The notes under the pieces: model-generated
The model's database searches: none
Told to the model about the DNA's origin: nothing
Seen by the model: only the letters and a program-made list of their open reading frames with translations
NCBI RefSeq assembly: GCF_037969765.1
Contig: NZ_CP150207.1
Location: forward strand, 5,215,501-5,279,500
Direction: 5' to 3'
Source: Paenibacillus sp. FSL W8-0186
GTDB taxonomy: Bacteria > Bacillota > Bacilli > Paenibacillales > Paenibacillaceae
Length of the DNA: 64,000 nucleotides
Shown: in pieces, positions 1 through 64,000 of the stretch
How positions within the stretch are numbered: the stretch's first letter is position 1
Layout of the letters: every line of letters starts with the position of its first letter
Made by a program: the position numbers and the translations under genes

Positions 1-1555
1 TCATGGGCTCGGTATCTCTGCCAGTTCCTACAAGCAGGCCTTCAGCTCCTTATCCGGCGGAGAGAAGACGAAGATCGGTCTAGCCGTCATTTTGCTGCAG
101 CAGCCGGATGTTCTTCTGCTTGACGAGCCGACCAATCATTTGGACCTGGCTGCCGTCCATTGGCTAGAGGAATTTCTGCATGCTTTTAAAGGTACCGTTA
201 CCGTGATCTCCCATGACCGCTACTTTCTGGACAGGGTAGCCGATAAAATCATCGAAATCGAGGACGGTGAAGCATTTACCTACCCCTGCAGCTATAGCGA
301 ATACAAAAATGAGAAAGAACGCAGGCTGCTCCAGCAATTTGCCAACTATCAAGAACAGCAGAAGAAAATTAAGAAAATGCAGGAGGCCATCAAGCAACTG
401 ATTGAGTGGGGAAACCGTTCCAACCCGCCGAACGCGGGATTCCACCGCAGAGCAGCCTCCATGCAAAAGGCGCTGGACCGCATGGTCAAGCTGAAAAGGC
501 CCGTGCTCGAACGAAAGCGCATCGACCTGCAGCTGTCGCAGTCTGACCGTTCCGGCAAAGATGTCATCGTCCTGCGGGAAGCAGGTAAAAGCCTCGGGGA
601 ACGCACGCTGTACCGCGGTATAAATCATACGCTTCGCTACGGAGAGAACGCTGCCTTAATCGGCGGCAACGGTGCTGGAAAAACGACGCTCATGAAGTGC
701 ATTCTAGGCATGGAACCCGTTCAGGAGGGGGAGATTCGGCTCGGCTCGCGGGTGGAAACCGGCTATCTTGCACAAGAATCGGCACCCAAGGACGACCCCT
801 GCACGGTACTGGAGTATTTTCGGAATGGACTCGGCATGGAAGCCGGGGAAGCCCGTAATCAGCTTGCGCGCTTCCTTTTTTACGGAAGTGACGTTTTCAA
901 GAAGGTTCATAGTCTGTCAGGCGGTGAATGGACGAGGCTGAGATTGGCTATGCTGATGTACCGCAAACCGAATTTGCTGCTCCTGGATGAACCGACCAAC
1001 CATCTGGACATCGACTCCCGGGAAGCCCTGGAGGACGCGCTCGAGGAATATCCCGGCTCTGTGCTCGTCATCTCCCATGACCGATATTTTATCAACAAAA
1101 TCGCAGACCAGATTTGGGAGCTTGCTGGAGGCAAAATGTTCATTACCGAAGGCGGCTATGCCGACTATCAGGCTGAGCTGAATAAGCGGAAGCCTGCGGC
1201 AAACGGACAGTCCGCGCAGGCATACGAATTCAGCGCGGCGAGAGATTCCGCTCTCCCCAAATTGCCCGCTTCGGAAGCTTCCCCTAACGGAAAAATGCGA
1301 AACAAAGCAGAGCAGATCTCGGGGCAAGAGCACGATCCTTCTGCCTCTTCCGCCGCTAACCCTGCCACGCTCCGCAAAATGGAACAGGAGATATCCTCCA
1401 TGGAGCAGAGGATTGCACAGATCGATGAGGCTATGCTTGATCCGGGCATCGGGAGCGACGCAGATAAGCTGAACGTTCTGCTGGAGGAGCGTGTTGAAAT
1501 TCAGCGGACTCTCGATCCGCTCATTGATAAATATATTTCCCTTTTAGAAAAGTGA
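1..1555 (+). CDS. ABC-F family ATPase, 5' end outside the window
   Basis: The reading frame is open from the window edge, so the N-terminal part is missing. It begins just before the first signature motif (LSGGEKTK, about base 53). Walker B LLLDEPTNHLD, the switch ISHDRYF, an interdomain linker and a complete second ATPase domain follow: Walker A GGNGAGKTT, signature LSGGEWTRLRLA and a second DEPTNHLD. Two ATPase domains with no membrane segments define ABC-F, soluble translation factors that act on the ribosome. The last ~100 residues are charged and heptad-like, consistent with the C-terminal coiled coil of housekeeping ABC-Fs such as YdiF/YfmM. The exact subfamily cannot be fixed without the N-terminus. 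A housekeeping translation role is more likely than resistance, but this is inference. Confidence 0.9.
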   Translation, partial: HGLGISASSYKQAFSSLSGGEKTKIGLAVILLQQPDVLLLDEPTNHLDLAAVHWLEEFLHAFKGTVTVISHDRYFLDRVADKIIEIEDGEAFTYPCSYSEYKNEKERRLLQQFANYQEQQKKIKKMQEAIKQLIEWGNRSNPPNAGFHRRAASMQKALDRMVKLKRPVLERKRIDLQLSQSDRSGKDVIVLREAGKSLGERTLYRGINHTLRYGENAALIGGNGAGKTTLMKCILGMEPVQEGEIRLGSRVETGYLAQESAPKDDPCTVLEYFRNGLGMEAGEARNQLARFLFYGSDVFKKVHSLSGGEWTRLRLAMLMYRKPNLLLLDEPTNHLDIDSREALEDALEEYPGSVLVISHDRYFINKIADQIWELAGGKMFITEGGYADYQAELNKRKPAANGQSAQAYEFSAARDSALPKLPASEASPNGKMRNKAEQISGQEHDPSASSAANPATLRKMEQEISSMEQRIAQIDEAMLDPGIGSDADKLNVLLEERVEIQRTLDPLIDKYISLLEK

Positions 1556-1594
1556 TGGGGCTGTTATTTCAGCAAAATAAGGAGTGAATGTCCG

Positions 1595-2257
1595 ATGAAC
1601 CCGATATCCTTCCATCTTCAAATGGATGACCCTCGCCTGGCCGCCTTGTCTGAGGCCGATGACCGCATGGGGGCCTTGATCTCGTTGATCGGCGAGATCA
1701 AGACGGCGACGCAAGGCCCGCATTTCGCTGCCCTTGCCCGCTCGATCATCAGCCAGCAAATTTCCGTCAAGGCTGCGGCAACGATCCGGGGCAGGGTGCT
1801 GGAATTGGCTGGCGATCTCTCCCCGGACGCCTTATCGGCGGTAAATGACGAAGCCTTGCGGGGCGCGGGACTGTCCGCTTCCAAGGTGGCATATCTTCGC
1901 GACCTGTCCGGCAAAGTGCAATCGGGCGAAATCATACTGGAGCGCCTGCACGAAAAGAGCGACGATGCGGTCATTCAGGCGCTAACTTCAATTAAAGGCA
2001 TCGGCAGATGGACGGCCGAGATGTTCCTGATCTTCGGGCTCGGCCGCGAGAATGTTGTATCTGTGGGGGATGCCGGGCTTCAGCGCGCCGCCAAATGGCT
2101 CTATGACCTGGAAGAGCGGGTGGACCGCAAGTATCTGCAGCAGGTCATGGATCTATGGAGCCCTTACGGTTCCATCGCCTCCCTTTATTTATGGGAAGCA
2201 ATCAATATCGGACATGTAGACTCCGGCCAAACACTCAGCGAGCTTCTCTACAAATAA
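1595..2257 (+). CDS. DNA-3-methyladenine glycosylase II, AlkA-like
   Basis: A 220-residue protein of the HhH-GPD base-excision superfamily, which removes alkylated bases such as 3-methyladenine from DNA. The helix-hairpin-helix is visible as KGIGRWTAEMFLIFGLG (about residues 134-150). It is followed by the conserved aspartate in VSVGDAGLQRA (about D159), the expected catalytic residue. There is no iron-sulfur cysteine cluster, which argues against the MutY/Nth branch. It lacks the extra N-terminal domain of E. coli AlkA, as do most Bacillota homologues. The ATG has an AAGGAG about nine bases upstream. It follows the ABC-F gene by about 40 bp and may be co-transcribed. Confidence 0.85.
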   Translation: MNPISFHLQMDDPRLAALSEADDRMGALISLIGEIKTATQGPHFAALARSIISQQISVKAAATIRGRVLELAGDLSPDALSAVNDEALRGAGLSASKVAYLRDLSGKVQSGEIILERLHEKSDDAVIQALTSIKGIGRWTAEMFLIFGLGRENVVSVGDAGLQRAAKWLYDLEERVDRKYLQQVMDLWSPYGSIASLYLWEAINIGHVDSGQTLSELLYK

Positions 2258-2259
2258 AA

Positions 2260-2290
2260 TTGAATATTACACTCTGGAACGTTTTATAAT
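2260..2290 (+). promoter_or_regulatory. possible sigma-A promoter for the glycosyltransferase cassette
   Basis: TTGAAT at 2260-2265 and TATAAT at 2285-2290 are separated by 19 bp, which is slightly long. It lies between alkA and the next operon, about 90 bp before the first start codon. A weak hairpin (GTGGGA/TTCCCAT, 2292-2308) follows. Confidence 0.35.
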
Positions 2291-2382
2291 TGTGGGATAT
2301 TTTCCCATAATATATGATATATGAACATGGCCTATTTAAAACGCCGCAACTTGTTTATATATATATTTGAATATTTTCTAGA

Positions 2383-3687
2383 GTGGAGTTGAAGCTTTTG
2401 TTCGGAATTGGAGGGGTGAGCCGCGGGGCCAAGCTGTATTTAGCCGGTTTAATGGCCTTCGTTGGTATTGTTTCCTGTGTCGTTGTTTTGGCCTATAATG
2501 ATTACTTTTTTCTTGGCGATCCGCTTAAGCCTAACAATGATGACGTCAAATATATTCAGACTTCCCGCCTTCTGCTGAATGAAGGCGTGCTTGCCTATAA
2601 TACCGGAGACAAGCCGACGGCCTTCATCATGCCTGGCCTTCCGCTTATTCTGGCGGGATTCATGGCCCTGTTCGGTCAAGAGGAAGGCGGAGTCATCGCT
2701 TACCGGCTATATCAATGCATCCTGCAAGTGCTGTCGATCTATCTGATCTTCTGGCTGGGCAAGCGCATTTTTAACACGCGGACGGCTCTCGTTGCCTGTA
2801 CGATCAGCGCGCTTTATTTGCCGGATTATTTCTCTTCTGGCGTCATTCTATCGGAAACGACCTTTAGAACGATCCTCCTGCTTCTGCTATGCGTGACCAT
2901 CATCGCCCTGGAAAAAAATACGGCGCGTTATTATATCCTGATAGGAGCATTGACCGCTGCAGCGGCTTATTTCAAGCCCCATGCCTCCCTCTACCCTGCT
3001 GTATTTCTCGTTCTCTGGTGGAGGCACCGGCTCCCATGGCGTTCCATGCTGAAGTATGCCCTGCTCATGAGCGGGGTTTATATCCTTCTGCTCTCTCCCT
3101 GGTGGATCCGGAACTGGCTGACGTTCCATGAGTTTATCCTGTTCACGAATTCCGGGGGAAGCCCCTTCCTGCTTGGAACCCGAATCCATGGGCAGCTGCC
3201 GCCGGCAGGCTTCTTCGAGGCCTATCCGCAATACGACCCGGACACCTTGTTTCAGGGCGCTGACCGCATGGCGATTCAAAAGGGAATCCATATTATCAAA
3301 TACGGCTTCCAGCATGAACCCTTGAAATATCTCTACTGGTTTACGGCGGGCCGATGGGTTGAGCTGTATTTTCATCCTTTCTACTCCCGCCCGATCTGGC
3401 CCGTAACAAGACCGGTGATGAATGTCATTCAAATCATCCTGATGATCATCAATATGCTCGGCATTTGCTGGGCTCTGCTTAAGCATCGCTGGGACAAGCT
3501 TCTCCCGCTCATTTTGGCACTTGGTTATTTCACCGTTATTTATATCCCCTTCGTTGCTTTTAACCGGTATGGCTATCCGAACATGATTCTGTTAATACTA
3601 TTCGGGTCATATTTCGTAGAACAGCTTCTCGGGTACTTCAGCAAGCTTTATGACAATGGCTTAAGAAGGAGGACGGTGACCCCATGA
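2383..3687 (+). CDS. GT-C fold membrane glycosyltransferase (GT39/ArnT-like)
   Basis: A 434-residue polytopic membrane protein with roughly ten hydrophobic segments. The first extracytoplasmic loop carries an acidic pair (NNDDVKYI, about residues 52-59). This is the layout of GT-C enzymes, which transfer sugars from polyprenyl-phosphate donors to acceptors outside the membrane. It is the first of four tightly packed genes, followed by a GT2 enzyme, a DUF2304 protein and an SMR-like protein. In such cassettes the GT2 enzyme charges the lipid with sugar, the small protein flips it, and the GT-C enzyme uses it. The acceptor is unknown. The GTG at 2383 has no clear ribosome site. A TTG at 2398 has GGAG nine bases upstream and is a plausible alternative start. 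Confidence 0.75.
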   Translation: MELKLLFGIGGVSRGAKLYLAGLMAFVGIVSCVVVLAYNDYFFLGDPLKPNNDDVKYIQTSRLLLNEGVLAYNTGDKPTAFIMPGLPLILAGFMALFGQEEGGVIAYRLYQCILQVLSIYLIFWLGKRIFNTRTALVACTISALYLPDYFSSGVILSETTFRTILLLLLCVTIIALEKNTARYYILIGALTAAAAYFKPHASLYPAVFLVLWWRHRLPWRSMLKYALLMSGVYILLLSPWWIRNWLTFHEFILFTNSGGSPFLLGTRIHGQLPPAGFFEAYPQYDPDTLFQGADRMAIQKGIHIIKYGFQHEPLKYLYWFTAGRWVELYFHPFYSRPIWPVTRPVMNVIQIILMIINMLGICWALLKHRWDKLLPLILALGYFTVIYIPFVAFNRYGYPNMILLILFGSYFVEQLLGYFSKLYDNGLRRRTVTP

Positions 3688-4388
3688 AAACTCTCATTAT
3701 CATCCCGGCATATAATGAGGAAGGCAGCATTGCCTCCGTAATCGCGGATATCCGCAGACATGTGCCGGAAACAGATATTGTCGTCATCAACGACGGTTCT
3801 ACCGACCGGACGGAAGAGATCGCCAAGGCCAGCGGCGCCAGCGTCTTGACGATGCCTTACAATGTCGGAATTGGCGGCGGCATGCAGACCGGTTATATAT
3901 ATGCAAAAATGCAAGGATATGATGTGGCCGTGCAAATGGATGCCGACGGCCAGCATCCGGCGAAGGAGCTGCCTAAATTGATCGAACAGGCGTCCAGATA
4001 CGATCTCGTGATCGGCTCCAGGTACGTGAAATCCACGTCATACCGCTCGCCGCATATGCGCCGCCTCGGCATGATCTTTTTCTCCCAGCTGGTCTCGCTC
4101 CTTACGAGACAGCGGTTCACGGATACGACCAGCGGTTTCCGGGCAGCCGGACGCAAAGTCATCAATTTGTATGCCAGCTATTATCCGATCGATTACCCTG
4201 AGGTGGAATCCCTCGTCTACCTTAAGCGCCATGGCTGCAAAATAACGGAGGTATCCACGGAAATGCAGCGGAGACAGGCAGGGCGATCCTCGATCACGCC
4301 CGCAAAGTCCGTCTACTATATGGTTAAAGTAACTCTCTCTGTCATTATGAGCGCAATGCGATATAATAGAACGGCGGTGATCAAATAG
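3684..4388 (+). CDS. GT2 family glycosyltransferase (polyprenyl-phosphate glycosyl transferase-like)
   Basis: A 234-residue GT-A fold protein. It starts with LIIIPAYNEEGSI, has the nucleotide-binding VVINDGSTDRT, and carries the metal-binding DxD as QMDADGQHP. These are the hallmarks of DPM1/GtrB-type enzymes that load a sugar from a nucleotide donor onto polyprenyl phosphate at the inner membrane face. Unlike GtrB or CsbB it lacks a long pair of C-terminal transmembrane helices; only a short hydrophobic stretch (YYMVKVTLSVIMSAM) is present. The start overlaps the preceding stop in ATGA, indicating translational coupling. The sugar is not predictable. Confidence 0.85.
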   Translation: MKTLIIIPAYNEEGSIASVIADIRRHVPETDIVVINDGSTDRTEEIAKASGASVLTMPYNVGIGGGMQTGYIYAKMQGYDVAVQMDADGQHPAKELPKLIEQASRYDLVIGSRYVKSTSYRSPHMRRLGMIFFSQLVSLLTRQRFTDTTSGFRAAGRKVINLYASYYPIDYPEVESLVYLKRHGCKITEVSTEMQRRQAGRSSITPAKSVYYMVKVTLSVIMSAMRYNRTAVIK

Positions 4389-4736
4389 ATGTTTATCAAC
4401 ATTCTATCAGTGTCGGTCGCGATTGCTTTTCTCGTCATCGTATTGGAACTCGTGCGAAGACAGAGGCTGAAAGAGCAGTATTCCCTGCTATGGATATTAT
4501 TCAGCATCGTACTGCTCATCGTTTCATTGAACGTATCCTTGATGGAATGGATCGCGGACCAGCTTGGCGTAAAATACGCTCCGGCCGTCCTTTTCCTGTT
4601 CGGCCTGCTGTTCTGCTTTTCGCTCATACTTCATCTTACGATCGTCATTACCAAGCTGACGAGCCAGGTACTCCGCCTGAGTCAGGAATTGGCGATCTTA
4701 AAGGCTCGGGAGGCGCTTTATGGAAAAAACAATTAG
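4389..4736 (+). CDS. DUF2304 family small membrane protein
   Basis: A 115-residue protein with three hydrophobic stretches (about residues 2-21, 35-53 and 66-90) and a basic loop after the first (RRQRLKEQYSLLWILFS). The QYSLLW segment and the length match DUF2304, a family that commonly sits beside GT2 lipid-sugar transferases and has no established activity. It starts immediately after the GT2 stop codon and its end overlaps the next gene by 17 bases, so it belongs to the cassette. It could anchor the short GT2 enzyme to the membrane; that is inference. Confidence 0.8.
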   Translation: MFINILSVSVAIAFLVIVLELVRRQRLKEQYSLLWILFSIVLLIVSLNVSLMEWIADQLGVKYAPAVLFLFGLLFCFSLILHLTIVITKLTSQVLRLSQELAILKAREALYGKNN

Positions 4737-5064
4737 TTATGTAATGCTCTTCGGCAACATTCTGCTGCTGGTCACGGGGCAGGTTCTCTTTAAGATCGGG
4801 CTGACGCGGTCAGGAGGACTCGTATGGAACAAGCTGCTTCTGTCCCCGATGATTCTCGGCGGCGTTGCACTTTATGGGCTGGCCACGATTCTGTGGTTTG
4901 CCGTCCTCACCCGCTTGCCGCTAAGTGTAGCCTATCCGATGCAAGCCTTCGCCTACGTTCTCGCAATTATACCTGCTTACTACCTGTTTGGCGAATCCAT
5001 CTCGGCTGCTAAGCTGGCCGGCGTTGCCGTCATTCTGTTCGGCGTATACCTGCTGGCGAAATAA
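4720..5064 (+). CDS. SMR/EamA-like four-helix transporter, probable lipid-linked sugar flippase
   Basis: A 114-residue protein with four transmembrane helices. It has the small multidrug resistance layout, including GQVLFKIGL in helix 1 and LPLSVAYPMQAFAYVLAIIPAYYLFGE over helices 3-4. The length matches ArnE/ArnF-type and other SMR proteins that translocate undecaprenyl-linked sugars. It is the last gene of the cassette and is followed at once by a terminator. Context suggests flipping of the GT2 product to the GT-C enzyme rather than drug efflux, but the sequence alone does not separate these. Confidence 0.75.
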   Translation: MEKTISYVMLFGNILLLVTGQVLFKIGLTRSGGLVWNKLLLSPMILGGVALYGLATILWFAVLTRLPLSVAYPMQAFAYVLAIIPAYYLFGESISAAKLAGVAVILFGVYLLAK

Positions 5065-5080
5065 CCGCATATCTGCAAAC

Positions 5081-5108
5081 AAAAAAGACGCCCTTTGGCG
5101 TCTTTTTG
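5081..5108 (+). terminator. rho-independent terminator
   Basis: Stem AAAAAGACGCC / GGCGTCTTTTT around a four-base CTTT loop, with a U-rich tail. It closes the glycosyltransferase cassette 17 bp after the last stop codon. Confidence 0.85.
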
Positions 5109-5176
5109 AATAGATCAGTTTGAATGTGATCGACAGCAGCTTTCCTTAGTGGGAGAACGCTTTGGCATACGTTATA

Positions 5177-7030
5177 TCATACCTCGGACAGAGCCTGTAT
5201 CTTCCTGCGGACTTCGGCAATTGCCCGCATCAATTCCTCCCGTTCTCCGGGAGATTCCGGCTCCTCACGCGCCATCAGAACAGCCAGCTCCAGCCCCAGG
5301 CGCTCCCGTTCGTTGTCAGCCACTTGCCCGGCGGAATCCCGCCGGTTCACCCGATCCTTGGATTCATATTCCTCCACCGTACCCGGGAACCACTCCGGCT
5401 CCTTCCTCCCGTCCAGCAGCAGCAGCCGATTGCAGACCTTGCGGGCCAAATATCTGTCGTGTGTTACGATCATAAGCGCCCCTGGATATGAGCATAACGC
5501 TTCCTCAACAACTTCCCGTGTCTCGATGTCCAGATAATTGGTCGGCTCATCGAGGATGAGCAGATTGGACTGGCCGAAAAACAACCTCAGAAACGCTACC
5601 CGGCATTTCTCGCCCATGCTCAAATCGCCGATTTTCTTATACACCTCATCCCTGGAAAATAAAAAACAGCCCAGAATCGTCCTTGCATGCGATTCGGTCA
5701 TATCCGGCAGCACCAGCAGGCTGTCCAGAATACTCATGCCCTCTTCCAGGTTATGCAGCTCCTGGGCAAAATAACCGATCTGAGCCTGCGGATGCAGGGC
5801 AACCGCGCCTGAAAACGGGGCAAGCTGACCCGTTACCAGCTTGAGCAGCGTAGACTTGCCCGTTCCGTTAGGCCCCAATACGCCGACCCGGTCCCCCCGT
5901 TCCACTTGAAGATTGAAGTGGCGGAACAGCAGATCCTGGCCGTAGCCGAAGCTAACATCGTTCATGCGCAGCAAGGTCGACGCCGCAAACGCTCCGTCCT
6001 GCAGGTTCATTCGAAGCTTTTTTGCCTCGCGGGGCTTCTCCACCCGATCCCGCTCCAGTCGCTCCAGCTCCTTCTGTTTCGCATGATAACGCGAAATATT
6101 CTTCTTCGCCTTCGCCTTGTAGAAGCTCGCCGTGATCGCCACATCCAAATTATCCGCGCGGGCAGCCCGGTGGGCCTGATGGAACCATTCCTGGTAGCGC
6201 CGGATGGATTGCTCCAGAGCCTGCTTCGCCTGCTCCTGCTTTTTGTACGTCGTCATTTGGGTGCGCCACTCGACCTCCTTCTGCTGCCGGTAATCGCTGT
6301 AGCCGCCTGCATAACACCGGCATCCATTGGCCTGCAGCTCCAGAATGGACGTAGCCGTCCGGTCCATGAATGTCCGGTCATGCGACACGTACAGGATCGT
6401 TCCTTCATAGGTGCGAACCCACTCTTCCAGGTCGTTCAGGGACTGGGTATCGAGATGGTTCGTCGGCTCATCCAGCAGGACGAACTTCGGCTCGCGAACC
6501 ATCAGGGCAGCGAGCTGCGCTCTCGTCTTCTGCCCGCCGCTCAGCCGGTCAAACGGCAAATTCCACAGCTCCGGCGGCAGGTTCATTTGCCCCAGGCGCT
6601 TCTCTGCTTTGACCTCCCAATCATAGCCGCCAAGCTGCATATACCGCTCATAAATCAAACCGTATCGCTCCACGCTTGCCTCCGAGGCTTGACCGGATCC
6701 CATTTCGCTCTGCAATTGCTCCAGTTCTTTTTTCAGCTCATAGATTTCTCCGGATCGGGACTGCACGTATTCCAGCAGCGTTAATGGCGAATCGAGGTCG
6801 ACCTGCTGCTCCATCCAGCCCCATTCTTCGAGCGGCAGCACCCTGTGGACACGCCCCTCCTCGAAGCTGATCTTACCCAGCAGGCCCTGCAGCAAAGTTG
6901 TCTTCCCGGAGCCGTTTCGGCCGAATAGCGCCACCCGCTCTCCGCTGCCTACTTCAAACGAGAGGTCTGTAAACAATGCCTCTCCATTCCATTCCTTCCT
7001 TAAACCCTTAACTGTTAAAACCATCGTCAT
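5177..7030 (-). CDS. ABC-F type ribosome-protection protein, probable antibiotic resistance
   Basis: A 617-residue soluble protein with two ATPase domains. Domain 1 has Walker A GRNGSGKTT, signature LSGGQKTRAQLAAL and Walker B LLDEPTNHLD. Domain 2 has GPNGTGKST, an atypical signature LSMGEKCRVAF and LILDEPTNYLD. The interdomain linker (about residues 245-335) is long, basic and helical (KAKAKKNISRYHAKQKELERL), as expected for the element that reaches the peptidyl-transferase centre. The leader RNA is an attenuator with a tiny upstream ORF, the arrangement of drug-inducible ABC-F genes. Start ATG at 7030 with GGGGG about ten bases upstream. Which drug class it protects against cannot be read from sequence. 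Confidence 0.85.
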   Translation of the reverse strand: MTMVLTVKGLRKEWNGEALFTDLSFEVGSGERVALFGRNGSGKTTLLQGLLGKISFEEGRVHRVLPLEEWGWMEQQVDLDSPLTLLEYVQSRSGEIYELKKELEQLQSEMGSGQASEASVERYGLIYERYMQLGGYDWEVKAEKRLGQMNLPPELWNLPFDRLSGGQKTRAQLAALMVREPKFVLLDEPTNHLDTQSLNDLEEWVRTYEGTILYVSHDRTFMDRTATSILELQANGCRCYAGGYSDYRQQKEVEWRTQMTTYKKQEQAKQALEQSIRRYQEWFHQAHRAARADNLDVAITASFYKAKAKKNISRYHAKQKELERLERDRVEKPREAKKLRMNLQDGAFAASTLLRMNDVSFGYGQDLLFRHFNLQVERGDRVGVLGPNGTGKSTLLKLVTGQLAPFSGAVALHPQAQIGYFAQELHNLEEGMSILDSLLVLPDMTESHARTILGCFLFSRDEVYKKIGDLSMGEKCRVAFLRLFFGQSNLLILDEPTNYLDIETREVVEEALCSYPGALMIVTHDRYLARKVCNRLLLLDGRKEPEWFPGTVEEYESKDRVNRRDSAGQVADNERERLGLELAVLMAREEPESPGEREELMRAIAEVRRKIQALSEV

Positions 7031-7203
7031 TTCACATCATCCCCCGTTTCGCGAATATAGAACGCAAATAACCGTGGCCAGCGGCACACGGTCAGATACA
7101 CATACAGCGAAATAGGGGTACAACCATAAGGAGAAACAGACTCAGACGCCAAAATAAGCGCTGGTTCAGCTATCCTTATGATCGTAGCAGTCTTTTTGAG
7201 TAC

Positions 7204-7331
7204 AAAAAAAGAAGACCCTAAGTCGACACACGTATCCCTGACCGGCTCCCGATGTCACGAGAGCGCCGCTTGCCTGCTGACAAGTTGTCTTGTGGGAACG
7301 TGTTCTTACTCCATCGTCTAAGGGTCCTCCT
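7204..7331 (-). promoter_or_regulatory. transcription attenuator (leader terminator) of the ABC-F gene
   Basis: On the minus strand the leader contains an AGGAGG (7331-7326), then a 5' arm GACCCUUAG (7326-7318). Its complement CUUAGGGUC (7222-7214) is followed directly by seven U (7210-7204). An inner stem pairs ACACGUUCCC (7303-7294) with GGGAUACGUGU (7238-7228, one bulge). The whole thus folds into a long intrinsic terminator 174 bases before the ABC-F start. The 5' arm lies exactly between the Shine-Dalgarno and start codon of the two-codon ORF, so a ribosome stalled there would prevent terminator folding. This geometry is that of ribosome-mediated attenuation. The pairing was done by eye. 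Confidence 0.75.
7306..7314 (-). CDS. two-codon regulatory upstream ORF (Met-Glu-stop)
   Basis: ATG-GAG-TAA on the minus strand, preceded by a perfect AGGAGG 11 bases upstream. The spacing is slightly long. It sits on the 5' side of the attenuator hairpin. Very short uORFs, including a three-residue one, are known from drug-inducible ABC-F leaders such as Listeria lmo0919. The peptide itself is too short for function; the relevant act would be drug-bound ribosomes pausing at start or stop. No direct proof of translation. Confidence 0.5.
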   Translation of the reverse strand: ME

Positions 7332-7367
7332 GAATAGTTAAAATAATGGGTTGCTTCTTACTCTTTT

Positions 7368-7397
7368 ATTATTACCATGAATTCCAATCGAGAGCAA
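7368..7397 (-). promoter_or_regulatory. predicted sigma-A promoter of the ABC-F leader
   Basis: On the minus strand TTGCTC (7397-7392) and AATAAT (7373-7368) are separated by 18 bp. Transcription would start near 7361, about 30 bases before the AGGAGG of the leader. The promoter lies between the stop of the upstream ABC exporter gene and the attenuator, giving the ABC-F gene its own start besides possible read-through. Confidence 0.5.
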
Positions 7398-7438
7398 GCC
7401 GCCTTTCCGGATTACCGGAATAAACGAATTTAGCGGGT

Positions 7439-9331
7439 TTACCCGACTTCGAGATCAAAGCCGCCTTTGGAGAATTGGCTGTTGTACAGATCGGCGTAGA
7501 ATCCGCCTTGTGCCAGCAGTTCTTCATGGGTGCCCTGCTCGATGACCGAACCATGATTCATGACCAGAATCAAATCCGCATCCTTGATCGTCGACAAGCG
7601 GTGCGCAATGACAAAGCTCGTGCGCCCCTTCATCAGTTCATTCATCGCCTTCTGGATATAAATTTCCGTCCGCGTATCCACGCTGCTCGTCGCTTCATCC
7701 AGGATAAGAATCGCCGGATCGGCAAGAACAGCCCGCGCTATGGTCAGAAGCTGCTTCTGGCCTTGTGAGATATTGGAGGCTTCTTCGTTCAGAATCGTAT
7801 CATACCCGTCCGGCAGCGTGCGGATGAAATGATCGGCATGCGCCGTCATCGCGGCCTGGATGATCTCCTCCTCCGTCGCTCCTTCACGCCCGTAGGCGAT
7901 ATTGTCGCGAATTGTGCCGTTGAACAGCCAGGTATCCTGAAGCACCATGCCGAATAGACTGCGCAGGTTCCCCCGGCTCATTTCCGTAATATCGACCCCG
8001 TCGATCGTAATCGAGCCGCCGTTCAATTCATAGAAACGCATCAGCAGATTGATTAGGGTCGTCTTCCCGGCCCCCGTAGGGCCCACGATGGCGATCGTCT
8101 GACCTTTCGAGGCATGTATATTCATATCTTCGATCAGTATCGCTTGATCCTGGTAGCCAAACCGAACATGATTGAAGGAAACCTCTCCTTGCGGCTCTTC
8201 AATTTTAACGGGGTGAGCCGGATCTGGAATTTCCTCGGCTTCGTCCAGCACCTCGAATACACGTTCCGAGGAAGCCACAGTGGATTGAATGATATTGGCA
8301 ATGTTAGCCGTTTGCGAGATCGGCTGGGACAGCTGTCTCGTATACTGAATGAACGCCTGAATGTCGCCGATCTTAATTTTTCCCTTCAGGACAAGAATGC
8401 CGCCTACCACGGCAACCAGCACGTAACCGATATTGCCAATGAAGCTCATGATCGGCATGATCACGCCAGAAATGAATTGCGCCTTCCAGCCCGCGTCATA
8501 CAGGCGCTCGTTGATCTCATCGAATTGCTGCAGCGATTTTTGCTCGCGGCCGAACACTTTGACCACCTTGTGGCCAGTGTACATTTCCTCCACATGACCG
8601 TTCAGCATGCCAAGCTCCTTCTGCTGGCGGACAAACTGGCGCTGGGAACGCTTGGCGATCGAGGTGATCGCCACGATGCTCAGCGGGATCGTCAATACCG
8701 CGATCAACGTCATTAACGGACTGATCGAGAGCATCATCACGATAACCCCGATGATGGTCAGAACCGATGAAATCAGCTGGGTCATGCTCTGCTGCAGGGT
8801 GGAGCTGATATTGTCCATATCGTTCGTCACCCGGCTGAGAATTTCCCCATGCGTTCTGGCGTCATAATATTTGAGCGGCAGACGCGACAGCTTGTCGTTC
8901 ACTTGCTTCCGCAAATTGTAGACCGTCTTCTGCGAGACATCCGCCATTAAATACTGCTGGAAGTAGCTGAATAGAGCACTCAATAAGTACAGTCCAAGCA
9001 AAGTAAGAATAATTCTTCCGATGGCATCGAAGTCGATAGCCGCCCCCGGAATCCCATTCATTTTCCCCATGATTCCTTCGAATAGTATAGTCGTCGCATC
9101 CCCCATAACCCTCGGGCTAAGAATGGCGAATACCGTACTAAGGACAGCCATGAGGACCACGGAACCAATCTGCAGCCGGAACGGACGCATATAAGTTATA
9201 AGGCGTCTGAGCGTGCCTTTGAAATCCTTTGCCTTTTCGGCCGGCACTCCCATTCCGGGCGGGCCGCCATGCCCCCGGCCTCCGCCGAAGCCGCCTGGTC
9301 TTTTTGCGCTTTGTTTTTGGCTCTGGCTCAT
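7439..9331 (-). CDS. heterodimeric multidrug ABC exporter, canonical-ATPase subunit (YfiC-like)
   Basis: A 630-residue fused permease-ATPase. A Gly-rich N-terminal tail (GGFGGGRGHGGPPG) precedes six transmembrane helices (about residues 50-340). The ATPase domain has Walker A GPTGAGKTT, signature ISQGQKQLLTIA, Walker B ILILDEATSSVD with the catalytic Glu, and H-loop IAHRLSTI. Its start overlaps the stop of the partner gene in ATGA. The partner has a degenerate Walker B, so the pair should form a heterodimer with one fully active site, like YfiBC/LmrCD/BmrCD. Substrates are unknown. MarR control suggests response to toxic compounds. Confidence 0.9.
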   Translation of the reverse strand: MSQSQKQSAKRPGGFGGGRGHGGPPGMGVPAEKAKDFKGTLRRLITYMRPFRLQIGSVVLMAVLSTVFAILSPRVMGDATTILFEGIMGKMNGIPGAAIDFDAIGRIILTLLGLYLLSALFSYFQQYLMADVSQKTVYNLRKQVNDKLSRLPLKYYDARTHGEILSRVTNDMDNISSTLQQSMTQLISSVLTIIGVIVMMLSISPLMTLIAVLTIPLSIVAITSIAKRSQRQFVRQQKELGMLNGHVEEMYTGHKVVKVFGREQKSLQQFDEINERLYDAGWKAQFISGVIMPIMSFIGNIGYVLVAVVGGILVLKGKIKIGDIQAFIQYTRQLSQPISQTANIANIIQSTVASSERVFEVLDEAEEIPDPAHPVKIEEPQGEVSFNHVRFGYQDQAILIEDMNIHASKGQTIAIVGPTGAGKTTLINLLMRFYELNGGSITIDGVDITEMSRGNLRSLFGMVLQDTWLFNGTIRDNIAYGREGATEEEIIQAAMTAHADHFIRTLPDGYDTILNEEASNISQGQKQLLTIARAVLADPAILILDEATSSVDTRTEIYIQKAMNELMKGRTSFVIAHRLSTIKDADLILVMNHGSVIEQGTHEELLAQGGFYADLYNSQFSKGGFDLEVG

Positions 9332-11055
9332 GCGATCTCCTCCTCTGACAGCTGGGACAAGACGATTTCCCGGTACACCTCGCAGGTGTCCATCAATTCC
9401 TGATGCTTGCCGATCCCCGCGATTCGGCTCTCGTCCATCACGATGATCTGATCGGCATCCAGGACGGTACTTACCCGCTGAGCGACGATAATGACGGTGG
9501 ATTCCCCGGTCTCCTGCTTGAGCGCTGCGCGCAGCTTGGAATCCGTCTTGAAATCAAGCGCCGAGAAGCTGTCGTCGAAAATATATATTTCCGCCTGGCG
9601 TACCAATGCCCGGGCAATGGAGAGACGCTGCTTCTGACCGCCGGAGACGTTGGAGCCGCCCTGCGCGATTGGGGAGTCATACCCTTGCTCCATCTTAGAG
9701 ATGAAGTCGGCCGCTTGGGCAATTTCCGCCGCATGCCGCACCTCCTCATCGCTGGCATCCTCTTTCCCGTATCGGATATTGTCGCTGATCGTGCCTGTGA
9801 ACAGTACGGCTTTCTGCGGAACGAAACCGATCTTCGAGCGCAGCTCATGCTGGGACATGTCCCTGACATCGGTGCCGTTCACCAGTACGCAGCCTTCCTC
9901 CACGTCATAAAACCTCGGAATGAGATTAATCAGCGTAGATTTGCCGGAGCCTGTACCGCCGATGATCGCCGTCACCTCGCCGGGACGGGCCGCAAAGCTG
10001 ATATCCTGGATTGCCGGCTTCTCGGCGCCAGGGTAGCTAAACGACACGTTCTGGAACTCGACGTGGCCTTTTTGCCCATTCACGGGCGCCGGCGCATCCG
10101 TATCCTTGATGACCGGAGCCATATCCAGCACTTCATTGATCCGGACAGCCGAAGCCGACGCGCGCGGAATCATTACGAACATCATCGACACCATTACAAG
10201 CGAGAACATAATTTGCATCGCATACTGCAGGAACGCCATCAGATCCCCAACCTGCATCATTTCCGCTTCGATCCGAAGCCCGCCGAACCAAATGATCGCG
10301 ACCGATGACAGATTCATCACCAGCATCATGACCGGCATCATGAAAGCCATAATTTTATTGACTTTGATCGAGATATCCGTCAAGTCATAGTTCGCTTGGT
10401 CAAAGCGCATTTTCTCATGCTGAACCCGGTTAAAGGAACGGATGACGCGGATTCCCGTCAAATTCTCCCGCATGACCAGATTCAATTTGTCGATCTTCTT
10501 CTGGATCGCCTTGAACAGCGGAATGCCCTTTCGGGCAATTAGAAAAATAGCCAGCGCCAGCACGGGCAGAACTACCACGAAAATGAACGACAGCGTGGGG
10601 TCCTTCGAGACGGCCATAATGATTCCGCCTATACAGAGCATCGGCGCCATGACCATCATCCGCAAAATCATGATCAGCACCTGCTGCACTTGCGTAATGT
10701 CGTTCGTTGTACGCGTAATCAGTGACGCCGTGCCGAGCTTGTCGAACTCCTCCAGGGAGAAATTCTCGACATGGTTAAACACCTTCCCCCGCAGCAGCTT
10801 TCCGAATCCTGTCGCCGCCCGGGAGGCAAAATAGCTGGCTGCGATGGAGCAGAGCATTCCCCCAAGCGCTACCAGCAGCATAAAGGAGCCAACCTTCCAT
10901 ATATATGGTGTATCGCCGTTGACTACGCCAATATCCACGATATCCGCCATCAGCGTCGGCAGGTAAAGCTCGGATAGCGATTGAAAAAACACCAGCACGA
11001 GCACGGCCAGAACCGGCAGCCGGAACGGCTTCAAAAACCGAAAAAGCTTAGTCAT
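9328..11055 (-). CDS. heterodimeric multidrug ABC exporter, degenerate-ATPase subunit (YfiB-like)
   Basis: A 575-residue type IV ABC half-transporter with six transmembrane helices in the first ~310 residues. Walker A is GGTGSGKST and the signature VSGGQKQRLSIA. Walker B reads IYIFDDSFSALD, so the catalytic Glu is replaced by Asp, and the H-loop region reads IVAQRVST with Gln instead of His. Both losses mark the non-catalytic site half of heterodimeric exporters. It is the middle gene of marR-abc-abc, joined by ATGA overlaps on both sides. Start ATG at 11055. Confidence 0.9.
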   Translation of the reverse strand: MTKLFRFLKPFRLPVLAVLVLVFFQSLSELYLPTLMADIVDIGVVNGDTPYIWKVGSFMLLVALGGMLCSIAASYFASRAATGFGKLLRGKVFNHVENFSLEEFDKLGTASLITRTTNDITQVQQVLIMILRMMVMAPMLCIGGIIMAVSKDPTLSFIFVVVLPVLALAIFLIARKGIPLFKAIQKKIDKLNLVMRENLTGIRVIRSFNRVQHEKMRFDQANYDLTDISIKVNKIMAFMMPVMMLVMNLSSVAIIWFGGLRIEAEMMQVGDLMAFLQYAMQIMFSLVMVSMMFVMIPRASASAVRINEVLDMAPVIKDTDAPAPVNGQKGHVEFQNVSFSYPGAEKPAIQDISFAARPGEVTAIIGGTGSGKSTLINLIPRFYDVEEGCVLVNGTDVRDMSQHELRSKIGFVPQKAVLFTGTISDNIRYGKEDASDEEVRHAAEIAQAADFISKMEQGYDSPIAQGGSNVSGGQKQRLSIARALVRQAEIYIFDDSFSALDFKTDSKLRAALKQETGESTVIIVAQRVSTVLDADQIIVMDESRIAGIGKHQELMDTCEVYREIVLSQLSEEEIA

Positions 11056-11543
11056 CGTCCATCATCTCCACTTTCCCTATGAATGTCGCTCTTCTCTTTC
11101 ATACCAGCCTCCAAATGCTCATAGACCTGTTCAAGCAGCGAGGCCAACTGCTCCGTCTTCTCTTTTCCCAGGCGCTCGTACAGCTCCTTGAATCTGCGCG
11201 CTACATCCTCCTTGGCCTGCTTCGTCACAGCCTTTCCCTGCTCCGTCAGCTTCACTCTGACAACGCGCCGGTCCTCCTGGTCGTTATACCGGGTGACCAG
11301 CCCCCCGCGCTCCAGATTCTTGATGAGCTGGGTAATGGTCGGCGAGGTAACCTCCATCATGGAGCTAAGCGAGGAAACGGAGGAGCCTCTTTCATCCTGA
11401 GTACAACCGTACTGGATGCAGAGCAGCATTTTGATTTCGCTATTGTTCCATCCGCCAACCGCCATCTTGTGCCAGTCGGCACGGCGAAAACGGTGAAGCG
11501 CCTCAATAAGCCTCTGGGCTACCGGATCGTCGCCCATAATCAT
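11052..11543 (-). CDS. MarR family transcriptional regulator
   Basis: A 163-residue winged-helix protein. SSLSSMMEVTSPTITQLIKNLERGGLVTRYNDQEDRRVVRVKLTEQGK covers the recognition helix and the DxRR wing typical of MarR. It is the first gene of the exporter operon and its stop overlaps the next start. A GGGAG precedes the ATG at 11543 by seven bases. A near-perfect 21-bp inverted repeat lies between promoter and start, so it probably represses its own operon and is released by a ligand. The ligand is unknown. Confidence 0.9.
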   Translation of the reverse strand: MIMGDDPVAQRLIEALHRFRRADWHKMAVGGWNNSEIKMLLCIQYGCTQDERGSSVSSLSSMMEVTSPTITQLIKNLERGGLVTRYNDQEDRRVVRVKLTEQGKAVTKQAKEDVARRFKELYERLGKEKTEQLASLLEQVYEHLEAGMKEKSDIHRESGDDGR

Positions 11544-11568
11544 GTAATCACTCCCTGCGCATTTATTT

Positions 11569-11611
11569 ATACTATTTAATAATTAGTATGCCTATTTATT
11601 AGTACACCTAA
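11569..11611 (-). promoter_or_regulatory. predicted MarR operators
   Basis: A 21-bp inverted repeat at 11569-11589 has half-sites ATACTATTTA and TAATTAGTAT; nine of ten pairs match around a central base. A second, smaller palindrome TTAGTACACCTAA lies at 11599-11611, abutting the -10 box. Both fall between the -10 element and the marR start codon, where binding would block transcription initiation or clearance. Confidence 0.65.
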
Positions 11612-11639
11612 TTATATTTCCGTCATTTTTCAAAGTCAA
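11611..11639 (-). promoter_or_regulatory. sigma-A promoter of the marR-exporter operon
   Basis: TTGACT (11639-11634) and a perfect TATAAT (11616-11611) with 17-bp spacing on the minus strand, about 70 bp upstream of the marR start. Confidence 0.8.
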
Positions 11640-11916
11640 ATATCTGTGGAGCAGCAATGTTATCCAATATGCAGACAGTAAATTTACAGTGAAAAATGTT
11701 CCTTAGCATTCTGCCGACAAACCAATACTGCTAATCGTAAGTTGCAGACAACGATACCGAACCTATAGCCTCTCCACGATCGGAACCTAGGCCGCGAATG
11801 TGAGACCCTATACCACAATTGAAACCGGTGATCCAGACATGACCTATACCCACCCCACGCGACCTAATACCACGACCCAAGAACCGCGGACCGAAACCGG
11901 GACCTATACGGGAACC

Positions 11917-12062
11917 GAAGCCGAGATCTAGATCAGGAACGTGACGGCGGCCGATGACGAGATCTAGTGCGGGAACGTGAACAGCGGCCAATGACGAGAT
12001 ATAGAGCGGGAACACGGCCACCGAACGATGACGAGATATAGAACGGAAACGTGACCGCGACC
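11917..12062. repeat. degenerate tandem repeat, 36-37 bp period, four units
   Basis: The core CGAGAT(C/A)TAG begins at 11922, 11958, 11995 and 12032, giving periods of 36, 37 and 37. Each core is followed by a GCGGGAACGTGA-like block and a CGGCC-like block. The preceding 160 bp (11755-11916) carries looser, irregular copies of CCTATA/CCTAATA and reads as a more decayed part of the same low-complexity tract. A minus-strand open frame crosses it, but its Arg/Gly/Ile-rich translation is unlike a normal protein and starts with TTG without a ribosome site, so no gene is called. The remainder of 11640-12480, apart from this and the next repeat, shows nothing recognisable. Confidence 0.6.
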
Positions 12063-12071
12063 GGTACTTTA

Positions 12072-12255
12072 TAACGGATCTCACAAGCGCTATTCGTTTG
12101 AAAGCAGCCCCTGTCAAAATGTAACGAATCTAGGGAGCGTTATTTCACTTTTTTCTGCACCAAGCAGAGGATAAATGGGCAAATAGAGTGGCTAGCAACC
12201 GTTAGGATTAAAATCACTGCAAATATGTATAAATAAGGTGGATGAGATCCGTTAG
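12072..12255. repeat. four-unit direct/inverted repeat element, copy A
   Basis: Two direct units (12072-12094, 12122-12145; consensus TAACGG-TT... GCGCTTATTT) are followed by two inverted units (12181-12205, 12231-12255; AAATAA...CCGTTAG). Unit starts are 50 bp apart within each pair. A second element with the same order, the same 50-bp period and the same total length is found at 48989-49172. The spacers also match in part: CAAAATG before unit 2 and GCAGAGG before unit 3. Units 1/4 and 2/3 can pair as nested hairpins in RNA or as cruciforms in DNA. Confidence 0.7.
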
Positions 12256-12480
12256 ATCGGGCTAACAGTCAGCAGCAGCCAAATGCCGCCTCCTTCGAGT
12301 TGTCTTGTTTGGTGGGTTCATCCGCACGGACGAGAACCTGGCCTTTTACTACAGAATTTGCTTAAAAAAGTTGCAGCGACTAGGCTCCCAATGCTCGCCT
12401 CCCTCGCGATCATATAAGAAAAAACTTCTGTCGACATAATCTCCAAGATGGTTCCATTGAAAACTTACTATTCCATAACC

Positions 12481-12509
12481 CAAAAAGACCCCGCCGCAGC
12501 GGGGTCTTA
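12481..12509 (-). terminator. rho-independent terminator of pdaA
   Basis: Stem AGACCCCGC / GCGGGGTCT with a four-base loop; on the minus strand it runs into TTTTTG. It is 17 bp past the pdaA stop codon. Confidence 0.85.
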
Positions 12510-12525
12510 AACATGTATACTTTGT

Positions 12526-13323
12526 TCAAAATGGCAGCTTAATTCCCTCCAGCTCAGGGAGTGCTCTGAATTCATAGCCTTGCCGCCTAGCCTCGTCGAT
12601 GATGGAACCCAGCGCCTCCATGTTATCCTTCGATACCGAGTGCAGCAAAATAACGGCTCCCGGATGCAGCTGCCCAACTACCTTTTTGAACGCATAGCCG
12701 CTTCCCTTCTGATCCTTCGTATCCCAGTCCTTGTAGGCTGCTGACCAGAAGACATTGGTGTAGCCAAGCTCTTTTGTCACGCGCAGCGTCCGTTCGTTAA
12801 AGATGCCTCGCGGGGGGCGAAGATATCCCATATCGCTCTGTCCAGTCAACGCAACGATCTCTTTATTTACCCGTTCCAGCTCTTCCTTGATCTGTGCGTC
12901 GGAGATGGTCGTCATGTCTGGATGGCTCCACGAGTGATTCGCGACAATATGCCCTTCAGCGGTCATCCGTTTGACGAGCGCAGGCTGATCTTTTACAAAA
13001 TGCCCGGTGACAAAAAATATCGCCGGCACCTTTTTCGCTTTAAGCGTGTCAAGAATCGGTGCCGTATAACCGTTCTCATAACCATTGTCGAACGTCAGGA
13101 ACAAATCCTTGCGTGAGGTATCGCCCAGAAAGATTGCGCCATGCTTATCGACGATCGGTTTAAATCCCTCCTCGTCAATAGAGGGAAGCTGCCCTCCCAC
13201 GCTCCGCTTAAAGCCGAAATGATAAGGCCCGTCTGCTGCCGCCGAGGCCGAAGCTGCCGTCCCGACCGGCAGAATGCCCAGGAGACAGCATACCGCCATC
13301 GCCGTCAACAACGCCATTCTCAT
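12526..13323 (-). CDS. pdaA: polysaccharide deacetylase, PdaA-type muramic acid deacetylase
   Basis: A 265-residue secreted NodB-family protein. A signal peptide (MRMALLTAMAVCCLLGILPV...ASASA) is followed by the PdaA-specific TFDNGYENGYT (motif 1, catalytic Asp), HSWSHPD (motif 2, metal-binding His pair) and RPPRG (motif 3). In Bacillus, PdaA deacetylates muramic acid residues during formation of muramic delta-lactam in the spore cortex, which is needed for germination. The upstream ATG at 13347 is less likely, because an AAAAAGGAGAG site overlaps it and lies correctly for ATG 13323. Monocistronic, with its own terminator. Confidence 0.85.
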   Translation of the reverse strand: MRMALLTAMAVCCLLGILPVGTAASASAAADGPYHFGFKRSVGGQLPSIDEEGFKPIVDKHGAIFLGDTSRKDLFLTFDNGYENGYTAPILDTLKAKKVPAIFFVTGHFVKDQPALVKRMTAEGHIVANHSWSHPDMTTISDAQIKEELERVNKEIVALTGQSDMGYLRPPRGIFNERTLRVTKELGYTNVFWSAAYKDWDTKDQKGSGYAFKKVVGQLHPGAVILLHSVSKDNMEALGSIIDEARRQGYEFRALPELEGIKLPF

Positions 13324-13477
13324 CCTTGGTTCTCTCCTTTTTATCATGATAGGTCATTGTATTTTCAGCTGTAGAGGCAAAAAATATGCATCCGCTCGCA
13401 ACAAATAAGGCTATCCGGCGCAGTCTCTTGTATAGACTGGCTGAATAGCCCATTCCATATGTCCTTATATTAAATCC

Positions 13478-14527
13478 TTAGCCGCGGTGATCCAGGGGAA
13501 GCACCCGTCCCTGGGAGTGGCTCTCCATAGCCAGCTCGATAATCCGAATCACATCACGGGCATCTTCGGCCGCGACAGGAGAAGGCTGTCCTGAGCTAAT
13601 GGCATCTGCCAGCTTCCGGTAGAATGTTTCATAGCTCCCCGTCAGCGTCTCCACCGTTCCGCTGACAGCGAGTCCGCCGATATCCGTGGTCAGCTTGCCA
13701 TAATTCGCTTCGTTATCCCGGCCCCAATTCTCGTCGCCAGGGCCTGACCCTTTCCGGAGCTGAGCTTCCTGCGGGTCGAATCCGTGCTTGATGAAGCTGC
13801 CTCGATCCCCGTGCAGAATGAAGCGCGGACCTTGCTCCCGTACCAATGATCCGGAATGAAGGACGACCCGCAGGTTCGAATAGCCGAGCACAAGGTGAAA
13901 ATAATCATTAGCCTTGCTGCCTCTGCGTTCCTTGCGCAAGTCCGCCCATACAGTGTTCGGTTTTCCAAACAGTGTTAGAGCCTGATCAATCAGATGCGAA
14001 CCGAGATCATAAAGAATACCCGAGCCCGGTAAATCCTGTTCGCGCCAGCGTCCGGTCACTTCCGGCCGAAAGCGGTCGAAGTGAGCTTCATAGTACGAAA
14101 CACTGCCCAGTACGCCTGAATCCAGCAGGCGGCTAATGGTCAAGAAATCATTATCCCAGCGACGATTATGATAAACCGTAAGCAGCAGCTTCTTCTCCTT
14201 AGCAAGCGCGATCAAACGATCCGCTTCCGCCGAGCTATTCGTAAAAGGCTTCTCCACGACGACATGCTTGCCCGCCTCCAGCGCCTGGGCCGCATATTCA
14301 TAATGGGTTAAATTCGGACTGGATACGACCACAAGCTGTATCTCCGGATCGCTCAGCAGCGTTTCTACATCCTCATATACCTTCGCTTGGGGATAAATTC
14401 CCTTCACTTTAGCTGGCTGAGAAGATACGACGGCAGCGAGCGTCATACCTTCCGTCCGGTCAATGAGCGGAGCGTGAAATACGGAGCCGGATAAGCCGAA
14501 ACCGATAAGTCCTACCTGAATTGCCAT
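13478..14527 (-). CDS. Gfo/Idh/MocA family oxidoreductase
   Basis: A 349-residue NAD(P)-dependent dehydrogenase. The Rossmann motif is GLIGFGLSGSVFHAP near the N-terminus. The conserved EKP(F) motif in GKHVVVEKPFTN contains the usual active-site Lys. The C-terminal half carries LGSHLIDQALTLFG, typical of YdgJ/YrbE-type members. The family acts on sugars, inositols or related polyols; the substrate cannot be deduced. ATG 14527 has AGAGGGGGAA just upstream. It is one of four family members in this window (also at 17500, 47082 and 53827), none adjacent to another. Confidence 0.85.
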   Translation of the reverse strand: MAIQVGLIGFGLSGSVFHAPLIDRTEGMTLAAVVSSQPAKVKGIYPQAKVYEDVETLLSDPEIQLVVVSSPNLTHYEYAAQALEAGKHVVVEKPFTNSSAEADRLIALAKEKKLLLTVYHNRRWDNDFLTISRLLDSGVLGSVSYYEAHFDRFRPEVTGRWREQDLPGSGILYDLGSHLIDQALTLFGKPNTVWADLRKERRGSKANDYFHLVLGYSNLRVVLHSGSLVREQGPRFILHGDRGSFIKHGFDPQEAQLRKGSGPGDENWGRDNEANYGKLTTDIGGLAVSGTVETLTGSYETFYRKLADAISSGQPSPVAAEDARDVIRIIELAMESHSQGRVLPLDHRG

Positions 14528-14668
14528 TCCTGTTCCCCCTCTGTTTCAAGTCACAATGATGGTTTGTGCAAATCGAATAATGCCCCTATTATACCATCGG
14601 ACAACTCTAGCAGCCCATGGAATGCAAAATATGTTTGAAATGCAGCGCCTTTCCTAGCAGCACTATTA

Positions 14669-15559
14669 TTAAAGCACCTTTGACAGCTCCGATTTGGCAA
14701 ATGCGATCCACTCCCGGGTAGCAAACGACATATAACGGTCATCGCGCCATATGATACCGAGCTTCCACGGAATGACAGGCTTCACTAGAGGAATGATCTT
14801 AACCCGCTTATTATCGATCTCCCGGCAGATCGTCTCTGGAAGAAGTGTAATGCCCAGGCCTACGGCCACCATTTCACTGATTAAGTCCCATTGCGAGCTC
14901 TCATAGATAACATGCGGCTGAAATCCAAATCTGGCACACTCGCCGATAATCCGGTCATGCAGCGTAAAATCTTCCCGAAACAAAACGAAGTCGTCCTGGG
15001 CCAGCTCCGCCAGCTCAACTTCCGTTCGCTCCGCAAGCGGATGGGAAGGATGCACGACCAAATTCAGCTTCTCCTCCACGAACGGGAAGCTGCATAATCC
15101 CTCATGCGTCGTCGGCAGGACGACAACGCCGACTTCCAGCGTGCCGGCAGCTACTTCAAGCTCTACCTTTTTCGCCCCGTCTTCATAGAGCTGAATCGTA
15201 ATATCTGGATACCTCTTATGAAACTGCCCGATCACCTTGGGAAAGAAGCTGGCGCCTACCATAGGGGGAAGCCCAATTCGGATATGCCCCTTCTTCAAAT
15301 TACGAAGATCATCCAGCTCCGAGGTCAGGTTGTGGAACGAAGCGACGATCTGCTGAGCCTGTCCGGCAATCATCTGTCCGGCGTCCGTCAACTCCACTCT
15401 CTTGCCTAGACGGTCGAACAGCACGACGCCAAGCTCGTCCTCCATCGCCCTGATCGCTTTGCTGATTGCTGGCTGCGTGATATACAATGCGCTCGCGGCT
15501 TTGGTGAAGCTGCCATGTCGGGCGACCTCGATTAAATATTGAAGCTGCCGAATATCCAT
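14669..15559 (-). CDS. cidR: LysR family regulator, CidR-like
   Basis: A 296-residue LysR protein. The N-terminal helix-turn-helix MDIRQLQYLIEVARHGSFTKAASALYITQPAISKAI begins at ATG 15559; the longer open frame upstream lacks any family similarity. The rest is the two-lobed inducer-binding domain. It is divergent from cidA/cidB-like genes, as CidR/YwbI is in Staphylococcus and Bacillus, where it activates cidAB in response to overflow metabolites such as acetate. The symbol rests on this context. A palindrome TTATCGATAA (about 15581-15590) in the shared 133-bp gap is a possible binding site. Confidence 0.8.
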   Translation of the reverse strand: MDIRQLQYLIEVARHGSFTKAASALYITQPAISKAIRAMEDELGVVLFDRLGKRVELTDAGQMIAGQAQQIVASFHNLTSELDDLRNLKKGHIRIGLPPMVGASFFPKVIGQFHKRYPDITIQLYEDGAKKVELEVAAGTLEVGVVVLPTTHEGLCSFPFVEEKLNLVVHPSHPLAERTEVELAELAQDDFVLFREDFTLHDRIIGECARFGFQPHVIYESSQWDLISEMVAVGLGITLLPETICREIDNKRVKIIPLVKPVIPWKLGIIWRDDRYMSFATREWIAFAKSELSKVL

Positions 15560-15692
15560 GACTCTTATAATCCCCTTCATTATCGATAACTTTTTGGAAT
15601 AGTATACATTATTTATATTCATTTTACTCATGAAAGTAATTAATGTAACATTTTCATTACCAACTGAAAACAATGAAAGGAACCGGCTTCCC

Positions 15693-16073
15693 ATGAATAA
15701 ATTACGTCGCATCGCCTTGAGCGTGCTGCAAATCACTCTTTTATTCTTCATTTCGATGGTGATGAACCAGCTGGCCGGTATGCTTCATTTACCTATCCCT
15801 GGGTCCATACTGGGCATTATCGTCATCTTTGCACTGCTCAAACTGAATGTCATCAAGCTGACCTGGATCGAACAAGGAGCCAATCTGCTACTAGCCGAGC
15901 TGCTCCTGTTCTTCATCCCTTCCGCGGTCGGCATCATGAAATATATTCCGCTGCTGGAGAGCGACGGGGTTCGCATTCTAATTGTCGTCATTTCCAGCAC
16001 GTTTATCGTCATGCTAAGCTCAGGACTCATTGCCTCAAGAATTACCAAACGAAGGGAGAGCAACGCGTCATGA
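15693..16073 (+). CDS. cidA: holin-like protein CidA/LrgA family
   Basis: A 126-residue membrane protein with four predicted helices. The family core is LAGMLHLPIPGSILGIIVIFALL followed by LLLAELLLFFIPSAVGIMKY. CidA/LrgA proteins are holin-like and modulate murein hydrolase activity, cell lysis and export of pyruvate or other small molecules. ATG 15693 is preceded by GAAAGGA 11 bases upstream; the in-frame start at 15630 would add residues not typical of the family. It overlaps cidB by four bases and is divergent from the LysR gene. Confidence 0.9.
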   Translation: MNKLRRIALSVLQITLLFFISMVMNQLAGMLHLPIPGSILGIIVIFALLKLNVIKLTWIEQGANLLLAELLLFFIPSAVGIMKYIPLLESDGVRILIVVISSTFIVMLSSGLIASRITKRRESNAS

Positions 16074-16756
16074 TCACCGGTCTATTCTGGCTGGCCCTTA
16101 CGCTTCTCATTTACGCGCTGTCCAAACGATTGTATCAGGCCAAACCCAGTGTCTACCTGTCCCCGCTGCTGGTGACTCCGATCGTACTCGTGATCGGCCT
16201 GATGTGGGCGCATATTCCTTATGAGTCTTACAATTCAGGCGGCAAATGGCTTAGCGATATGCTGCAGCCTGCGACGATTGCCTTTGCCGTACCGCTGTAC
16301 AAATACTATAACGTCCTTAAAAAGCATGCGGCGGTCATCATCGTCAGCGTCATATCGGGCTCGATCATCGCTATTATCTCCTCAGCCGTGCTAGCTGAAT
16401 GGCTGCGCCTGGATCATCAGCTGGTCAGCAGCCTGATCCCCCGCTCCATCACGGCACCCATCGCAATGAGCGTATCCCAGACCATCGGCGGGATTCCTGG
16501 CATGACAGCGATCTTTGCCGTCATTACCGGTCTGCTCGGCAGTATTATCGGTCCCTATGTATTGAAGTGGTTCCGTATCGACAATGAAGTCGCCCGCGGC
16601 GTGCTGCTCGGTACCGGCGCCCACGGCACGGGAACCTCCAAAGCGTTCGAGCTTAGCTCCTTGACCGGAACGATATCCAGCATTTCCATGATTCTCGCCG
16701 CTTTGTTCACGCTGGGAGCGGCTCCTGCCCTCATCACTCTATTATTCTATGGATAA
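16070..16756 (+). CDS. cidB: CidB/LrgB family membrane protein
   Basis: A 228-residue membrane protein of the LrgB family. Conserved segments are SLIPRSITAPIAMSVSQTIGGIPGMTAIFAVITGLLG and LLGTGAHGTGTSKAFE. It works with CidA in autolysis control and in transport of fermentation metabolites. ATGA overlap with cidA indicates coupling, and a strong terminator follows. About seven hydrophobic helices are visible. Confidence 0.9.
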   Translation: MITGLFWLALTLLIYALSKRLYQAKPSVYLSPLLVTPIVLVIGLMWAHIPYESYNSGGKWLSDMLQPATIAFAVPLYKYYNVLKKHAAVIIVSVISGSIIAIISSAVLAEWLRLDHQLVSSLIPRSITAPIAMSVSQTIGGIPGMTAIFAVITGLLGSIIGPYVLKWFRIDNEVARGVLLGTGAHGTGTSKAFELSSLTGTISSISMILAALFTLGAAPALITLLFYG

Positions 16757-16809
16757 GTGCCAAGTGTGTTAATTTTAGGGTTCCTCCAAAATTTATATAG
16801 ATTCGATTC

Positions 16810-16842
16810 AGGCCTTGCCGGATGGCAAGGCCTCTTTTTTTT
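16810..16842 (+). terminator. rho-independent terminator of cidAB
   Basis: Perfect ten-base stem AGGCCTTGCC / GGCAAGGCCT with a GGAT loop and a run of eight T. Confidence 0.9.
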
Positions 16843-16878
16843 CACATAGTGAACCTCATCTTGTTGGCGCACGCACGC

Positions 16879-16909
16879 CAAAAAAGACCGAGAGACGAGA
16901 TCTCGGTCT
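16879..16909 (-). terminator. rho-independent terminator of the small surface-protein gene
   Basis: Stem AGACCGAGA / TCTCGGTCT; on the minus strand it is followed by TTTTTTGG. It serves the gene ending at 16968. Confidence 0.8.
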
Positions 16910-16967
16910 AATCTGTGCATCGTGCAAAATCGTGCTGACTGAAAGGGAGGTTTCTACTCTGCCGGAG

Positions 16968-17384
16968 TTACGGAGCTGTAGCCAGCGCGCTGAATACAAT
17001 CGGGCCAATGACTCTAGCTGTATTTGTAGCAGCCGCAATTTGTTCTACGGATAAAATGTAGTCATGCACCCCGGGAGCTACGTTCGAATCTACAGCGATC
17101 AATGTGGTGAGATTGACGTTCTCGAAATTCGTTTCAACAGCCTGTTCAGCGTAATAGATTTCGCGGCCGTCACGGAGAATCCGGAACAATACGCGGGGAA
17201 TTCCCGTCAAGCCCTGTAGTCCCACTGTCGCCGTCAATTCGACCGTATTTACAGGCGCGTTGGCAGGAATGGAAACGCGCACCAGTGCAATGCCCTGGCC
17301 AGCCGGAGTTTGCGGCACATTAATTGCTGCTCCGTTGGTAATAGGGGTTGGCACATTTGTGACATGTTGAAGAAGCACTGCCAT
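16968..17384 (-). CDS. small beta-rich protein, possibly exosporium or spore surface
   Basis: A 138-residue protein without signal peptide, rich in Val, Thr, Ala and Asn, with alternating hydrophobic strands (VELTATVGLQGLTGIPRVLF, FENVNLTTLIAVDSNVAPGV). This pattern suggests a jelly-roll like the C-terminal domains of Bacillus exosporium proteins (BclA/ExsF type), but no catalytic motif is seen and the assignment is tentative. The start is ATG 17384: an AAAGGAG lies 11 bases upstream, inside the reading frame of the first ATG at 17405, which is therefore unlikely to be used. Monocistronic with its own terminator. Confidence 0.6.
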   Translation of the reverse strand: MAVLLQHVTNVPTPITNGAAINVPQTPAGQGIALVRVSIPANAPVNTVELTATVGLQGLTGIPRVLFRILRDGREIYYAEQAVETNFENVNLTTLIAVDSNVAPGVHDYILSVEQIAAATNTARVIGPIVFSALATAP

Positions 17385-17499
17385 ATTTCTATCAACTCCT
17401 TTCATGGAATACTACATATTATGAAGGAGCGATAGAATGCGATCGGGCGGCTATTCTAAGGATTTTGCTCATTTTTACGAGAAAGCTAGATTAGAAACG

Positions 17500-18480
17500 T
17501 CACATCGCCGGAACGGGGACCGGCTTGCCGCTTAATGACGACTCGAGGGCTGCGCAGGTCACCGCCTGGGTGCGGACAGCATCCGCATAGTCAGAACGAA
17601 TCCGCGATGCATCTCCTGTTCGCACCGCATGGATAAATGCGGCAGTTTCGGCGGCGTATGGATTGTCCGTGCTGGAATAGCTCGTGGACACTCCGTTGTT
17701 TTTGACCTCCAGCTTATCGGGATCCCATGCCAGGATGCCCTGCTCGGTGTAGAAGCTCAGGCCGATTTCTCCTACCGCCCCCGGCAGCACGCAGGTATTC
17801 GAGATATTGGCTATGGCTCCGCTAGAGAGCTTTAACGTGACCGTACCGACATCCGGAACCGTCACGCCTTCATGCTGCCCCTTCACGATCCGATCGCCGT
17901 AGACTGCATAGACTTCCTCCACCTCACCGGCGGTATAGCGCAGCAAGTCGACTAAATGCGTCGTCTGCTCGATGAACTGTCCGCCCGAGCCTTCCTGTTT
18001 TCTCCACCAGCCTACGCCAGGCATGCTGCCCATCCAGGCGCCAAGAGCCATGCCGATCGTTTGTCCTTGCAGGAGCTCCTTAAGCTGCGCAACCGACTGC
18101 TTGTAACGGAAATGGTATCCGACCGACGTCATGACGGGACTCTGGCGGAGCTGCTCCAGAATGCGGCGGGGACCATCCAAGTTGACGCCTAGCGGTTTCT
18201 CTACAAGAAATGGAATTCCCCGGGCGATCAGTTCCGTCTCCACGCCCTCATGCGACATTGGCGGGATGCATAAATACACGGCATCCAGCCGCTCGCTGTC
18301 CAGCATGGCCGTCAAACTGTCATAGCCCTTTGCGCCGGGATAGCGGGAAGCAAGCGCATTCGCTTTGTCCATGCTTGTCCCGCAGGCTGCTGCTACACGC
18401 ACGCCCTCGGTTTCCGCTAGAATGTCCCCGTGCACCTTGCTGAACCAGCCTGTACCCACAATTCCGATATTCAAAGTCAT
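17500..18480 (-). CDS. Gfo/Idh/MocA family oxidoreductase
   Basis: A 326-residue dehydrogenase. The Rossmann motif is GIVGTGWFSKVHGDIL, the active-site motif LVEKPLGVN, and the C-terminal domain starts around GGQFIEQTTHLVDLLRYTAGEVEEVYA. ATG 18480 is preceded by AAAGGAGAG at seven bases, so the 16 extra N-terminal residues from 18528 are not used. The QTTHLVD segment resembles inositol or hexose dehydrogenase-like members, but the substrate is unknown. It stands alone and is divergent from gdhA. Confidence 0.85.
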   Translation of the reverse strand: MTLNIGIVGTGWFSKVHGDILAETEGVRVAAACGTSMDKANALASRYPGAKGYDSLTAMLDSERLDAVYLCIPPMSHEGVETELIARGIPFLVEKPLGVNLDGPRRILEQLRQSPVMTSVGYHFRYKQSVAQLKELLQGQTIGMALGAWMGSMPGVGWWRKQEGSGGQFIEQTTHLVDLLRYTAGEVEEVYAVYGDRIVKGQHEGVTVPDVGTVTLKLSSGAIANISNTCVLPGAVGEIGLSFYTEQGILAWDPDKLEVKNNGVSTSYSSTDNPYAAETAAFIHAVRTGDASRIRSDYADAVRTQAVTCAALESSLSGKPVPVPAM

Positions 18481-18704
18481 CGCTATTCTCTCCTTTATCT
18501 GCTCTGGTATAGACGATATCCGGCCCATTGCCGCATTAAATTTAAGCGTAACCGCTCTACCAATAAATCACAAGAATAAAACCATTCCGTTTAGAATGCC
18601 GGCCATTTGGCACATCCCTGTCACAATTTCGATCATCTTTTTCATTAAAACTATGTCATTTTTCATATAATAAAGTAATGAAGTATCCTGCTAGTACCCC
18701 AAAG

Positions 18705-18725
18705 TTCATCTCAATATGGCATGAA
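18705..18725 (+). promoter_or_regulatory. candidate LysR-type activator box of gdhA
   Basis: TTCAT-N11-ATGAA at 18705-18725 fits the T-N11-A rule for LysR regulators, and its upstream edge is 39 bp before the -35 box. It overlaps a direct repeat AAGTTCATCT(C/A)AATA present at 18702-18716 and 18724-18738, two helical turns (22 bp) apart. The GltC-like regulator encoded at 20338-21234 is the natural candidate. Binding is inferred. Confidence 0.55.
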
Positions 18726-18743
18726 GTTCATCTAAATAAAGTT

Positions 18744-18772
18744 TTGTTTAGGAATGGATTACATATTACAAT
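18744..18772 (+). promoter_or_regulatory. predicted gdhA promoter
   Basis: TTGTTT and TACAAT with 17-bp spacing, 61 bp upstream of the gdhA start. The poor -35 match fits a promoter that needs an activator. The rest of 18530-18700 shows no feature. Confidence 0.6.
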
Positions 18773-18809
18773 TGATTCAGACAAATCGTGAAAAAGAGAA
18801 CACGTTTAA

Positions 18810-20213
<1,404 letters not shown>

Positions 20214-20257
20214 GGATGACGGAAGGTATTTAAACCAGCACAAACAAATAAAGCAAA

Positions 20258-20316
20258 CTAAAAGGGAGCTGTCCCTAAAGCAGATTTCTCTGCCAGGGCG
20301 GCTCCTTTTTGTCTTC
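20258..20316 (+). terminator. rho-independent terminator of gdhA
   Basis: GGAGCTGTCCCT pairs with AGGGCGGCTCC (one small internal mismatch) across a ~20-base loop and is followed by TTTTTGT. It may also serve the convergent LysR gene. Confidence 0.75.
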
Positions 20317-20337
20317 CTTTTCTAAAAAAAACAGCAG

Positions 20338-21234
20338 CTAAGATCCGAAATTAGGCGCCATTTCTTTCAGGAAGTCATAGAACAGCTTTTCCGTAGGCGG
20401 CAGCTCCCGGTTCGCCGGAATGATCACTCCGACATCGCGCGTAACAAGCGGCTCCGTGATTGGCAAGGCCGTTATAGAATCGGGAAGATATTCGCCTAGC
20501 GCGATTTCCGGCAGCACCGTCAGGCCAAGGCCTGCAGAGACAAGGCCCTTGATCGCATCCAGATCGTCCCCCTCGAACGTCACCTTCGGCTTGAAGCCGA
20601 GATCGCCGCAGGCGTTCACGACGATTTCCCGCAGCACGAAGCCTTCAGGGAACAACACGAACAAATCATCCTTCAAATCGCTGAGCTTGACCGAGGGCCG
20701 GCCCGCCAATGTATGCTTGGCAGGAAGCAGCGCCTTGAATTTTTCCCGGAACAGCACCTCGACTTTGATTTGCGACTCGTTTTTTGGCACAGGGCCCATA
20801 ATAGCCAGGTTCATATCCCCTTTGATTACGGAATCGACGAGCTCGCGGTACGAACCATGCTGCAGCTGAAAATGTACGGCAGGGTAGCGCTCCCGAAAGG
20901 CGGACACGACGCCGGGGATCATCTGGGACGCCAGGCTGCTTGGAAATCCGATCCGCACCGTCCCCCGCTCGGGGTCCAGAAACTCGCTGATCTCCTGACG
21001 CGCGTTATCCAGTACTTTGGTCAACTGCTCCATATGAGCGAGAAATAATTTGCCGATGGGGGTCAGCTTTACCTTCCGGCCTTCATGGATGAATAAATCG
21101 ACGCCTAACTCGGACTCCAGTTTGAAAATCTGCCTGCTGACAGCGGACTGCGAGACATGAAGCGCATAAGAAGCTTCCGTCACATGCTCCAGCTTCGCCA
21201 CCTCGATGAAATATAAAATTTGCCTCAATTCCAT
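20338..21234 (-). CDS. LysR family regulator, GltC-like
   Basis: A 298-residue LysR protein. The N-terminal helix-turn-helix is MELRQILYFIEVAKLEHVTEASYALHVSQSAVSRQI, very like GltC, the regulator of glutamate synthase in Bacillus subtilis. The length equals that of GltC. It lies tail-to-tail with gdhA and no gltAB is present here, so in this organism it may control gdhA instead. ATG 21234 has GGAGGTGA eight bases upstream. Confidence 0.85.
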   Translation of the reverse strand: MELRQILYFIEVAKLEHVTEASYALHVSQSAVSRQIFKLESELGVDLFIHEGRKVKLTPIGKLFLAHMEQLTKVLDNARQEISEFLDPERGTVRIGFPSSLASQMIPGVVSAFRERYPAVHFQLQHGSYRELVDSVIKGDMNLAIMGPVPKNESQIKVEVLFREKFKALLPAKHTLAGRPSVKLSDLKDDLFVLFPEGFVLREIVVNACGDLGFKPKVTFEGDDLDAIKGLVSAGLGLTVLPEIALGEYLPDSITALPITEPLVTRDVGVIIPANRELPPTEKLFYDFLKEMAPNFGS

Positions 21235-21240
21235 TCCGCC

Positions 21241-21719
21241 GCTTCACCTCCGGGTTCCCATAGTATAGCCCTTATTATATAAGTTAAGCTGACAGAACAA
21301 AAGCAGGGGATGAAAACGTTCTCCTTATGTCACAGTCATTATTCTATTTATTGAATAATTTACAATTATAAGGTAATATTAACCTACCTATCCTATTATT
21401 TTCACTACTTTTCATAGTAAAATACGCTGTCTAATGCCACAATCTCGTATGGTTCATAAAAAGGAGGTGTTCCTGCACTCATCCGTATATTCTTCTTTGT
21501 CTTACCTGCCCCCATTGATCCTGCACATATCTGACGTGATGCCGTGCGCCTTTGTATACTATCTGCAGATCATTACCTGCGGTCACCCAGATACCACTCT
21601 GCCAACGCGAACCAACTCATGGACATTTGAAATTCCCGACCTTTAAATTGTTAACGTGTGCAAAGAAAGGAGCCCTATTCTATCATTCAAAATCAATCCA
21701 TTGTGAGGAGGTTTATTAA
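21241..21719. other. divergent intergenic region, no gene called
   Basis: It separates the LysR gene from the xyloglucanase gene. AT-rich stretches around 21270-21290 and 21340-21430 could hold both promoters, but no convincing -35/-10 pair stands out. A perfect AAGGAGGTG at 21462-21470 has no ATG, GTG or TTG at a usable distance downstream. A 70-codon frame across it (21434-21646) has no ribosome site and no recognisable product. Confidence 0.4.
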
Positions 21720-24700
21720 GTGCCAAAAACATCTATTTTCAAAAGAATTCCTTATAAAAGATTCCATCTTGTACTATTATCTATCTTTATTGCAGGATCT
21801 GCGTTTACAGGCTTGCTGGGTGCAGACCGCTCGCATGCTGCGGCAAGCGAAAGCTACCAGTGGCGCAAGGTGATGACCGGCGGGGGCGGCGGCTTTGTGC
21901 CGGGGATTATTTTCAATCCGACCGAACGCAATCTCATTTACGCCCGGACCGATATCGGCGGAGCTTACCGCTGGAACCCGGCCGATAACAGCTGGATTCA
22001 GCTGCTGGACTGGGTGGGCATGGACGAATGGGGTAAGACCGGGGTTGATGCCCTGGCTACGGATCCAGTCGACCCGAACCGTCTGTACCTTGCCGTCGGC
22101 ACTTATACGAACAGCTGGGATCCCAATAACGGCAGCATTCTGCGGTCTACAGATAAAGGAGACACCTGGCAAGTATCCAATCTGCCCTTCAAGGTAGGCG
22201 GGAACATGCCTGGGCGTTCGATGGGCGAACGGCTCGTTATTGACCCGAACAAAAATAACATTCTTTATTTCGGAGCGCGCAGTGGCAACGGACTATGGAA
22301 GAGTACCGATTACGGGGCCACCTGGAGCAAGGTAACGAGCTTCCCGAATCCCGGCACCTATGTCGAAAATCCCGATTACGAGTATCAAAGCGATATCGTG
22401 GGGCTGGCCTGGATCACGTTCGATCCTTCGACCGGCTCGCCCGGACAAGCTACACAAACGATTTACGTAGGCGTCGCGGATAAAAATGAAAGCGTATACC
22501 GAAGTACGGATGGCGGGGCGACATGGTCTGCCGTTCCGGGTCAGCCGACAGGGTATCTTCCGCACCACGGCGTCCTAGCCTCCAATGGGCAGCTGTACAT
22601 TCCATATAGCGATGGCGTGGGCCCTTACGACGGAACGAAGGGCGATGTCTGGAAATATGACACGGCCACAGGAGCCTGGTCTAACATCAGTCCGATTCCG
22701 TCCAGCAGCAGTGACAACTACTTTGGCTACGGAGGATTGGCCGTGGATGCCCAGCATCCGAACACCATTGTCGTTGCTACGCTCAATTCCTGGTGGCCGG
22801 ACGCCATCCTGTTCCGCAGTACGGACGGCGGAGCTACCTGGAGCCGCATTTGGGATTGGGACGGGTATCCGAACCGGACGTTCCGCTACACCCAGGATAT
22901 CTCCGGCGCCCCATGGCTCGATTTCGGCAACAACCCGTCCCCGCCGGAGGTTACGCCAAAGCTCGGCTGGATGATCGGCGATCTGGAGATCGATCCCTTC
23001 AACTCCGACCGGATGATGTACGGAACCGGAGCTACGATTTACGGCACGAACAACCTTACCGCTTGGGATACAGGCGGCAAAGTTAACATTAGCGTAATGG
23101 CCAAAGGCATTGAAGAGACTGCGGTCAGCGCTCTGATCAGCCCGCCGTCAGGTGCACATTTAATTAGCGGCCTGTTCGATGTCACGGGCTTCAGGCATGA
23201 TGACCTAACCCAGCCTCCGGCCAAAATGATGATCAACCCGAACAGCACGACAGGCATCGACTACGCCGAACTTGATCCAAGCTTTATCGTACGCGTAGGA
23301 CAAGCGGACAAATCCGCTAACCCGAATGCCAAATCCATTGGCTTCTCCCGGGACGGCGGCTCGAACTGGTACGCCGGAAACGGCGAGCCTGCCGGAACCG
23401 TAGGCGGGGGCCAGGTCGCTCTTTCCGCCAATGGGAATGCTATTCTGTGGAGCACTCCGGACGTGGGCGTCTTCTATTCCAGTAATGGAGGGAATTCCTG
23501 GACTGCGAGCACCGGCGTGCCAAAGGGAGCAAAAATCGCCTCTGACCGCGTTAACTCCAATAAATTCTACGCTTGGTCGGCAGGGAACTTCTATGTAAGC
23601 ACCAACGGCGGAGCCGCGTTTACCAAGACCGCGGCGACAGGGCTTCCTACCGAAGGAGACCTGGACTTTAAAGCGGTGCCTGGCATTGAGGGGGATATCT
23701 GGCTCGCGGGGGGGAACGCAACGGGCGGCAAATACGACCTATGGCATTCTACCGATTCCGGGGCATCCTTTACGAAGCTCTCCAACGTTCAGGAGGCTAA
23801 CGTGGTCGGATTCGGCAAAGCTGCGCCTGGCCAGAGCTATACGGCGCTCTATACTAGCGCCAAGATTGACGGTGTGCGGGGCATTTTCCGCTCCAATGAT
23901 GCGGGGGCTACCTGGATAAGAATCAATGATGACAAGCATCAATATGCCTCTACCAACTCGGCCATAACCGGGGATCCGAGAATTTATGGCCGCGTATATA
24001 TCGGTACGAACGGACTTGGAATCGTATACGGGGATACGCTGACGAATCCGCCGGAGCCGGAGCCGGGGCAGCCGACGACACCTGACTCTACGATCTCGCC
24101 TACGACAGCCGCCTTCGACAAGAACGCCAGCAATCAGGCCAACGTGACGGTAACCATGACGCTTAACGGGAATACATTATCCGCTATTCGCAACGGGTCC
24201 ACCGCATTGACGCAGGGCAGCCATTATACGGTATCTGGCTCCACCGTCACGATTCTCGGCAGCTATTTGGCTTCACAGCCGCTCGGCCAGCTCAGCTTGA
24301 CGTTTCAGTTCAGCGCTGGGGCTGCTTCGGTGCTGAACATTACGGTGAAGGACTCGACGGTGACGACACCTGCCGGAGACATTAAGGTGCAAATGTACAA
24401 CGGATCCGTAACAAACGTAACGAACACCCTTAATCCGCGGATTAAGCTGACGAATACCGGCAGCCAGGCCATCAGCCTCTCCGACGTCAAGCTGCGTTAC
24501 TACTATACCATTGACGGAGAGAAGCCCCAGACCCTGTTCTGCGACTGGACGCAGGTCGGCAGCTCCAATGTGACAGGCACCTTTGTCAAGCTGCCGACTG
24601 CGGCAAGCGGAGCGGATCACTATGCGGAGATCGGCTTTACAAGCGGTGCGGGCAGCTTGGCGGCAGGCCAAAGCATCGACCTGCAAATTCGCATCTCCAA

Positions 24701-24827
24701 GAACGACTGGAGCAACTATTCGCAAAGCGATGATTACTCCTTCGACCCTGCTTCGACTTCCTATCAGGATGCCCTGCGTGTCACTGGCTACGTAGCGGGC
24801 AGTCTGCAATGGGGAGTAGAGCCGTAA
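21720..24827 (+). CDS. secreted xyloglucanase, GH74 with X2 and CBM3 domains
   Basis: A 1035-residue exported enzyme. A signal peptide ends near SHAAA (about residue 41). The GH74 catalytic domain (about 42-780) is a double seven-bladed propeller with repeated RSTDGGATWS-type blades. The two expected catalytic aspartates are visible in LIYARTDIGGAYRW (D77) and WSTPDVGVFYSS (D581). A Pro/Glu linker leads to an X2 immunoglobulin-like module (about 790-880) and a C-terminal CBM3 (about 885-1035), which binds crystalline cellulose. GH74 enzymes cut xyloglucan side-chain-tolerantly, either endo or reducing-end specific. The start is GTG 21720 with GAGGAGG at eight bases. It is a single gene with its own terminator. 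Confidence 0.92.
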   Translation: MPKTSIFKRIPYKRFHLVLLSIFIAGSAFTGLLGADRSHAAASESYQWRKVMTGGGGGFVPGIIFNPTERNLIYARTDIGGAYRWNPADNSWIQLLDWVGMDEWGKTGVDALATDPVDPNRLYLAVGTYTNSWDPNNGSILRSTDKGDTWQVSNLPFKVGGNMPGRSMGERLVIDPNKNNILYFGARSGNGLWKSTDYGATWSKVTSFPNPGTYVENPDYEYQSDIVGLAWITFDPSTGSPGQATQTIYVGVADKNESVYRSTDGGATWSAVPGQPTGYLPHHGVLASNGQLYIPYSDGVGPYDGTKGDVWKYDTATGAWSNISPIPSSSSDNYFGYGGLAVDAQHPNTIVVATLNSWWPDAILFRSTDGGATWSRIWDWDGYPNRTFRYTQDISGAPWLDFGNNPSPPEVTPKLGWMIGDLEIDPFNSDRMMYGTGATIYGTNNLTAWDTGGKVNISVMAKGIEETAVSALISPPSGAHLISGLFDVTGFRHDDLTQPPAKMMINPNSTTGIDYAELDPSFIVRVGQADKSANPNAKSIGFSRDGGSNWYAGNGEPAGTVGGGQVALSANGNAILWSTPDVGVFYSSNGGNSWTASTGVPKGAKIASDRVNSNKFYAWSAGNFYVSTNGGAAFTKTAATGLPTEGDLDFKAVPGIEGDIWLAGGNATGGKYDLWHSTDSGASFTKLSNVQEANVVGFGKAAPGQSYTALYTSAKIDGVRGIFRSNDAGATWIRINDDKHQYASTNSAITGDPRIYGRVYIGTNGLGIVYGDTLTNPPEPEPGQPTTPDSTISPTTAAFDKNASNQANVTVTMTLNGNTLSAIRNGSTALTQGSHYTVSGSTVTILGSYLASQPLGQLSLTFQFSAGAASVLNITVKDSTVTTPAGDIKVQMYNGSVTNVTNTLNPRIKLTNTGSQAISLSDVKLRYYYTIDGEKPQTLFCDWTQVGSSNVTGTFVKLPTAASGADHYAEIGFTSGAGSLAAGQSIDLQIRISKNDWSNYSQSDDYSFDPASTSYQDALRVTGYVAGSLQWGVEP

Positions 24828-24870
24828 CACGGTTCGGGGTTAAGCTGTAGGCGCCATGATCAAACTGGTG

Positions 24871-24895
24871 AAGGCCGTGCTGTGCACGGCCTTTT
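24871..24895 (+). terminator. rho-independent terminator of the xyloglucanase gene
   Basis: Ten-base stem AAGGCCGTGC / GCACGGCCTT with a three-base loop and a short T run. Confidence 0.75.
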
Positions 24896-24941
24896 GCTGA
24901 ACCACCGTAAGCGGTGTGCGGTATAGTGGGCGGCGTGAAGT

Positions 24942-24995
24942 GCCGTGGACCGCGTGCATGCCGTGGACGGCGGGCGTGCCATGGGCGGCGGGCGG
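24942..24995. repeat. 18-bp tandem repeat, three units
   Basis: Units at 24942, 24960 and 24978 share GCC(G/A)TGG(A/G)C(C/G)GCG(T/G)GC. It is GC-rich and lies just after the xyloglucanase terminator. No open frame of note crosses it. Confidence 0.6.
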
Positions 24996-25035
24996 TGCGG
25001 CATGCAGTGGCGCTTTCTGCGCGGCAGCGAAAAAA

Positions 25036-25105
25036 GAACCTTACCTGTGAAGTGCCCTATGTTAGGTTAGACCTAGCATAGGGCACTGTCATTCCAGTGA
25101 GGTTC
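25036..25105. repeat. long imperfect hairpin, possible bidirectional terminator
   Basis: The inner stem AGTGCCCTATG / CATAGGGCACT with the adjoining TAGG/CCTA forms a nearly continuous 15-bp helix. An outer stem GAACCTTAC / GTGAGGTTC closes it. On the minus strand the structure is followed by six T, so it may stop leftward transcription from the cyd operon or repeats. It is larger than the other terminators in this window. Confidence 0.6.
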
Positions 25106-25178
25106 TGCCTGGTTGAAGTGTTTCTCTCAAATCAATTAAAAACTGTTGATTTATGGCTAGATGGTCAGGATCCGGTAA

Positions 25179-25366
25179 CTAGATGTATTTCATGCAGTTA
25201 GTTCATCGGTTTTGGCATGTTAGAGGGAACTAACTGCAAAACCTGCATTTAGTTTTAAGATATTTCGACGAATTCGCTCCATTCAAGCAAACTAACTGTA
25301 TGTTTTACATTTAGCGCATAGTTCTTTTATAAAAACAGCTTAACTAGCTGTATAAAATACATTTAG
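25179..25366. repeat. four-palindrome intergenic repeat, copy 1
   Basis: Four near-palindromic 23-bp units start with CTA(A/G) and end with TTAG, at 25179-25201, 25230-25252, 25292-25314 and 25344-25366. The centres vary (for example TGTATAAAATACA in unit 4). Start-to-start distances are 51, 62 and 52 bp. A second copy with distances 52, 62 and 53 lies at 48457-48646. The spacers also match (TTTTAAG...TTTCGACGAAT between units 2 and 3). The gene-free stretch 25106-25477 holds only this element. Confidence 0.75.
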
Positions 25367-25477
25367 TTTCGAAATTATCAATGAAGGTTGCATTGTGCCG
25401 GGGTGTGACCGTCTTTTTCCTCCTGAGCATTCTGCACTTTCGCATCCATTTGCCCTATCTGTTACCTGAAAGGAGAA

Positions 25478-25501
25478 AAATCCTGCATCTTAGCAGGATT
25501 C
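25478..25501 (-). terminator. rho-independent terminator of cydABCD
   Basis: On the minus strand stem AATCCTGC / GCAGGATT with a six-base loop runs into TTT. It lies 28 bp beyond the last stop codon of the operon. Confidence 0.75.
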
Positions 25502-25528
25502 ATCCCAATGGTGGCAACAGTACATAAA

Positions 25529-27559
25529 CTAACCTATATCCTCCGGCCGATCCAGCGCATAAAGGCTGCGGTACCGCAGCTCCCGTGCCAGCAGCTCCTC
25601 GTGCGTACCGCGCATTAGAATCTCGCCGTGCTCCATAAAAACGATCTCGTCCATCATTTCCGCTCCGACCAAATGGTGGGTGACCCATACGAGCGTCTTG
25701 CCCTCCGTCGACCGGAAGATGGTCGACAGGAGTTCGCGCTCGGTGCGCGGATCCAGCCCCACTGTCGGCTCGTCTAGGACGAGCACCGGCGCATCCTGCA
25801 GCAGGATGCGCGCAAGCGCCACGCGCTGCCGCTCTCCGCCGGAGAAGCGCTGCCCGGTCTCGCGCATTGGCGTGTCCAGGCCCGCCGGCAGCGTGGCGAT
25901 CAGCCCGTCAAGCTGCGCTTGCTGTACAGCCAGGCCAAGCTCCTCCTCCGTGGCGCTTTGACGCCCAAGCCGGATGTTGTTCGCTACCGTCGTATCGAAC
26001 AGATGCGGGCTTTGGTTCAATACGGAGATGACCTTGGAGATGTCATCCCCAAGATACGCCGCGGGAACGCCGTTAATTAGCACGCTGCCTTCCACCGGCG
26101 AGATGGCGCCCTGGATGAGCTTCAGCAGCGTTGATTTGCCAGCACCGCTGCGGCCGATCACCATGACCCGCTTGCCTTGCGGAAGATTAAGCGATACATC
26201 GCGGACGGAATACAGGATACCCTCAGCAGCCGTTTGCGCCACCTTCTGGTCATGGTTCTTCTGGTCACGGCCATTCTCCTTAATCCGCTCAGCCTTCTGC
26301 TCCCGATCCTTCTGCTTACGGCCATTCTCCTTAGCACACTCAGCCATCTGCTCATGATCCTTCTGCTCACGATCCTTTTGCGTATTCCGCTCAGCCTCAT
26401 AGGCGAAGGAGACGCCCTGCAGCTCCAATTGCACGTCCATGGCCTGGGCAGCCTCAAGCACAACGGCCACGCGCTGCTGGTGCAAAGCCGATTCCGCATG
26501 AGTCCCGTCCACCACAGTGTCCATGGGCCGTACCAATGCGGGCTGCGTTATCCGATCCAAGCGGCGCAGCGATTCCTGGTACTGCGGCGTGCGCTCAATC
26601 GCTTCAGACAGAGGCAGGAATGCATCGGCCAGCGGGAATACGACAAGCACGAAGGCCGCGATCAGCACAGGGTCAATCTGTCCAGCCGCCGCCTGGCCGC
26701 CCGACCAATAAATCATCGATACGACGGCAATTCCAACGACAAGCTGCCCGATCAGGCTTCTCCATCTCGCCCAGGCACGCACCTTGCGTTCCTTGCGGGC
26801 TACGACATCCTCGTCATGCTCGTAAGATTCCAGAAACTCCGCAGGCCGGCCGCTAACTACCCAATCTCCGATGCCCATGACCGCATCCGTCAGCTTCTGA
26901 TATAACCCGTTACGCTCCCGCTTCACCTCGGCATTCGTGCGTCTGGTCAGTATCAGTGAAATATAAGGCAGCACGGCAACGAGGATGAAAATATATCCCG
27001 CTACCAGCAAGGCAAACAGCCAGTCAAACTGCCCTAAAGCGATGACAGCGATCCCATAGATAATCACGGCAATGAGACTAGGGAAAACCGTACGGATATA
27101 CACGTTCTGCAGCTGCTCGATGTCGTCCGCCAGCACGCCGAGAATATCCCCCGCCCGGTAGCGGGAGCGGATAAACAGCGCCTGAGGCTCCAATATGTTG
27201 TACAAACGAACCCGCATTTTCGATAAAATCCGCAGCACCGCATCATGTCCAACCAGCCGCTCCACGTAATGAATGACCGCCCGGCCGATGCCGAACGCCC
27301 GAATGCCGACAATCGGTACGTACACGAGCAGAATATTGTAGGGCTGCAGCGACGATTTGGAAATCAGGAACCCGGAAGTGAACATCAGCATGCTGGCCGC
27401 TAGAATTGTCAGCGTACCGAGAATTAAATACAAGGCGAAGCGTCCGCTGTAAGCACGGAAATATGGAGTAATCCACTGCCCCTGCTGCTCCTGCCCGGCC
27501 GAGTGCCTAGCTGGGCTCTTTTCGCGGTTCCAGTCCATGGCATCCTCCCTCATGCTCAC
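25529..27559 (-). CDS. cydC: thiol reductant ABC exporter subunit CydC, with a charged repeat insertion
   Basis: A 676-residue ABC half-exporter. The CydC-type membrane domain carries VRAFGIGR-like VGIRAFGIGRAVIHYVERLVGHDAVL. Walker A GRSGAGKST is near residue 470, the signature is FSGGERQRVALA, and Walker B VLVLDEPTVGLD. With CydD it exports cysteine/glutathione for assembly of cytochrome bd haem. About 50 extra residues (roughly 393-446) sit between the first ATPase strands (VSFAYEAERN) and ILYSVRDVSL. They consist of a 17-residue repeat built on (D)xEQxAExxKENGRxQK. CydC proteins are normally about 570-580 residues. The GTG start overlaps the cydD stop; ATG 27553 is an alternative. The larger N-terminus is also unusually hydrophilic. 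Confidence 0.88.
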   Translation of the reverse strand: MSMREDAMDWNREKSPARHSAGQEQQGQWITPYFRAYSGRFALYLILGTLTILAASMLMFTSGFLISKSSLQPYNILLVYVPIVGIRAFGIGRAVIHYVERLVGHDAVLRILSKMRVRLYNILEPQALFIRSRYRAGDILGVLADDIEQLQNVYIRTVFPSLIAVIIYGIAVIALGQFDWLFALLVAGYIFILVAVLPYISLILTRRTNAEVKRERNGLYQKLTDAVMGIGDWVVSGRPAEFLESYEHDEDVVARKERKVRAWARWRSLIGQLVVGIAVVSMIYWSGGQAAAGQIDPVLIAAFVLVVFPLADAFLPLSEAIERTPQYQESLRRLDRITQPALVRPMDTVVDGTHAESALHQQRVAVVLEAAQAMDVQLELQGVSFAYEAERNTQKDREQKDHEQMAECAKENGRKQKDREQKAERIKENGRDQKNHDQKVAQTAAEGILYSVRDVSLNLPQGKRVMVIGRSGAGKSTLLKLIQGAISPVEGSVLINGVPAAYLGDDISKVISVLNQSPHLFDTTVANNIRLGRQSATEEELGLAVQQAQLDGLIATLPAGLDTPMRETGQRFSGGERQRVALARILLQDAPVLVLDEPTVGLDPRTERELLSTIFRSTEGKTLVWVTHHLVGAEMMDEIVFMEHGEILMRGTHEELLARELRYRSLYALDRPEDIG

Positions 27560-29301
27560 AATATCCCCTCCCGGTGTAATGTTAACAAGCGATAATATGC
27601 GCCCTTTCTTGCGACCAGCTCGTCATGGGTTCCCATCTCGGCAATCCGGCCCTGCTCCATAACGATAATGCAGTCCATGTCCCGCATCCAGTGCAGGCGG
27701 TGGGTCGCCAGCAGCACAAGCTTGCCTTCGAACAAAGGCAGCATCGTCGCCTTCAATTCATATTCCGTCTCGATGTCCAAATGAGCTGTCGGCTCATCCA
27801 GCAGCAGGACCGGCCGCTCGCTGAGTAAAGCGCGAGCCAGCGCTACACGCTGCTCCTGGCCGCCGCTCAAGGCGCGCCCGCCCCCGCCGATAGGCTCATC
27901 ATACCCGGCGGGCAGCGAAGCCGCCAAAGCGCCGAGCCCCGCGGCGGCAGCGGCTTGCTCGATCGCAGCACGGGAAGCGCCCGGCGAATAGAAAGCAATA
28001 TTCTCTGCCAGCGTACCGCTGAATATATAAGGATTTTGCGGGATGTACGTAATCTGCTTTCGCCACTCGGCGCTCGCCAGATCCCCCAGCTTCACGCCGT
28101 TCAGTTCGATTTCACCCTCCGTCGGGCGCAGGAAGCCGCCCAGCACATCGATCAGCGTCGATTTGCCGGCTCCGCTCTCGCCGATAATGCCGATTTTGCC
28201 CATACCGCCCAACTCAAGCTTGGACAGATCCAACGAAGGCAGCGAAGTTTGCCCCTCCTCCTCATGCCGTACCTTTAGCGATGACAGCTTCATGACACTG
28301 TTCGCGTGCCACGCCAGCGATGCCCCTTCGGGCAGCTGCGCCAAGGCGGCTTTCTCCGCCTCTCCTTCCGCGATGATCGCATTCATCGCTTCGCCGGCCT
28401 CCTTGCCATCAAGAGTCGCATGATAATCCGCCCCCACCATCCGGACAGGCAGGAAGTACTCCGGGGCCAGAATGAGGATCGTCAGTCCCGTCAACAGCGT
28501 CATGTTGCCGTCGATCAGGCGCAGGCCAAGGCTGACCGCTACGGATGCTACCGACAGCATCGTGAAGAAGTCAAGGGCAAACGAGGACAGGAACGCTACA
28601 CGCAGCGTCCGCATCGTCGCGGAGCGGTAAGAATCGCTCACTTTCTCGATCGACTTGCTATGCCGCTTGCTGTGCCCGAGAAATTTCAAAGTCTCCAGCC
28701 CGCGCAGCGAATCCACGAAATGATTCGACAAGGTGCGGTACGATTTCCACTGGCGATCCATCTGCTTGCGTGCAGCCAATCCTACTAGAATCAAGAAAGC
28801 GATGAGGATCGGCAAAGTGATGACCAAAATGACAGCCGCCGTAACATCCAGGATAAATACGTACAGCAGAATCAACGCCGGTGTCATCCCAGTTGCCAGC
28901 ATTCGGGGTAGGAACAGCTCCAGATAGTTGCGGAACTTCGTTACGCCATCCAGGACAAGAGTCACCAGATTACCGGTGCCCTCTCTTTTGGCAAACCGGG
29001 GGCCCAGCTCGAACAGCTTCTCCATTACCTGCTTGCGCAGCTCCTTGCCTGTCCGCTCGGCGAAGCGGTGAGCTATCCGCTGCTGCAGAAGCGAGGAAAT
29101 TTGCCGGACGATAAAAGCAAGCAGGAACAAGACGGCCCCGCCGAATTGCTCCTGCAGCTTAGCGCCGGCAAACAGGGCGGAGACAACCTCCGCCAGCCAT
29201 TTGGCCTGCAATATGATAGCGATGCTCTGAATGAGGGTCAGAACGCCGATCCCGGCAAGAACCGGCTTGATCCCTTTAAACTTCATTAAATCGCGTCCCA
29301 T
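27556..29301 (-). CDS. cydD: thiol reductant ABC exporter subunit CydD
   Basis: A 581-residue ABC half-exporter. Six transmembrane helices occupy the first ~330 residues (GVLTLIQSIAIILQAKWLAEVV). The ATPase domain has Walker A GESGAGKST, signature LSGGQEQRVALA and Walker B VLLLDEPTAHLD. It pairs with CydC to export reduced thiols across the membrane, needed for cytochrome bd maturation. The start codon overlaps the cydB stop (TAATG), so the four genes are translationally linked. Confidence 0.9.
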   Translation of the reverse strand: MGRDLMKFKGIKPVLAGIGVLTLIQSIAIILQAKWLAEVVSALFAGAKLQEQFGGAVLFLLAFIVRQISSLLQQRIAHRFAERTGKELRKQVMEKLFELGPRFAKREGTGNLVTLVLDGVTKFRNYLELFLPRMLATGMTPALILLYVFILDVTAAVILVITLPILIAFLILVGLAARKQMDRQWKSYRTLSNHFVDSLRGLETLKFLGHSKRHSKSIEKVSDSYRSATMRTLRVAFLSSFALDFFTMLSVASVAVSLGLRLIDGNMTLLTGLTILILAPEYFLPVRMVGADYHATLDGKEAGEAMNAIIAEGEAEKAALAQLPEGASLAWHANSVMKLSSLKVRHEEEGQTSLPSLDLSKLELGGMGKIGIIGESGAGKSTLIDVLGGFLRPTEGEIELNGVKLGDLASAEWRKQITYIPQNPYIFSGTLAENIAFYSPGASRAAIEQAAAAAGLGALAASLPAGYDEPIGGGGRALSGGQEQRVALARALLSERPVLLLDEPTAHLDIETEYELKATMLPLFEGKLVLLATHRLHWMRDMDCIIVMEQGRIAEMGTHDELVARKGAYYRLLTLHREGIL

Positions 29302-30317
29302 TAGTACTCTAAATGCTCCTTCTCATTAATGCGTTTATGAAAGACGAAGTAACTCCAAATTTGGTAGCCAAGTACAAATGGCAGCAAGGTCAGGGCAACA
29401 ATTGTCATGATCTTCAATGAATATGGACCAGACGCCGCATTGTGAATCGTCAGCGAATAAGCTTCGCTGATCGAGCTAATCATGACGCGTGGGAACAATC
29501 CGATAAATACAGAGGAGATGGACAGCGCGATCAACGTTCCCGTCATCCCAAAAGCCCAGCCGTCTCTCTGCTTGCTGATGAACCTTCCCGCTAACAGAAA
29601 GGCTCCTAAGCCAACCACCGCGATCAGCGTCAACGGCAAGGCGCGGACTTCGAACACGTCCGTTTGGAAGTACGTCATCACTCCAAAGATAACGAACAAT
29701 GCCGCTAGCGGAATAAGCAGCTTATGCGCCAGCTTGCGGGCACGCTCCTGCAAGCTGCCCGTTGTCCGCAAGGTCGTGAACAGCAAACCGTGAACGAGAC
29801 ACAAGACCACGACGGTGATTCCGCCGATAAGAGTGTACAGATTGACCATATCGAATAATCCGGCCCTCATCTCCATATCACTGTCGATTGGCAGCCCTTT
29901 GAGCAGCCCGGAGAACACGACGCCGAGCAGAAATGGGGGCAGCAGACTTCCAAGGAAAATGGCTAGATCCCAGGTGTTCTTCCAGCGCTCGCTCTCCCCC
30001 TTGCCCCGGAATTCAAAGGCGACCCCGCGGCCGATCAAGGCCAGCAGCAATACGACAAGCGGTGTGTAGTAGCCGCTGAACAGCGTGGCATACCAGTTCG
30101 GGAAGGCCGCGAACATCGCGCCGCCCGCCGTCAGCAGCCAGACTTCGTTCGCATCCCAGAAGGGACCGATCGAGTTGATCAGCACCCTTCTTTCCATATC
30201 ATTCTTAGCTAGAAACCGCGTACTCATCCCTACCCCGAAGTCAAAGCCCTCGAGGAAGAAGAAACCGATAAACAGAACTGCAACGAGGATGAACCAGAGC
30301 TCATTAAGAGATAGCAT
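29301..30317 (-). CDS. cydB: cytochrome bd ubiquinol/menaquinol oxidase subunit II
   Basis: A 338-residue membrane protein. FFFLEGFDFGVGM near the N-terminus and FWDANEVWLLTAGGAMFAAFPNWYAT are CydB signatures. It forms the bd terminal oxidase with CydA, reducing oxygen to water with high affinity. The start ATG 30317 has a strong AAGGAGGG five bases upstream, while the longer frame to 30377 is inside cydA. It overlaps cydA by 14 bases. Confidence 0.93.
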   Translation of the reverse strand: MLSLNELWFILVAVLFIGFFFLEGFDFGVGMSTRFLAKNDMERRVLINSIGPFWDANEVWLLTAGGAMFAAFPNWYATLFSGYYTPLVVLLLALIGRGVAFEFRGKGESERWKNTWDLAIFLGSLLPPFLLGVVFSGLLKGLPIDSDMEMRAGLFDMVNLYTLIGGITVVVLCLVHGLLFTTLRTTGSLQERARKLAHKLLIPLAALFVIFGVMTYFQTDVFEVRALPLTLIAVVGLGAFLLAGRFISKQRDGWAFGMTGTLIALSISSVFIGLFPRVMISSISEAYSLTIHNAASGPYSLKIMTIVALTLLPFVLGYQIWSYFVFHKRINEKEHLEY

Positions 30318-31710
30318 GGTATCCCTCCTTACCATATGGATCTGCCGATTGCTCATCATCATTCGCATTCTCGGCATAAGGGCCCTTTTTAATCACTTTA
30401 ACGAATAAATACACCATCACTGCGGCCAATACCGCATAAATTGCCGTAAACGCGATAAGCGAGAATAGGATCTGGCCGGAGGTCACGCTCGGCGATATGC
30501 TGTCCTCTGTCCGCATGTAGCCGAAGACCGTCCATGGCTGACGCCCGATTTCCGTCATGATCCAGCCCGAAGTATTCGCGATGAGCGGCAGCGAAATCGC
30601 CCACAGCATCATGCGGTAGTACCATTTGTTCGGACGGTCCAGCTTTTTGCGCCAAGCCAGATATGTGCCGTACATTCCGAGCACAATCATCAGCGAGCCT
30701 GCAGCCACCATAATCCGGAAGCTCCAGAAGGTAGTCCGTACGGGCGGAATGTAGTCGCCGGGACCGTAAGTTTGCTCGTATTCGGCCTGCAGCTCGTTCA
30801 TCCCTTTTACCTCTCCGGAGAATTCGCTGTAGGACAGGAAGCTGAGCAGATAAGGAATTTTAATCTCAAAAGAGTTCTCTCCGGTCTTCGGATCGATATG
30901 CGCATACACCGTCCATGGCGCCGGATCGCCGCTTTGGCCCCATAATCCTTCGGCTGCAGCCATTTTCATCGGCTGAGTCTTCACCAAATATTGCGCCTGC
31001 TGGTGACCGTACAATGCCGTGGCAAACGAAGTAATCAAACCGACGATAATCGCGATAGTGAACGATTTCTTAAAGAACTCCATATCCTCGCGTCTCATCA
31101 ATTTATAGGCGCTGACGCCCGTAATGAGGAATGCTCCCGTCGCGAATGCGCCAAGCACCGTATGCGGGAATTCCACCCACAGCTGACCGTTGCTGATCAG
31201 CGCGAAGAAATCATTCATTTCCGCCCGGCCATTATTAATCGTAAAACCGACAGGACGCTGCATAAACGAATTGGCCGCCAAAATCCAAAAGGCTGATGCA
31301 ATCGTACCGATGGATACGAGCCAAATGCTAAGCAAGTGCACTCGCTTGGACAGTCGGTCCCATCCGAAAATCCACAGCCCGATAAACGTTGATTCCATAA
31401 AAAAGGCGAATAGTGCTTCAACGGCCAGCGGGGCACCGAAGACGTCGCCCACAAAGCGCGAGTAGTCCGACCAGTTCATGCCGAACTGAAATTCCTGCAG
31501 AATCCCGGTTACGACCCCCACGGCGAAGTTGATGAGGAATAATTTGCCCCAGAACTTGGCCATGCGCTTGTAGATTTCTTTTCCTTTGGCCACATACATG
31601 GTTTCCATGATCGCGATGAGCAGCACCAGACCTATGGACAACGGCACAAAGAAGAAGTGAAAGATTGTTGTTGCTGCAAATTGGATACGCGCGAGCATTA
31701 CCGGATCCAT
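30304..31710 (-). CDS. cydA: cytochrome bd oxidase subunit I
   Basis: A 468-residue polytopic protein with nine helices. QFAATTIFHFFFVPLSIGL contains the N-terminal haem-ligand His. FGMNWSDYSRFVGDVFGAPLAVEALFAFFMESTFIGLW and GRQPWTVFGYMRTEDSISPSV are highly conserved CydA segments. The Q-loop is of the short type common in Bacillota. First gene of cydABCD; two Rex operators lie upstream, so expression should rise when NADH/NAD+ increases under low oxygen. ATG 31710 has AGAAGGG eight bases upstream, preferred over GTG 31719. Confidence 0.93.
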   Translation of the reverse strand: MDPVMLARIQFAATTIFHFFFVPLSIGLVLLIAIMETMYVAKGKEIYKRMAKFWGKLFLINFAVGVVTGILQEFQFGMNWSDYSRFVGDVFGAPLAVEALFAFFMESTFIGLWIFGWDRLSKRVHLLSIWLVSIGTIASAFWILAANSFMQRPVGFTINNGRAEMNDFFALISNGQLWVEFPHTVLGAFATGAFLITGVSAYKLMRREDMEFFKKSFTIAIIVGLITSFATALYGHQQAQYLVKTQPMKMAAAEGLWGQSGDPAPWTVYAHIDPKTGENSFEIKIPYLLSFLSYSEFSGEVKGMNELQAEYEQTYGPGDYIPPVRTTFWSFRIMVAAGSLMIVLGMYGTYLAWRKKLDRPNKWYYRMMLWAISLPLIANTSGWIMTEIGRQPWTVFGYMRTEDSISPSVTSGQILFSLIAFTAIYAVLAAVMVYLFVKVIKKGPYAENANDDEQSADPYGKEGYHAIS

Positions 31711-31744
31711 AAAATACACCCTTCTTTCATCTTTGGTTTCACTA

Positions 31745-31762
31745 TTGTGAATTCTATCACGG
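31745..31762. promoter_or_regulatory. Rex operator 1 (cydA-proximal)
   Basis: TTGTGAATTCTATCACGG matches the Rex consensus TTGTGA-N6-TCACAA except for the last two bases. It starts 35 bp upstream of the cydA start codon. Confidence 0.75.
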
Positions 31763-31796
31763 ATTTATGAAAACAAACGGGTAAAAAGTAATCGTT

Positions 31797-31814
31797 TTGT
31801 GACAAGAATCACAT
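31797..31814. promoter_or_regulatory. Rex operator 2
   Basis: TTGTGACAAGAATCACAT matches TTGTGA-N6-TCACAA at 11 of 12 fixed positions. It is 52 bp from operator 1, about five helical turns, consistent with cooperative binding. Bacillus subtilis cydA also has multiple Rex sites. Confidence 0.8.
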
Positions 31815-32063
31815 AATACGGCGCCCACTGTGTTGACAACGCCGAAAACCCGCATCACGACAAGGTTTTTTCGAGACATTTGCATTTGTGGAGATATTGT
31901 GAATGGGCCTCTTGAGCAAAACGGCAACCTGCATCTTTTGCCTTTGACCGTAACTTTTCATCCCTATGCAGCGTCTAAACATGAGGTACCGAAAGCTGGA
32001 AGTGGCTACGTACTCATTTATTCTAATCGTCAAATATTTAATAGAAGGAGTCATTATATCAAG

Positions 32064-34328
32064 ATGAAATTGAAAAGCATTTCTCTAGCAGCTGCGCTCC
32101 TCGTCTTGCAGGCCGCACTGGCTGTACCTGCCGCTATGGCGCAGGCACCCGTTTATGGTTCAGTCGTCCAGGAGGAGAACCTGCCAAGCCATCAGGTACA
32201 TACTTTAACGAATGCGGTAGCCGCTGGCTCTACAGATTCGAACGGCGTTCCGGCACAAAGTCCGGCAGACGCGACTGTGCCGGGCAATACCGAAGCCGAC
32301 AATACTAGCGAAGGTTCAACCGGGCCGCAAGCTCCTGAAGCTCCCGCAGCGGAGCAGCCGGCAGGTGATTCAGCATCAGACCATGCTACGCCAGATTCTT
32401 CCGTACCGGGTATTCCATCCGACACTGCGGCCGACAACCCAGCTGCCCCGTCAAGCGGAGGAGGCCAGCTGATTCTTTATATGAACAGCACGCGCATGGA
32501 GCAGGACGGCCAGGAGTATACCTCTTCCCAGCCCATGACCGTGAAGGACGGCGTATCCTATGTCAGCATTCGCTCCCTGGTCGACCGGGTCGGCTATCAA
32601 ATCGCCTATGACTCGAAGACGAAGGAGACGATTATCAAATACGGAGACGACGAGCTCCGCTTCAAGACCGACAGCAAGACTTACCGCGTAAACGGCAAAA
32701 CGATGACGATGAAGGGCGCCAGCTACCAGGACAATAACGTGTTCATGGTGCCGCTCACCTCCATCACCCAGGCCCTCAACATTTCTTATAAAGTAGAGGG
32801 CAAAAAAGTCATCATGCAGTTGTCCACCAAACCCGTTGCTTCCTTTACCGTGCTGAACGACAAAATTATAGCCGGTGAAACGACGGTGCTCTATCAAACG
32901 AAGTCCTCCTCCCCTAAAGGCGTGCCCATCGTCGAGGAGAGATGGGAAGGACGGCAGGACATCTTTGCATCGGCAGGCACTTACACGGTTTCCTATTCCG
33001 TCCAGGATGCCAATGGAGAGTGGAGCGATCCTTATGTCCGGACGATCGTCGTCGCCAATCCGAACGTTCCTCCGGTAGCCCAGTTCAAGACGGATAAGGA
33101 ACAATACAAGATGGGCGAGCCGATTACGATTATTGACCTGAGCTATGACGAAGACGGCGAGATCGTCGACCGGCAATGGATGAACAACTATCCGGCTTTC
33201 TTTACACCGGGGCCGGTCACTATTCAATTGATCGTTACGGACAATGACGGGGCATCCTCAAAAATTGAGCATACGATCAATATTACGACGGAGACGCTGT
33301 ATACGAAGGATGAGTTCTCCAAGCTCTTCACCCCGATCGGCAGCAACTTTACAATCAACGGCGGAGAAGCCCTTGGCTACGAACGGCTCACCTACACTTA
33401 TTCGACGGAGCCCTACACCCTGTTCAAGGATAATGGCCCTGAGCCTGTGTACTCCGAAGGCGTGCTGTACCGGGATACGATTAGCGGCCTGACACGGTTC
33501 ATGACGCACCATGTCAACAAAACCGAAGAGAAGGGCAAAGTCTACATTATCGCCAAAAATATCAACGAGGTACCGGTCAATCTGGAAATCATCACCTCAG
33601 GCATGGCCGGCCCGGATATTTATGCCGAAATTACCGGGACGAAATCCGTCGCCCGTTATTTTGAGAACTACAAGAATGACAGCAAGAAGCAAACGATCAC
33701 GCTGGCTCCCGGCGAGAGCAAAATCATCTTCGATGACATGATTAAGCTAGCGCTGAAGCCGCAGGAGACGATCTCTTTCCTGGGCGATCTTTATAGTGAC
33801 TCGCCAATTGAATACACCAGTGTCTTCGTCAAAGACGGTCAAGACCCACTCGCAGTTGTAGACACGCTGCCAGTGCTCGACCCGATTCAATCGGTCATGC
33901 GCGGCACATTTACGGATTCCACGCGGATATTCGAGCATTACGAAACGATCGGCGGCGGCAAGAACTACCGCCTGTCCCTGACGGATAATTCCGCCGATCC
34001 TTTCCAGATCGGGACGGACACGGTACTGGGCGTATCCAGCGTCAATGCGGGCAACTACGGCGTTATCTATAAAATCAAGCTTCGCGTAGCTCCTCGCACG
34101 CTAATCACGTTTAACCCGCGCGGAGGATTGTACATGGGAGCTGCCCTGATCAACGGCAACCTGGTCAGCTTCTCCCATACAGGCAAAGACAATGTTTCCA
34201 GCCAGACCAGCGTGCTGCACCGTACCGGAGATTCTGAAGAAATCGTAGAAATTTGGACGACGCCGTCCGCAGGAAGCAACTTGCCATTTTCCATTCTGTT
34301 CATGCCTCTTCCTGAAATTAAGCACTAA
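32064..34328 (+). CDS. secreted copper-amine-oxidase stalk-domain protein with PKD-like domains
   Basis: A 754-residue exported protein. A signal peptide (MKLKSISLAAALLVLQAALAV...AMAQA) precedes a ~100-residue Ala/Pro/Ser/Thr-rich spacer. A copper amine oxidase N-terminal (stalk) domain follows (about residues 130-255: VSYVSIRSLVDRVGYQIAYDSKTKETIIKYGD, FMVPLTSITQALN). Then come one or two PKD/Ig-like modules (AGTYTVSYSVQDANGEWSD; PVAQFKTDKEQYKMGEPITI) and a C-terminal beta region of unknown type. The stalk domain is common in Paenibacillus surface proteins and does not imply oxidase activity. ATG 32064 has AGAAGGAG 13 bases upstream, a long spacing; the open frame before it lacks a signal peptide. 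Function unknown, probably cell-surface. Confidence 0.75.
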   Translation: MKLKSISLAAALLVLQAALAVPAAMAQAPVYGSVVQEENLPSHQVHTLTNAVAAGSTDSNGVPAQSPADATVPGNTEADNTSEGSTGPQAPEAPAAEQPAGDSASDHATPDSSVPGIPSDTAADNPAAPSSGGGQLILYMNSTRMEQDGQEYTSSQPMTVKDGVSYVSIRSLVDRVGYQIAYDSKTKETIIKYGDDELRFKTDSKTYRVNGKTMTMKGASYQDNNVFMVPLTSITQALNISYKVEGKKVIMQLSTKPVASFTVLNDKIIAGETTVLYQTKSSSPKGVPIVEERWEGRQDIFASAGTYTVSYSVQDANGEWSDPYVRTIVVANPNVPPVAQFKTDKEQYKMGEPITIIDLSYDEDGEIVDRQWMNNYPAFFTPGPVTIQLIVTDNDGASSKIEHTINITTETLYTKDEFSKLFTPIGSNFTINGGEALGYERLTYTYSTEPYTLFKDNGPEPVYSEGVLYRDTISGLTRFMTHHVNKTEEKGKVYIIAKNINEVPVNLEIITSGMAGPDIYAEITGTKSVARYFENYKNDSKKQTITLAPGESKIIFDDMIKLALKPQETISFLGDLYSDSPIEYTSVFVKDGQDPLAVVDTLPVLDPIQSVMRGTFTDSTRIFEHYETIGGGKNYRLSLTDNSADPFQIGTDTVLGVSSVNAGNYGVIYKIKLRVAPRTLITFNPRGGLYMGAALINGNLVSFSHTGKDNVSSQTSVLHRTGDSEEIVEIWTTPSAGSNLPFSILFMPLPEIKH

Positions 34329-34350
34329 TAAACTTATTTCTATAAATATC

Positions 34351-34400
34351 AACAGCCACCCCTCGCAGCATTGCTGCATATTGGGGTGGCTGTTCCTTTT
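34351..34400 (+). terminator. rho-independent terminator
   Basis: Twelve-base stem AACAGCCACCCC / GGGGTGGCTGTT enclosing a smaller GCAGC/GCTGC hairpin, followed by CCTTTT. It ends the stalk-protein gene. Confidence 0.85.
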
Positions 34401-34477
34401 GCGAGCCAGTGCATCGCGTCATGCCAGGAAGCCGTGTACAGTTCGGGTCACGCGGTGCAGCGATACATGACGGCGGT

Positions 34478-34900
34478 CTAGATGCTGCGGCTGGTTCTGC
34501 CGTCGAGGACATGGCGGAAAGCGAGCCAGGGATGCCTCAACAGCATTCGAGCCCCGGCATAGCGCATCACCCGCCTGATCTCCTCCTGCTCTTGCGGTGC
34601 GTAGCAGCGAACCGGACAGTTGGCACAGGTCGTCTTCTCCTCGCCAAAGCGGCAGTATGTCAGACGCTTTTGACTGTAATTATACAAGGCATAGCAATCC
34701 TCGCATAAGAGGGTGCGTTTGGCAGGGTTGTTTTTTTCCGCATCCTTCGTCCGTTTCTTTCCCCTGTCTATGACCGAGTGGCGCTTCTCCGCTTCCAGAT
34801 GCACGCCTTGGCAATATATAAGCATCATATGGGCGACAGTCTCCTTCTCTCGGCGGATTCTCGGCCCTTCCTGCCTTGCTGCTTTCGCTTCAGATACCAT
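34478..34900 (-). CDS. YgbA/NO (nitrous oxide-stimulated promoter) family cysteine-rich protein
   Basis: A 140-residue soluble protein. TLLCEDCYALYNYSQKRLTYCRFGEEKTTCANCPVRCYAPQ has six to seven conserved cysteines. IRRVMRYAGARMLLRHPWLAFRHVLDG is the family's C-terminal signature. E. coli YgbA belongs to the NsrR regulon and is induced by nitric oxide; the biochemical role is not firmly known, and a metal or Fe-S site is plausible from the cysteines. It follows the ABC-2 permease gene, whose stop overlaps the AGGAGG region before it. The spacing to ATG 34900 is 13 bases; a TTG at 34912 would be too close. Confidence 0.8.
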   Translation of the reverse strand: MVSEAKAARQEGPRIRREKETVAHMMLIYCQGVHLEAEKRHSVIDRGKKRTKDAEKNNPAKRTLLCEDCYALYNYSQKRLTYCRFGEEKTTCANCPVRCYAPQEQEEIRRVMRYAGARMLLRHPWLAFRHVLDGRTSRSI

Positions 34901-34917
34901 AGTTAAATACAAGCCTC

Positions 34918-36567
34918 CTATTTAGCGTTCGATGATGAGAATACCCGGCTCCAGGTCACAGCATTTAGTATAAGCAAAATAACCAAATAAATATAAACGC
35001 CATAACTTACGGAAGCAGTTGCCAGGTGAATGCCGCCGAGCACGGCGATCAGCAGCATCAGCATGAATACACGCAGGCCTTCGCTTTGCTGGGCAGCCTC
35101 GAAGGGCTGGGAGAAAGGCAGCACCTTGGATAGAAAGGCGAACGAAACGACCGAGAAGAGCATAATGACAAAGCCGAACACGATCAAATCCAGAATGATG
35201 GCTGGGCCAAACAAGAAGACAAAAATGACGCTTTCCAGCACATAGACGGGAAAAACCAGACGAATCAGCGCCGCCAGAACCGTTCCTCTATGGATGGCGG
35301 ATCGTTCAGCAACCGGAACGGTATGGTAAATCCAGGCTGCCTTATACTTGCCCGAATAACGCAGCATCATAATCACCGTCGGGACAAGCAGCGCGCAGGA
35401 ATAAATGAACAGATGCAGCTTCGTGCCAGGGAGCCCGCGCAAGCCAATATCCTTCAACTGTGTAAATATGAATATAAAAGGGAAGATAAGCGAGAAGCCT
35501 AAAGAAGGATACACCTTCAGTTTAAATTCACGCTCATTGCCGATCATCGTCCACGCAAAACGAAAGAAGGCTTTTTCCTGCGGGCCTACGGGAAGAAGCC
35601 TTGCGATGAATCTGCTCCACCCGGCTCCGGCCTTATCGCTGCGCTCGCCTGGATCGGCCAGCTTCTGAAGATTTCGCTCCAGCAGCGGCATCAGCTTAAT
35701 ATACATGGCTATGGCCAGGATCGGCACCAGCAGGCCAAGCAGCGTAAAGAAAATAAACAGCGGATCGCGGTTCCCTTGCAGAAGCACCTCAAACGGAGCG
35801 CCAAACCAGACCGGCACGATAAAAATCTGCCACCATTTCGGCTGGAACACCACATCGAGATTTACGATATTAAACAGCCGGATGAGCAGCTGATAGCCGA
35901 TCGTAATCGCAATCGTCAGGCCGATTTGCACATAATTGATCATGTCCTTCAGCTTCTCGCCGTCGAAGAACCGCAGAACCACAACATATAGCATCGCGGT
36001 GAGTACGACGACAAACAGATCCATCAGGATTAAAGCTAGCAGAAACACGATAAAGAACATCACGCCATGCTTCAAGAGACCAACAATAAGCGGAATAATG
36101 CCAAGAGCTCCCGTCAGAAACACCATGTAGATGAACACATGGACGGTCTTCGCCATCGAAATCGTCTTCCTGTTGATCGGTTTCGTGCCAAGAATATTCC
36201 GGTCCCGGACATCGAGCAGCACGGAGGAGAAATCAGAAATTAGCGCCGTAAGCGTCATAAACATAAAAATGCCGAACAGCAGGCTCATTTGAAAAATATA
36301 ATTATGGCCAAGCAGAATGAACGGCGTGCTGAAGGCGCCGAATATGCCGTAAATCCACAAGGAGCCGAGGAAATTGTTGCTGTCCTTCGCGTCCTCCCGG
36401 TCGGGGGATTTCTTCCCTTTCCTATTGTTCATAAAGGTAGGCACTCTGCGGGCGTCCATCATCAGCTTCACCTGTAAAATATGCCTCATGACGGCATAAT
36501 CCACACCGGCCTTCTCAAACAGGCCGCGAAAACGGTCCAAGACGAGCAATGATTTGTAATTTTTCAT
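34918..36567 (-). CDS. ABC-2 type transporter permease (YthQ-like)
   Basis: A 549-residue membrane protein with about 10-12 helices in two clusters separated by a cytoplasmic stretch with ERNLQKLADPGERSDKAGAG and VGPQEKAFFRFAWTMIGNEREFKLKVYPSLGF. The size and architecture match the B. subtilis YthQ-type permeases encoded with a single ATPase gene. It starts 3 bp after the ATPase gene stop and is followed by the YgbA-like gene. The substrate is unknown. Confidence 0.75.
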   Translation of the reverse strand: MKNYKSLLVLDRFRGLFEKAGVDYAVMRHILQVKLMMDARRVPTFMNNRKGKKSPDREDAKDSNNFLGSLWIYGIFGAFSTPFILLGHNYIFQMSLLFGIFMFMTLTALISDFSSVLLDVRDRNILGTKPINRKTISMAKTVHVFIYMVFLTGALGIIPLIVGLLKHGVMFFIVFLLALILMDLFVVVLTAMLYVVVLRFFDGEKLKDMINYVQIGLTIAITIGYQLLIRLFNIVNLDVVFQPKWWQIFIVPVWFGAPFEVLLQGNRDPLFIFFTLLGLLVPILAIAMYIKLMPLLERNLQKLADPGERSDKAGAGWSRFIARLLPVGPQEKAFFRFAWTMIGNEREFKLKVYPSLGFSLIFPFIFIFTQLKDIGLRGLPGTKLHLFIYSCALLVPTVIMMLRYSGKYKAAWIYHTVPVAERSAIHRGTVLAALIRLVFPVYVLESVIFVFLFGPAIILDLIVFGFVIMLFSVVSFAFLSKVLPFSQPFEAAQQSEGLRVFMLMLLIAVLGGIHLATASVSYGVYIYLVILLILNAVTWSRVFSSSNAK

Positions 36568-36570
36568 CCG

Positions 36571-37359
36571 CTACACCTCTTGGACAATGCTTACAAACTG
36601 CTCTGCGATCGCCCGATGCTCGTTGAATCCGGTCAGCTGGTTGAATATTTGCTCCAGCGAGCCCTCCTGGCTGCGATCCTTCAGCTCTTCAAACGTGCCG
36701 TCGGCCACGATGCGCCCGCCATCGAGCAGGATGATCCGGCTGCTGATCTTCTCAACGACTTCCATAATATGCGAGGAGTAGAAAATCGTCTTGCCGTTGG
36801 CAGCTAGAATCGCCAGCAGCTCCTTAATCACCATTACGCTGTTTGCATCCAGGCCGCTCAGCGGCTCGTCCAGAAACAGAATATCCGGGTTGTGCAGCAG
36901 ACTGGAGGTGATGAGCACCTTCTGCTTCATCCCTTTGGAGTATGTCGCGATTCGCGTATCCAGCACATGGCCGAGGCCTAGCTGTTCCAGCAGTCTCCGC
37001 CCTTTCCTCTCCGCGTCTTCCGCCGTCAGCCCGTACAACTCCCCAATAAACGTTAAATATTCCCGGGCGGTCAGCGTATCGTACATTTCAGCAATTTCGG
37101 GCACATAGCCGATTTTGCGCTTATATTCTACATCCCCATCCTTCGGACTTTGGCCAAGCACGCGCACTTCCCCGTCATAGCCGTCCACCAGGCCAAGCAT
37201 GATTTTCACCGTCGTGCTCTTACCTGCCCCGTTAGGTCCGATGTATCCGATAATTTGTCCCGGATAAACCTCCAGATCAATCCCGTTAAGCACATACTTG
37301 TCCTCGAACTTCATGCGTAAATCCCGGATCGAAATTAGAGGTTGCCTTGGTTCGTTCAT
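36571..37359 (-). CDS. ABC transporter ATP-binding protein (YthP-like)
   Basis: A 262-residue ATPase. Walker A is GPNGAGKST, the Q-loop GYVPEIAEMYDTLTAREYL, the signature YSKGMKQKVLITSSLL and Walker B ILFLDEPLSGLDAN. The LSGLDAN and ERKGRRLLEQLGL pattern is that of ABC-2 exporters. First gene of a three-gene operon with the permease and the YgbA-like gene. Confidence 0.88.
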   Translation of the reverse strand: MNEPRQPLISIRDLRMKFEDKYVLNGIDLEVYPGQIIGYIGPNGAGKSTTVKIMLGLVDGYDGEVRVLGQSPKDGDVEYKRKIGYVPEIAEMYDTLTAREYLTFIGELYGLTAEDAERKGRRLLEQLGLGHVLDTRIATYSKGMKQKVLITSSLLHNPDILFLDEPLSGLDANSVMVIKELLAILAANGKTIFYSSHIMEVVEKISSRIILLDGGRIVADGTFEELKDRSQEGSLEQIFNQLTGFNEHRAIAEQFVSIVQEV

Positions 37360-37437
37360 TCCCTCAGTCCCTTCTTCAGCAATATTCCTAATTCATATTA
37401 TCCAGGATATGTATAGTTTTCTCAATGATACGACTAA

Positions 37438-37481
37438 CAAAAAGAGACTGGCCCCAAGCCGGTGGCATGGGAATCAGTCTC
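37438..37481 (-). terminator. rho-independent terminator of katA
   Basis: On the minus strand GAGACTG pairs with CAGTCTC across an inner CCC/GGG helix and is followed by TTTTTG. It lies 30 bp past the catalase stop. Confidence 0.8.
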
Positions 37482-37510
37482 CGTATATTGATAAAGGCAT
37501 GAAGATGAAA

Positions 37511-38968
37511 TTAGGACTCTTTCGGCAGAAAACCGCTAATATCTACACCAAGCCCCTGAGCCACGCGCATGCCGTACTCCGCATCAGCGCGGAAGAAGTT
37601 GCATACGGCGCGAAGCTGAGTCTGCTCTGGGGTCTGGCTCAGATCATTAACCAGATTCAGAATCAGATTGTTCTTCTCCTCCGCCGTGAAGCTGCGGTAC
37701 AGTTCTCCGGCTTGCGTGAAATCATCCGTCTTGGCGATACGCTCACGGCCTGCTTGACCGGATACCGGCATTACGCTCTCGCGGTAAGCCGGCGCTTCCT
37801 TCGGACTATCATCGAAGCTGTTCGGCTCGTAGTTGATCGGGGAAGGATCCTGCTTCACGTTCATAAGCCCGTCTCTTTGGTGATTGCGCACCGGAGCATA
37901 AGGGCAATTGACCGGAATTTGCAGATAATTGGCCCCCAAGCGGTAACGCTGGGTATCCGGGTAGGAGAACAGTCTGCCCTGCAGCAGCTTATCCTCGGAC
38001 GGCTCAATGCCGGGAACAAGTACGCTCGGCGAGAAGGCGGACTGCTCTACCTCGGCGAAGAAGTTATCCGGATTCCGGTTCAACGTCATTGTACCGACCT
38101 TTACCAGCGGATAGCTGTCCTCCGGCCATACTTTCGTAGGGTCGAGCGGGTCGAAGCTCCAGCGGTCCAGATCCTCTACAGGCATTAACTGCACATGCAG
38201 TTCCCACTGCGGGAATTGGCCCCGCTGAATATGGTCGTACAGGTCGCGGGTCGCATGGTTAAAATCCCGGCCTTGCACTTCGCCGACTTCGGCTGCGGAG
38301 AAGGTAGCGACGCCCTGTTTCGACTTCCATGTATATTTTACGTAAGTCACTTTGCCTGCGGCATTTACCCATTTGAAGGCGTGTACGCCGAAGCCGTCCA
38401 TTTGGCGATAGTTGGCCGGGGTCCCGTGATCAGAGAACAGCCAGGTCATCATATGCGTAGATTCCGTAGACAGCGTCATAAAATCCCAGTAACGGGCGGG
38501 ATCCTGGATGTTCGTATCCGGCGCAGGCTTCAGGGAATGAACCATATCCGGGAACTTGATCGCATCGCGAATGAAGAATACCGGCAAATGGTTGCCCACG
38601 AGATCATAGTTTCCTTCCTCAGTATAGAACTTTACGGCAAAGCCCCTTGGGTCACGGGCCGTCTCCGGCGATCCCTGACCATGAATAACCGTCGAGAACC
38701 GGACGAACACCGGAGTCTGTCTGCCGGCCTCCTGCAGGAAATGAGCTCGCGTATACGGGGCCATACTGCTCTCCGTCACGAACACCCCGTGCGCCCCAGC
38801 ACCCCGGGCGTGAACGACACGCTCAGGGATGCGCTCGCGGTCGAAATGCGCCAGCTTCTCAAGCAAATGATAATCTTCCAGCAGTGTAGGCCCGTTCTGC
38901 CCGGCCGTTCTGGAGTTCTGGTTATCTCCTACAGGAGCACCGTGATTCGTTGTCATCCAATTCGTCAT
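37511..38968 (-). CDS. katA: haem catalase, small-subunit (clade 3) type
   Basis: A 485-residue catalase that converts hydrogen peroxide to water and oxygen. Catalytic His is in ERVVHARGAGAHGVF (about H53). The proximal haem Tyr is in GRLFSYPDTQRYRLGANY (about Y337). NADPH-binding catalase segments such as FVRFSTVIHGQGSPETARDPRGFAVKFYTEEGN are intact. The length is standard for KatA. ATG 38968 has AAGGGTGA six bases upstream. A PerR-like box lies 30 bp upstream, so peroxide induction is likely. Confidence 0.95.
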   Translation of the reverse strand: MTNWMTTNHGAPVGDNQNSRTAGQNGPTLLEDYHLLEKLAHFDRERIPERVVHARGAGAHGVFVTESSMAPYTRAHFLQEAGRQTPVFVRFSTVIHGQGSPETARDPRGFAVKFYTEEGNYDLVGNHLPVFFIRDAIKFPDMVHSLKPAPDTNIQDPARYWDFMTLSTESTHMMTWLFSDHGTPANYRQMDGFGVHAFKWVNAAGKVTYVKYTWKSKQGVATFSAAEVGEVQGRDFNHATRDLYDHIQRGQFPQWELHVQLMPVEDLDRWSFDPLDPTKVWPEDSYPLVKVGTMTLNRNPDNFFAEVEQSAFSPSVLVPGIEPSEDKLLQGRLFSYPDTQRYRLGANYLQIPVNCPYAPVRNHQRDGLMNVKQDPSPINYEPNSFDDSPKEAPAYRESVMPVSGQAGRERIAKTDDFTQAGELYRSFTAEEKNNLILNLVNDLSQTPEQTQLRAVCNFFRADAEYGMRVAQGLGVDISGFLPKES

Positions 38969-38997
38969 CTATATCACCCTTCAATTTGTTATTGTAT

Positions 38998-39012
38998 TTA
39001 GACTTAATCTAA
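38998..39012. promoter_or_regulatory. Per box (PerR operator) of katA
   Basis: TTAGACTTAATCTAA matches the PerR consensus TTATAATNATTATAA at 10 of 14 fixed positions and is itself a perfect inverted repeat around a central base. It lies between katA and the divergent hydrolase gene. Confidence 0.65.
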
Positions 39013-39225
39013 GTTCTGTAATAGATATTACCATGTTCTCACTCCGGTTTGCATGAAGTTTGAATGAGGGATTTATGAAGATACGATGCAAAAAGCATCC
39101 TCATCATGACCTGAGACGAAGTAAGACGGGATCGGTTCTGTTATGGAAATGATGATCTATGAATAGCTAAGTGAAAATGAAGCAACATTAAGCTCGAACG
39201 ATTATAAAAACGGCGGTGATTACTC

Positions 39226-40005
39226 ATGCCCGAATCCGTAATAAATGGGTACAGGATGCATTACATTGATCGCGGCAAAGGAACAGCTATCGTATTCATT
39301 CATCCCCCTGTGCTGACAAGCACAAATTTTCAATACCAAATCCAGCAATTGTCGGGCCAGTTTCGGACCGTCGCTTTCGATATTCGAGGCCACGGCCGCA
39401 GCGGGCCGTCTGAGGCGAGCCTCACTTATCGTTTAATAGCAGAGGATATCAAGAAGCTGATGGATGAGCTGACAATAGAGAAGGCCTGTCTGTGCGGTTA
39501 CTCCACAGGCGGCTCCATTGTGCTCGAATTCCTGTTAACCTATCCTGATCGCGCATTGGGCGGCATTATCATCGGTGGTATGTCGGAGGTAAGCGACAGG
39601 AAGCTAAGGAGCAGAATATTTCTCGCTTCTGTGTTGTCCCGTGCCGGTGCGGTAAGCGCCTTGGCCCTGACTATCGCTTGGAGGCAAGCGAGAATGAAGC
39701 TGTCCCTGATGCGGCGATTATATATCGATGCCAAGAAGGGGAATTCCAAAAACGCCAAACAATATTATCAATATAGCCTGGGGTATAATTGTACAGCCCG
39801 GTTAGGGCAAATCCCCCACCCTATTTTGTTGGTTTACGGAGAGAAGGACAAGCATTTCTACCGGTACGCCCGGCTGCTTCAGCAGCAATTGCCCAACAAT
39901 GAGCTCGTTTTTATTCCACAAGTGAGTCATCAAATCCCAACTAAAGAAGCAGGAACATTAAACAGGCTGATTCAGCAATTCCTCGATAACTGCAGCCCAT
40001 CATAA
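39226..40005 (+). CDS. alpha/beta-fold hydrolase
   Basis: A 259-residue hydrolase of the YdjP/RsbQ-like alpha/beta family. The oxyanion region is IVFIHPPVLTSTNF, the nucleophile elbow GYSTGGS (Ser about residue 93), the acid VYGEKDKHF (Asp) and the His VSHQIP. All triad elements are present. The substrate is unknown. ATG 39226 with GGCGGTGA upstream. Divergent from katA and convergent with the sugar ABC operon, with a shared terminator. Confidence 0.85.
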   Translation: MPESVINGYRMHYIDRGKGTAIVFIHPPVLTSTNFQYQIQQLSGQFRTVAFDIRGHGRSGPSEASLTYRLIAEDIKKLMDELTIEKACLCGYSTGGSIVLEFLLTYPDRALGGIIIGGMSEVSDRKLRSRIFLASVLSRAGAVSALALTIAWRQARMKLSLMRRLYIDAKKGNSKNAKQYYQYSLGYNCTARLGQIPHPILLVYGEKDKHFYRYARLLQQQLPNNELVFIPQVSHQIPTKEAGTLNRLIQQFLDNCSPS

Positions 40006-40008
40006 ACA

Positions 40009-40042
40009 AGAAGAACCTCGCCTAATGGCGAGGTTCTTCTGT
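40009..40042. terminator. bidirectional rho-independent terminator
   Basis: Fourteen-base stem AGAAGAACCTCGCC / GGCGAGGTTCTTCT with a TAAT loop. It lies between the convergent hydrolase and sugar ABC permease genes; flanking T or A tracts are short. Confidence 0.75.
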
Positions 40043-40085
40043 TGGATTTATAGAATTGGGGTTCTTGAAATCCATTTGGCAGATG

Positions 40086-40931
40086 TTAGCCCTTTAAGCC
40101 CGTGGTCGAAATACCTTCCACGAAATATTTCTGAGCGAAGAAGAATAGCAGGATGCAGGGCACGATACTTACAACGGACATGGCCAGCACCTGGTTCCAG
40201 GATACGGCCGATGAAGCGTCCAGCGACAGCCGGAGCCCCAGCGATACGGTAAACTTCTTGACGCTGCTGATGTAGATGATCGAGTTGAAGAAGTCGTTCC
40301 ACGTCCACATGAACTGGAATATGCCTACCGAGAAAATCGCTGGCTTGCACAGTGGCAGCAGCACCCGGCTCAGCACGGTAAACGAGTTGCAGCCGTCGAT
40401 GGTGGCCGCCTCGTCCAGATCCCGGGGCAGGCCGCGCAGAAACTGAATCATCATGTAGACGAAGAAAGCGCCTGTAGCGAATGCCGCTGGAATGATAAAC
40501 GGCAAGTACGTATCGAGCCAGTTCATTTTGTTAAACAAAATATACCGCGGGATCATGATCGAGGCATTTGGGAGCATCAAGGTCGCGATCATGATCGAGA
40601 ACAGCATTGTTTTCAGCGGAAACTCGAATCTGGCAAACCCGTAGGCAACGATCACACTGGATATAATCGTAAATATGACCGTTGGTACCACCAGAATCAA
40701 AGTGTTGATGAAGAAATCCTGAAAGCCATACTGCCCCGTTCCCTGCCAGCCGAGAGCGTAGGAATCCCACACATAGGTCGTCGGCAGCAGCTTGCTGGAG
40801 CCGAATATATCGGCGTTTGTCTTGAACGAAGAGGCAAACAGCCAAATGAGCGGGTATACCATAATGAAGCCGAGGACGATCAGAAAACTATAATTAAGCA
40901 TGGTGTTTGTCTTGCTGCTGGTCTCTCTCAT
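40086..40931 (-). CDS. carbohydrate ABC transporter permease (MalG-like)
   Basis: A 281-residue inner-membrane permease with six helices. The EAA loop is DEAATIDGCNSFTVLSRVLLPLCKPAI, which docks on the ATPase. It belongs to the MalG family of CUT1 sugar importers. Last gene of the three-gene operon binding protein-MalF-MalG; no ATPase gene is present, so a shared MsmX-type ATPase is expected, as is usual in Bacillota. The sugar is unknown. Confidence 0.9.
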   Translation of the reverse strand: MRETSSKTNTMLNYSFLIVLGFIMVYPLIWLFASSFKTNADIFGSSKLLPTTYVWDSYALGWQGTGQYGFQDFFINTLILVVPTVIFTIISSVIVAYGFARFEFPLKTMLFSIMIATLMLPNASIMIPRYILFNKMNWLDTYLPFIIPAAFATGAFFVYMMIQFLRGLPRDLDEAATIDGCNSFTVLSRVLLPLCKPAIFSVGIFQFMWTWNDFFNSIIYISSVKKFTVSLGLRLSLDASSAVSWNQVLAMSVVSIVPCILLFFFAQKYFVEGISTTGLKG

Positions 40932-40934
40932 GAT

Positions 40935-41876
40935 TTATCCTCTCCCGTCCTCGTAATATACCCAGCTGTTGGATGTTTTGAAGATCACAGCGGTAACCGC
41001 CATGATAATGATGAACAAAATCCAGGATAAAGCCGAGGCGTACCCCATCTTGAAGAAGCTAAAGGCTTCTTCATAGAGCTTCAAAGCGTACAGGAAGGTC
41101 GATTTCATTGGCCCGCCGTTTGTAATGACGAAGGCTCCGGTAAACTCTTGAAAGGCATTGACCATCTGCATAACCAGGTTGAACAATACGATTGGCGTAA
41201 GCAGCGGCACCGTGATTTTGAAGAACATACGCGGCTTCGACGCTCCGTCGATCGCTCCCGCCTCGTACAAATCGCCCGGAATTTGCTGAATTCCTGCCAG
41301 GAACAGCACCATTGACGAACCGAATTGCCAAACGGTCAGCAGCCCTAGCGTATAAAGAGCTATATCCGGGCTTCCGAGCCAGTCTACCGGACCGATATGG
41401 AGATAGCTCAGCATATTGTTGATGACCCCTTCTTTCATAAAGAGGAAGCGCCACAGTACGGAAATCGCTACGCTCCCGCCCAGAATCGAGGGTAAATAGT
41501 AGACGGTTCTGAAGAAATTAATCCCTTTCAGCTTAGCGCTGAGCAGCATCGCAATGAATAGCGCGAAGGCCAATTTAACCGGCACCGCGAGCAGTACGTA
41601 AATCCCCGTAACCTTCAGAGACTGGTAAAAGTCAGGGTCGGCCGTAAAGATCTTTTTATAGTTATCTAAGCCGATAAATTTAGGCGTGCTGACCATGTTA
41701 TAATCCGTAAATGAATAGTACAGGGATGACAAAAACGGATAAAACTGAAAGATGAGCAAACCGATGATCCATGGTGCGATGTATAACAGTCCGATGTACT
41801 GATAGTTTTTCTTGGCTTTTACCTTCTGTCGCGTTTTCTTCTGAGCCTTGGCCAATACCGAATGTGATGCAGACAT
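40935..41876 (-). CDS. carbohydrate ABC transporter permease (MalF-like)
   Basis: A 313-residue permease. A basic N-terminus (KAQKKTRQKVKAKKNYQ) precedes six helices. The EAA loop is YEAGAIDGASKPRMFFKITVPLLTPIV. It pairs with the MalG-like protein whose gene starts 3 bp downstream. CUT1 family. Confidence 0.9.
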   Translation of the reverse strand: MSASHSVLAKAQKKTRQKVKAKKNYQYIGLLYIAPWIIGLLIFQFYPFLSSLYYSFTDYNMVSTPKFIGLDNYKKIFTADPDFYQSLKVTGIYVLLAVPVKLAFALFIAMLLSAKLKGINFFRTVYYLPSILGGSVAISVLWRFLFMKEGVINNMLSYLHIGPVDWLGSPDIALYTLGLLTVWQFGSSMVLFLAGIQQIPGDLYEAGAIDGASKPRMFFKITVPLLTPIVLFNLVMQMVNAFQEFTGAFVITNGGPMKSTFLYALKLYEEAFSFFKMGYASALSWILFIIIMAVTAVIFKTSNSWVYYEDGRG

Positions 41877-41919
41877 AGCGGACTCTCTCCCTTCCTATCC
41901 TTGAAAGCTCTATTTTGTT

Positions 41920-43269
41920 TTATTGTCTGGCTTTGATCTCGTTCAGCTTGGAAGTCAGACTGGCGATGAGCTCATCTGCGGCTTGCTCCGGCGTTGCTTT
42001 ACCATAGCTGACCTTTTGAATGACGTCCTCAAGCACCTTTTGCACCTCAGAGTTGTTCGCCACGCTGTTATCTACGATGCCGGCATGGCTCAGTCCGAGC
42101 TCAACTGCATTCGTGATGGCCGCATCAATTTTGCCTGCTGCAACGGCTGCCTCTTGTGAAGACTTCACCGGCGGAACGGAACGCACGTCACCGAGAATCG
42201 CGGCAGCCTCCGGATCATTCATGAACCAGTTCAGGAATTTGACGGCCTCGTTCTGATGCTTGCTCTTGTTGCTAATAGCGAACAGCTGCGAAGGTCTTAC
42301 CAGTACGCCCGTATCCTTGGCATCCTTGGCGATGACCGGCAGGCCCGTTACGATTTCAACATTCTCAGGCAGCACGTTCTTCAGCGACAACAGCGTACTG
42401 CTCATCGAAGGAGCCAGCGGAATTTCCTGGTTGATCCATTTCGGATTCTGATCGATTTTGCCAAAGAAGAGATCGCTTTCCCCGATCGGCTGGTACACGC
42501 CGGCCTCCATCGCTCTATGGAGCCAGTCAAAGCTGGCTACCGCGTCTTCTTTGCTGAAGCCAACCGTATAATCTTCATTGACCCATTGGCTGCCTGTACG
42601 CTGCTTCAGCATCGTGACAATATCCTGACGCAGAGCCGCATGGTCAGCAAGCAGAAGATATTTGGAGCTGTCTTCGGCATGCAGCTTCTTCCCTGCTTCA
42701 TAAATAGTTTCCCAATCCCACTGCGCATCGGTCGGAATACCAAGCTTGTCCGCAAGCGTCTTGTTGATGATCATGCAGTAAGCATTGACGCCAGTCGGAA
42801 CCGCCACCAGCTTGTCGCCGTATACCCCGAAATTGCTGAGGAAATTCTGGTCGAAGCCGGAAGCATCAAAATCGGAATGCTCCTTCAAATCGATAAAGAA
42901 GTCACCTTTACTTGTCAGCTCCTGCAGCCACGGAAGGTCAAGCTGTATAATGTCCGCAGACGTTCCGCCCGACAGCTGGGTTTTGATCTTCTGTTCATAA
43001 CCGTCGAAGCCCTGGTATTCCGCTTCGATCGTTACGTTTGGCGCAACCTGCTTATACGCCTCGATCGCCGCCAGCGTAGCCGCATGGCGATCCTCCCCGC
43101 CCCACCAGCTAAAGCGCAAGGTGACTTTCCCATCAGCGGAGGCTTGTTTCCCCTCGGAAGTGTTTCCTTGATTTGCGGAATCACCATTTCCCGAGGAGCA
43201 TCCGCTCAGCATAGACAAGATGAGTGCAACAGCAATAAATAACGCCCCTACTTTATTTCTCTTCATCAT
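41920..43269 (-). CDS. sugar ABC transporter substrate-binding lipoprotein
   Basis: A 449-450-residue extracellular binding protein. The lipobox is ILSMLSGCSSG with the acylated Cys near residue 23. The mature chain begins with a Ser/Asn/Gln-rich tether, then LRFSWWGGEDRHAATLAAIEAYKQVAPNVTI, typical of family 1 (CUT1) sugar-binding proteins. The start is one of two adjacent ATGs (43269, 43266) after AAAGGAG; the frame upstream to 43287 crosses that site. A cre site lies 23 bp upstream, and the divergent two-component system probably activates the operon. Confidence 0.9.
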   Translation of the reverse strand: MMKRNKVGALFIAVALILSMLSGCSSGNGDSANQGNTSEGKQASADGKVTLRFSWWGGEDRHAATLAAIEAYKQVAPNVTIEAEYQGFDGYEQKIKTQLSGGTSADIIQLDLPWLQELTSKGDFFIDLKEHSDFDASGFDQNFLSNFGVYGDKLVAVPTGVNAYCMIINKTLADKLGIPTDAQWDWETIYEAGKKLHAEDSSKYLLLADHAALRQDIVTMLKQRTGSQWVNEDYTVGFSKEDAVASFDWLHRAMEAGVYQPIGESDLFFGKIDQNPKWINQEIPLAPSMSSTLLSLKNVLPENVEIVTGLPVIAKDAKDTGVLVRPSQLFAISNKSKHQNEAVKFLNWFMNDPEAAAILGDVRSVPPVKSSQEAAVAAGKIDAAITNAVELGLSHAGIVDNSVANNSEVQKVLEDVIQKVSYGKATPEQAADELIASLTSKLNEIKARQ

Positions 43270-43291
43270 GCATTCTCCTTTGAGCAATTGA

Positions 43292-43305
43292 TGTAAGCGC
43301 TTTTA
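43292..43305 (-). promoter_or_regulatory. cre site (CcpA) of the sugar ABC operon
   Basis: TGTAAGCGCTTTTA matches the consensus TGWAANCGNTNWCA except at the penultimate C. It lies between the presumed promoter and the ribosome site of the binding-protein gene, a position for roadblock or repression by CcpA. Confidence 0.6.
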
Positions 43306-43462
43306 ATTATAGACCTCCCACCAGGCTTTTTTAAGGTAGCTGATCTTAGAAAAAGGTATCATTAAATGCGTTCTTTGCCGGCAAAGGTATCCTCTTGTTG
43401 TGAAATGTATCATTTTTACAGATCATAGACCCCGCTTGTTAAATCGCTTACATCGTAAACCT

Positions 43463-43478
43463 TCCAATCTGCTATAAT
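43463..43478 (+). promoter_or_regulatory. extended -10 promoter of the two-component operon
   Basis: TGCTATAAT: a perfect TATAAT at 43473-43478 preceded by the TGn extension; only a weak TTACAT lies upstream (43448, 19-bp spacing). Confidence 0.6.
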
Positions 43479-43483
43479 GCAAA

Positions 43484-43497
43484 TGGAAGCGATAACA
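43484..43497 (+). promoter_or_regulatory. cre site (CcpA) of the two-component operon
   Basis: TGGAAGCGATAACA fits TGWAANCGNTNWCA at all but one specified position. It directly follows the -10 box and covers the expected transcription start, so CcpA binding would repress. Confidence 0.65.
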
Positions 43498-43517
43498 ACA
43501 TGCGTGTGGGGTGGAAC

Positions 43518-44270
43518 ATGTATAATCTGTTGATTGTTGATGATGAGGCCGAGACGCGTGAAGCCTTGTCGAGCTATTTTCCATGGAGTGAGGTAGGATT
43601 CGAGGTCGTCGGCCAGGTCAATAACGGACAAGAAGCGCTGCAGTTCATCTCGGAAAATGATCACGTCGAGGTGGTCCTTACCGATATCAAAATGCCAGTC
43701 ATGTCTGGCGTCGAATTGGCGGAACAGCTGTACATCAACCATCGGCACATCAAGATTGTCTTTATCAGCGGTTACCGGGACTTTGAGTACGCTCAAAAGG
43801 CGCTGCACTACCGTGTGAAAAACTATGTGCTCAAGCCCGCCAAATACAATGTGCTTATGGAGGTATTCCTCGAAATCAAGGCGGAGCTCGAAGCTGAACA
43901 AGCAAGGCTGGAGACCCATCCGGCCGAGGAGCAGCCCAGAAACGACGAAAGCCTAATCATTCATAAAATAAAATCCTATGTCAAAAAAAACTATAAGGAC
44001 GCTTCCCTAGAAGAGGTAGCGCGGCTTGTCCATATGAACGCCAACTATCTCAGCTTCTTTTTCAAGCAAAAGACGGGACAGAACTTCTCTGATTATTTGA
44101 TAAGAACCAAAATGGAGGTCGCTGTTCATTTGCTGCAGGACGTCAGTTACAAGACGTATGAAATTAGCGAAATGGTCGGTTACAGCAATGCCAAAAATTT
44201 TACACGCACCTTCAAAAGCTATTATGGCAAAACGCCAAGCGAGTATAGAAATGGCCCGGTTGCACCATGA
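43518..44270 (+). CDS. AraC-type response regulator (YesN-like)
   Basis: A 250-residue regulator. The receiver domain has LLIVDDE and the phospho-acceptor Asp in VVLTDIKMPVMSG (about D56), with Lys in NYVLKPAKY. The C-terminal AraC domain has two helix-turn-helix motifs (ASLEEVARLVHMNANYLSFFFKQKTGQNFSDYL and TYEISEMVGYSNAKNFTRTFKSYYGKTPSEYR). The start is ATG 43518, after GTGGGG; ATG 43500 would add six non-family residues. It overlaps the kinase gene (ATGA) and is divergent from the sugar transporter it probably controls. Confidence 0.9.
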   Translation: MYNLLIVDDEAETREALSSYFPWSEVGFEVVGQVNNGQEALQFISENDHVEVVLTDIKMPVMSGVELAEQLYINHRHIKIVFISGYRDFEYAQKALHYRVKNYVLKPAKYNVLMEVFLEIKAELEAEQARLETHPAEEQPRNDESLIIHKIKSYVKKNYKDASLEEVARLVHMNANYLSFFFKQKTGQNFSDYLIRTKMEVAVHLLQDVSYKTYEISEMVGYSNAKNFTRTFKSYYGKTPSEYRNGPVAP

Positions 44271-46027
44271 GGGAAAAGTATTTCATCAAGCATCTGGCAA
44301 CCTTCCTTATACCGCTGCTTGTTCCGATCGTCATTTTCGGCGCCTTGTCAACGGTGACTTCGCAGCATGACATCAAGGCAGATATTAATCAGAACAGCAG
44401 CTTTCTGCTGCAGCAGTCGCAGACCCAGCTGGAGATGATTCTTAATGAGCTGGATACGCTGTATTTGGCGCTCTATGACAATAAAGAAATTTTTAACGAG
44501 TTGTCCGCTGTGCTGGTCAATCCGTACTATACCTACGAGAGCTCAACGTCCAACCGGATCATCTCCAGCTTCTTGAATGCTTTTACCAGCTCCAAGCCTT
44601 ATATTCAATCCTTCTATCTATATGTCGATAATCCGAACCAGCGCTTCCTCTCCTCCGTCGACGGCCTGGTGACGCTGGATCATTATTACGATACGGCCTG
44701 GTATGAGCAGTTCATGGCCTACAGTGGACCGCCTACAAAGTGGACTGTGCGGAGGAATATCCGCTTCTATGATTTCGAGACGAATCCTACGGCAATCGTG
44801 ACGTTCTATAACGTACTGGTGCCGCAGAAGATCGGGATTATTCTCAACATCCGCCCGAAATACATCGAGAGCATTCTCGATGACATTACAACTTATGAGG
44901 GGCAGCAGCTGCTTGTGCTCGATGAAGAGAACAACGTAATCTTCTCCAACCACCACGGGGACTTGTTTCAGGATAAGGACATCGAGTGGATCGCAGGGCA
45001 ATCCTCGGCGTTCTTCGATATGAAGACCTCGCAGGGGCTGGTCAATATCACCAAAGTCGAGTCGGAGCGCTACAAATGGAAATATGTATCGGCAATTCCC
45101 CATTCCGAGCTGTACAAGACCCCGACGCGCATTTTCAAATACACGGTGCTCTTTGTGGCGATAGCGGTGGTGTGCGGACTGATTCTTACATATTACGTCG
45201 TTAGCCGCAATTACAAGCAGCTGAGAATGATCCGGATGCTGATCAAATCGGCTGAGGATCGCCATGTGCCCTTGAAGCCGCCGGGGAAAGTCAGGGACGA
45301 GTACTCCTATATTCTGCACAATATGATTACGCATTTTATTGAGCACCGGTATATCCGAACCCAGCTTCTGGAGAAAAAATACCGGCTGCAGTTCATGGAG
45401 CTGCTCGCCCTGCAGTCGCAAATCAACCCGCATTTCCTTTATAACACCCTGCACTCGGTGTATTGGGAATCGGTCGCCTTGACGGGCAAACCTAACAAAG
45501 CAAGCGAAATGATCGAGGATCTATCCGATATCCTCTCCTACTCCTTCAGCGAACCGACAAAATCAGTCACCTGGAAGGAGGAAATCGCCAATGCCGTCAG
45601 CTATGTCAATATTCAGAAGAAGCGATATAAAGATAAGTTCGACGTCATCTTTGAGTATGAGGAGGAGATTACACAGCTGTTTACGATGAAGCTGCTCCTG
45701 CAGCCGCTTCTTGAGAACAGCATCTACCACGGCATTAAAGAGAAGGATGGTCCCGGATTGATCAAGGTGAAGCTTATCCGTCAGCAAGAGCGGCTGCGCA
45801 TCACTGTTATCGACAACGGCATTGGCATCGAACCTGAAGCGTTAGCAGAAATCCGGAGCCGGCTCGATTCGGACGAGGAGCGAACGAAGCATGTCGGCAT
45901 GTTTAATACGAACAAGAGGCTGAAGCTGATGTACAACCATATGTACAGCTTCCGGATTCGCAGCAAGCCGGGCCTTGGCACCATGGTTGAAATGATTCTC
46001 CCTGTACAGGAAGTGCGGCATGACTGA
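44267..46027 (+). CDS. sensor histidine kinase (YesM-like)
   Basis: A 586-residue membrane kinase. An N-terminal helix (about 10-30) and a second (about 293-313) flank a ~260-residue extracellular sensor of Cache type (SFYLYVDNPNQRF...WYEQFMAYSGPP). A poorly conserved HAMP region follows. The HisKA_7TM/His_kinase box has the phospho-acceptor in LQSQINPHFLYNTLHSVYW, and the ATPase domain has LLLQPLLENSIYHGIK, IDNGIGI and GMFNTNKRLKLMY. YesM kinases respond to extracellular sugars or to a binding protein. Together with the regulator gene it should sense the sugar imported by the divergent ABC system. Confidence 0.9.
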   Translation: MREKYFIKHLATFLIPLLVPIVIFGALSTVTSQHDIKADINQNSSFLLQQSQTQLEMILNELDTLYLALYDNKEIFNELSAVLVNPYYTYESSTSNRIISSFLNAFTSSKPYIQSFYLYVDNPNQRFLSSVDGLVTLDHYYDTAWYEQFMAYSGPPTKWTVRRNIRFYDFETNPTAIVTFYNVLVPQKIGIILNIRPKYIESILDDITTYEGQQLLVLDEENNVIFSNHHGDLFQDKDIEWIAGQSSAFFDMKTSQGLVNITKVESERYKWKYVSAIPHSELYKTPTRIFKYTVLFVAIAVVCGLILTYYVVSRNYKQLRMIRMLIKSAEDRHVPLKPPGKVRDEYSYILHNMITHFIEHRYIRTQLLEKKYRLQFMELLALQSQINPHFLYNTLHSVYWESVALTGKPNKASEMIEDLSDILSYSFSEPTKSVTWKEEIANAVSYVNIQKKRYKDKFDVIFEYEEEITQLFTMKLLLQPLLENSIYHGIKEKDGPGLIKVKLIRQQERLRITVIDNGIGIEPEALAEIRSRLDSDEERTKHVGMFNTNKRLKLMYNHMYSFRIRSKPGLGTMVEMILPVQEVRHD

Positions 46028-46042
46028 TCATGCCGCACTTTG
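46011..46042 (+). terminator. rho-independent terminator overlapping the kinase stop codon
   Basis: Thirteen-base stem AAGTGCGGCATGA / TCATGCCGCACTT. The four-base loop contains the TGA stop (46025-46027), so the 5' arm encodes the last residues of the kinase. The T run is poor. Confidence 0.65.
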
Positions 46043-46126
46043 AATTGAACTGGGGCGTCGCTTTGTTTTTTGATTTTATTTGCACACTGTTTACGCATAT
46101 TGGGGCGTAAGTTCGTTCCCAAGGCC

Positions 46127-46951
46127 TTACACTTTGTTCTGCTTGCGGTACTGCAGCGGGGAACGCTTGGCAATCTGCTTGAACACCCTGCCGAAATGGG
46201 CAATGCTGTCAAAGCCGGTCTGCTCGGCGATAGCTGTTATTTTGTCCTCCGTCTCCTTCAGCAGCGTCTGGGCCTCGCGGATTCGCACGTAGTTCAAATA
46301 TTCGATCACCGTGAACCCTGTCGTTTGCTTGAAAATACGGCATAAATACGTCTCGCTAATGTAGAAATGCTCGGCGATGCCTTCCAGAGTCAGCCTCTCG
46401 GTGTAATGAGCATTCAAATACTCGAGAATGCGGTAGACCCTGCGCTGCTTCTCGCTAGACTCCGGAAGAACGGGCTCTGTAGCCTCCTCCCGCATGCGGC
46501 CGATCAGAATAAGCAGCTGAAGCAGCAGCGCCTGCAAATACGGCGTATAACCTGTAGCAGCTTCCCTTTGCTCTCGCAGCATATCCTGGAGAATATCGAC
46601 GATTCGTCCTTGCTCGTGCACGTCCGGCCGCAGCAGGAAGCTCTCTCCTTGAAACAGCGGCAGATCGCCGACGCCTAACCCCAGCAGCGGCTCCAGAAAT
46701 GAATCCTCAAAGTTGATCAATATCCGCTCATGCGTGGAGCGGCCTTTGCTCGTTGTCCGGTGCAGCTGGTTCTTGTTAATGAACAGCAGATCGCCGACCT
46801 GCAGGGCATATATCCGGTCGTTGACATAGTAATATCGTTCCCCGGCCAGCAAATAATAGATTTCGTAGCTGTCATGAAAATGGTCGGAATCCATATTGAA
46901 TGTTCCCGTCCGCTTGATCTGCTCGACATCAAAAAAAGGTACGATATTCAT
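46127..46951 (-). CDS. AraC family regulator with cupin sensor domain
   Basis: A 274-residue regulator. The N-terminal cupin (FHDSYEIYYLLAGERYYYVNDRIYALQVGDLLFINKNQLHRT) would bind a sugar or related ligand. The C-terminal AraC DNA-binding domain reads LTLEGIAEHFYISETYLCRIFKQTTGFTVIEYL and IAEQTGFDSIAHFGRVFKQIAKRSPLQYR. It is divergent from the oxidoreductase gene at 47082 across a 130-bp promoter region, and probably controls it. ATG 46951 with GAGGGA upstream. Confidence 0.9.
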   Translation of the reverse strand: MNIVPFFDVEQIKRTGTFNMDSDHFHDSYEIYYLLAGERYYYVNDRIYALQVGDLLFINKNQLHRTTSKGRSTHERILINFEDSFLEPLLGLGVGDLPLFQGESFLLRPDVHEQGRIVDILQDMLREQREAATGYTPYLQALLLQLLILIGRMREEATEPVLPESSEKQRRVYRILEYLNAHYTERLTLEGIAEHFYISETYLCRIFKQTTGFTVIEYLNYVRIREAQTLLKETEDKITAIAEQTGFDSIAHFGRVFKQIAKRSPLQYRKQNKV

Positions 46952-47081
46952 AGAACATCCCTCGCTGCAAATTTAGGATAATATATGCATACTTTTTAGT
47001 GAAATGACTAAGAAAAGCTTAGATTTTTGCATTTCATATACTATAAGATAGATTCAAACCAATGTAAATGGAGTGATCACC

Positions 47082-48368
47082 TTGTCCAAGAAGAAATATG
47101 TCATCGTAGGTGTCGGAGGCCGGGCTGAATTTTTCTATAGTGAGCTGATTACTACGTATAAGGAAACCTCGGAGCTGGTAGCCATTTGCGACGTCAACCA
47201 GACGAGAATGAACTACACGAACAAGCTGCTGAAGGACAAATACAACTATCATGAAGTACCCACATACAAAGCGGAAGACTTTGACCGGATGATCGAGGAA
47301 ACGAAGCCGGATTACGTACTGGTATGCACGATCGACCGAACGCATCATAAATACATCGTTCGGGCCATGGAACTGGGCTGCGACGTCATTTCCGAGAAGC
47401 CGATGACCGTGGACGAGGAGAAATGCCAGGAAATCTTCGACGCCATCGAACGGACGGGCCGTGATCTGCGCGTGACGTTTAACTACCGCTATGCTCCTCA
47501 TAATACGAAAATCCGCGAAGTCATTATGGACGGGACGCTGGGTGAAATTCTTTCCGTCAATTTCGAATGGCTGCTGAACACCCAGCACGGGGCCGACTAT
47601 TTCCGCAGATGGCATCGCGACAAACGCAACAGCGGCGGACTGCTCGTGCATAAATCTACGCACCATTTCGACCTGATGAACTTCTGGCTGGATTCCAAGC
47701 CGGATACCGTATTCGCCATGGGCGACCTGCGCTTCTACGGCAAGGAAAATGCCGAGAAACGCGGAGTGACCGAGTTCTATCAGCGCGCCTATGGCAGCAA
47801 AGCGGCTGAGAACGATCCTTTTGCCCTGCACCTCGACCGTAATGAGCACTTAAAGAGCTTGTACCTTGATGCCGAGCATGAGGACGGGTATCAGCGCGAC
47901 CAAAGCGTGTTCGGAGATAACATCAGCATCGAAGATACAATGAGTGTCATGGTGAAATACAAAAATAAAACCGTTATGAACTATTCCCTGAACGCCTACT
48001 TGCCGTGGGAAGGCTTCATTATCGTGTTCAACGGCACGAAAGGGCGCATGGAGGTACGGGTTACCGAGCAATCCTACGTCAATTCCGGCGGCAAGAAAGA
48101 AAATGAAGGCGCGCTGGAGGGCATGGACATCACGATCTATCCTCACTTTGCCGAGCCTTACAAAGTCCAGGTCGAACAGGCCTCCGGCGGCCACGGCGGC
48201 GGCGATCCGGTCATGCTGCGCGACATCTTCGACAAAAAGCAGGAGGACCGCTTCAACCGCGCTGCCTCCCATATCGACGGCGCCATGTCCATCATGACGG
48301 GTATTGCCGCCAACCGCTCGATCCGCACCGGTCAACCGGTGAAGATCGATGATTTGTTCAAAATATAG
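47082..48368 (+). CDS. Gfo/Idh/MocA family oxidoreductase, long type
   Basis: A 428-residue dehydrogenase. The Rossmann start is KYVIVGVGGRAEFFYSELI; the active-site segment reads DVISEKPMTVDEEKCQEI. A long C-terminal half contains HHFDLMNFWLDSKPDTVFAMGDLRFYGKENAEKRG. It is longer than the other three family members here (about 330-350) and probably acts on glycosides or uronides, but this is only family inference. A TTG at 47082 has GGAG eight bases upstream; the GTG at 47073 overlaps that site. Divergent from the AraC regulator. Confidence 0.85.
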   Translation: MSKKKYVIVGVGGRAEFFYSELITTYKETSELVAICDVNQTRMNYTNKLLKDKYNYHEVPTYKAEDFDRMIEETKPDYVLVCTIDRTHHKYIVRAMELGCDVISEKPMTVDEEKCQEIFDAIERTGRDLRVTFNYRYAPHNTKIREVIMDGTLGEILSVNFEWLLNTQHGADYFRRWHRDKRNSGGLLVHKSTHHFDLMNFWLDSKPDTVFAMGDLRFYGKENAEKRGVTEFYQRAYGSKAAENDPFALHLDRNEHLKSLYLDAEHEDGYQRDQSVFGDNISIEDTMSVMVKYKNKTVMNYSLNAYLPWEGFIIVFNGTKGRMEVRVTEQSYVNSGGKKENEGALEGMDITIYPHFAEPYKVQVEQASGGHGGGDPVMLRDIFDKKQEDRFNRAASHIDGAMSIMTGIAANRSIRTGQPVKIDDLFKI

Positions 48369-48379
48369 GCAGACAAAAG

Positions 48380-48413
48380 AGCCTTCGCTGCAGAGCACTG
48401 CGGCGAAGGCTTG
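48380..48413 (+). terminator. rho-independent terminator
   Basis: Stem AGCCTTCGC / GCGAAGGCT with inner GCA/TGC pairs and a TTGTTTATT tail, 11 bp past the oxidoreductase stop codon. Confidence 0.75.
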
Positions 48414-48456
48414 TTTATTGATTTATGACTATTCCTAGATGATCAGGGTCAGGCAA

Positions 48457-48646
48457 CTAGATGTACTTCATGCAGTTAGATCAATGGCCCTGGCTGCGTT
48501 AGAGGGTACTAACTGCAAAACCTACATTTAGTTTTAAGTTTTTTCGACGAATGAGCTCAATCCAGGCAAACTAGCTGCATGTTTTACATTTAGCGCAGGT
48601 GCTTTTTCACAGAAGTTCCTAACTAGCTGTATAAAATACATTTACC
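48457..48646. repeat. four-palindrome intergenic repeat, copy 2
   Basis: Units at 48457-48479, 48509-48531, 48571-48593 and 48624-48646, in the same orientation and spacing as copy 1 at 25179-25366, with roughly 80 percent identity by eye over ~215 bp, including flanks (TTGATTTATG...). Some differences preserve pairing, such as CTAACTGTA to CTAGCTGCA in unit 3. No open frame runs through either copy. Confidence 0.75.
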
Positions 48647-48663
48647 TAGTAAAACCGAGGGGA

Positions 48664-48735
48664 TAGCTACGTGCAGGAGTGTAGCTATGTGCAGGAGTGT
48701 AGCTATGTGCAGGAGTGTAGCTATGTGGGAGAGTG
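48664..48735. repeat. 18-bp tandem repeat, four units
   Basis: TAGCTA(C/T)GTGCAGGAGTG repeats at 48664, 48682 and 48700; a fourth, altered unit starts at 48718 and decayed copies continue to about 48790. It directly follows the four-palindrome element. Confidence 0.8.
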
Positions 48736-48870
48736 GCTATGCGCCGGGGTCTGGTTAGTGCAGGAGTGCGGCTATGCCGGGTGTAGCTGGTTCCTTATGA
48801 GTCTGTAAAATAGTTTGTGTAAACTCCTAAGCCCATTAAAGTGGAAGTAACAGAAAGATAGGGAGAACAC

Positions 48871-48969
48871 GTGGGACTTTGGTCAAAAGAACAACTGCGG
48901 GCTTTCATTAAGGAAAATCAGCTGGTTACTGCCCGGGAGGTTATGGGTGAAAGTGATCGGAAATCCTGA
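48871..48969 (+). pseudogene. truncated IS256-family transposase, N-terminal fragment
   Basis: GTG 48871 with GGGAG upstream opens a 32-codon frame beginning GLWSKEQLRAFIKENQLV, which resembles the N-terminus of IS256-type transposases. It leaves the family after about residue 24 and stops at 48967. The DDE catalytic core is absent, so it is inactive. Confidence 0.65.
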
Positions 48970-48988
48970 TGGTCGTGAGCTGCAAATT

Positions 48989-49172
48989 CTAACGGTTGTG
49001 AGTGACGTTATTTGGGCAAAAGTGGGGTTTAACAAAATGTAACGGTTGCCATCGAGCCTATTTACGGTTTTTCGTAGGCAGAGGGGCTATTTCGTCCAAA
49101 TAAGCGCTCATACAACCGTTAGAAAAGAATCCCCCTCTTTTAGGGACGATTAAGCGCGATGACAACCGTTAG
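48989..49172. repeat. four-unit direct/inverted repeat element, copy B
   Basis: Direct units at 48989-49013 and 49040-49063 (TAACGGTTGTGAGTGACGTT and relatives) and inverted units at 49098-49122 and 49148-49172 (ending ACAACCGTTAG). The period is 50 bp in both pairs and the total span of 184 bp equals copy A (12072-12255). It lies inside the IS256 relic. Confidence 0.75.
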
Positions 49173-49593
49173 CGTAGCCTCTTCAGCCTCTTCCAAACAG
49201 GTCGCTCGTACGAGGCTAACACGTTGGTCACTAAGTGTTCCATACCATCTATATTCGGAGTGCCGTGCGATGATAGGATACTCCCCGGGACCGAAGGGCA
49301 GATCATCGGTCGTATTACTGACTGCTTGAATACTAGTTTCTCATCGTACGACAATACTAGGTCGAGTCCAAAACTGGGAACAGATGCTGCTGAAGTTCTC
49401 CGTCTTTTTCCCGGAACGCATCGGTCAACCATTTACGTTAAGCAGGCTAATCCCCCCGGGGGATTACTTGAAATGAGTTTACACAAAAATTTAGACAGAT
49501 CTTCCTTTTTCCTTTTGAGCATAATTGACGTATTTGATCGCTGAATTTTATATAGCAGCAAGTCGCCCAACCCAGCAAACATCACTAGCCTCG

Positions 49594-49629
49594 GCAAAAA
49601 GCATAAACCCTCCAAACCGTTGGAGGGTT
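49594..49629 (-). terminator. rho-independent terminator of the siderophore operon
   Basis: Ten-base stem AACCCTCCAA / TTGGAGGGTT with an ACCG loop; on the minus strand a CTTTTTG tail follows after four bases. It is about 115 bp past the last stop codon. Confidence 0.7.
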
Positions 49630-49689
49630 CTGCATTAAATTCTACTTCCACTAGCATGCAACTTTCATTCAATTTCTTTCCGTTCAACT

Positions 49690-49744
49690 CTACTCTAAAC
49701 CTACTCGATATCTACTCTAGACCTACCCTCGATCTACTCCGTCT
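49690..49744. repeat. 11-bp tandem repeat, five units
   Basis: CTAC(T/C)C begins at 49690, 49701, 49712, 49723 and 49734, an exact 11-bp period; the rest of each unit varies (TAAAC, GATAT, TAGAC). It abuts the stop codon of the binding-protein gene, in the 3' untranslated part of the operon transcript. Confidence 0.65.
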
Positions 49745-50740
49745 CTATTTGATGCCTTCTTGCACTTCTTTGGCCATTTCCGGTACGGAGATCAATCCGC
49801 CGCCGGACAGGTACCAGTAGCTGGCATCAAGATAGATGATTTTGCCGTTCTTGTAGGCGTTCGTCTTCTTCACCAGGTCGTTCTCGATCAGCTTGGATGC
49901 CGGCTCTGCCTCCTGGCCTCCTTCGCTAACTACAGCGTCGCGGTCAATGACGAACAGATAATCCGGATTCTTCTCCGTTATAAATTCGAAAGAGATGCTT
50001 TGTCCATGCGTAGATACCTCAATCGTATCGTCTGCAGGCGCGATACCGAACTCATCGTGAATAATGCCGAAGCGGGAGCCTGGTCCATACGCGCTCACTT
50101 TGCCGCCCGTCGTCAAAATAACAAGTCCCTTGCCTTCACTTGCAGCCGCTTGATCGTTGATGGCTTTAACGGAATCCTCGATGGCTCCCCATTCCTGACC
50201 CACTTCAGCTTCTTTGCCGAATATTTGGCCCAGGATATCCAGGTTCTCCTTCATGGATTCCAAATACTTCGCATTGTCGATGCCCAGGTAAACCGTTGGA
50301 GCAATTTGACTCAATTCATCATAAGCTTCCGCCGTACGTCCGGAAATAAAGATTACTCCCGGCTTCATTGCGTTCAGCTTCTCGAAATCCGGCTCTTTCA
50401 ATGTGCCGACATTGGTATATTTGGAGTCTTCATATTTCTTCAGGTGAGGCGGCAGATTGGATTGCGGCACTCCAGTCACTTCTACACCCAGCTTGTCGAG
50501 TGATTCCAGCGTACCGTAGTCGAACACAGCGATATTGCCCGGATTCTTCTTCAGCGTTGTCGTTCCAAGCTGATGTGTAATCGACAGCTCTTCATTCTCG
50601 GCAGGAGCTTCCGCCGCTGGAGCCGATGTTTCAGGCGAATTGCCGGCATTTCCCGCAGTATTTCCTTTATTCGCGCCGCAAGCTGCCAGTACGAATACTA
50701 AAAACAAAGACATAACCAGTAAGGATAATTTCTTGTTCAC
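49745..50740 (-). CDS. yclQ: siderophore-binding lipoprotein (YclQ-like)
   Basis: A 331-residue lipoprotein with lipobox FVLAACGAN (Cys about residue 21) and a Pro/Ala/Glu tether. The periplasmic-binding-protein fold of the FatB/YclQ class follows (NIAVFDYGTLESLDKLGVEVTGVPQ, PGVIFISGRTAEAYDELSQIAPTVYLG). It captures a catecholate-type ferric siderophore; B. subtilis YclNOPQ imports petrobactin. GTG start at 50740 with GAGGTGA upstream. Last gene of yclNOPQ. Confidence 0.85.
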   Translation of the reverse strand: MNKKLSLLVMSLFLVFVLAACGANKGNTAGNAGNSPETSAPAAEAPAENEELSITHQLGTTTLKKNPGNIAVFDYGTLESLDKLGVEVTGVPQSNLPPHLKKYEDSKYTNVGTLKEPDFEKLNAMKPGVIFISGRTAEAYDELSQIAPTVYLGIDNAKYLESMKENLDILGQIFGKEAEVGQEWGAIEDSVKAINDQAAASEGKGLVILTTGGKVSAYGPGSRFGIIHDEFGIAPADDTIEVSTHGQSISFEFITEKNPDYLFVIDRDAVVSEGGQEAEPASKLIENDLVKKTNAYKNGKIIYLDASYWYLSGGGLISVPEMAKEVQEGIK

Positions 50741-50784
50741 TTCAAATTCACCTCATTATTATATTCGCGATGGCTGCCCATCTG

Positions 50785-51543
50785 TTATGTGAAATAGACG
50801 CAAATCTTATTGCCTCCGATCGTTTCGATCGGAATGTCCATGTCATATACTTCCCTAAGCACATCTTGATCCATGATTTCGTCGGTCGTCCCCTCTTTGA
50901 CGATTCTTCCGTCCTTTAGAGCCACGATATAATCCGAATAACAGGACGCAAAGTTGATATCATGGATGACAAGCACAACCGTCTTGCCCAGTTCATCCAC
51001 GAGCCGGCGCAGCACCTTCATGATCTGCACGGAATGCTTCATGTCCAAATTGTTGAGCGGTTCATCCAACAGGACGTATTCGGTATTCTGGGCGATAACC
51101 ATGGCGATGAACGCCCGCTGCTTCTGGCCCCCGCTGAGCTCATCCAGGTATTTGTCTCTCATCGGTTCAAGATCCATGTAGGCGATAGCCTCATCGACGT
51201 ATTTCACGTCCTCCTTCGTCAGCTTCCCTTGCGAATAAGGGAACCGTCCGAAGCTGACCAAATCCTTGACCGTAAGCCGAATATTGATATGGTTCGATTG
51301 CTTCAAAATCGAAATTTTCTTCGCCAGCTCATTGCTTTTCCAGCTGCCGATTTCCTGGCCGTCGATGACGACCTCACCCTCATCCTTCGTAATTAACCGG
51401 CTGATCATCGACATCAGCGTGCTCTTGCCGGCTCCGTTCGGGCCGATAAACGAGGTGATTTTCCCTGGGGCGATGTCGACGGATACGTTGTCGACCACCT
51501 TTTTGCCGCCGTATTTCTTTGATACTCCCCTGACCTTTACCAC
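50785..51543 (-). CDS. yclP: ferric siderophore ABC transporter ATPase (YclP-like)
   Basis: A 252-residue FecE-type ATPase: Walker A GPNGAGKST, Q-loop ILKQSNHINIRLTVKDLV, signature LSGGQKQRAFIA and Walker B YVLLDEPLNNLD. Its start overlaps the preceding permease gene by 7 bases. It energises siderophore uptake through the two permeases. Confidence 0.9.
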   Translation of the reverse strand: MVKVRGVSKKYGGKKVVDNVSVDIAPGKITSFIGPNGAGKSTLMSMISRLITKDEGEVVIDGQEIGSWKSNELAKKISILKQSNHINIRLTVKDLVSFGRFPYSQGKLTKEDVKYVDEAIAYMDLEPMRDKYLDELSGGQKQRAFIAMVIAQNTEYVLLDEPLNNLDMKHSVQIMKVLRRLVDELGKTVVLVIHDINFASCYSDYIVALKDGRIVKEGTTDEIMDQDVLREVYDMDIPIETIGGNKICVYFT

Positions 51544-52487
51544 GATTTGTTCTCCTTCAGCAGTAGATAGATAAAGTACACCCCACCAATAAAGTTAATG
51601 ATGACGCTTAGTGAGGTGGAGAAAGTAAACACTCTTTCCACAACCAGCTGCCCGCCGACAAGGGCGATAATGCTAATTAAGGATGCCCCGGCAATCAACT
51701 GCCTGTGACGGTAAGTGTTCAGAAATTGATACGCCACGTTGGCCACGAGCAGCCCAAGGAAGGTAATCGGTCCAACCAGCGCCGTCGAAATGGAAATGAG
51801 AATCGCCACAACAATCAGCATCCGCTTCACAACATAATCGTAGCTGATTCCCAAGTTGACGGCGTGGTCCCGGCCCAAGGCCAGAACGTCCAGATATTTA
51901 TTGAATCTGGCAAAATAAATCCCGGTCAGGAACACCCCAGCCAAAGCGATCAGTAAAATGTCCGAATTGATGTTGTTGAAGCTGGCGAACATTTTATCCT
52001 TAACGATCAAAAATTCGTTAGGATCAATCAGCTTCTGCATAAAAGACGACAAGCTGGAGAAAAACGTGCCAAAGATCAAACCGATCAGCAGCAGATAATA
52101 AATGTTCCGGCCTTCCCTTCGGAAGAGCATCTGGTACAAGAGCAGCGCGAACAGCACCATGAATCCTACAGCCATAACGAATTGCAGGTTCTTGCTCATC
52201 AGCGTCAGCGCCGTAGAGCCGAATACAAACACGATAATGGTCTGCAGAAGCATATACAATGAATCCAGGCCGATAATGCTCGGCGTAAGGATGCGGTTGT
52301 TCGTAATCGTCTGGAACACAACTGTGGAAAACGCTATGGCCGTTCCTGTGAGGAGGATGGCGATCAGCTTCTTGCCTCGTTTGGGGAGGATATAGTCCCA
52401 ATGGCCGCCTGCATCAACCGTCATGAATAACACGGCAAGCACGATTGCGAGAATGGCCAAGGCTGCTATTTTTGTTCTAATGCTCAT
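51537..52487 (-). CDS. yclO: ferric siderophore ABC transporter permease (YclO-like)
   Basis: A 316-residue FecCD-family permease with about nine helices. ALGRDHAVNLGISYDYVVKRMLIVVAILISISTALVGPITFLGLLVANVAY is the conserved FecCD block that contacts the ATPase. It overlaps yclN by 11 bases and yclP by 7. Confidence 0.9.
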   Translation of the reverse strand: MSIRTKIAALAILAIVLAVLFMTVDAGGHWDYILPKRGKKLIAILLTGTAIAFSTVVFQTITNNRILTPSIIGLDSLYMLLQTIIVFVFGSTALTLMSKNLQFVMAVGFMVLFALLLYQMLFRREGRNIYYLLLIGLIFGTFFSSLSSFMQKLIDPNEFLIVKDKMFASFNNINSDILLIALAGVFLTGIYFARFNKYLDVLALGRDHAVNLGISYDYVVKRMLIVVAILISISTALVGPITFLGLLVANVAYQFLNTYRHRQLIAGASLISIIALVGGQLVVERVFTFSTSLSVIINFIGGVYFIYLLLKENKSW

Positions 52488-53430
52488 ATGTCTTTCTCCT
52501 CATTAGCAAGTACAGGAAAACGCCGCTGCCGATAACGCCCACGGTCAGACCGATGGGAACCTCATACGGGTAAATAATGACCCTTCCCAGAATATCGCAC
52601 GCCAGAACGAATACAGCTCCTAGCAGCGCAGTACCCGACAGGTTCTTCTTCAGGTTGTCCCCTTGGAAGATCGTCACCAGGTTCGGCACGATGAGACCGA
52701 TGAAAGGAATCGAACCGACCGTCAGCACAACAACCGAGGTGACCAGCGCCACGATAAAGAGCCCTATATTGACGACCTGCTTATAATTCAGTCCAAGATT
52801 GACGGAGAACTCTTCGCCCATGCCCGCAACCGTAAATTTATTCGCATAAAAATAAGCCGCGGCTACAAGAGGGACGCTTATGTAAAGAAGCTCGTACCGT
52901 CCCTGCATGACCATGGAGAAATCGCCAAACAGCCATGCATTCATACTCTGAATCAGATCATACTTGTATGCGAAAAATGTCGTCGCCGAGCTGACAATTC
53001 CGCCGAACATCAACCCGACCAGCGGAATGAAGATCGAATCCTTGTATTTCACCTTGTCGAGTATTTTCATGAAAATGAGGGTGCCAAGCATCGCAAACAC
53101 GAAGGCAACAGCGATTTTGCCAAGCGGTCCCGCAGAAGAGAACAGAAGCATCGATACCATGATGCCGAACCCTGCGGAATCCATTGTTCCCGCCGTCGTA
53201 GGCGAGACGAATTTGTTGCGCGTCAGCTGCTGCATAATTAACCCGACGATGCTCATGCTTACCCCGGCGATAATAATGCTGATCAGTCTAGGAAACCGGC
53301 TAATCCGCATGATTTCCCACTGTTCCGGATCTAGGCGAAGCAAGTCCATCAATGAAGTTGTCTTGGCTCCGATCAAGAGCGAAACGACGGATAATACGAT
53401 TAGCGCTGTTATCAGATATGTCTTCTTCAT
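52477..53430 (-). CDS. yclN: ferric siderophore ABC transporter permease (YclN-like)
   Basis: A 317-residue FecCD-family permease. GMGEEFSVNLGLNYKQVVNIGLFIVALVTSVVVLTVGSIPFIGLIVPNLV is the ATPase-contact block. First gene of the operon, behind a sigma-A promoter covered by a Fur box. ATG 53430 with AAGGA upstream. It forms a heterodimeric channel with the YclO-like protein. Confidence 0.9.
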   Translation of the reverse strand: MKKTYLITALIVLSVVSLLIGAKTTSLMDLLRLDPEQWEIMRISRFPRLISIIIAGVSMSIVGLIMQQLTRNKFVSPTTAGTMDSAGFGIMVSMLLFSSAGPLGKIAVAFVFAMLGTLIFMKILDKVKYKDSIFIPLVGLMFGGIVSSATTFFAYKYDLIQSMNAWLFGDFSMVMQGRYELLYISVPLVAAAYFYANKFTVAGMGEEFSVNLGLNYKQVVNIGLFIVALVTSVVVLTVGSIPFIGLIVPNLVTIFQGDNLKKNLSGTALLGAVFVLACDILGRVIIYPYEVPIGLTVGVIGSGVFLYLLMRRKTYEH

Positions 53431-53496
53431 TTCAAGTCCTTAGTCTCGTCCCTCTGGCCAGAGGAACTTAATGTCATTGCCGGCAAGACCATTGTT

Positions 53497-53515
53497 AATA
53501 ATGATATTCATTATC
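53497..53515. promoter_or_regulatory. Fur box
   Basis: AATAATGATATTCATTATC matches the 19-bp Fur consensus GATAATGATAATCATTATC at 17 positions. It starts 12 bp downstream of the -10 box, over the expected transcription start, so iron-loaded Fur should repress yclNOPQ. Confidence 0.85.
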
Positions 53516-53526
53516 AATTAGTTTAA

Positions 53527-53556
53527 ATTATACATAGGCGCTTCCAGCCCTGTCAA
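53527..53556 (-). promoter_or_regulatory. sigma-A promoter of yclNOPQ
   Basis: Perfect TTGACA (53556-53551) and TATAAT (53532-53527) with 18-bp spacing on the minus strand. Confidence 0.85.
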
Positions 53557-53722
53557 CCATTTAAATTTTGAAACTTCATGCAGGACAAGGTCTGAAGCGG
53601 ATTCTTAACGTTCCTGCAGGCTGCTCTGCCGCCGCTTTCCAGTTTTTCTTCTCCTGCCTGAACTCACCATATTGCATAAAAATACATACCATTCTCAATT
53701 GCATTCTCAGATACAATGGCAG

Positions 53723-53773
53723 AAAAAAAGCTTGCAGGCTACGTCCTCTGCTTCAAAGGACGAACCTGCAAGC
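53723..53773 (-). terminator. rho-independent terminator of the oxidoreductase gene
   Basis: On the minus strand GCTTGCAGG / CCTGCAAGC with an inner CGTCC/GGACG helix, followed by seven T. Confidence 0.85.
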
Positions 53774-53826
53774 TGCCTTACGATTAAAAGCGGGCTCTAG
53801 CTCTAAGATGATAGGACTTGCCCTTC

Positions 53827-54831
53827 CTATTTCAAACTGATCCGGCGATGCTCACGCGCCGATGCCAGCGCCGCTTCCAGGACCCGCATGCCTTGAACAG
53901 CATCCTCGGGTGTAAAGCGCTGCGGCTGTATCCCAAATACAGCCTTGGCCAGGTCATCGACTTCCCAGGTGTAAGGGTCGGCCTTGTCCTCGCGGCCTTC
54001 CACCCGGCTTTCGCCCCGGATCGTCACCGTATACGAAGCATCCTCCTCATCTCCGACCGTAAAAGCATGCGGGATGTCAATGCGCCCTTCGCTGCCCACA
54101 ATTTCCAGCAGCTGGCGATGCTCCGTCCACATCCCGCAATCAAAGGTCAGCGCCAGGCCATCGGCAAATTCCAAGATGCCCGCAGCCATCATATCCACAC
54201 CATAATGCTTATCGGAAAATTGCCCATGCACGGTTACCGCTTCGGGCTCCTGGCCAAGAATAAAGCGCGCCGCGCTGATGGGATAGCAGCCCACATCGTA
54301 GATTGAGCCCCCGCCCCATTCCGGCCGCAGCCGGATATTGTCCAGATCCTCAGCGTTGTTGTAGGTAAACGAGCCGCGGATTAACCGAAGCTGCCCTAGC
54401 TCGCCGCTCGCAATAATTTCCTTGATCCGATGCCAGCGCGGATGGTGACGATACATGAAGGCTTCGGCCAGAACAACGCCCTTCTGTTTGGCGACGGCCG
54501 CCATCTCGGCCGCCTCCGCGCTGTCCATCGCTATCGGCTTCTCGCACAGCACATGCTTGCCTGCCTCCATGGCGCGGATCGCCCATTCTTTATGTAAATG
54601 ATTAGGAAGCGGGATGTACACGGCCTCAATACTTTTATCCTCAATCAGTTCCTCGTAACTGCCATAAGCCGTCGTTATGCCGAATTGCTCGGCTACCGAC
54701 TTGCTTTTCTCCAAATTCCGGCTCGCGATCGCAGCCAAAACACCGTACTCTGACTTCTGAATCGCCGGCATAACATCCTTTATAGCTATCCCTGCACATC
54801 CGAGTATTCCAAATCGAAGCTTCTTATCCAT
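53827..54831 (-). CDS. Gfo/Idh/MocA family oxidoreductase
   Basis: A 334-residue dehydrogenase. The Rossmann motif is FGILGCAGIAIKDVMPAI and the active-site motif KHVLCEKPIAMDSAEAAEM. GGSIYDVGCYPISAARFILGQEP is the conserved His-less variant block of D-xylose/1,5-anhydrofructose dehydrogenase-like members. It is monocistronic with its own terminator. The substrate is probably a sugar but undetermined. A weak cre-like TGTAAGCGCCTAAC (about 54850) precedes it. Confidence 0.85.
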   Translation of the reverse strand: MDKKLRFGILGCAGIAIKDVMPAIQKSEYGVLAAIASRNLEKSKSVAEQFGITTAYGSYEELIEDKSIEAVYIPLPNHLHKEWAIRAMEAGKHVLCEKPIAMDSAEAAEMAAVAKQKGVVLAEAFMYRHHPRWHRIKEIIASGELGQLRLIRGSFTYNNAEDLDNIRLRPEWGGGSIYDVGCYPISAARFILGQEPEAVTVHGQFSDKHYGVDMMAAGILEFADGLALTFDCGMWTEHRQLLEIVGSEGRIDIPHAFTVGDEEDASYTVTIRGESRVEGREDKADPYTWEVDDLAKAVFGIQPQRFTPEDAVQGMRVLEAALASAREHRRISLK

Positions 54832-55000
54832 AATCCTCTTCCCCTTTCTTGTAAGCGCCTAACTCTCTCCATTGTACAATCCCCTATACACAAGTACAAC
54901 GAGCAGCCAGGCAAATGCTCTCCCCCATCATGGGAATCCCCCTAATTGGACATAGTAATGAGGGCAGCATGACCTTGCAGCAAAGGAGGCTAAAGCCAGG

Positions 55001-55132
55001 ATGGACAATACGCATGAATTCGTGGAAAAACTGCATGACAAGCAGGAGAAGGATCGCCGCAACAAAGAGAACCGTGGCAAAGGCAATCCTGCGGGCCAAC
55101 TGCCTACCAAGCAGCACGGCACGCAAAAATAA
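55001..55132 (+). CDS. DUF4023-like small hydrophilic protein
   Basis: A 43-residue, highly charged protein: THEFVEKLHDKQEKDRRNKE followed by a RGKGNPAGQLPTKQH tail. The pattern (THEFVEKL, KGNP, LP-K) matches DUF4023, a family of ~40-residue Bacillota proteins of unknown role, possibly spore-associated. An AAAGGAGG lies 11 bases before ATG 55001. It is convergent with the next small gene, with a hairpin between. Confidence 0.65.
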   Translation: MDNTHEFVEKLHDKQEKDRRNKENRGKGNPAGQLPTKQHGTQK

Positions 55133-55143
55133 ACCGCAACAGG

Positions 55144-55187
55144 CTTAAGGGGCCTCTCCTCGGCAATTGCAGGAAGGGCCCCTTAAG
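55144..55187. terminator. hairpin between two convergent small genes
   Basis: Eleven-base stem CTTAAGGGGCC / GGCCCCTTAAG with a ~22-base loop. There is no T tract on either side, so termination is uncertain. Confidence 0.45.
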
Positions 55188-55222
55188 GACTGTCATGGTC
55201 TAGCCTATTTCAGCCTGACGGG

Positions 55223-55408
55223 CTACTGCCGCTTCTCGCTGGCAATATATTCATTCGGAACATCGCCGCCGTGCGTGTTGTGGTTCTTGAACTGGCTCAG
55301 GCGACCGTTCCCGCCCTCTCCGCCGTTGCCCATGGTCCGGTTCTGCCCATTGCTGCTGCCATTCCCTTTGGGCTTTTGAATTTCCAAATTGGGATCCGTC
55401 ATCATCAA
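55223..55408 (-). CDS. small Asn/Gly-rich hydrophilic protein, unknown
   Basis: A 61-residue protein with no hydrophobic segment, rich in Asn, Gly, Lys and Gln (GNGSSNGQNRTMGNGGEGGNG). AGGAGG six bases before ATG 55408 supports real translation. The composition is like that of small spore-coat or spore-matrix proteins, but no family was recognised. Confidence 0.55.
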   Translation of the reverse strand: MMMTDPNLEIQKPKGNGSSNGQNRTMGNGGEGGNGRLSQFKNHNTHGGDVPNEYIASEKRQ

Positions 55409-55521
55409 ACGCCTCCTATGCGAAATGTCTAATCGACTGAAGACTGAGATTGGAAACTAAAATCAGCTGTCTCCCGGTAGGGTTCGTCATTGAGGAACGT
55501 TTTATGCGTCGGGGCCGGGGA

Positions 55522-56250
55522 TTACTCCTTGATCGTCACTTTCACCGGCGAGTATTCGCCGATCACGGTCTGCCCATGCACAGACACGCTGCCTTCCGGC
55601 GTTAAGTCCTTCTCCGTCATGATGCCGAGCGCAATCGTAAATTTGTTGAATTTGACCGGAACATTCTTTTCCCTCCGGATCTCATTGCCGTTCACGAAAA
55701 AAATGACCTCGTCCTCGGCCCGGTTATACGTGATTTTATAGTTATTAAACTCCCGTGCCTTGAAGTCGGTATCCTCCTTGAACACACAGAAGAACCGCGT
55801 CTTATCACTCGGCGGCACCTCTACGCCGGGGAAAGGAAGCACCGCGTACACGCTGGCGTATTTATCGTTGCCGGCAAAGAAATCCAGTGCGGCCCCTGTC
55901 GTGAAATCCAGAAGGTTCAAGGACACGTAGCCGTCGTATAGGTCGCCCGGTACCGTATTCTGTGTACGCGCCCGGATATCCAGCTCGAAGCTGATCTCCC
56001 CGTTCTCCGGCACTGCAAACTCCTCGACCGAATAATACATGTGCTTGGCATTGTCCAATATTTGCACATGGTCATGACTCCGGCTAAGCGGGGCACGGAC
56101 ATATAGTATGCCATTGCGCACAATGACAACCGCGTCCGGCTCGCGGTATTCCCAGAACGTGCCGTCCGGCAGGGGGAACCCGCCGATTTTCCACACCTGT
56201 CCTTCATTCAGTATCGTATGAAAGTCGCCAATCACCCGTTGCTTGTCCAT
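55522..56250 (-). CDS. uncharacterised protein, DUF6081-like beta-sandwich
   Basis: A 242-residue soluble protein without signal peptide. Strand-rich segments (EISFELDIRARTQNTVPGDLYDGYVSLNLLDFTTGAALDFFAGNDKYASVYAV; FNNYKITYNRAEDEVIFFVNGNEIRREK) suggest a concanavalin-like fold, as in lectin or glycosidase-like domains. No catalytic residues are evident. The DUF6081 assignment is from memory and tentative. It lies 30 bp downstream of a MenA-like gene and may be co-transcribed. Confidence 0.6.
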   Translation of the reverse strand: MDKQRVIGDFHTILNEGQVWKIGGFPLPDGTFWEYREPDAVVIVRNGILYVRAPLSRSHDHVQILDNAKHMYYSVEEFAVPENGEISFELDIRARTQNTVPGDLYDGYVSLNLLDFTTGAALDFFAGNDKYASVYAVLPFPGVEVPPSDKTRFFCVFKEDTDFKAREFNNYKITYNRAEDEVIFFVNGNEIRREKNVPVKFNKFTIALGIMTEKDLTPEGSVSVHGQTVIGEYSPVKVTIKE

Positions 56251-56280
56251 TTGTATCGTCTCGCCTTCTTGATGTTCTGA

Positions 56281-57201
56281 TTATTGCAAAATCCCTTGCA
56301 GCAAAAGCGCCGCCATCATCACGATGCCGCAGCGCACGGAAGCCTGCAGTGAAGCCCCCATCAGCGGCAAATAGGCTGCCGGAGCGTTGTGCTCCTTCAA
56401 CCTTCCATAGACCCGGTAGAGCGGAATTGCTGTTAATATCCCAACCAGCGCATATACCGGCAGTATGCCCATTGCGATGCAAAGCAATAAACAAACATAA
56501 GCCAGGATGAGCAGCAGCTTGGAAAAACGCAGCGCCCGCTTCTCGCCCCACACGACGACCAGCGTATTTTTGCCTGCCTGCTTGTCCGCCTGCCAGTGCA
56601 GGAAATGATGATTGAACAATAGCAGCGTAGTCAACAGCCCGATCGGCAGCGACAATAGCGCAGAACGCAGACTCAAATCTCCAGTCTGTACATAATAAGA
56701 GCCCATAATGGGCAGGACGCCGAAGGACAGCAGGATGGCCACTTCACTTAATCCTTTGCCGCGGTATCCGAACTGAATCGGAGGCGCCACATAATAATAA
56801 GCGATCAGCCCGCCAAGGCCGCCGAATACAAGCACCGGCCAGCCGCTGTAGAGACTGAGCACGATGCCGCACAGCACCCCGAGTCCCAGCAAGGACCAGG
56901 TCAGCCGTGCAAAGGTCTTCTCGGACATCGTGCCTCCAGCCAGAAATCCGGAATTGGTGGAAATCACCTCCGGTGTATTTTTTGCCGCCGTATCCGCGCC
57001 GCTCCGGAAATCCCACAGATCATTAATCATGTTCGAGAACAGATGCGCCGCTCCCGCGCCGACCAGTGTGATGATGAAGAGTACCGGATGAAATTCCCCT
57101 TTCCATACATAAGCGCCCAGCGCTCCTAGAAAAACAGGAATAAGCATGACGGGAATGACCTGAAACCGGGATGCCTTTCTGAACAATGTCCATTTATTCA
57201 T
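56281..57201 (-). CDS. UbiA-family prenyltransferase (MenA-like)
   Basis: A 306-residue membrane prenyltransferase with about nine helices. The first Asp-rich motif is NMINDLWDFRSGADTAAKN, a variant of NDxxDxxxD; the second is QADKQAGKNTLVVVWG. Such enzymes attach a polyprenyl chain to an aromatic acceptor, for example dihydroxynaphthoate in menaquinone synthesis. A second, clearly different MenA-like gene is at 60207, so one may act on another acceptor. ATG 57201 is chosen because the upstream 16 residues are basic and not family-like; the ribosome site GAGG is six bases away. Confidence 0.8.
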   Translation of the reverse strand: MNKWTLFRKASRFQVIPVMLIPVFLGALGAYVWKGEFHPVLFIITLVGAGAAHLFSNMINDLWDFRSGADTAAKNTPEVISTNSGFLAGGTMSEKTFARLTWSLLGLGVLCGIVLSLYSGWPVLVFGGLGGLIAYYYVAPPIQFGYRGKGLSEVAILLSFGVLPIMGSYYVQTGDLSLRSALLSLPIGLLTTLLLFNHHFLHWQADKQAGKNTLVVVWGEKRALRFSKLLLILAYVCLLLCIAMGILPVYALVGILTAIPLYRVYGRLKEHNAPAAYLPLMGASLQASVRCGIVMMAALLLQGILQ

Positions 57202-57377
57202 CCTCCGCCTCACGCTCCTCCAGATAAAATGATAAATCAAACTGTACATATTGATTATACATGAACTATTTTGCTAGACCAAAGTCCAGTTTTTTTCTTC
57301 CCCAGAGACCGAAGATGGTGTTCAATTAATGTAGTATGCTTATCGTAAATTCAATACATATGCAAAGGAGATTCAAT

Positions 57378-57884
57378 ATGAATCGAATGTCTTGGCTTGG
57401 ACCGTTAATGATTTTAGCGGGCGTTTACTTGTTTTTCTTCCAAAAAGAAGCGATATCAATGGGCAGCCTGTTCGGCAATTTCTGGCCTACCCTGTTCGTC
57501 ATTCCGCTAGGCCTTTTCTTTCACTGGATGTACTTCTCCCTTACCGAGCGCCGCGGCGCAGGCCTGCTCATTCCCGGGGGCATTCTGTTTACGGTCGGTA
57601 TCGTCTGCCAGCTCTCTACTCTGTTCGACAGCTGGGGATACCTGTGGCCCGGGTTCATTCTCGCTCCGGCGGTTGGTCTATTTGAATTCTACTGGTTCGG
57701 AAACCGGAACAAATGGCTATTGATCCCCATCAACATCCTTGGGGTGATGTCTTTGCTCTTCTTTGCGGTCATTGCGTTCGGCACACTTTACAACCGTGTA
57801 GTATTCGGACAGCCCGTGCTTGCGGTTGCCTTGATCGCCATCGGCGCAGGAATCATGTTTGCCCCAAAAAGAAACAAATTTTAA
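57378..57884 (+). CDS. LiaI/LiaF-type transmembrane region protein (DUF5668-like)
   Basis: A 168-residue membrane protein with five to six helices in short hairpins (GPLMILAGVYLFFF, FWPTLFVIPLGLFF, LLIPGGILFTVGIV, YLWPGFILAPAVGLFEF). Alternating Gly/Pro turns resemble the N-terminal membrane region of LiaF and DUF5668 proteins. AAAGGAG precedes ATG 57378 by eight bases, so the longer frame from 57336 is not used. It lies directly upstream of the padR promoter. The function is unknown, possibly envelope stress related. Confidence 0.65.
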   Translation: MNRMSWLGPLMILAGVYLFFFQKEAISMGSLFGNFWPTLFVIPLGLFFHWMYFSLTERRGAGLLIPGGILFTVGIVCQLSTLFDSWGYLWPGFILAPAVGLFEFYWFGNRNKWLLIPINILGVMSLLFFAVIAFGTLYNRVVFGQPVLAVALIAIGAGIMFAPKRNKF

Positions 57885-57890
57885 AATGGT

Positions 57891-57920
57891 TTGACAACAG
57901 GTTAGTCTCCTCTATATAAT
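57891..57920 (+). promoter_or_regulatory. sigma-A promoter of padR
   Basis: Perfect TTGACA (57891-57896) and TATAAT (57915-57920), 18-bp spacing. Confidence 0.85.
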
Positions 57921-57930
57921 CAATTCAAAT

Positions 57931-57948
57931 ATATCCAACGTTGGATAT
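57931..57948. promoter_or_regulatory. PadR operator 1
   Basis: ATATCCAACGTTGGATAT, a perfect 18-bp palindrome ten bases after the -10 box, over the transcription start. A near-identical site lies in front of the ABC gene. Confidence 0.75.
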
Positions 57949-57985
57949 TCGATTCCATCTCTAGATCGCAAAGGATGATAATAAG

Positions 57986-58528
57986 GTGACTAACCTGATC
58001 TTGCTGGCCCTGCTGCGGGAACGGCCTATGCACGGCTACGAGCTCCAGCAGCTCATCCAAACGAGCCGTATGGATACCTGGACGAATTTGCTGTCAGGCT
58101 CAATTTACTACGCCCTCAACAAAATGGAACAGGACGGTCTCCTGCGTACGGAAGCGGAGGAACGGACGGGCGCGCGCTTGCGCAAAATATATGCGATTAC
58201 CGAAGCCGGAGAAGAAATGTTCCAACAGATGCTGCGCCAATCGCTGACCATAACCCCCCACTCCGTCAAATCCGATTTCTCCCTTGGCTTGTTATGGATC
58301 GAGCATCTGCCGCCGGAGGAGGCCCTCGGCCTGCTGCAGCAAAACTTGCGACAGCTGGAAGAGACACTCGACCTGTGGCGCGTCGGCAGAGAGATTAAAG
58401 GGCAATACGGCCTTTCGCCTATTGCCGAGGCCTCCTTTGACAACGCCATGGCGCTGCTGGAACTGGATATCCAATACGTGGAGCGCATTATCCGGCTTGT
58501 AGAACAAAGAAAGGCAGCAGATGCCTAG
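57986..58528 (+). CDS. PadR family transcriptional regulator
   Basis: A 180-residue PadR protein. Winged helix LILLALLRERPMHGYELQQLI, wing LLSGSIYYALNKMEQDGLLRTEAEERTGARLRKIYAITEAG, and a helical C-terminal dimer domain (PadR group 1, VirF-like). GTG start at 57986 with AAAGGA ten bases upstream. It probably represses both its own gene and the downstream transporter through the ATATCCAA-NN-TTGGATAT operators. The effector is unknown; PadR proteins near ABC-2 transporters often respond to antimicrobials. Confidence 0.9.
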   Translation: MTNLILLALLRERPMHGYELQQLIQTSRMDTWTNLLSGSIYYALNKMEQDGLLRTEAEERTGARLRKIYAITEAGEEMFQQMLRQSLTITPHSVKSDFSLGLLWIEHLPPEEALGLLQQNLRQLEETLDLWRVGREIKGQYGLSPIAEASFDNAMALLELDIQYVERIIRLVEQRKAADA

Positions 58529-58607
58529 CTGCCTGCAGCTGCATCGGCAAGAAGCCTGCTCACGGCACAATAAGTGTCCATGTTTTGCAGGCGATTTTTT
58601 CACCATA

Positions 58608-58625
58608 ATATCCAATGTTGGATAT
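58608..58625. promoter_or_regulatory. PadR operator 2
   Basis: ATATCCAATGTTGGATAT differs from operator 1 only in one central base. It lies 26 bp before the ABC ATPase start codon, separating padR from the transporter genes. Confidence 0.75.
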
Positions 58626-58650
58626 ATAACTTTGAGTAAAGGAAGTGGAT

Positions 58651-59376
58651 ATGTCGATGAACTACTTGATTCAAGCAGATGGACTGACCAAAGTGTATAA
58701 GAAAAGACTTGTTATCCAAAACATCAGCCTGACCATTTATCCCGGCGAAATCATCGGGATCATCGGGCCAAACGGAGCGGGCAAGTCGACGACGCTCGAT
58801 TTGCTGCTCGGGCTGCGACGCCCAGACCAAGGCACGGTGACATACGGGCATCCTGAGCTGGATCGCCAGATCGGTGTGCAGCTGCAGTCGACTCCGTTCT
58901 TCCCCGGCTACAGCGCCCTTGAAAATATGCGCCTATTCGCCGCCTTTTACGGTGTCAGGCTGAAAACAGACGCCATCATGGACCTTCTCGCTCAATGCGG
59001 CCTTGAGGAAGCTGCCAGAACCGATGCCTTCCGCCTGTCCGGCGGACAGCAGAAAAGGCTTGCCATTGCCATGACCCTTGTCCATGATCCCAGCCTCGTG
59101 TTTCTCGATGAGCCGACCGCTGCCCTCGATCCGCGGGCACGCCGAGAAATCAGGGAGCTTATTGCGCTGCTTGCAGAAAGCGGAACATCCGTCGTATTCA
59201 CCTCGCATGACATGGAGGAAGTATACAAGCTGGCTACGCGAATTGTGATGATCGACGGTGGTATTTTGCGGGCAGATGGACGCCCGGAGGATTTATTGAA
59301 AGAATATGGAGCTTCTGGTTTGGAGGAGCTATACGTCCAACTAACAGAACCCATCCGCAAGGAGGATTGGGCATGA
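58651..59376 (+). CDS. ABC-2 transporter ATP-binding protein
   Basis: A 241-residue ATPase: Walker A GPNGAGKST, Q-loop GVQLQSTPFFPGYSALENMRL, signature LSGGQQKRLAIA and Walker B LVFLDEPTAALDPRAR. It belongs to the drug-export CcmA-like class. ATG 58651 is preferred over the GTG at 58645 because AAAGGA is seven bases away. It overlaps the permease gene by four bases. Confidence 0.9.
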   Translation: MSMNYLIQADGLTKVYKKRLVIQNISLTIYPGEIIGIIGPNGAGKSTTLDLLLGLRRPDQGTVTYGHPELDRQIGVQLQSTPFFPGYSALENMRLFAAFYGVRLKTDAIMDLLAQCGLEEAARTDAFRLSGGQQKRLAIAMTLVHDPSLVFLDEPTAALDPRARREIRELIALLAESGTSVVFTSHDMEEVYKLATRIVMIDGGILRADGRPEDLLKEYGASGLEELYVQLTEPIRKEDWA

Positions 59377-60143
59377 TAACCGTATTTACAACAATGCTGC
59401 GGGGAATGCTGCGCGACATGCACACTTTGTTCTGGACGATCGCCTTTCCGGTTTTACTGCTGCTCGGCCTGGGCCTGTACTTTCAGCAGCCGGCCTATTC
59501 GGTCAAATTGCTCGGCGGCATACTGGCGATGAATGTGCTGTTCGGCGCGACGATGGTAACTGCCTTCAATGTAATGTCGCATCGCAATCGCGGCGTATAT
59601 AAGCTGCTGCGCGCCACCCCTTTCTCAACCTCTGCCTTTGTTGCCGCCATGACCGCTGCGAGAACCGCGCTATCCCTGATCGTCAGCGCTGTGACTATCG
59701 CTGCTGCAAGGCTGATTCTCGGTGTTAGCCTCAGCCCCTTGAGCCTGCTGCTTATGCTTGTCGTTCTGCTTATCGGAACCGTCTGTTTCACGGCGATCGG
59801 CTTCATCGCAGCCAATCTGTCCAGGGATGAGAGCAACGTCAACATGATCTCGAATCTGATCAGCTTCCCGATGCTGTTCACCAGCGAAGCCTTTTACAGC
59901 CTGCAGCAGGCTCCGGCATGGATTCAGATCTTCGGTTCGCTTCAGCCTTTTCACTATTTCGTCCAAGCGATGAATCTAGCCCTTGATCCAATAGGTTCAC
60001 TGCCGCAATTCGGCATCTCTATGCTGATCCTGGCCCTCTTCACTGTCATCTGCCTCGGAGCTGCCGTTCTGACCTTCCGCTGGGATAACGAAGCGCCAGC
60101 ACGCCGGAACTCGGCAGCAACAATGTCAGGCGACCCATCCTAG
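59373..60143 (+). CDS. ABC-2 transporter permease
   Basis: A 256-residue permease with six helices. FTSEAFYSLQQAPAWIQIFGSLQPFHYFVQAMNLAL is the conserved ABC-2 signature. ATG 59373 overlaps the ATPase stop (ATGA), preceded by AAGGAGG. With the ATPase it forms a PadR-controlled exporter. Confidence 0.88.
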   Translation: MITVFTTMLRGMLRDMHTLFWTIAFPVLLLLGLGLYFQQPAYSVKLLGGILAMNVLFGATMVTAFNVMSHRNRGVYKLLRATPFSTSAFVAAMTAARTALSLIVSAVTIAAARLILGVSLSPLSLLLMLVVLLIGTVCFTAIGFIAANLSRDESNVNMISNLISFPMLFTSEAFYSLQQAPAWIQIFGSLQPFHYFVQAMNLALDPIGSLPQFGISMLILALFTVICLGAAVLTFRWDNEAPARRNSAATMSGDPS

Positions 60144-60206
60144 CTTTGCAGGGCAAATAAACAGCATGCTAGTCTCTTCGCCGCCCGCGGTACTTACGCC
60201 TCTCCA

Positions 60207-61154
60207 CTACATCATCATGATCGCGGCAAGGCCGAGGGCGACGATGCGGGCGGCATTGGTCAGCATAAAGTTCTGCACCGACAGACCGAAAGTAAACTGC
60301 TTGGTCGGCTGATCGGTGAACCGTTTTATATTTTTGCGGACCGGCAGGAATGTGAAGAGCACAAATGCCACAATAACCGGATGGACTCGAAGCGCGCACA
60401 GCACGATCAGATCCAGATAGGCAGCGTAGTAGAGCATTTTGAACAGGATCATCGCATTCGGACGGCCGATGTAGACGGGAAGCGTGTACCGTTTGTTCTC
60501 GATATCATCCTCCATATCACAAATATTGTTCGCCAGCATAATGTTGGCAATGCCAAGAATCGCCGGGATGGACACGAAGAAGACCAATATAACCTCCACA
60601 AGCTGAACCTGCAGCACAGCAGTCCCTCCAGTCAGCGTTAAGGAAGCAAAGCGTTCTCCGGCATGAATGTAAGCCGAGATAAAGATGATGACAAACCCCA
60701 TGAACAGTCCCGAGAAAATTTCCCCTAGCGGCATGCGCGAAATGGGAATCGGGCCAAAGGAATACAGAATACCTACGGTAAATGACAAACCTCCGAGCAA
60801 AAGCAGCAGTAGTCCGACCTTCAGAAACAACAAGATGCCTGCGCCTACGGCCAGCATCAGCAGAATCGCGATGACCGCCACCACGGCCGACGGTTTGATG
60901 TTGTACTGTACAATCGCATTATGAACTTCATAGCCGTAGCCGTGCTTCTTGACCGCCTTGCGGTAATCGTAATAATTGTTGATCGCCGTCGTTGCCATAT
61001 CGAAGCTCAGCAGGGAAACCAGCATCAATCCGAAATGGGAGGCATTGAACTGCTGAAACCGGAACAAAGCATACACCGTGCCAAGCAAGAATGGAATCAT
61101 ACTGGCGGCTTTCGTTTGAATTTCCACCAGCTTCAAAAACTTTTGAATCGCCAT
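60207..61154 (-). CDS. UbiA-family prenyltransferase (MenA-like)
   Basis: A 315-residue membrane prenyltransferase with about nine helices. The first Asp-rich motif is AINNYYDYRKAVKKHGYG and the second NNICDMEDDIENKRYTLPVYIGR, with both metal-binding aspartate sets. A likely menaquinone-branch 1,4-dihydroxy-2-naphthoate polyprenyltransferase. No other men genes are nearby. It is divergent from the GGDEF-EAL gene across a ~245-bp gap. Confidence 0.8.
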   Translation of the reverse strand: MAIQKFLKLVEIQTKAASMIPFLLGTVYALFRFQQFNASHFGLMLVSLLSFDMATTAINNYYDYRKAVKKHGYGYEVHNAIVQYNIKPSAVVAVIAILLMLAVGAGILLFLKVGLLLLLLGGLSFTVGILYSFGPIPISRMPLGEIFSGLFMGFVIIFISAYIHAGERFASLTLTGGTAVLQVQLVEVILVFFVSIPAILGIANIMLANNICDMEDDIENKRYTLPVYIGRPNAMILFKMLYYAAYLDLIVLCALRVHPVIVAFVLFTFLPVRKNIKRFTDQPTKQFTFGLSVQNFMLTNAARIVALGLAAIMMM

Positions 61155-61398
61155 AGGTACCCCCCTTTTAGACCATCTATAGTTTTGTTTCCAAATTAGT
61201 CTGATCTTTAAAAAGAGGATATCTCATATTTTAAATATTTTCTGTTTCATAAGTCATTGACACGCATCCATTTTTCATTCCATAGTCCCATTATCCCGAC
61301 CGTTATGACCGCTGTTTTCCGCGTAAAAAAAGGGTTTTCCCCGAACTATGCCGAAATGTAGGTATTACGGATTATTATTTCCTCCGGGGGAGGACCAC

Positions 61399-64000
61399 AT
61401 GATGACCATAAGAAGACATTTCTCTTATACAACAGGCATCATCTTTCTAGCGGGACTCGGGCTGGCACTGCTCAGTGAGTATCATCCTCTTCACTTGATC
61501 TTCGGTATTTCGCTCGTATTTACGAATTTGGTGCTGCTTCTGCTCACCCGTCTATATGGCGCAGGCTGGGGGCTGTTCACTGCTACGCTCGTCTATGCCG
61601 CTTCCATTTTCGTGTGGGGCAATCCGCTGTTTCAAGGAGTTCTATGGTTAGAGATTGTCTTTTTGTGCCTTTCAACACATTGGGGGAAACGCATCCGAAC
61701 GACCATCGGAGCGGACTTCATTTTCTGGTCCGCGGCAGGTATCCCGCTTTTCCTCCTACTATATTATTTATCCTACCGCAGCCTTTCGATCGAGACATGG
61801 CTAATAGCGGCCATCTACATCTCGAATGGATTGTTCAACGTACTGGTCGCAGATGCGATTTGGGAATACCTCCCGAGTAAGTATTTTTACATCCACCGGG
61901 CGGACAGGGACAAGCCCATATATCTGAACAAGCTGCTGTACCATATCTTATTTCTTGCTATTGCCTTACCATTTGTGTTCTACCTGCTCATGAACAGCAG
62001 AAATACATATGATTCCGTTCGCTATAACTCACTGCAGGTGGCTCTGCATACGTCAAGCAGCATTTCCAGCGAGCTCGACCGCTGGAGCCCGGATGACATC
62101 CGCAGGCTCGAACATCCTGGCAAAGGCGGTCTCGAGGAACTGCAGCGTGTGATTGAATTCTTCTCGGCCGATCGGAGCTATCATATTATGGTGCTCGATC
62201 CCCGGCATGAACAAATCGTTGCTGATAGTGGAAATGATTCCCCTCAGCACTCGGTAACCAAGCTGCTGCCTTTGCCGACCAACTCGGTGATCCAGGGAGA
62301 TTTATACCTGCATATGCCTGAGAAGCGGCTGCGATTGCTGCCGAATCAGGAATGGCAGGAAGCCAGCTACATTTACGGAACGACCCTGAAGCGCGTACCC
62401 TTCATTCTGTACGTGATGGTTCCTCTGCAGCCGTATCAGGAGCAAATCTACAGCCAGTACTTGACGCAGTTCATTTATTTGCTGCTGTTCATGATCGCGG
62501 CTGCGGTGGCCAGCAGATGGGTTACCCGCCGCCTGGTTCGGGGACTGTCGGAGCTTGCCGACATTACGACTGGACTGCCTAGCAAGGTGTATCATCTGCG
62601 CAGCCTCGAATGGCCAGAAAGCCGGATTTATGAAATCCGTTCACTGACCGTGAACTTCCGGCAGATGACCAATAAATTGCTGAGCATGTTCCAGGAATCG
62701 CTCACGAGCAACCAGCTTCTTCAGGAACAGACCTTCCAGCTGCAGCAATCCGAGAAGAAGCTGCAGGAGCTGGCGTATTACGATGGCTTGACCGGACTGC
62801 CCAACCGTCTGCATTTTACGGAGTATATCGGTTCCCTTGGCATTCATTACGGTCCGGAGCATTCATTTGCCGTCATGTTTGCCGATTTAAACCGCTTTAA
62901 GCAGATCAACGATACTTTAGGCCATGAGACGGGAGATATTCTCCTGCAAAAGGTAGCCTCCCGTTTCTCGCTGCTGGTTAGCGACCAGCTCCGCGTGTTC
63001 AGGCTTAGCGGGGATGAGTTCGTCTTTGTCTATCATTTTAATGATACCGCTTCCGTTCAGCAGGCCGCTCAAGCAATCTGCGATGCGCTGAATGAGCCCG
63101 TTACGATCAACGACGTCGTCCTGTACGTTTCCGTAAGTATTGGGATTAGTATCTATCCTTACGATGGCGATAATCTGGACTTAATTATGCGCAATGCGGA
63201 TATCGCTATGTACGTAGCCAAAGAGCAAGGGGATAGCATCTATCATTTCTATGATCAAATGATCGAGAACCAGCGCTCCGAGAACATGAAGCTGGAGAAC
63301 AGCTTGCGCAGCGCCCTTTTAACGGGTCAGTTCTCCCTGAATTATCAGCCGAAAATCGACGCGCATACAGGCCGCATCAGCGGTGCCGAGGCATTGATTC
63401 GCTGGCTTCACCCGGCATACGGATTCGTCCCTCCGGACAAATTCATACCCCTGGCCGAAACGTCGGGCATTATTATGGATATCGATGAATGGGTCGTCAC
63501 TGAGGCATGCCGCCAGAATAAAGTCTGGCAGGAGCAAGGTCTCCCGCGGTTCCCGATCGCGGTTAACCTTTCTGCACGGCATTTCTATCAAGGCAATTTG
63601 ATCGGAATGATTTCCCGCGTACTGAAGAAGACCCGGCTGGATCCACGGGATCTCATCCTCGAAATCACCGAAGGCTCGCTGATCAAAAGCGCGGAATATG
63701 TCATCAAGGTCATGGCGGATTTGCGCGCAATGGGCATCACCATTTCCCTGGATGACTTTGGCACCGGCTACTCCTCCCTGAGCCAGCTCCAGCGTCTGCC
63801 GATCCACGAGATGAAGCTCGACCGCTCGTTCATCCAGGGGCTCGCCCATGATCCGAAGAAATCGGCCATTGTGCGCGCCGTCATTGAGCTCGGCCATCAT
63901 ATGGAGCTGAATATTGTGGCCGAAGGAATCGAATCGCAGGAGGAGCTTCACTACCTGCGGAACCTGAAATGCGATCAATTCCAAGGCTATCTGTTCAGCG
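61399..64000 (+). CDS. membrane GGDEF-EAL protein (c-di-GMP turnover), 3' end outside the window
   Basis: An open frame of 867 codons to the window edge. Five to six N-terminal helices (about residues 10-210), an extracellular segment (210-345), another helix (345-365) and a HAMP-like region with heptads (SLTSNQLLQEQTFQLQQSEKKL) come first. A GGDEF domain (YYDGLTGLPNR; active site RLSGDEFVFV near residue 536) and an EAL domain (GAEALIRWLHP near 662, DDFGTGYSSLSQL, MKLDRSFI, AEGIES) follow. The cyclase motif is SGDEF rather than GGDEF; EAL is intact, so phosphodiesterase activity is more certain than synthesis. Start ATG 61399 (or 61402) after GGGGGAGGA. Confidence 0.9.
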   Translation, partial: MMTIRRHFSYTTGIIFLAGLGLALLSEYHPLHLIFGISLVFTNLVLLLLTRLYGAGWGLFTATLVYAASIFVWGNPLFQGVLWLEIVFLCLSTHWGKRIRTTIGADFIFWSAAGIPLFLLLYYLSYRSLSIETWLIAAIYISNGLFNVLVADAIWEYLPSKYFYIHRADRDKPIYLNKLLYHILFLAIALPFVFYLLMNSRNTYDSVRYNSLQVALHTSSSISSELDRWSPDDIRRLEHPGKGGLEELQRVIEFFSADRSYHIMVLDPRHEQIVADSGNDSPQHSVTKLLPLPTNSVIQGDLYLHMPEKRLRLLPNQEWQEASYIYGTTLKRVPFILYVMVPLQPYQEQIYSQYLTQFIYLLLFMIAAAVASRWVTRRLVRGLSELADITTGLPSKVYHLRSLEWPESRIYEIRSLTVNFRQMTNKLLSMFQESLTSNQLLQEQTFQLQQSEKKLQELAYYDGLTGLPNRLHFTEYIGSLGIHYGPEHSFAVMFADLNRFKQINDTLGHETGDILLQKVASRFSLLVSDQLRVFRLSGDEFVFVYHFNDTASVQQAAQAICDALNEPVTINDVVLYVSVSIGISIYPYDGDNLDLIMRNADIAMYVAKEQGDSIYHFYDQMIENQRSENMKLENSLRSALLTGQFSLNYQPKIDAHTGRISGAEALIRWLHPAYGFVPPDKFIPLAETSGIIMDIDEWVVTEACRQNKVWQEQGLPRFPIAVNLSARHFYQGNLIGMISRVLKKTRLDPRDLILEITEGSLIKSAEYVIKVMADLRAMGITISLDDFGTGYSSLSQLQRLPIHEMKLDRSFIQGLAHDPKKSAIVRAVIELGHHMELNIVAEGIESQEELHYLRNLKCDQFQGYLFS

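Follow-up and report, generated by a model that had tools for sequence, protein, structure and literature searches.

Among the described attenuators of ABC-F genes, that of vmlR in Bacillus subtilis offers the closest comparison with the leader analysed here. As described in PMC9226507, in a model that was partly tested, its upstream open reading frame (uORF) is set in a bulge of SL-1, the first hairpin and anti-antiterminator; SL-2 caps the antiterminator, SL-3 is the terminator, and SL-4 locks the Shine-Dalgarno (SD) sequence. Induction by lincomycin requires both the start codon and the SD of the uORF, and the uORF variants MDN and MDK perform at least as well as MIN whereas MRK is less efficient, so that the peptide may matter somewhat, its identity counting in part only (PMC9226507). 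In Clostridioides difficile, cplR is described as undergoing combined transcription and translation attenuation via a very short uORF, MRI, with short uORFs also predicted for VmlR2 (MK[L/Q]) and LsaA (MAGN) (PMC10201436). A lincomycin-responsive attenuator, lmo0919/rli53, precedes an ABC-F gene in Listeria (PMC11550727), and the Streptomyces genes are5sc and tiaA have uORFs of three and nine codons (PMC12421871). The ABC-F uORFs given in these descriptions are MIN, MRI, MK[L/Q], MAGN, MLV, MRS and MVGDDDISG (PMC9226507, PMC10201436, PMC12421871). The default minimum of the tool uORF4u is stated as nine nucleotides, called three codons (PMC10219788), which places two-codon frames at the edge of its reach, and a two-codon minigene is described in the axe-txe toxin-antitoxin operon (PMC8708949). 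Among the matches listed in our literature search, which left most subscription papers outside its range, no publication dealt with the present leader or with an ABC-F gene preceded by a uORF of two codons.

In the window, the whole 64,000-nucleotide stretch of Paenibacillus DNA that was analysed, the minus strand carries an AGGAGG, an ATG-GAG-TAA and a long hairpin followed by U7, 0.28 kb 5' of an ABC-F gene (Table 1), as an earlier note on this DNA had claimed. This hairpin, SL1, is closed at its base by AGGGTCTTCTT pairing with the SD and spacer. The same note had put the terminator's 5' arm exactly between the SD and the start codon; the spacer is indeed paired, but in the fold of 7345–7200 the uORF SD and the AU of the AUG are paired as well. 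That fold has an energy of −52.2 kcal/mol (z −3.96; none of 200 shuffles as good), and folding of the entire leader, 7400–7030, proposed at the outset as a check, gave z −5.3 (100 shuffles). The spacing between SD and AUG is long, being 11 nt from GGAGG to AUG in the window and 10–15 nt across the 114 leaders considered below. As to the promoter that the leader was said to own, our preferred reading is TTGCTC-17-TAATAA, its −10 preceded by TG, a candidate that is weak by consensus: the best site 5' of the uORF scored 8/12, and a strict scan of the window leader found none at 9/12 or more. Promoter-like sites of at least 9/12 lie upstream of the uORF in 26 of 38 representative leaders, compared to 9.8% of mononucleotide shuffles. 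The genes at 7439–11055 (minus) encode two ABC half-transporters that resemble MsbA, though scoring below its cut-off, and stop some 40 nt short of the candidate promoter. By eye, close relatives retain the end of the half-transporter gene upstream of the leader, and the leaders of genus g28 have different upstream DNA.

Table 1. Elements of the leader and its ABC-F gene, in window coordinates.
Feature	Position	Strand	Details and basis
Candidate promoter	7369–7397	−	TTGCTC (7397–7392), 17 nt, TAATAA (7374–7369); TG directly before −10
uORF Shine-Dalgarno AGGAGG	7326–7331	−	Read from sequence; SD-like motif (broad list) before the AUG in 114/114 leaders
Two-codon uORF ATG GAG TAA (Met-Glu-stop)	7306–7314	−	Sequence and ortholog leaders
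SL1/T1, long hairpin enclosing SD and uORF, then U7 (7210–7204)	7204–7331	−	Folding, co-variation
SL1 3' strand GGTCAGGGATACGTGTGTCGACTTAGGGTCTTC	7211–7243	−	Common to SL1 and antiterminator; sequence, co-variation
Apical hairpin (TACGATCATAAGGA / TCCTTATGGTTGT)	7120–7186	−	Enclosed by antiterminator; folding; position comparable to vmlR SL-2
Competitor strand (ACCCCTATTTC ... GTATCTGACC)	7090–7119	−	Partners: SL1 3' strand (antiterminator) or, via ACCCCTATTTC (C-rich, 7119–7109), gene SD
T2, gene-proximal hairpin ACCGTGTGCCGCTGGCCACGGT (7092–7071)	7066–7092	−	Interrupted U-tract, tail TATTT; hairpin search, T-run count
ABC-F SD region GAAACGGGGG	7041–7050	−	Paired with ACCCCTATTTC and so sequestered in the repressed state
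ABC-F ATPase, ribosome-protection type, 617 aa	5177–7030	−	Start ATG 7030; NF000355 above cut-off

The likeness to vmlR, whose leader we take from its published description, is one of architecture: a short uORF in the bulge of the first hairpin, an apical hairpin, a terminator near the gene, an SD-sequestering hairpin and an ABC-F gene downstream. In both, the antiterminator is mutually exclusive with the first hairpin, the terminator and the SD-sequestering hairpin, in the present case by computation alone. The uORF differs in having two codons here and three (MIN) in vmlR, and since its relatives here range from two to nine, we treat uORF length as a variable rather than a defining feature of vmlR-type attenuators. 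Moreover, the SD lies inside the base of the hairpin here but on a single strand before the hairpin in the vmlR description, and in the window's clade the first hairpin carries a U-tract of its own. The leaders described for cplR, VmlR2 and LsaA belong to another gene lineage and differ from the present one with its two codons, and those of are5sc and tiaA, with three and nine, are actinobacterial; lmo0919/rli53, from its description, likewise has its attenuator ahead of an ABC-F gene. The two-codon uORF of the window is shorter than all seven peptides listed above, in keeping with the initial suggestion that a Met-Glu frame would be among the shortest. Relative to the known ABC-F attenuators as described, the two-codon uORF and the occurrence of the U-tract on different hairpins in related leaders are the features that stand out here.

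We compared the leaders of orthologs, which were selected on the gene without regard to the leader: 113 of the 196 leaders in the family plus one (L006) from another family, 114 in all, from which we took 38 representatives less than 78% identical to one another over three leader elements. All 114 have an AUG mini-ORF with an in-frame stop and an SD-like motif 10–15 nt upstream (for L186 this is the second-ranked candidate, chosen by hand over an unrelated ORF at −693), so that no leader was found to have lost the start codon while keeping the hairpin, a loss that the earlier note had named as grounds for rejecting its reading. The uORF has two codons in 61 leaders (46 MK, 10 ME, 4 MN, 1 MV), three in 40 (23 MNN, 11 MKN, 2 MYN, 2 MKK, 1 MNK, 1 MKQ), five in one, eight in nine and nine in three. 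Start and stop are constant, with codon 2 encoding K, E, N, D, Y or V. A chance ORF was ruled out by the frame control, in which a stop within three codons occurred in frame in 35 of the 38 representatives and in 0 and 6 in the other two frames; the corresponding counts over all 114 leaders were 101 versus 0 and 34. The uORFs of eight or nine codons are confined to two side clades, one in g20 (L180–L184, L187, L189, L199, L203), where the nine leaders have the common peptide MD[TK][HY][DG][CY]SL, and one in g29 (L217, L225, L226), with M[DK]NKMY[HD]LI in two of three leaders and MKFTTNVLI in the third. Judging by these sequences, the uORFs in question could act by peptide-dependent stalling and answer to another range of drugs.

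Whether the strands of the leader have co-evolved was assessed by swapping: the pairing energy of two strands within their own leader was compared to that with partners exchanged among the 38 representatives (20,000 permutations). For each of the four helices no permutation was as good, with own and swapped values, in kcal/mol, of −33.2 and −22.9 for SL1, −26.8 and −22.6 for the antiterminator, −12.6 and −10.7 for the anti-SD helix (competitor strand with gene SD), and −14.3 and −10.7 for the T2 arms. Two control pairings were not significant (p 0.52 and 0.40); a third, SL1 5' strand with gene SD, gave p 0.00085. This first test was run with mis-called SL1 ends for L126 and L135, which were corrected in a composition control where the second element was shuffled in place (12 shuffles per helix). 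There, the difference between own and swapped energies was −10.2 for SL1 (−1.1 after shuffling, sd 0.6), −4.1 for the antiterminator (−1.5, sd 0.7), −1.9 for the anti-SD helix (−0.35, sd 0.40) and −3.6 for T2 (−0.41, sd 0.25), and the third control, at −1.1 (−0.76, sd 0.37), fell within what composition yields. In a wider shuffle test, the antiterminator pairing was significant (p < 0.05) in 66 leaders and fell short in the other 48 of the 114, with a mean z of −2.1. In alignment A2, of 27 sequences, the 19 named SL1 pairs are standard in 89.1% of cells, compared to at most 59.2% when the strands are slid, and 11 cells have changed on both sides (0 of 500 shuffles). Weaker measures were less discriminating, 21 of 500 shuffles matching the count of co-varying pairs and 82 of 500 that of pair types, and RNAalifold returned a consensus of only three pairs for the A2 leader alignment, which we attribute to its gaps. 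Taken at the level of sequence, these data indicate that SL1, T2, the antiterminator, the anti-SD helix and the uORF are all conserved, and the models suggest that the competitor strand before T2 can pair either with the SL1 3' strand or with the gene SD.

We then modelled a ribosome on the uORF as a footprint, barring positions −15 to +16 around the AUG from pairing, with a block at +45 to +76 as control. In the window leader, the footprint lowered the probability of T2 from 0.996 to 0.002, raised the antiterminator from 0 to 23 pairs and abolished SL1 (26 to 0 pairs), whereas the control block left SL1 at 25 of 26 pairs and the other values unchanged. The gene SD opened just from 0.014 to 0.27. 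Among the 38 representatives, folded at full length and at equilibrium, the footprint increased the antiterminator in 34 and decreased it in one, lowered T2 in 16 and raised it in three, and opened the SD in 21 and closed it in seven; these folds used the SL1 end of L126 before its correction and retained L126, L135 and L224, whose geometry is odd. In genus g28 (17 leaders), T2 stayed at 0.94 on the full-length RNA with the footprint, and exclusivity of the antiterminator was not seen in the equilibrium folds. With RNA ending before the 3' arm of T2, at least eight antiterminator pairs formed in all 114 leaders with the footprint and in 43 without. Being thermodynamic rather than kinetic, these folds argue for a ribosome-driven switch from the side of modelling alone.

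The two hairpins differ in where their U-tracts occur. A T run of at least five follows T2 in 104 of 114 leaders but SL1 in only 20 (counted with T2 of L178 still mis-placed), the latter comprising 9 of 10 leaders in the window's genus, 7 of 60 in g20, the single one in g27, all three in g29 and none of the other 40. Thirteen leaders have a U-tract on both. The window's clade includes seven ME leaders, and these combine an interrupted T2 tail, TTATTTG, with U6–U7 on SL1. A hairpin with a T-rich tail near the gene was found in 114/114 leaders, although the first picks included errors, several of which were re-set by motif and that of L198 by hand. In L198 (genome G167) the T2 tail is likewise interrupted (TTATTCG), and SL1 has no T run of five. 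The U-tract behind the long intrinsic terminator that the earlier note placed at the uORF hairpin is lacking in most relatives. SL1 is, on these sequences, probably an anti-antiterminator first and in the window's clade an intrinsic terminator also, and we infer that terminator function has shifted between hairpins, the direction apparently being from the gene-proximal to the uORF hairpin.

R2, a covariance model of SL1, found a single copy in the window's genome. In the order it matched 54 of 392 genomes, of which 50 belong to the family and four to another; in the class it matched 11 of 398, ten of these being genomes already matched in the order set and the eleventh belonging to a further family. 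An ortholog of this ABC-F gene lies downstream of the match in all 55 distinct genomes, as confirmed for 39 by tblastn on the loci (40/40 loci, two being in one genome) and for 16 by position relative to the gene matches. The five matches outside the family have two-codon uORFs, MK in four and MN in one. The genome counts are lower bounds, coming from samples and strict filters, and g16 and g29 went unmatched despite having leaders of the same plan. A profile scan of contigs with alignment A1, built on generic ABC-F motifs, gave 80 loci of at most 34% identity; applied to 27 of these together with L266 and the window, R2 matched only the last two. A known Rfam element was ruled out as the identity of the leader, no covariance model matching either the scanned region around it (6900–7600, E up to 1) or the whole window at gathering threshold.

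The downstream gene, with orthologs (E ≤ 1e-140) in 196 of 394 family genomes, encodes a protein that scores 477.8 bits against NCBIfam NF000355 (ribosomal-protection-like ABC-F; cut-off 380) and, among the best 25 of 191 families, falls below every subfamily cut-off for Sal (398.6 versus 725, for example), Vga, Lsa, Msr, OptrA and CplR; the ccmA cut-off is also nominally passed (137.5 versus 131.6), as a match to the ATPase domain. Its top hits in the PDB are 7p48 and 8buu, the second of these being VmlR2; VmlR2 and VmlR both stand among its structure matches. Six aligned orthologs are 49–87% identical to it. TaeA of Paenibacillus sp. LC231 is probably not the same gene, the description in PMC6723617 placing TaeA in Uup.

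We consider it very likely that this leader is an attenuator of the vmlR type that senses ribosomes through a minimal uORF; translation of the uORF, stalling by a drug, termination and resistance are what we infer from its design. Without drug, ribosomes would leave the two-codon uORF at once, and the SL1 5' strand, with the SD and uORF, would then pair with the SL1 3' strand, so that transcription would halt at the SL1 U-tract in the window's clade, or at T2, and the strand before T2 would hold the ABC-F SD. Drugs that prevent formation of the first peptide bonds would keep the ribosome on the AUG and the SL1 5' strand occupied; the freed SL1 3' strand would pair with the strand before T2, disabling T1, T2 and the anti-SD helix together, and the ABC-F gene would be transcribed and translated. 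By analogy with the described systems, PTC drugs of the lincosamide-streptogramin A-pleuromutilin group would be the likely inducers. The uORF-controlled attenuator before an ABC-F gene that had been postulated from the window alone finds support in conservation, co-variation and folding, but its action by masking of a single terminator gives an incomplete picture, the second hairpin at 7092–7066 and the antiterminator linking the two having been missed.

Not all that is conserved need reflect translation. The pairs A15–U168 and U16–G167 are invariant in 27/27 aligned leaders and sequence conservation is high beyond the uORF too, as would be expected if the AUG were kept only as part of the hairpin, with the uORF untranslated and some other RNA-binding factor, a protein or small molecule, in control. 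Conservation of the SL1 3' strand would, however, also be expected of a strand that must pair with two partners, and an untranslated frame accounts poorly for an SD-like motif before every AUG, for stops that fall within three codons mostly in frame, and for uORF lengths that vary by whole codons (2, 3, 5, 8, 9); the lack of an Rfam match counts against such a factor as well, and we regard this explanation as unlikely. A leader that senses amino-acid starvation or a general slowing of initiation, and not a resistance drug, would fit the window folds equally, any ribosome held on the uORF being able to flip them. Yet codon 2 may be Glu, Lys, Asn, Val, Asp or Tyr, and therefore no single tRNA is read; with an ortholog of this ABC-F downstream at every leader match checked, sensing of this kind appears very unlikely.

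The U7 hairpin does lie about 0.1–0.2 kb downstream of the ABC-transporter genes (7439–11055) and on their strand, where it might merely terminate that operon beside a mini-ORF that arose by chance. But the leader accompanies the ABC-F gene where the upstream DNA differs (by eye) and in other families, and its relatives all keep the uORF while just 20 of 114 have an SL1 U-tract of five or more, a pattern contrary to that expected of an operon terminator, which makes this the least credible of the explanations considered, to be entertained only barely. Returning to the ribosome-sensing attenuator, we hold a bolder version of it with no more than even confidence: that this is a widespread leader RNA, as yet unnamed, whose peptide plays no part and whose sensor is the ribosome trapped on the AUG, and that the terminator has moved, in the window's clade, to the uORF hairpin, so that one footprint would break the terminator directly and, through the strand it releases, the second hairpin and the SD lock, the side clades with 8–9 codons perhaps serving for a different drug. 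On that reading, the uORF would consist of a start, one free codon and a stop because the sensor is the ribosome on the AUG itself.

If correct, this would define how short a regulatory reading frame can be. Met-X-stop leaves almost no nascent chain to be sensed, and the leader would therefore report only drugs or events that hold the ribosome at initiation. The natural series of 2, 3, 8 and 9 codons before orthologous genes would allow uORF length to be related to drug specificity, and the two hairpins would provide an example of terminator function differing in place among related leaders. Going by sequence, inducible intrinsic resistance would be predicted wherever gene and leader occur together, the gene being present in about half the family genomes sampled.

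Other departures were seen at individual loci. L184 and L187 carry insertions between T2 and the ABC-F start with, by eye, the look of inverted repeats, and in L187 the inserted sequence is apparently present in two copies between T2 and the gene. The L005 ortholog (G001:C2:10036-12117) has 695 aa as opposed to 617, the surplus of some 70–80 residues falling near query position 360, between the ATPase halves. Finally, the window contains a second ABC-F gene (1–1177, plus strand; G000:C1:5215052-5216677), 32% identical to the first and about 4 kb from it, which runs past the left edge and has its leader outside the window.
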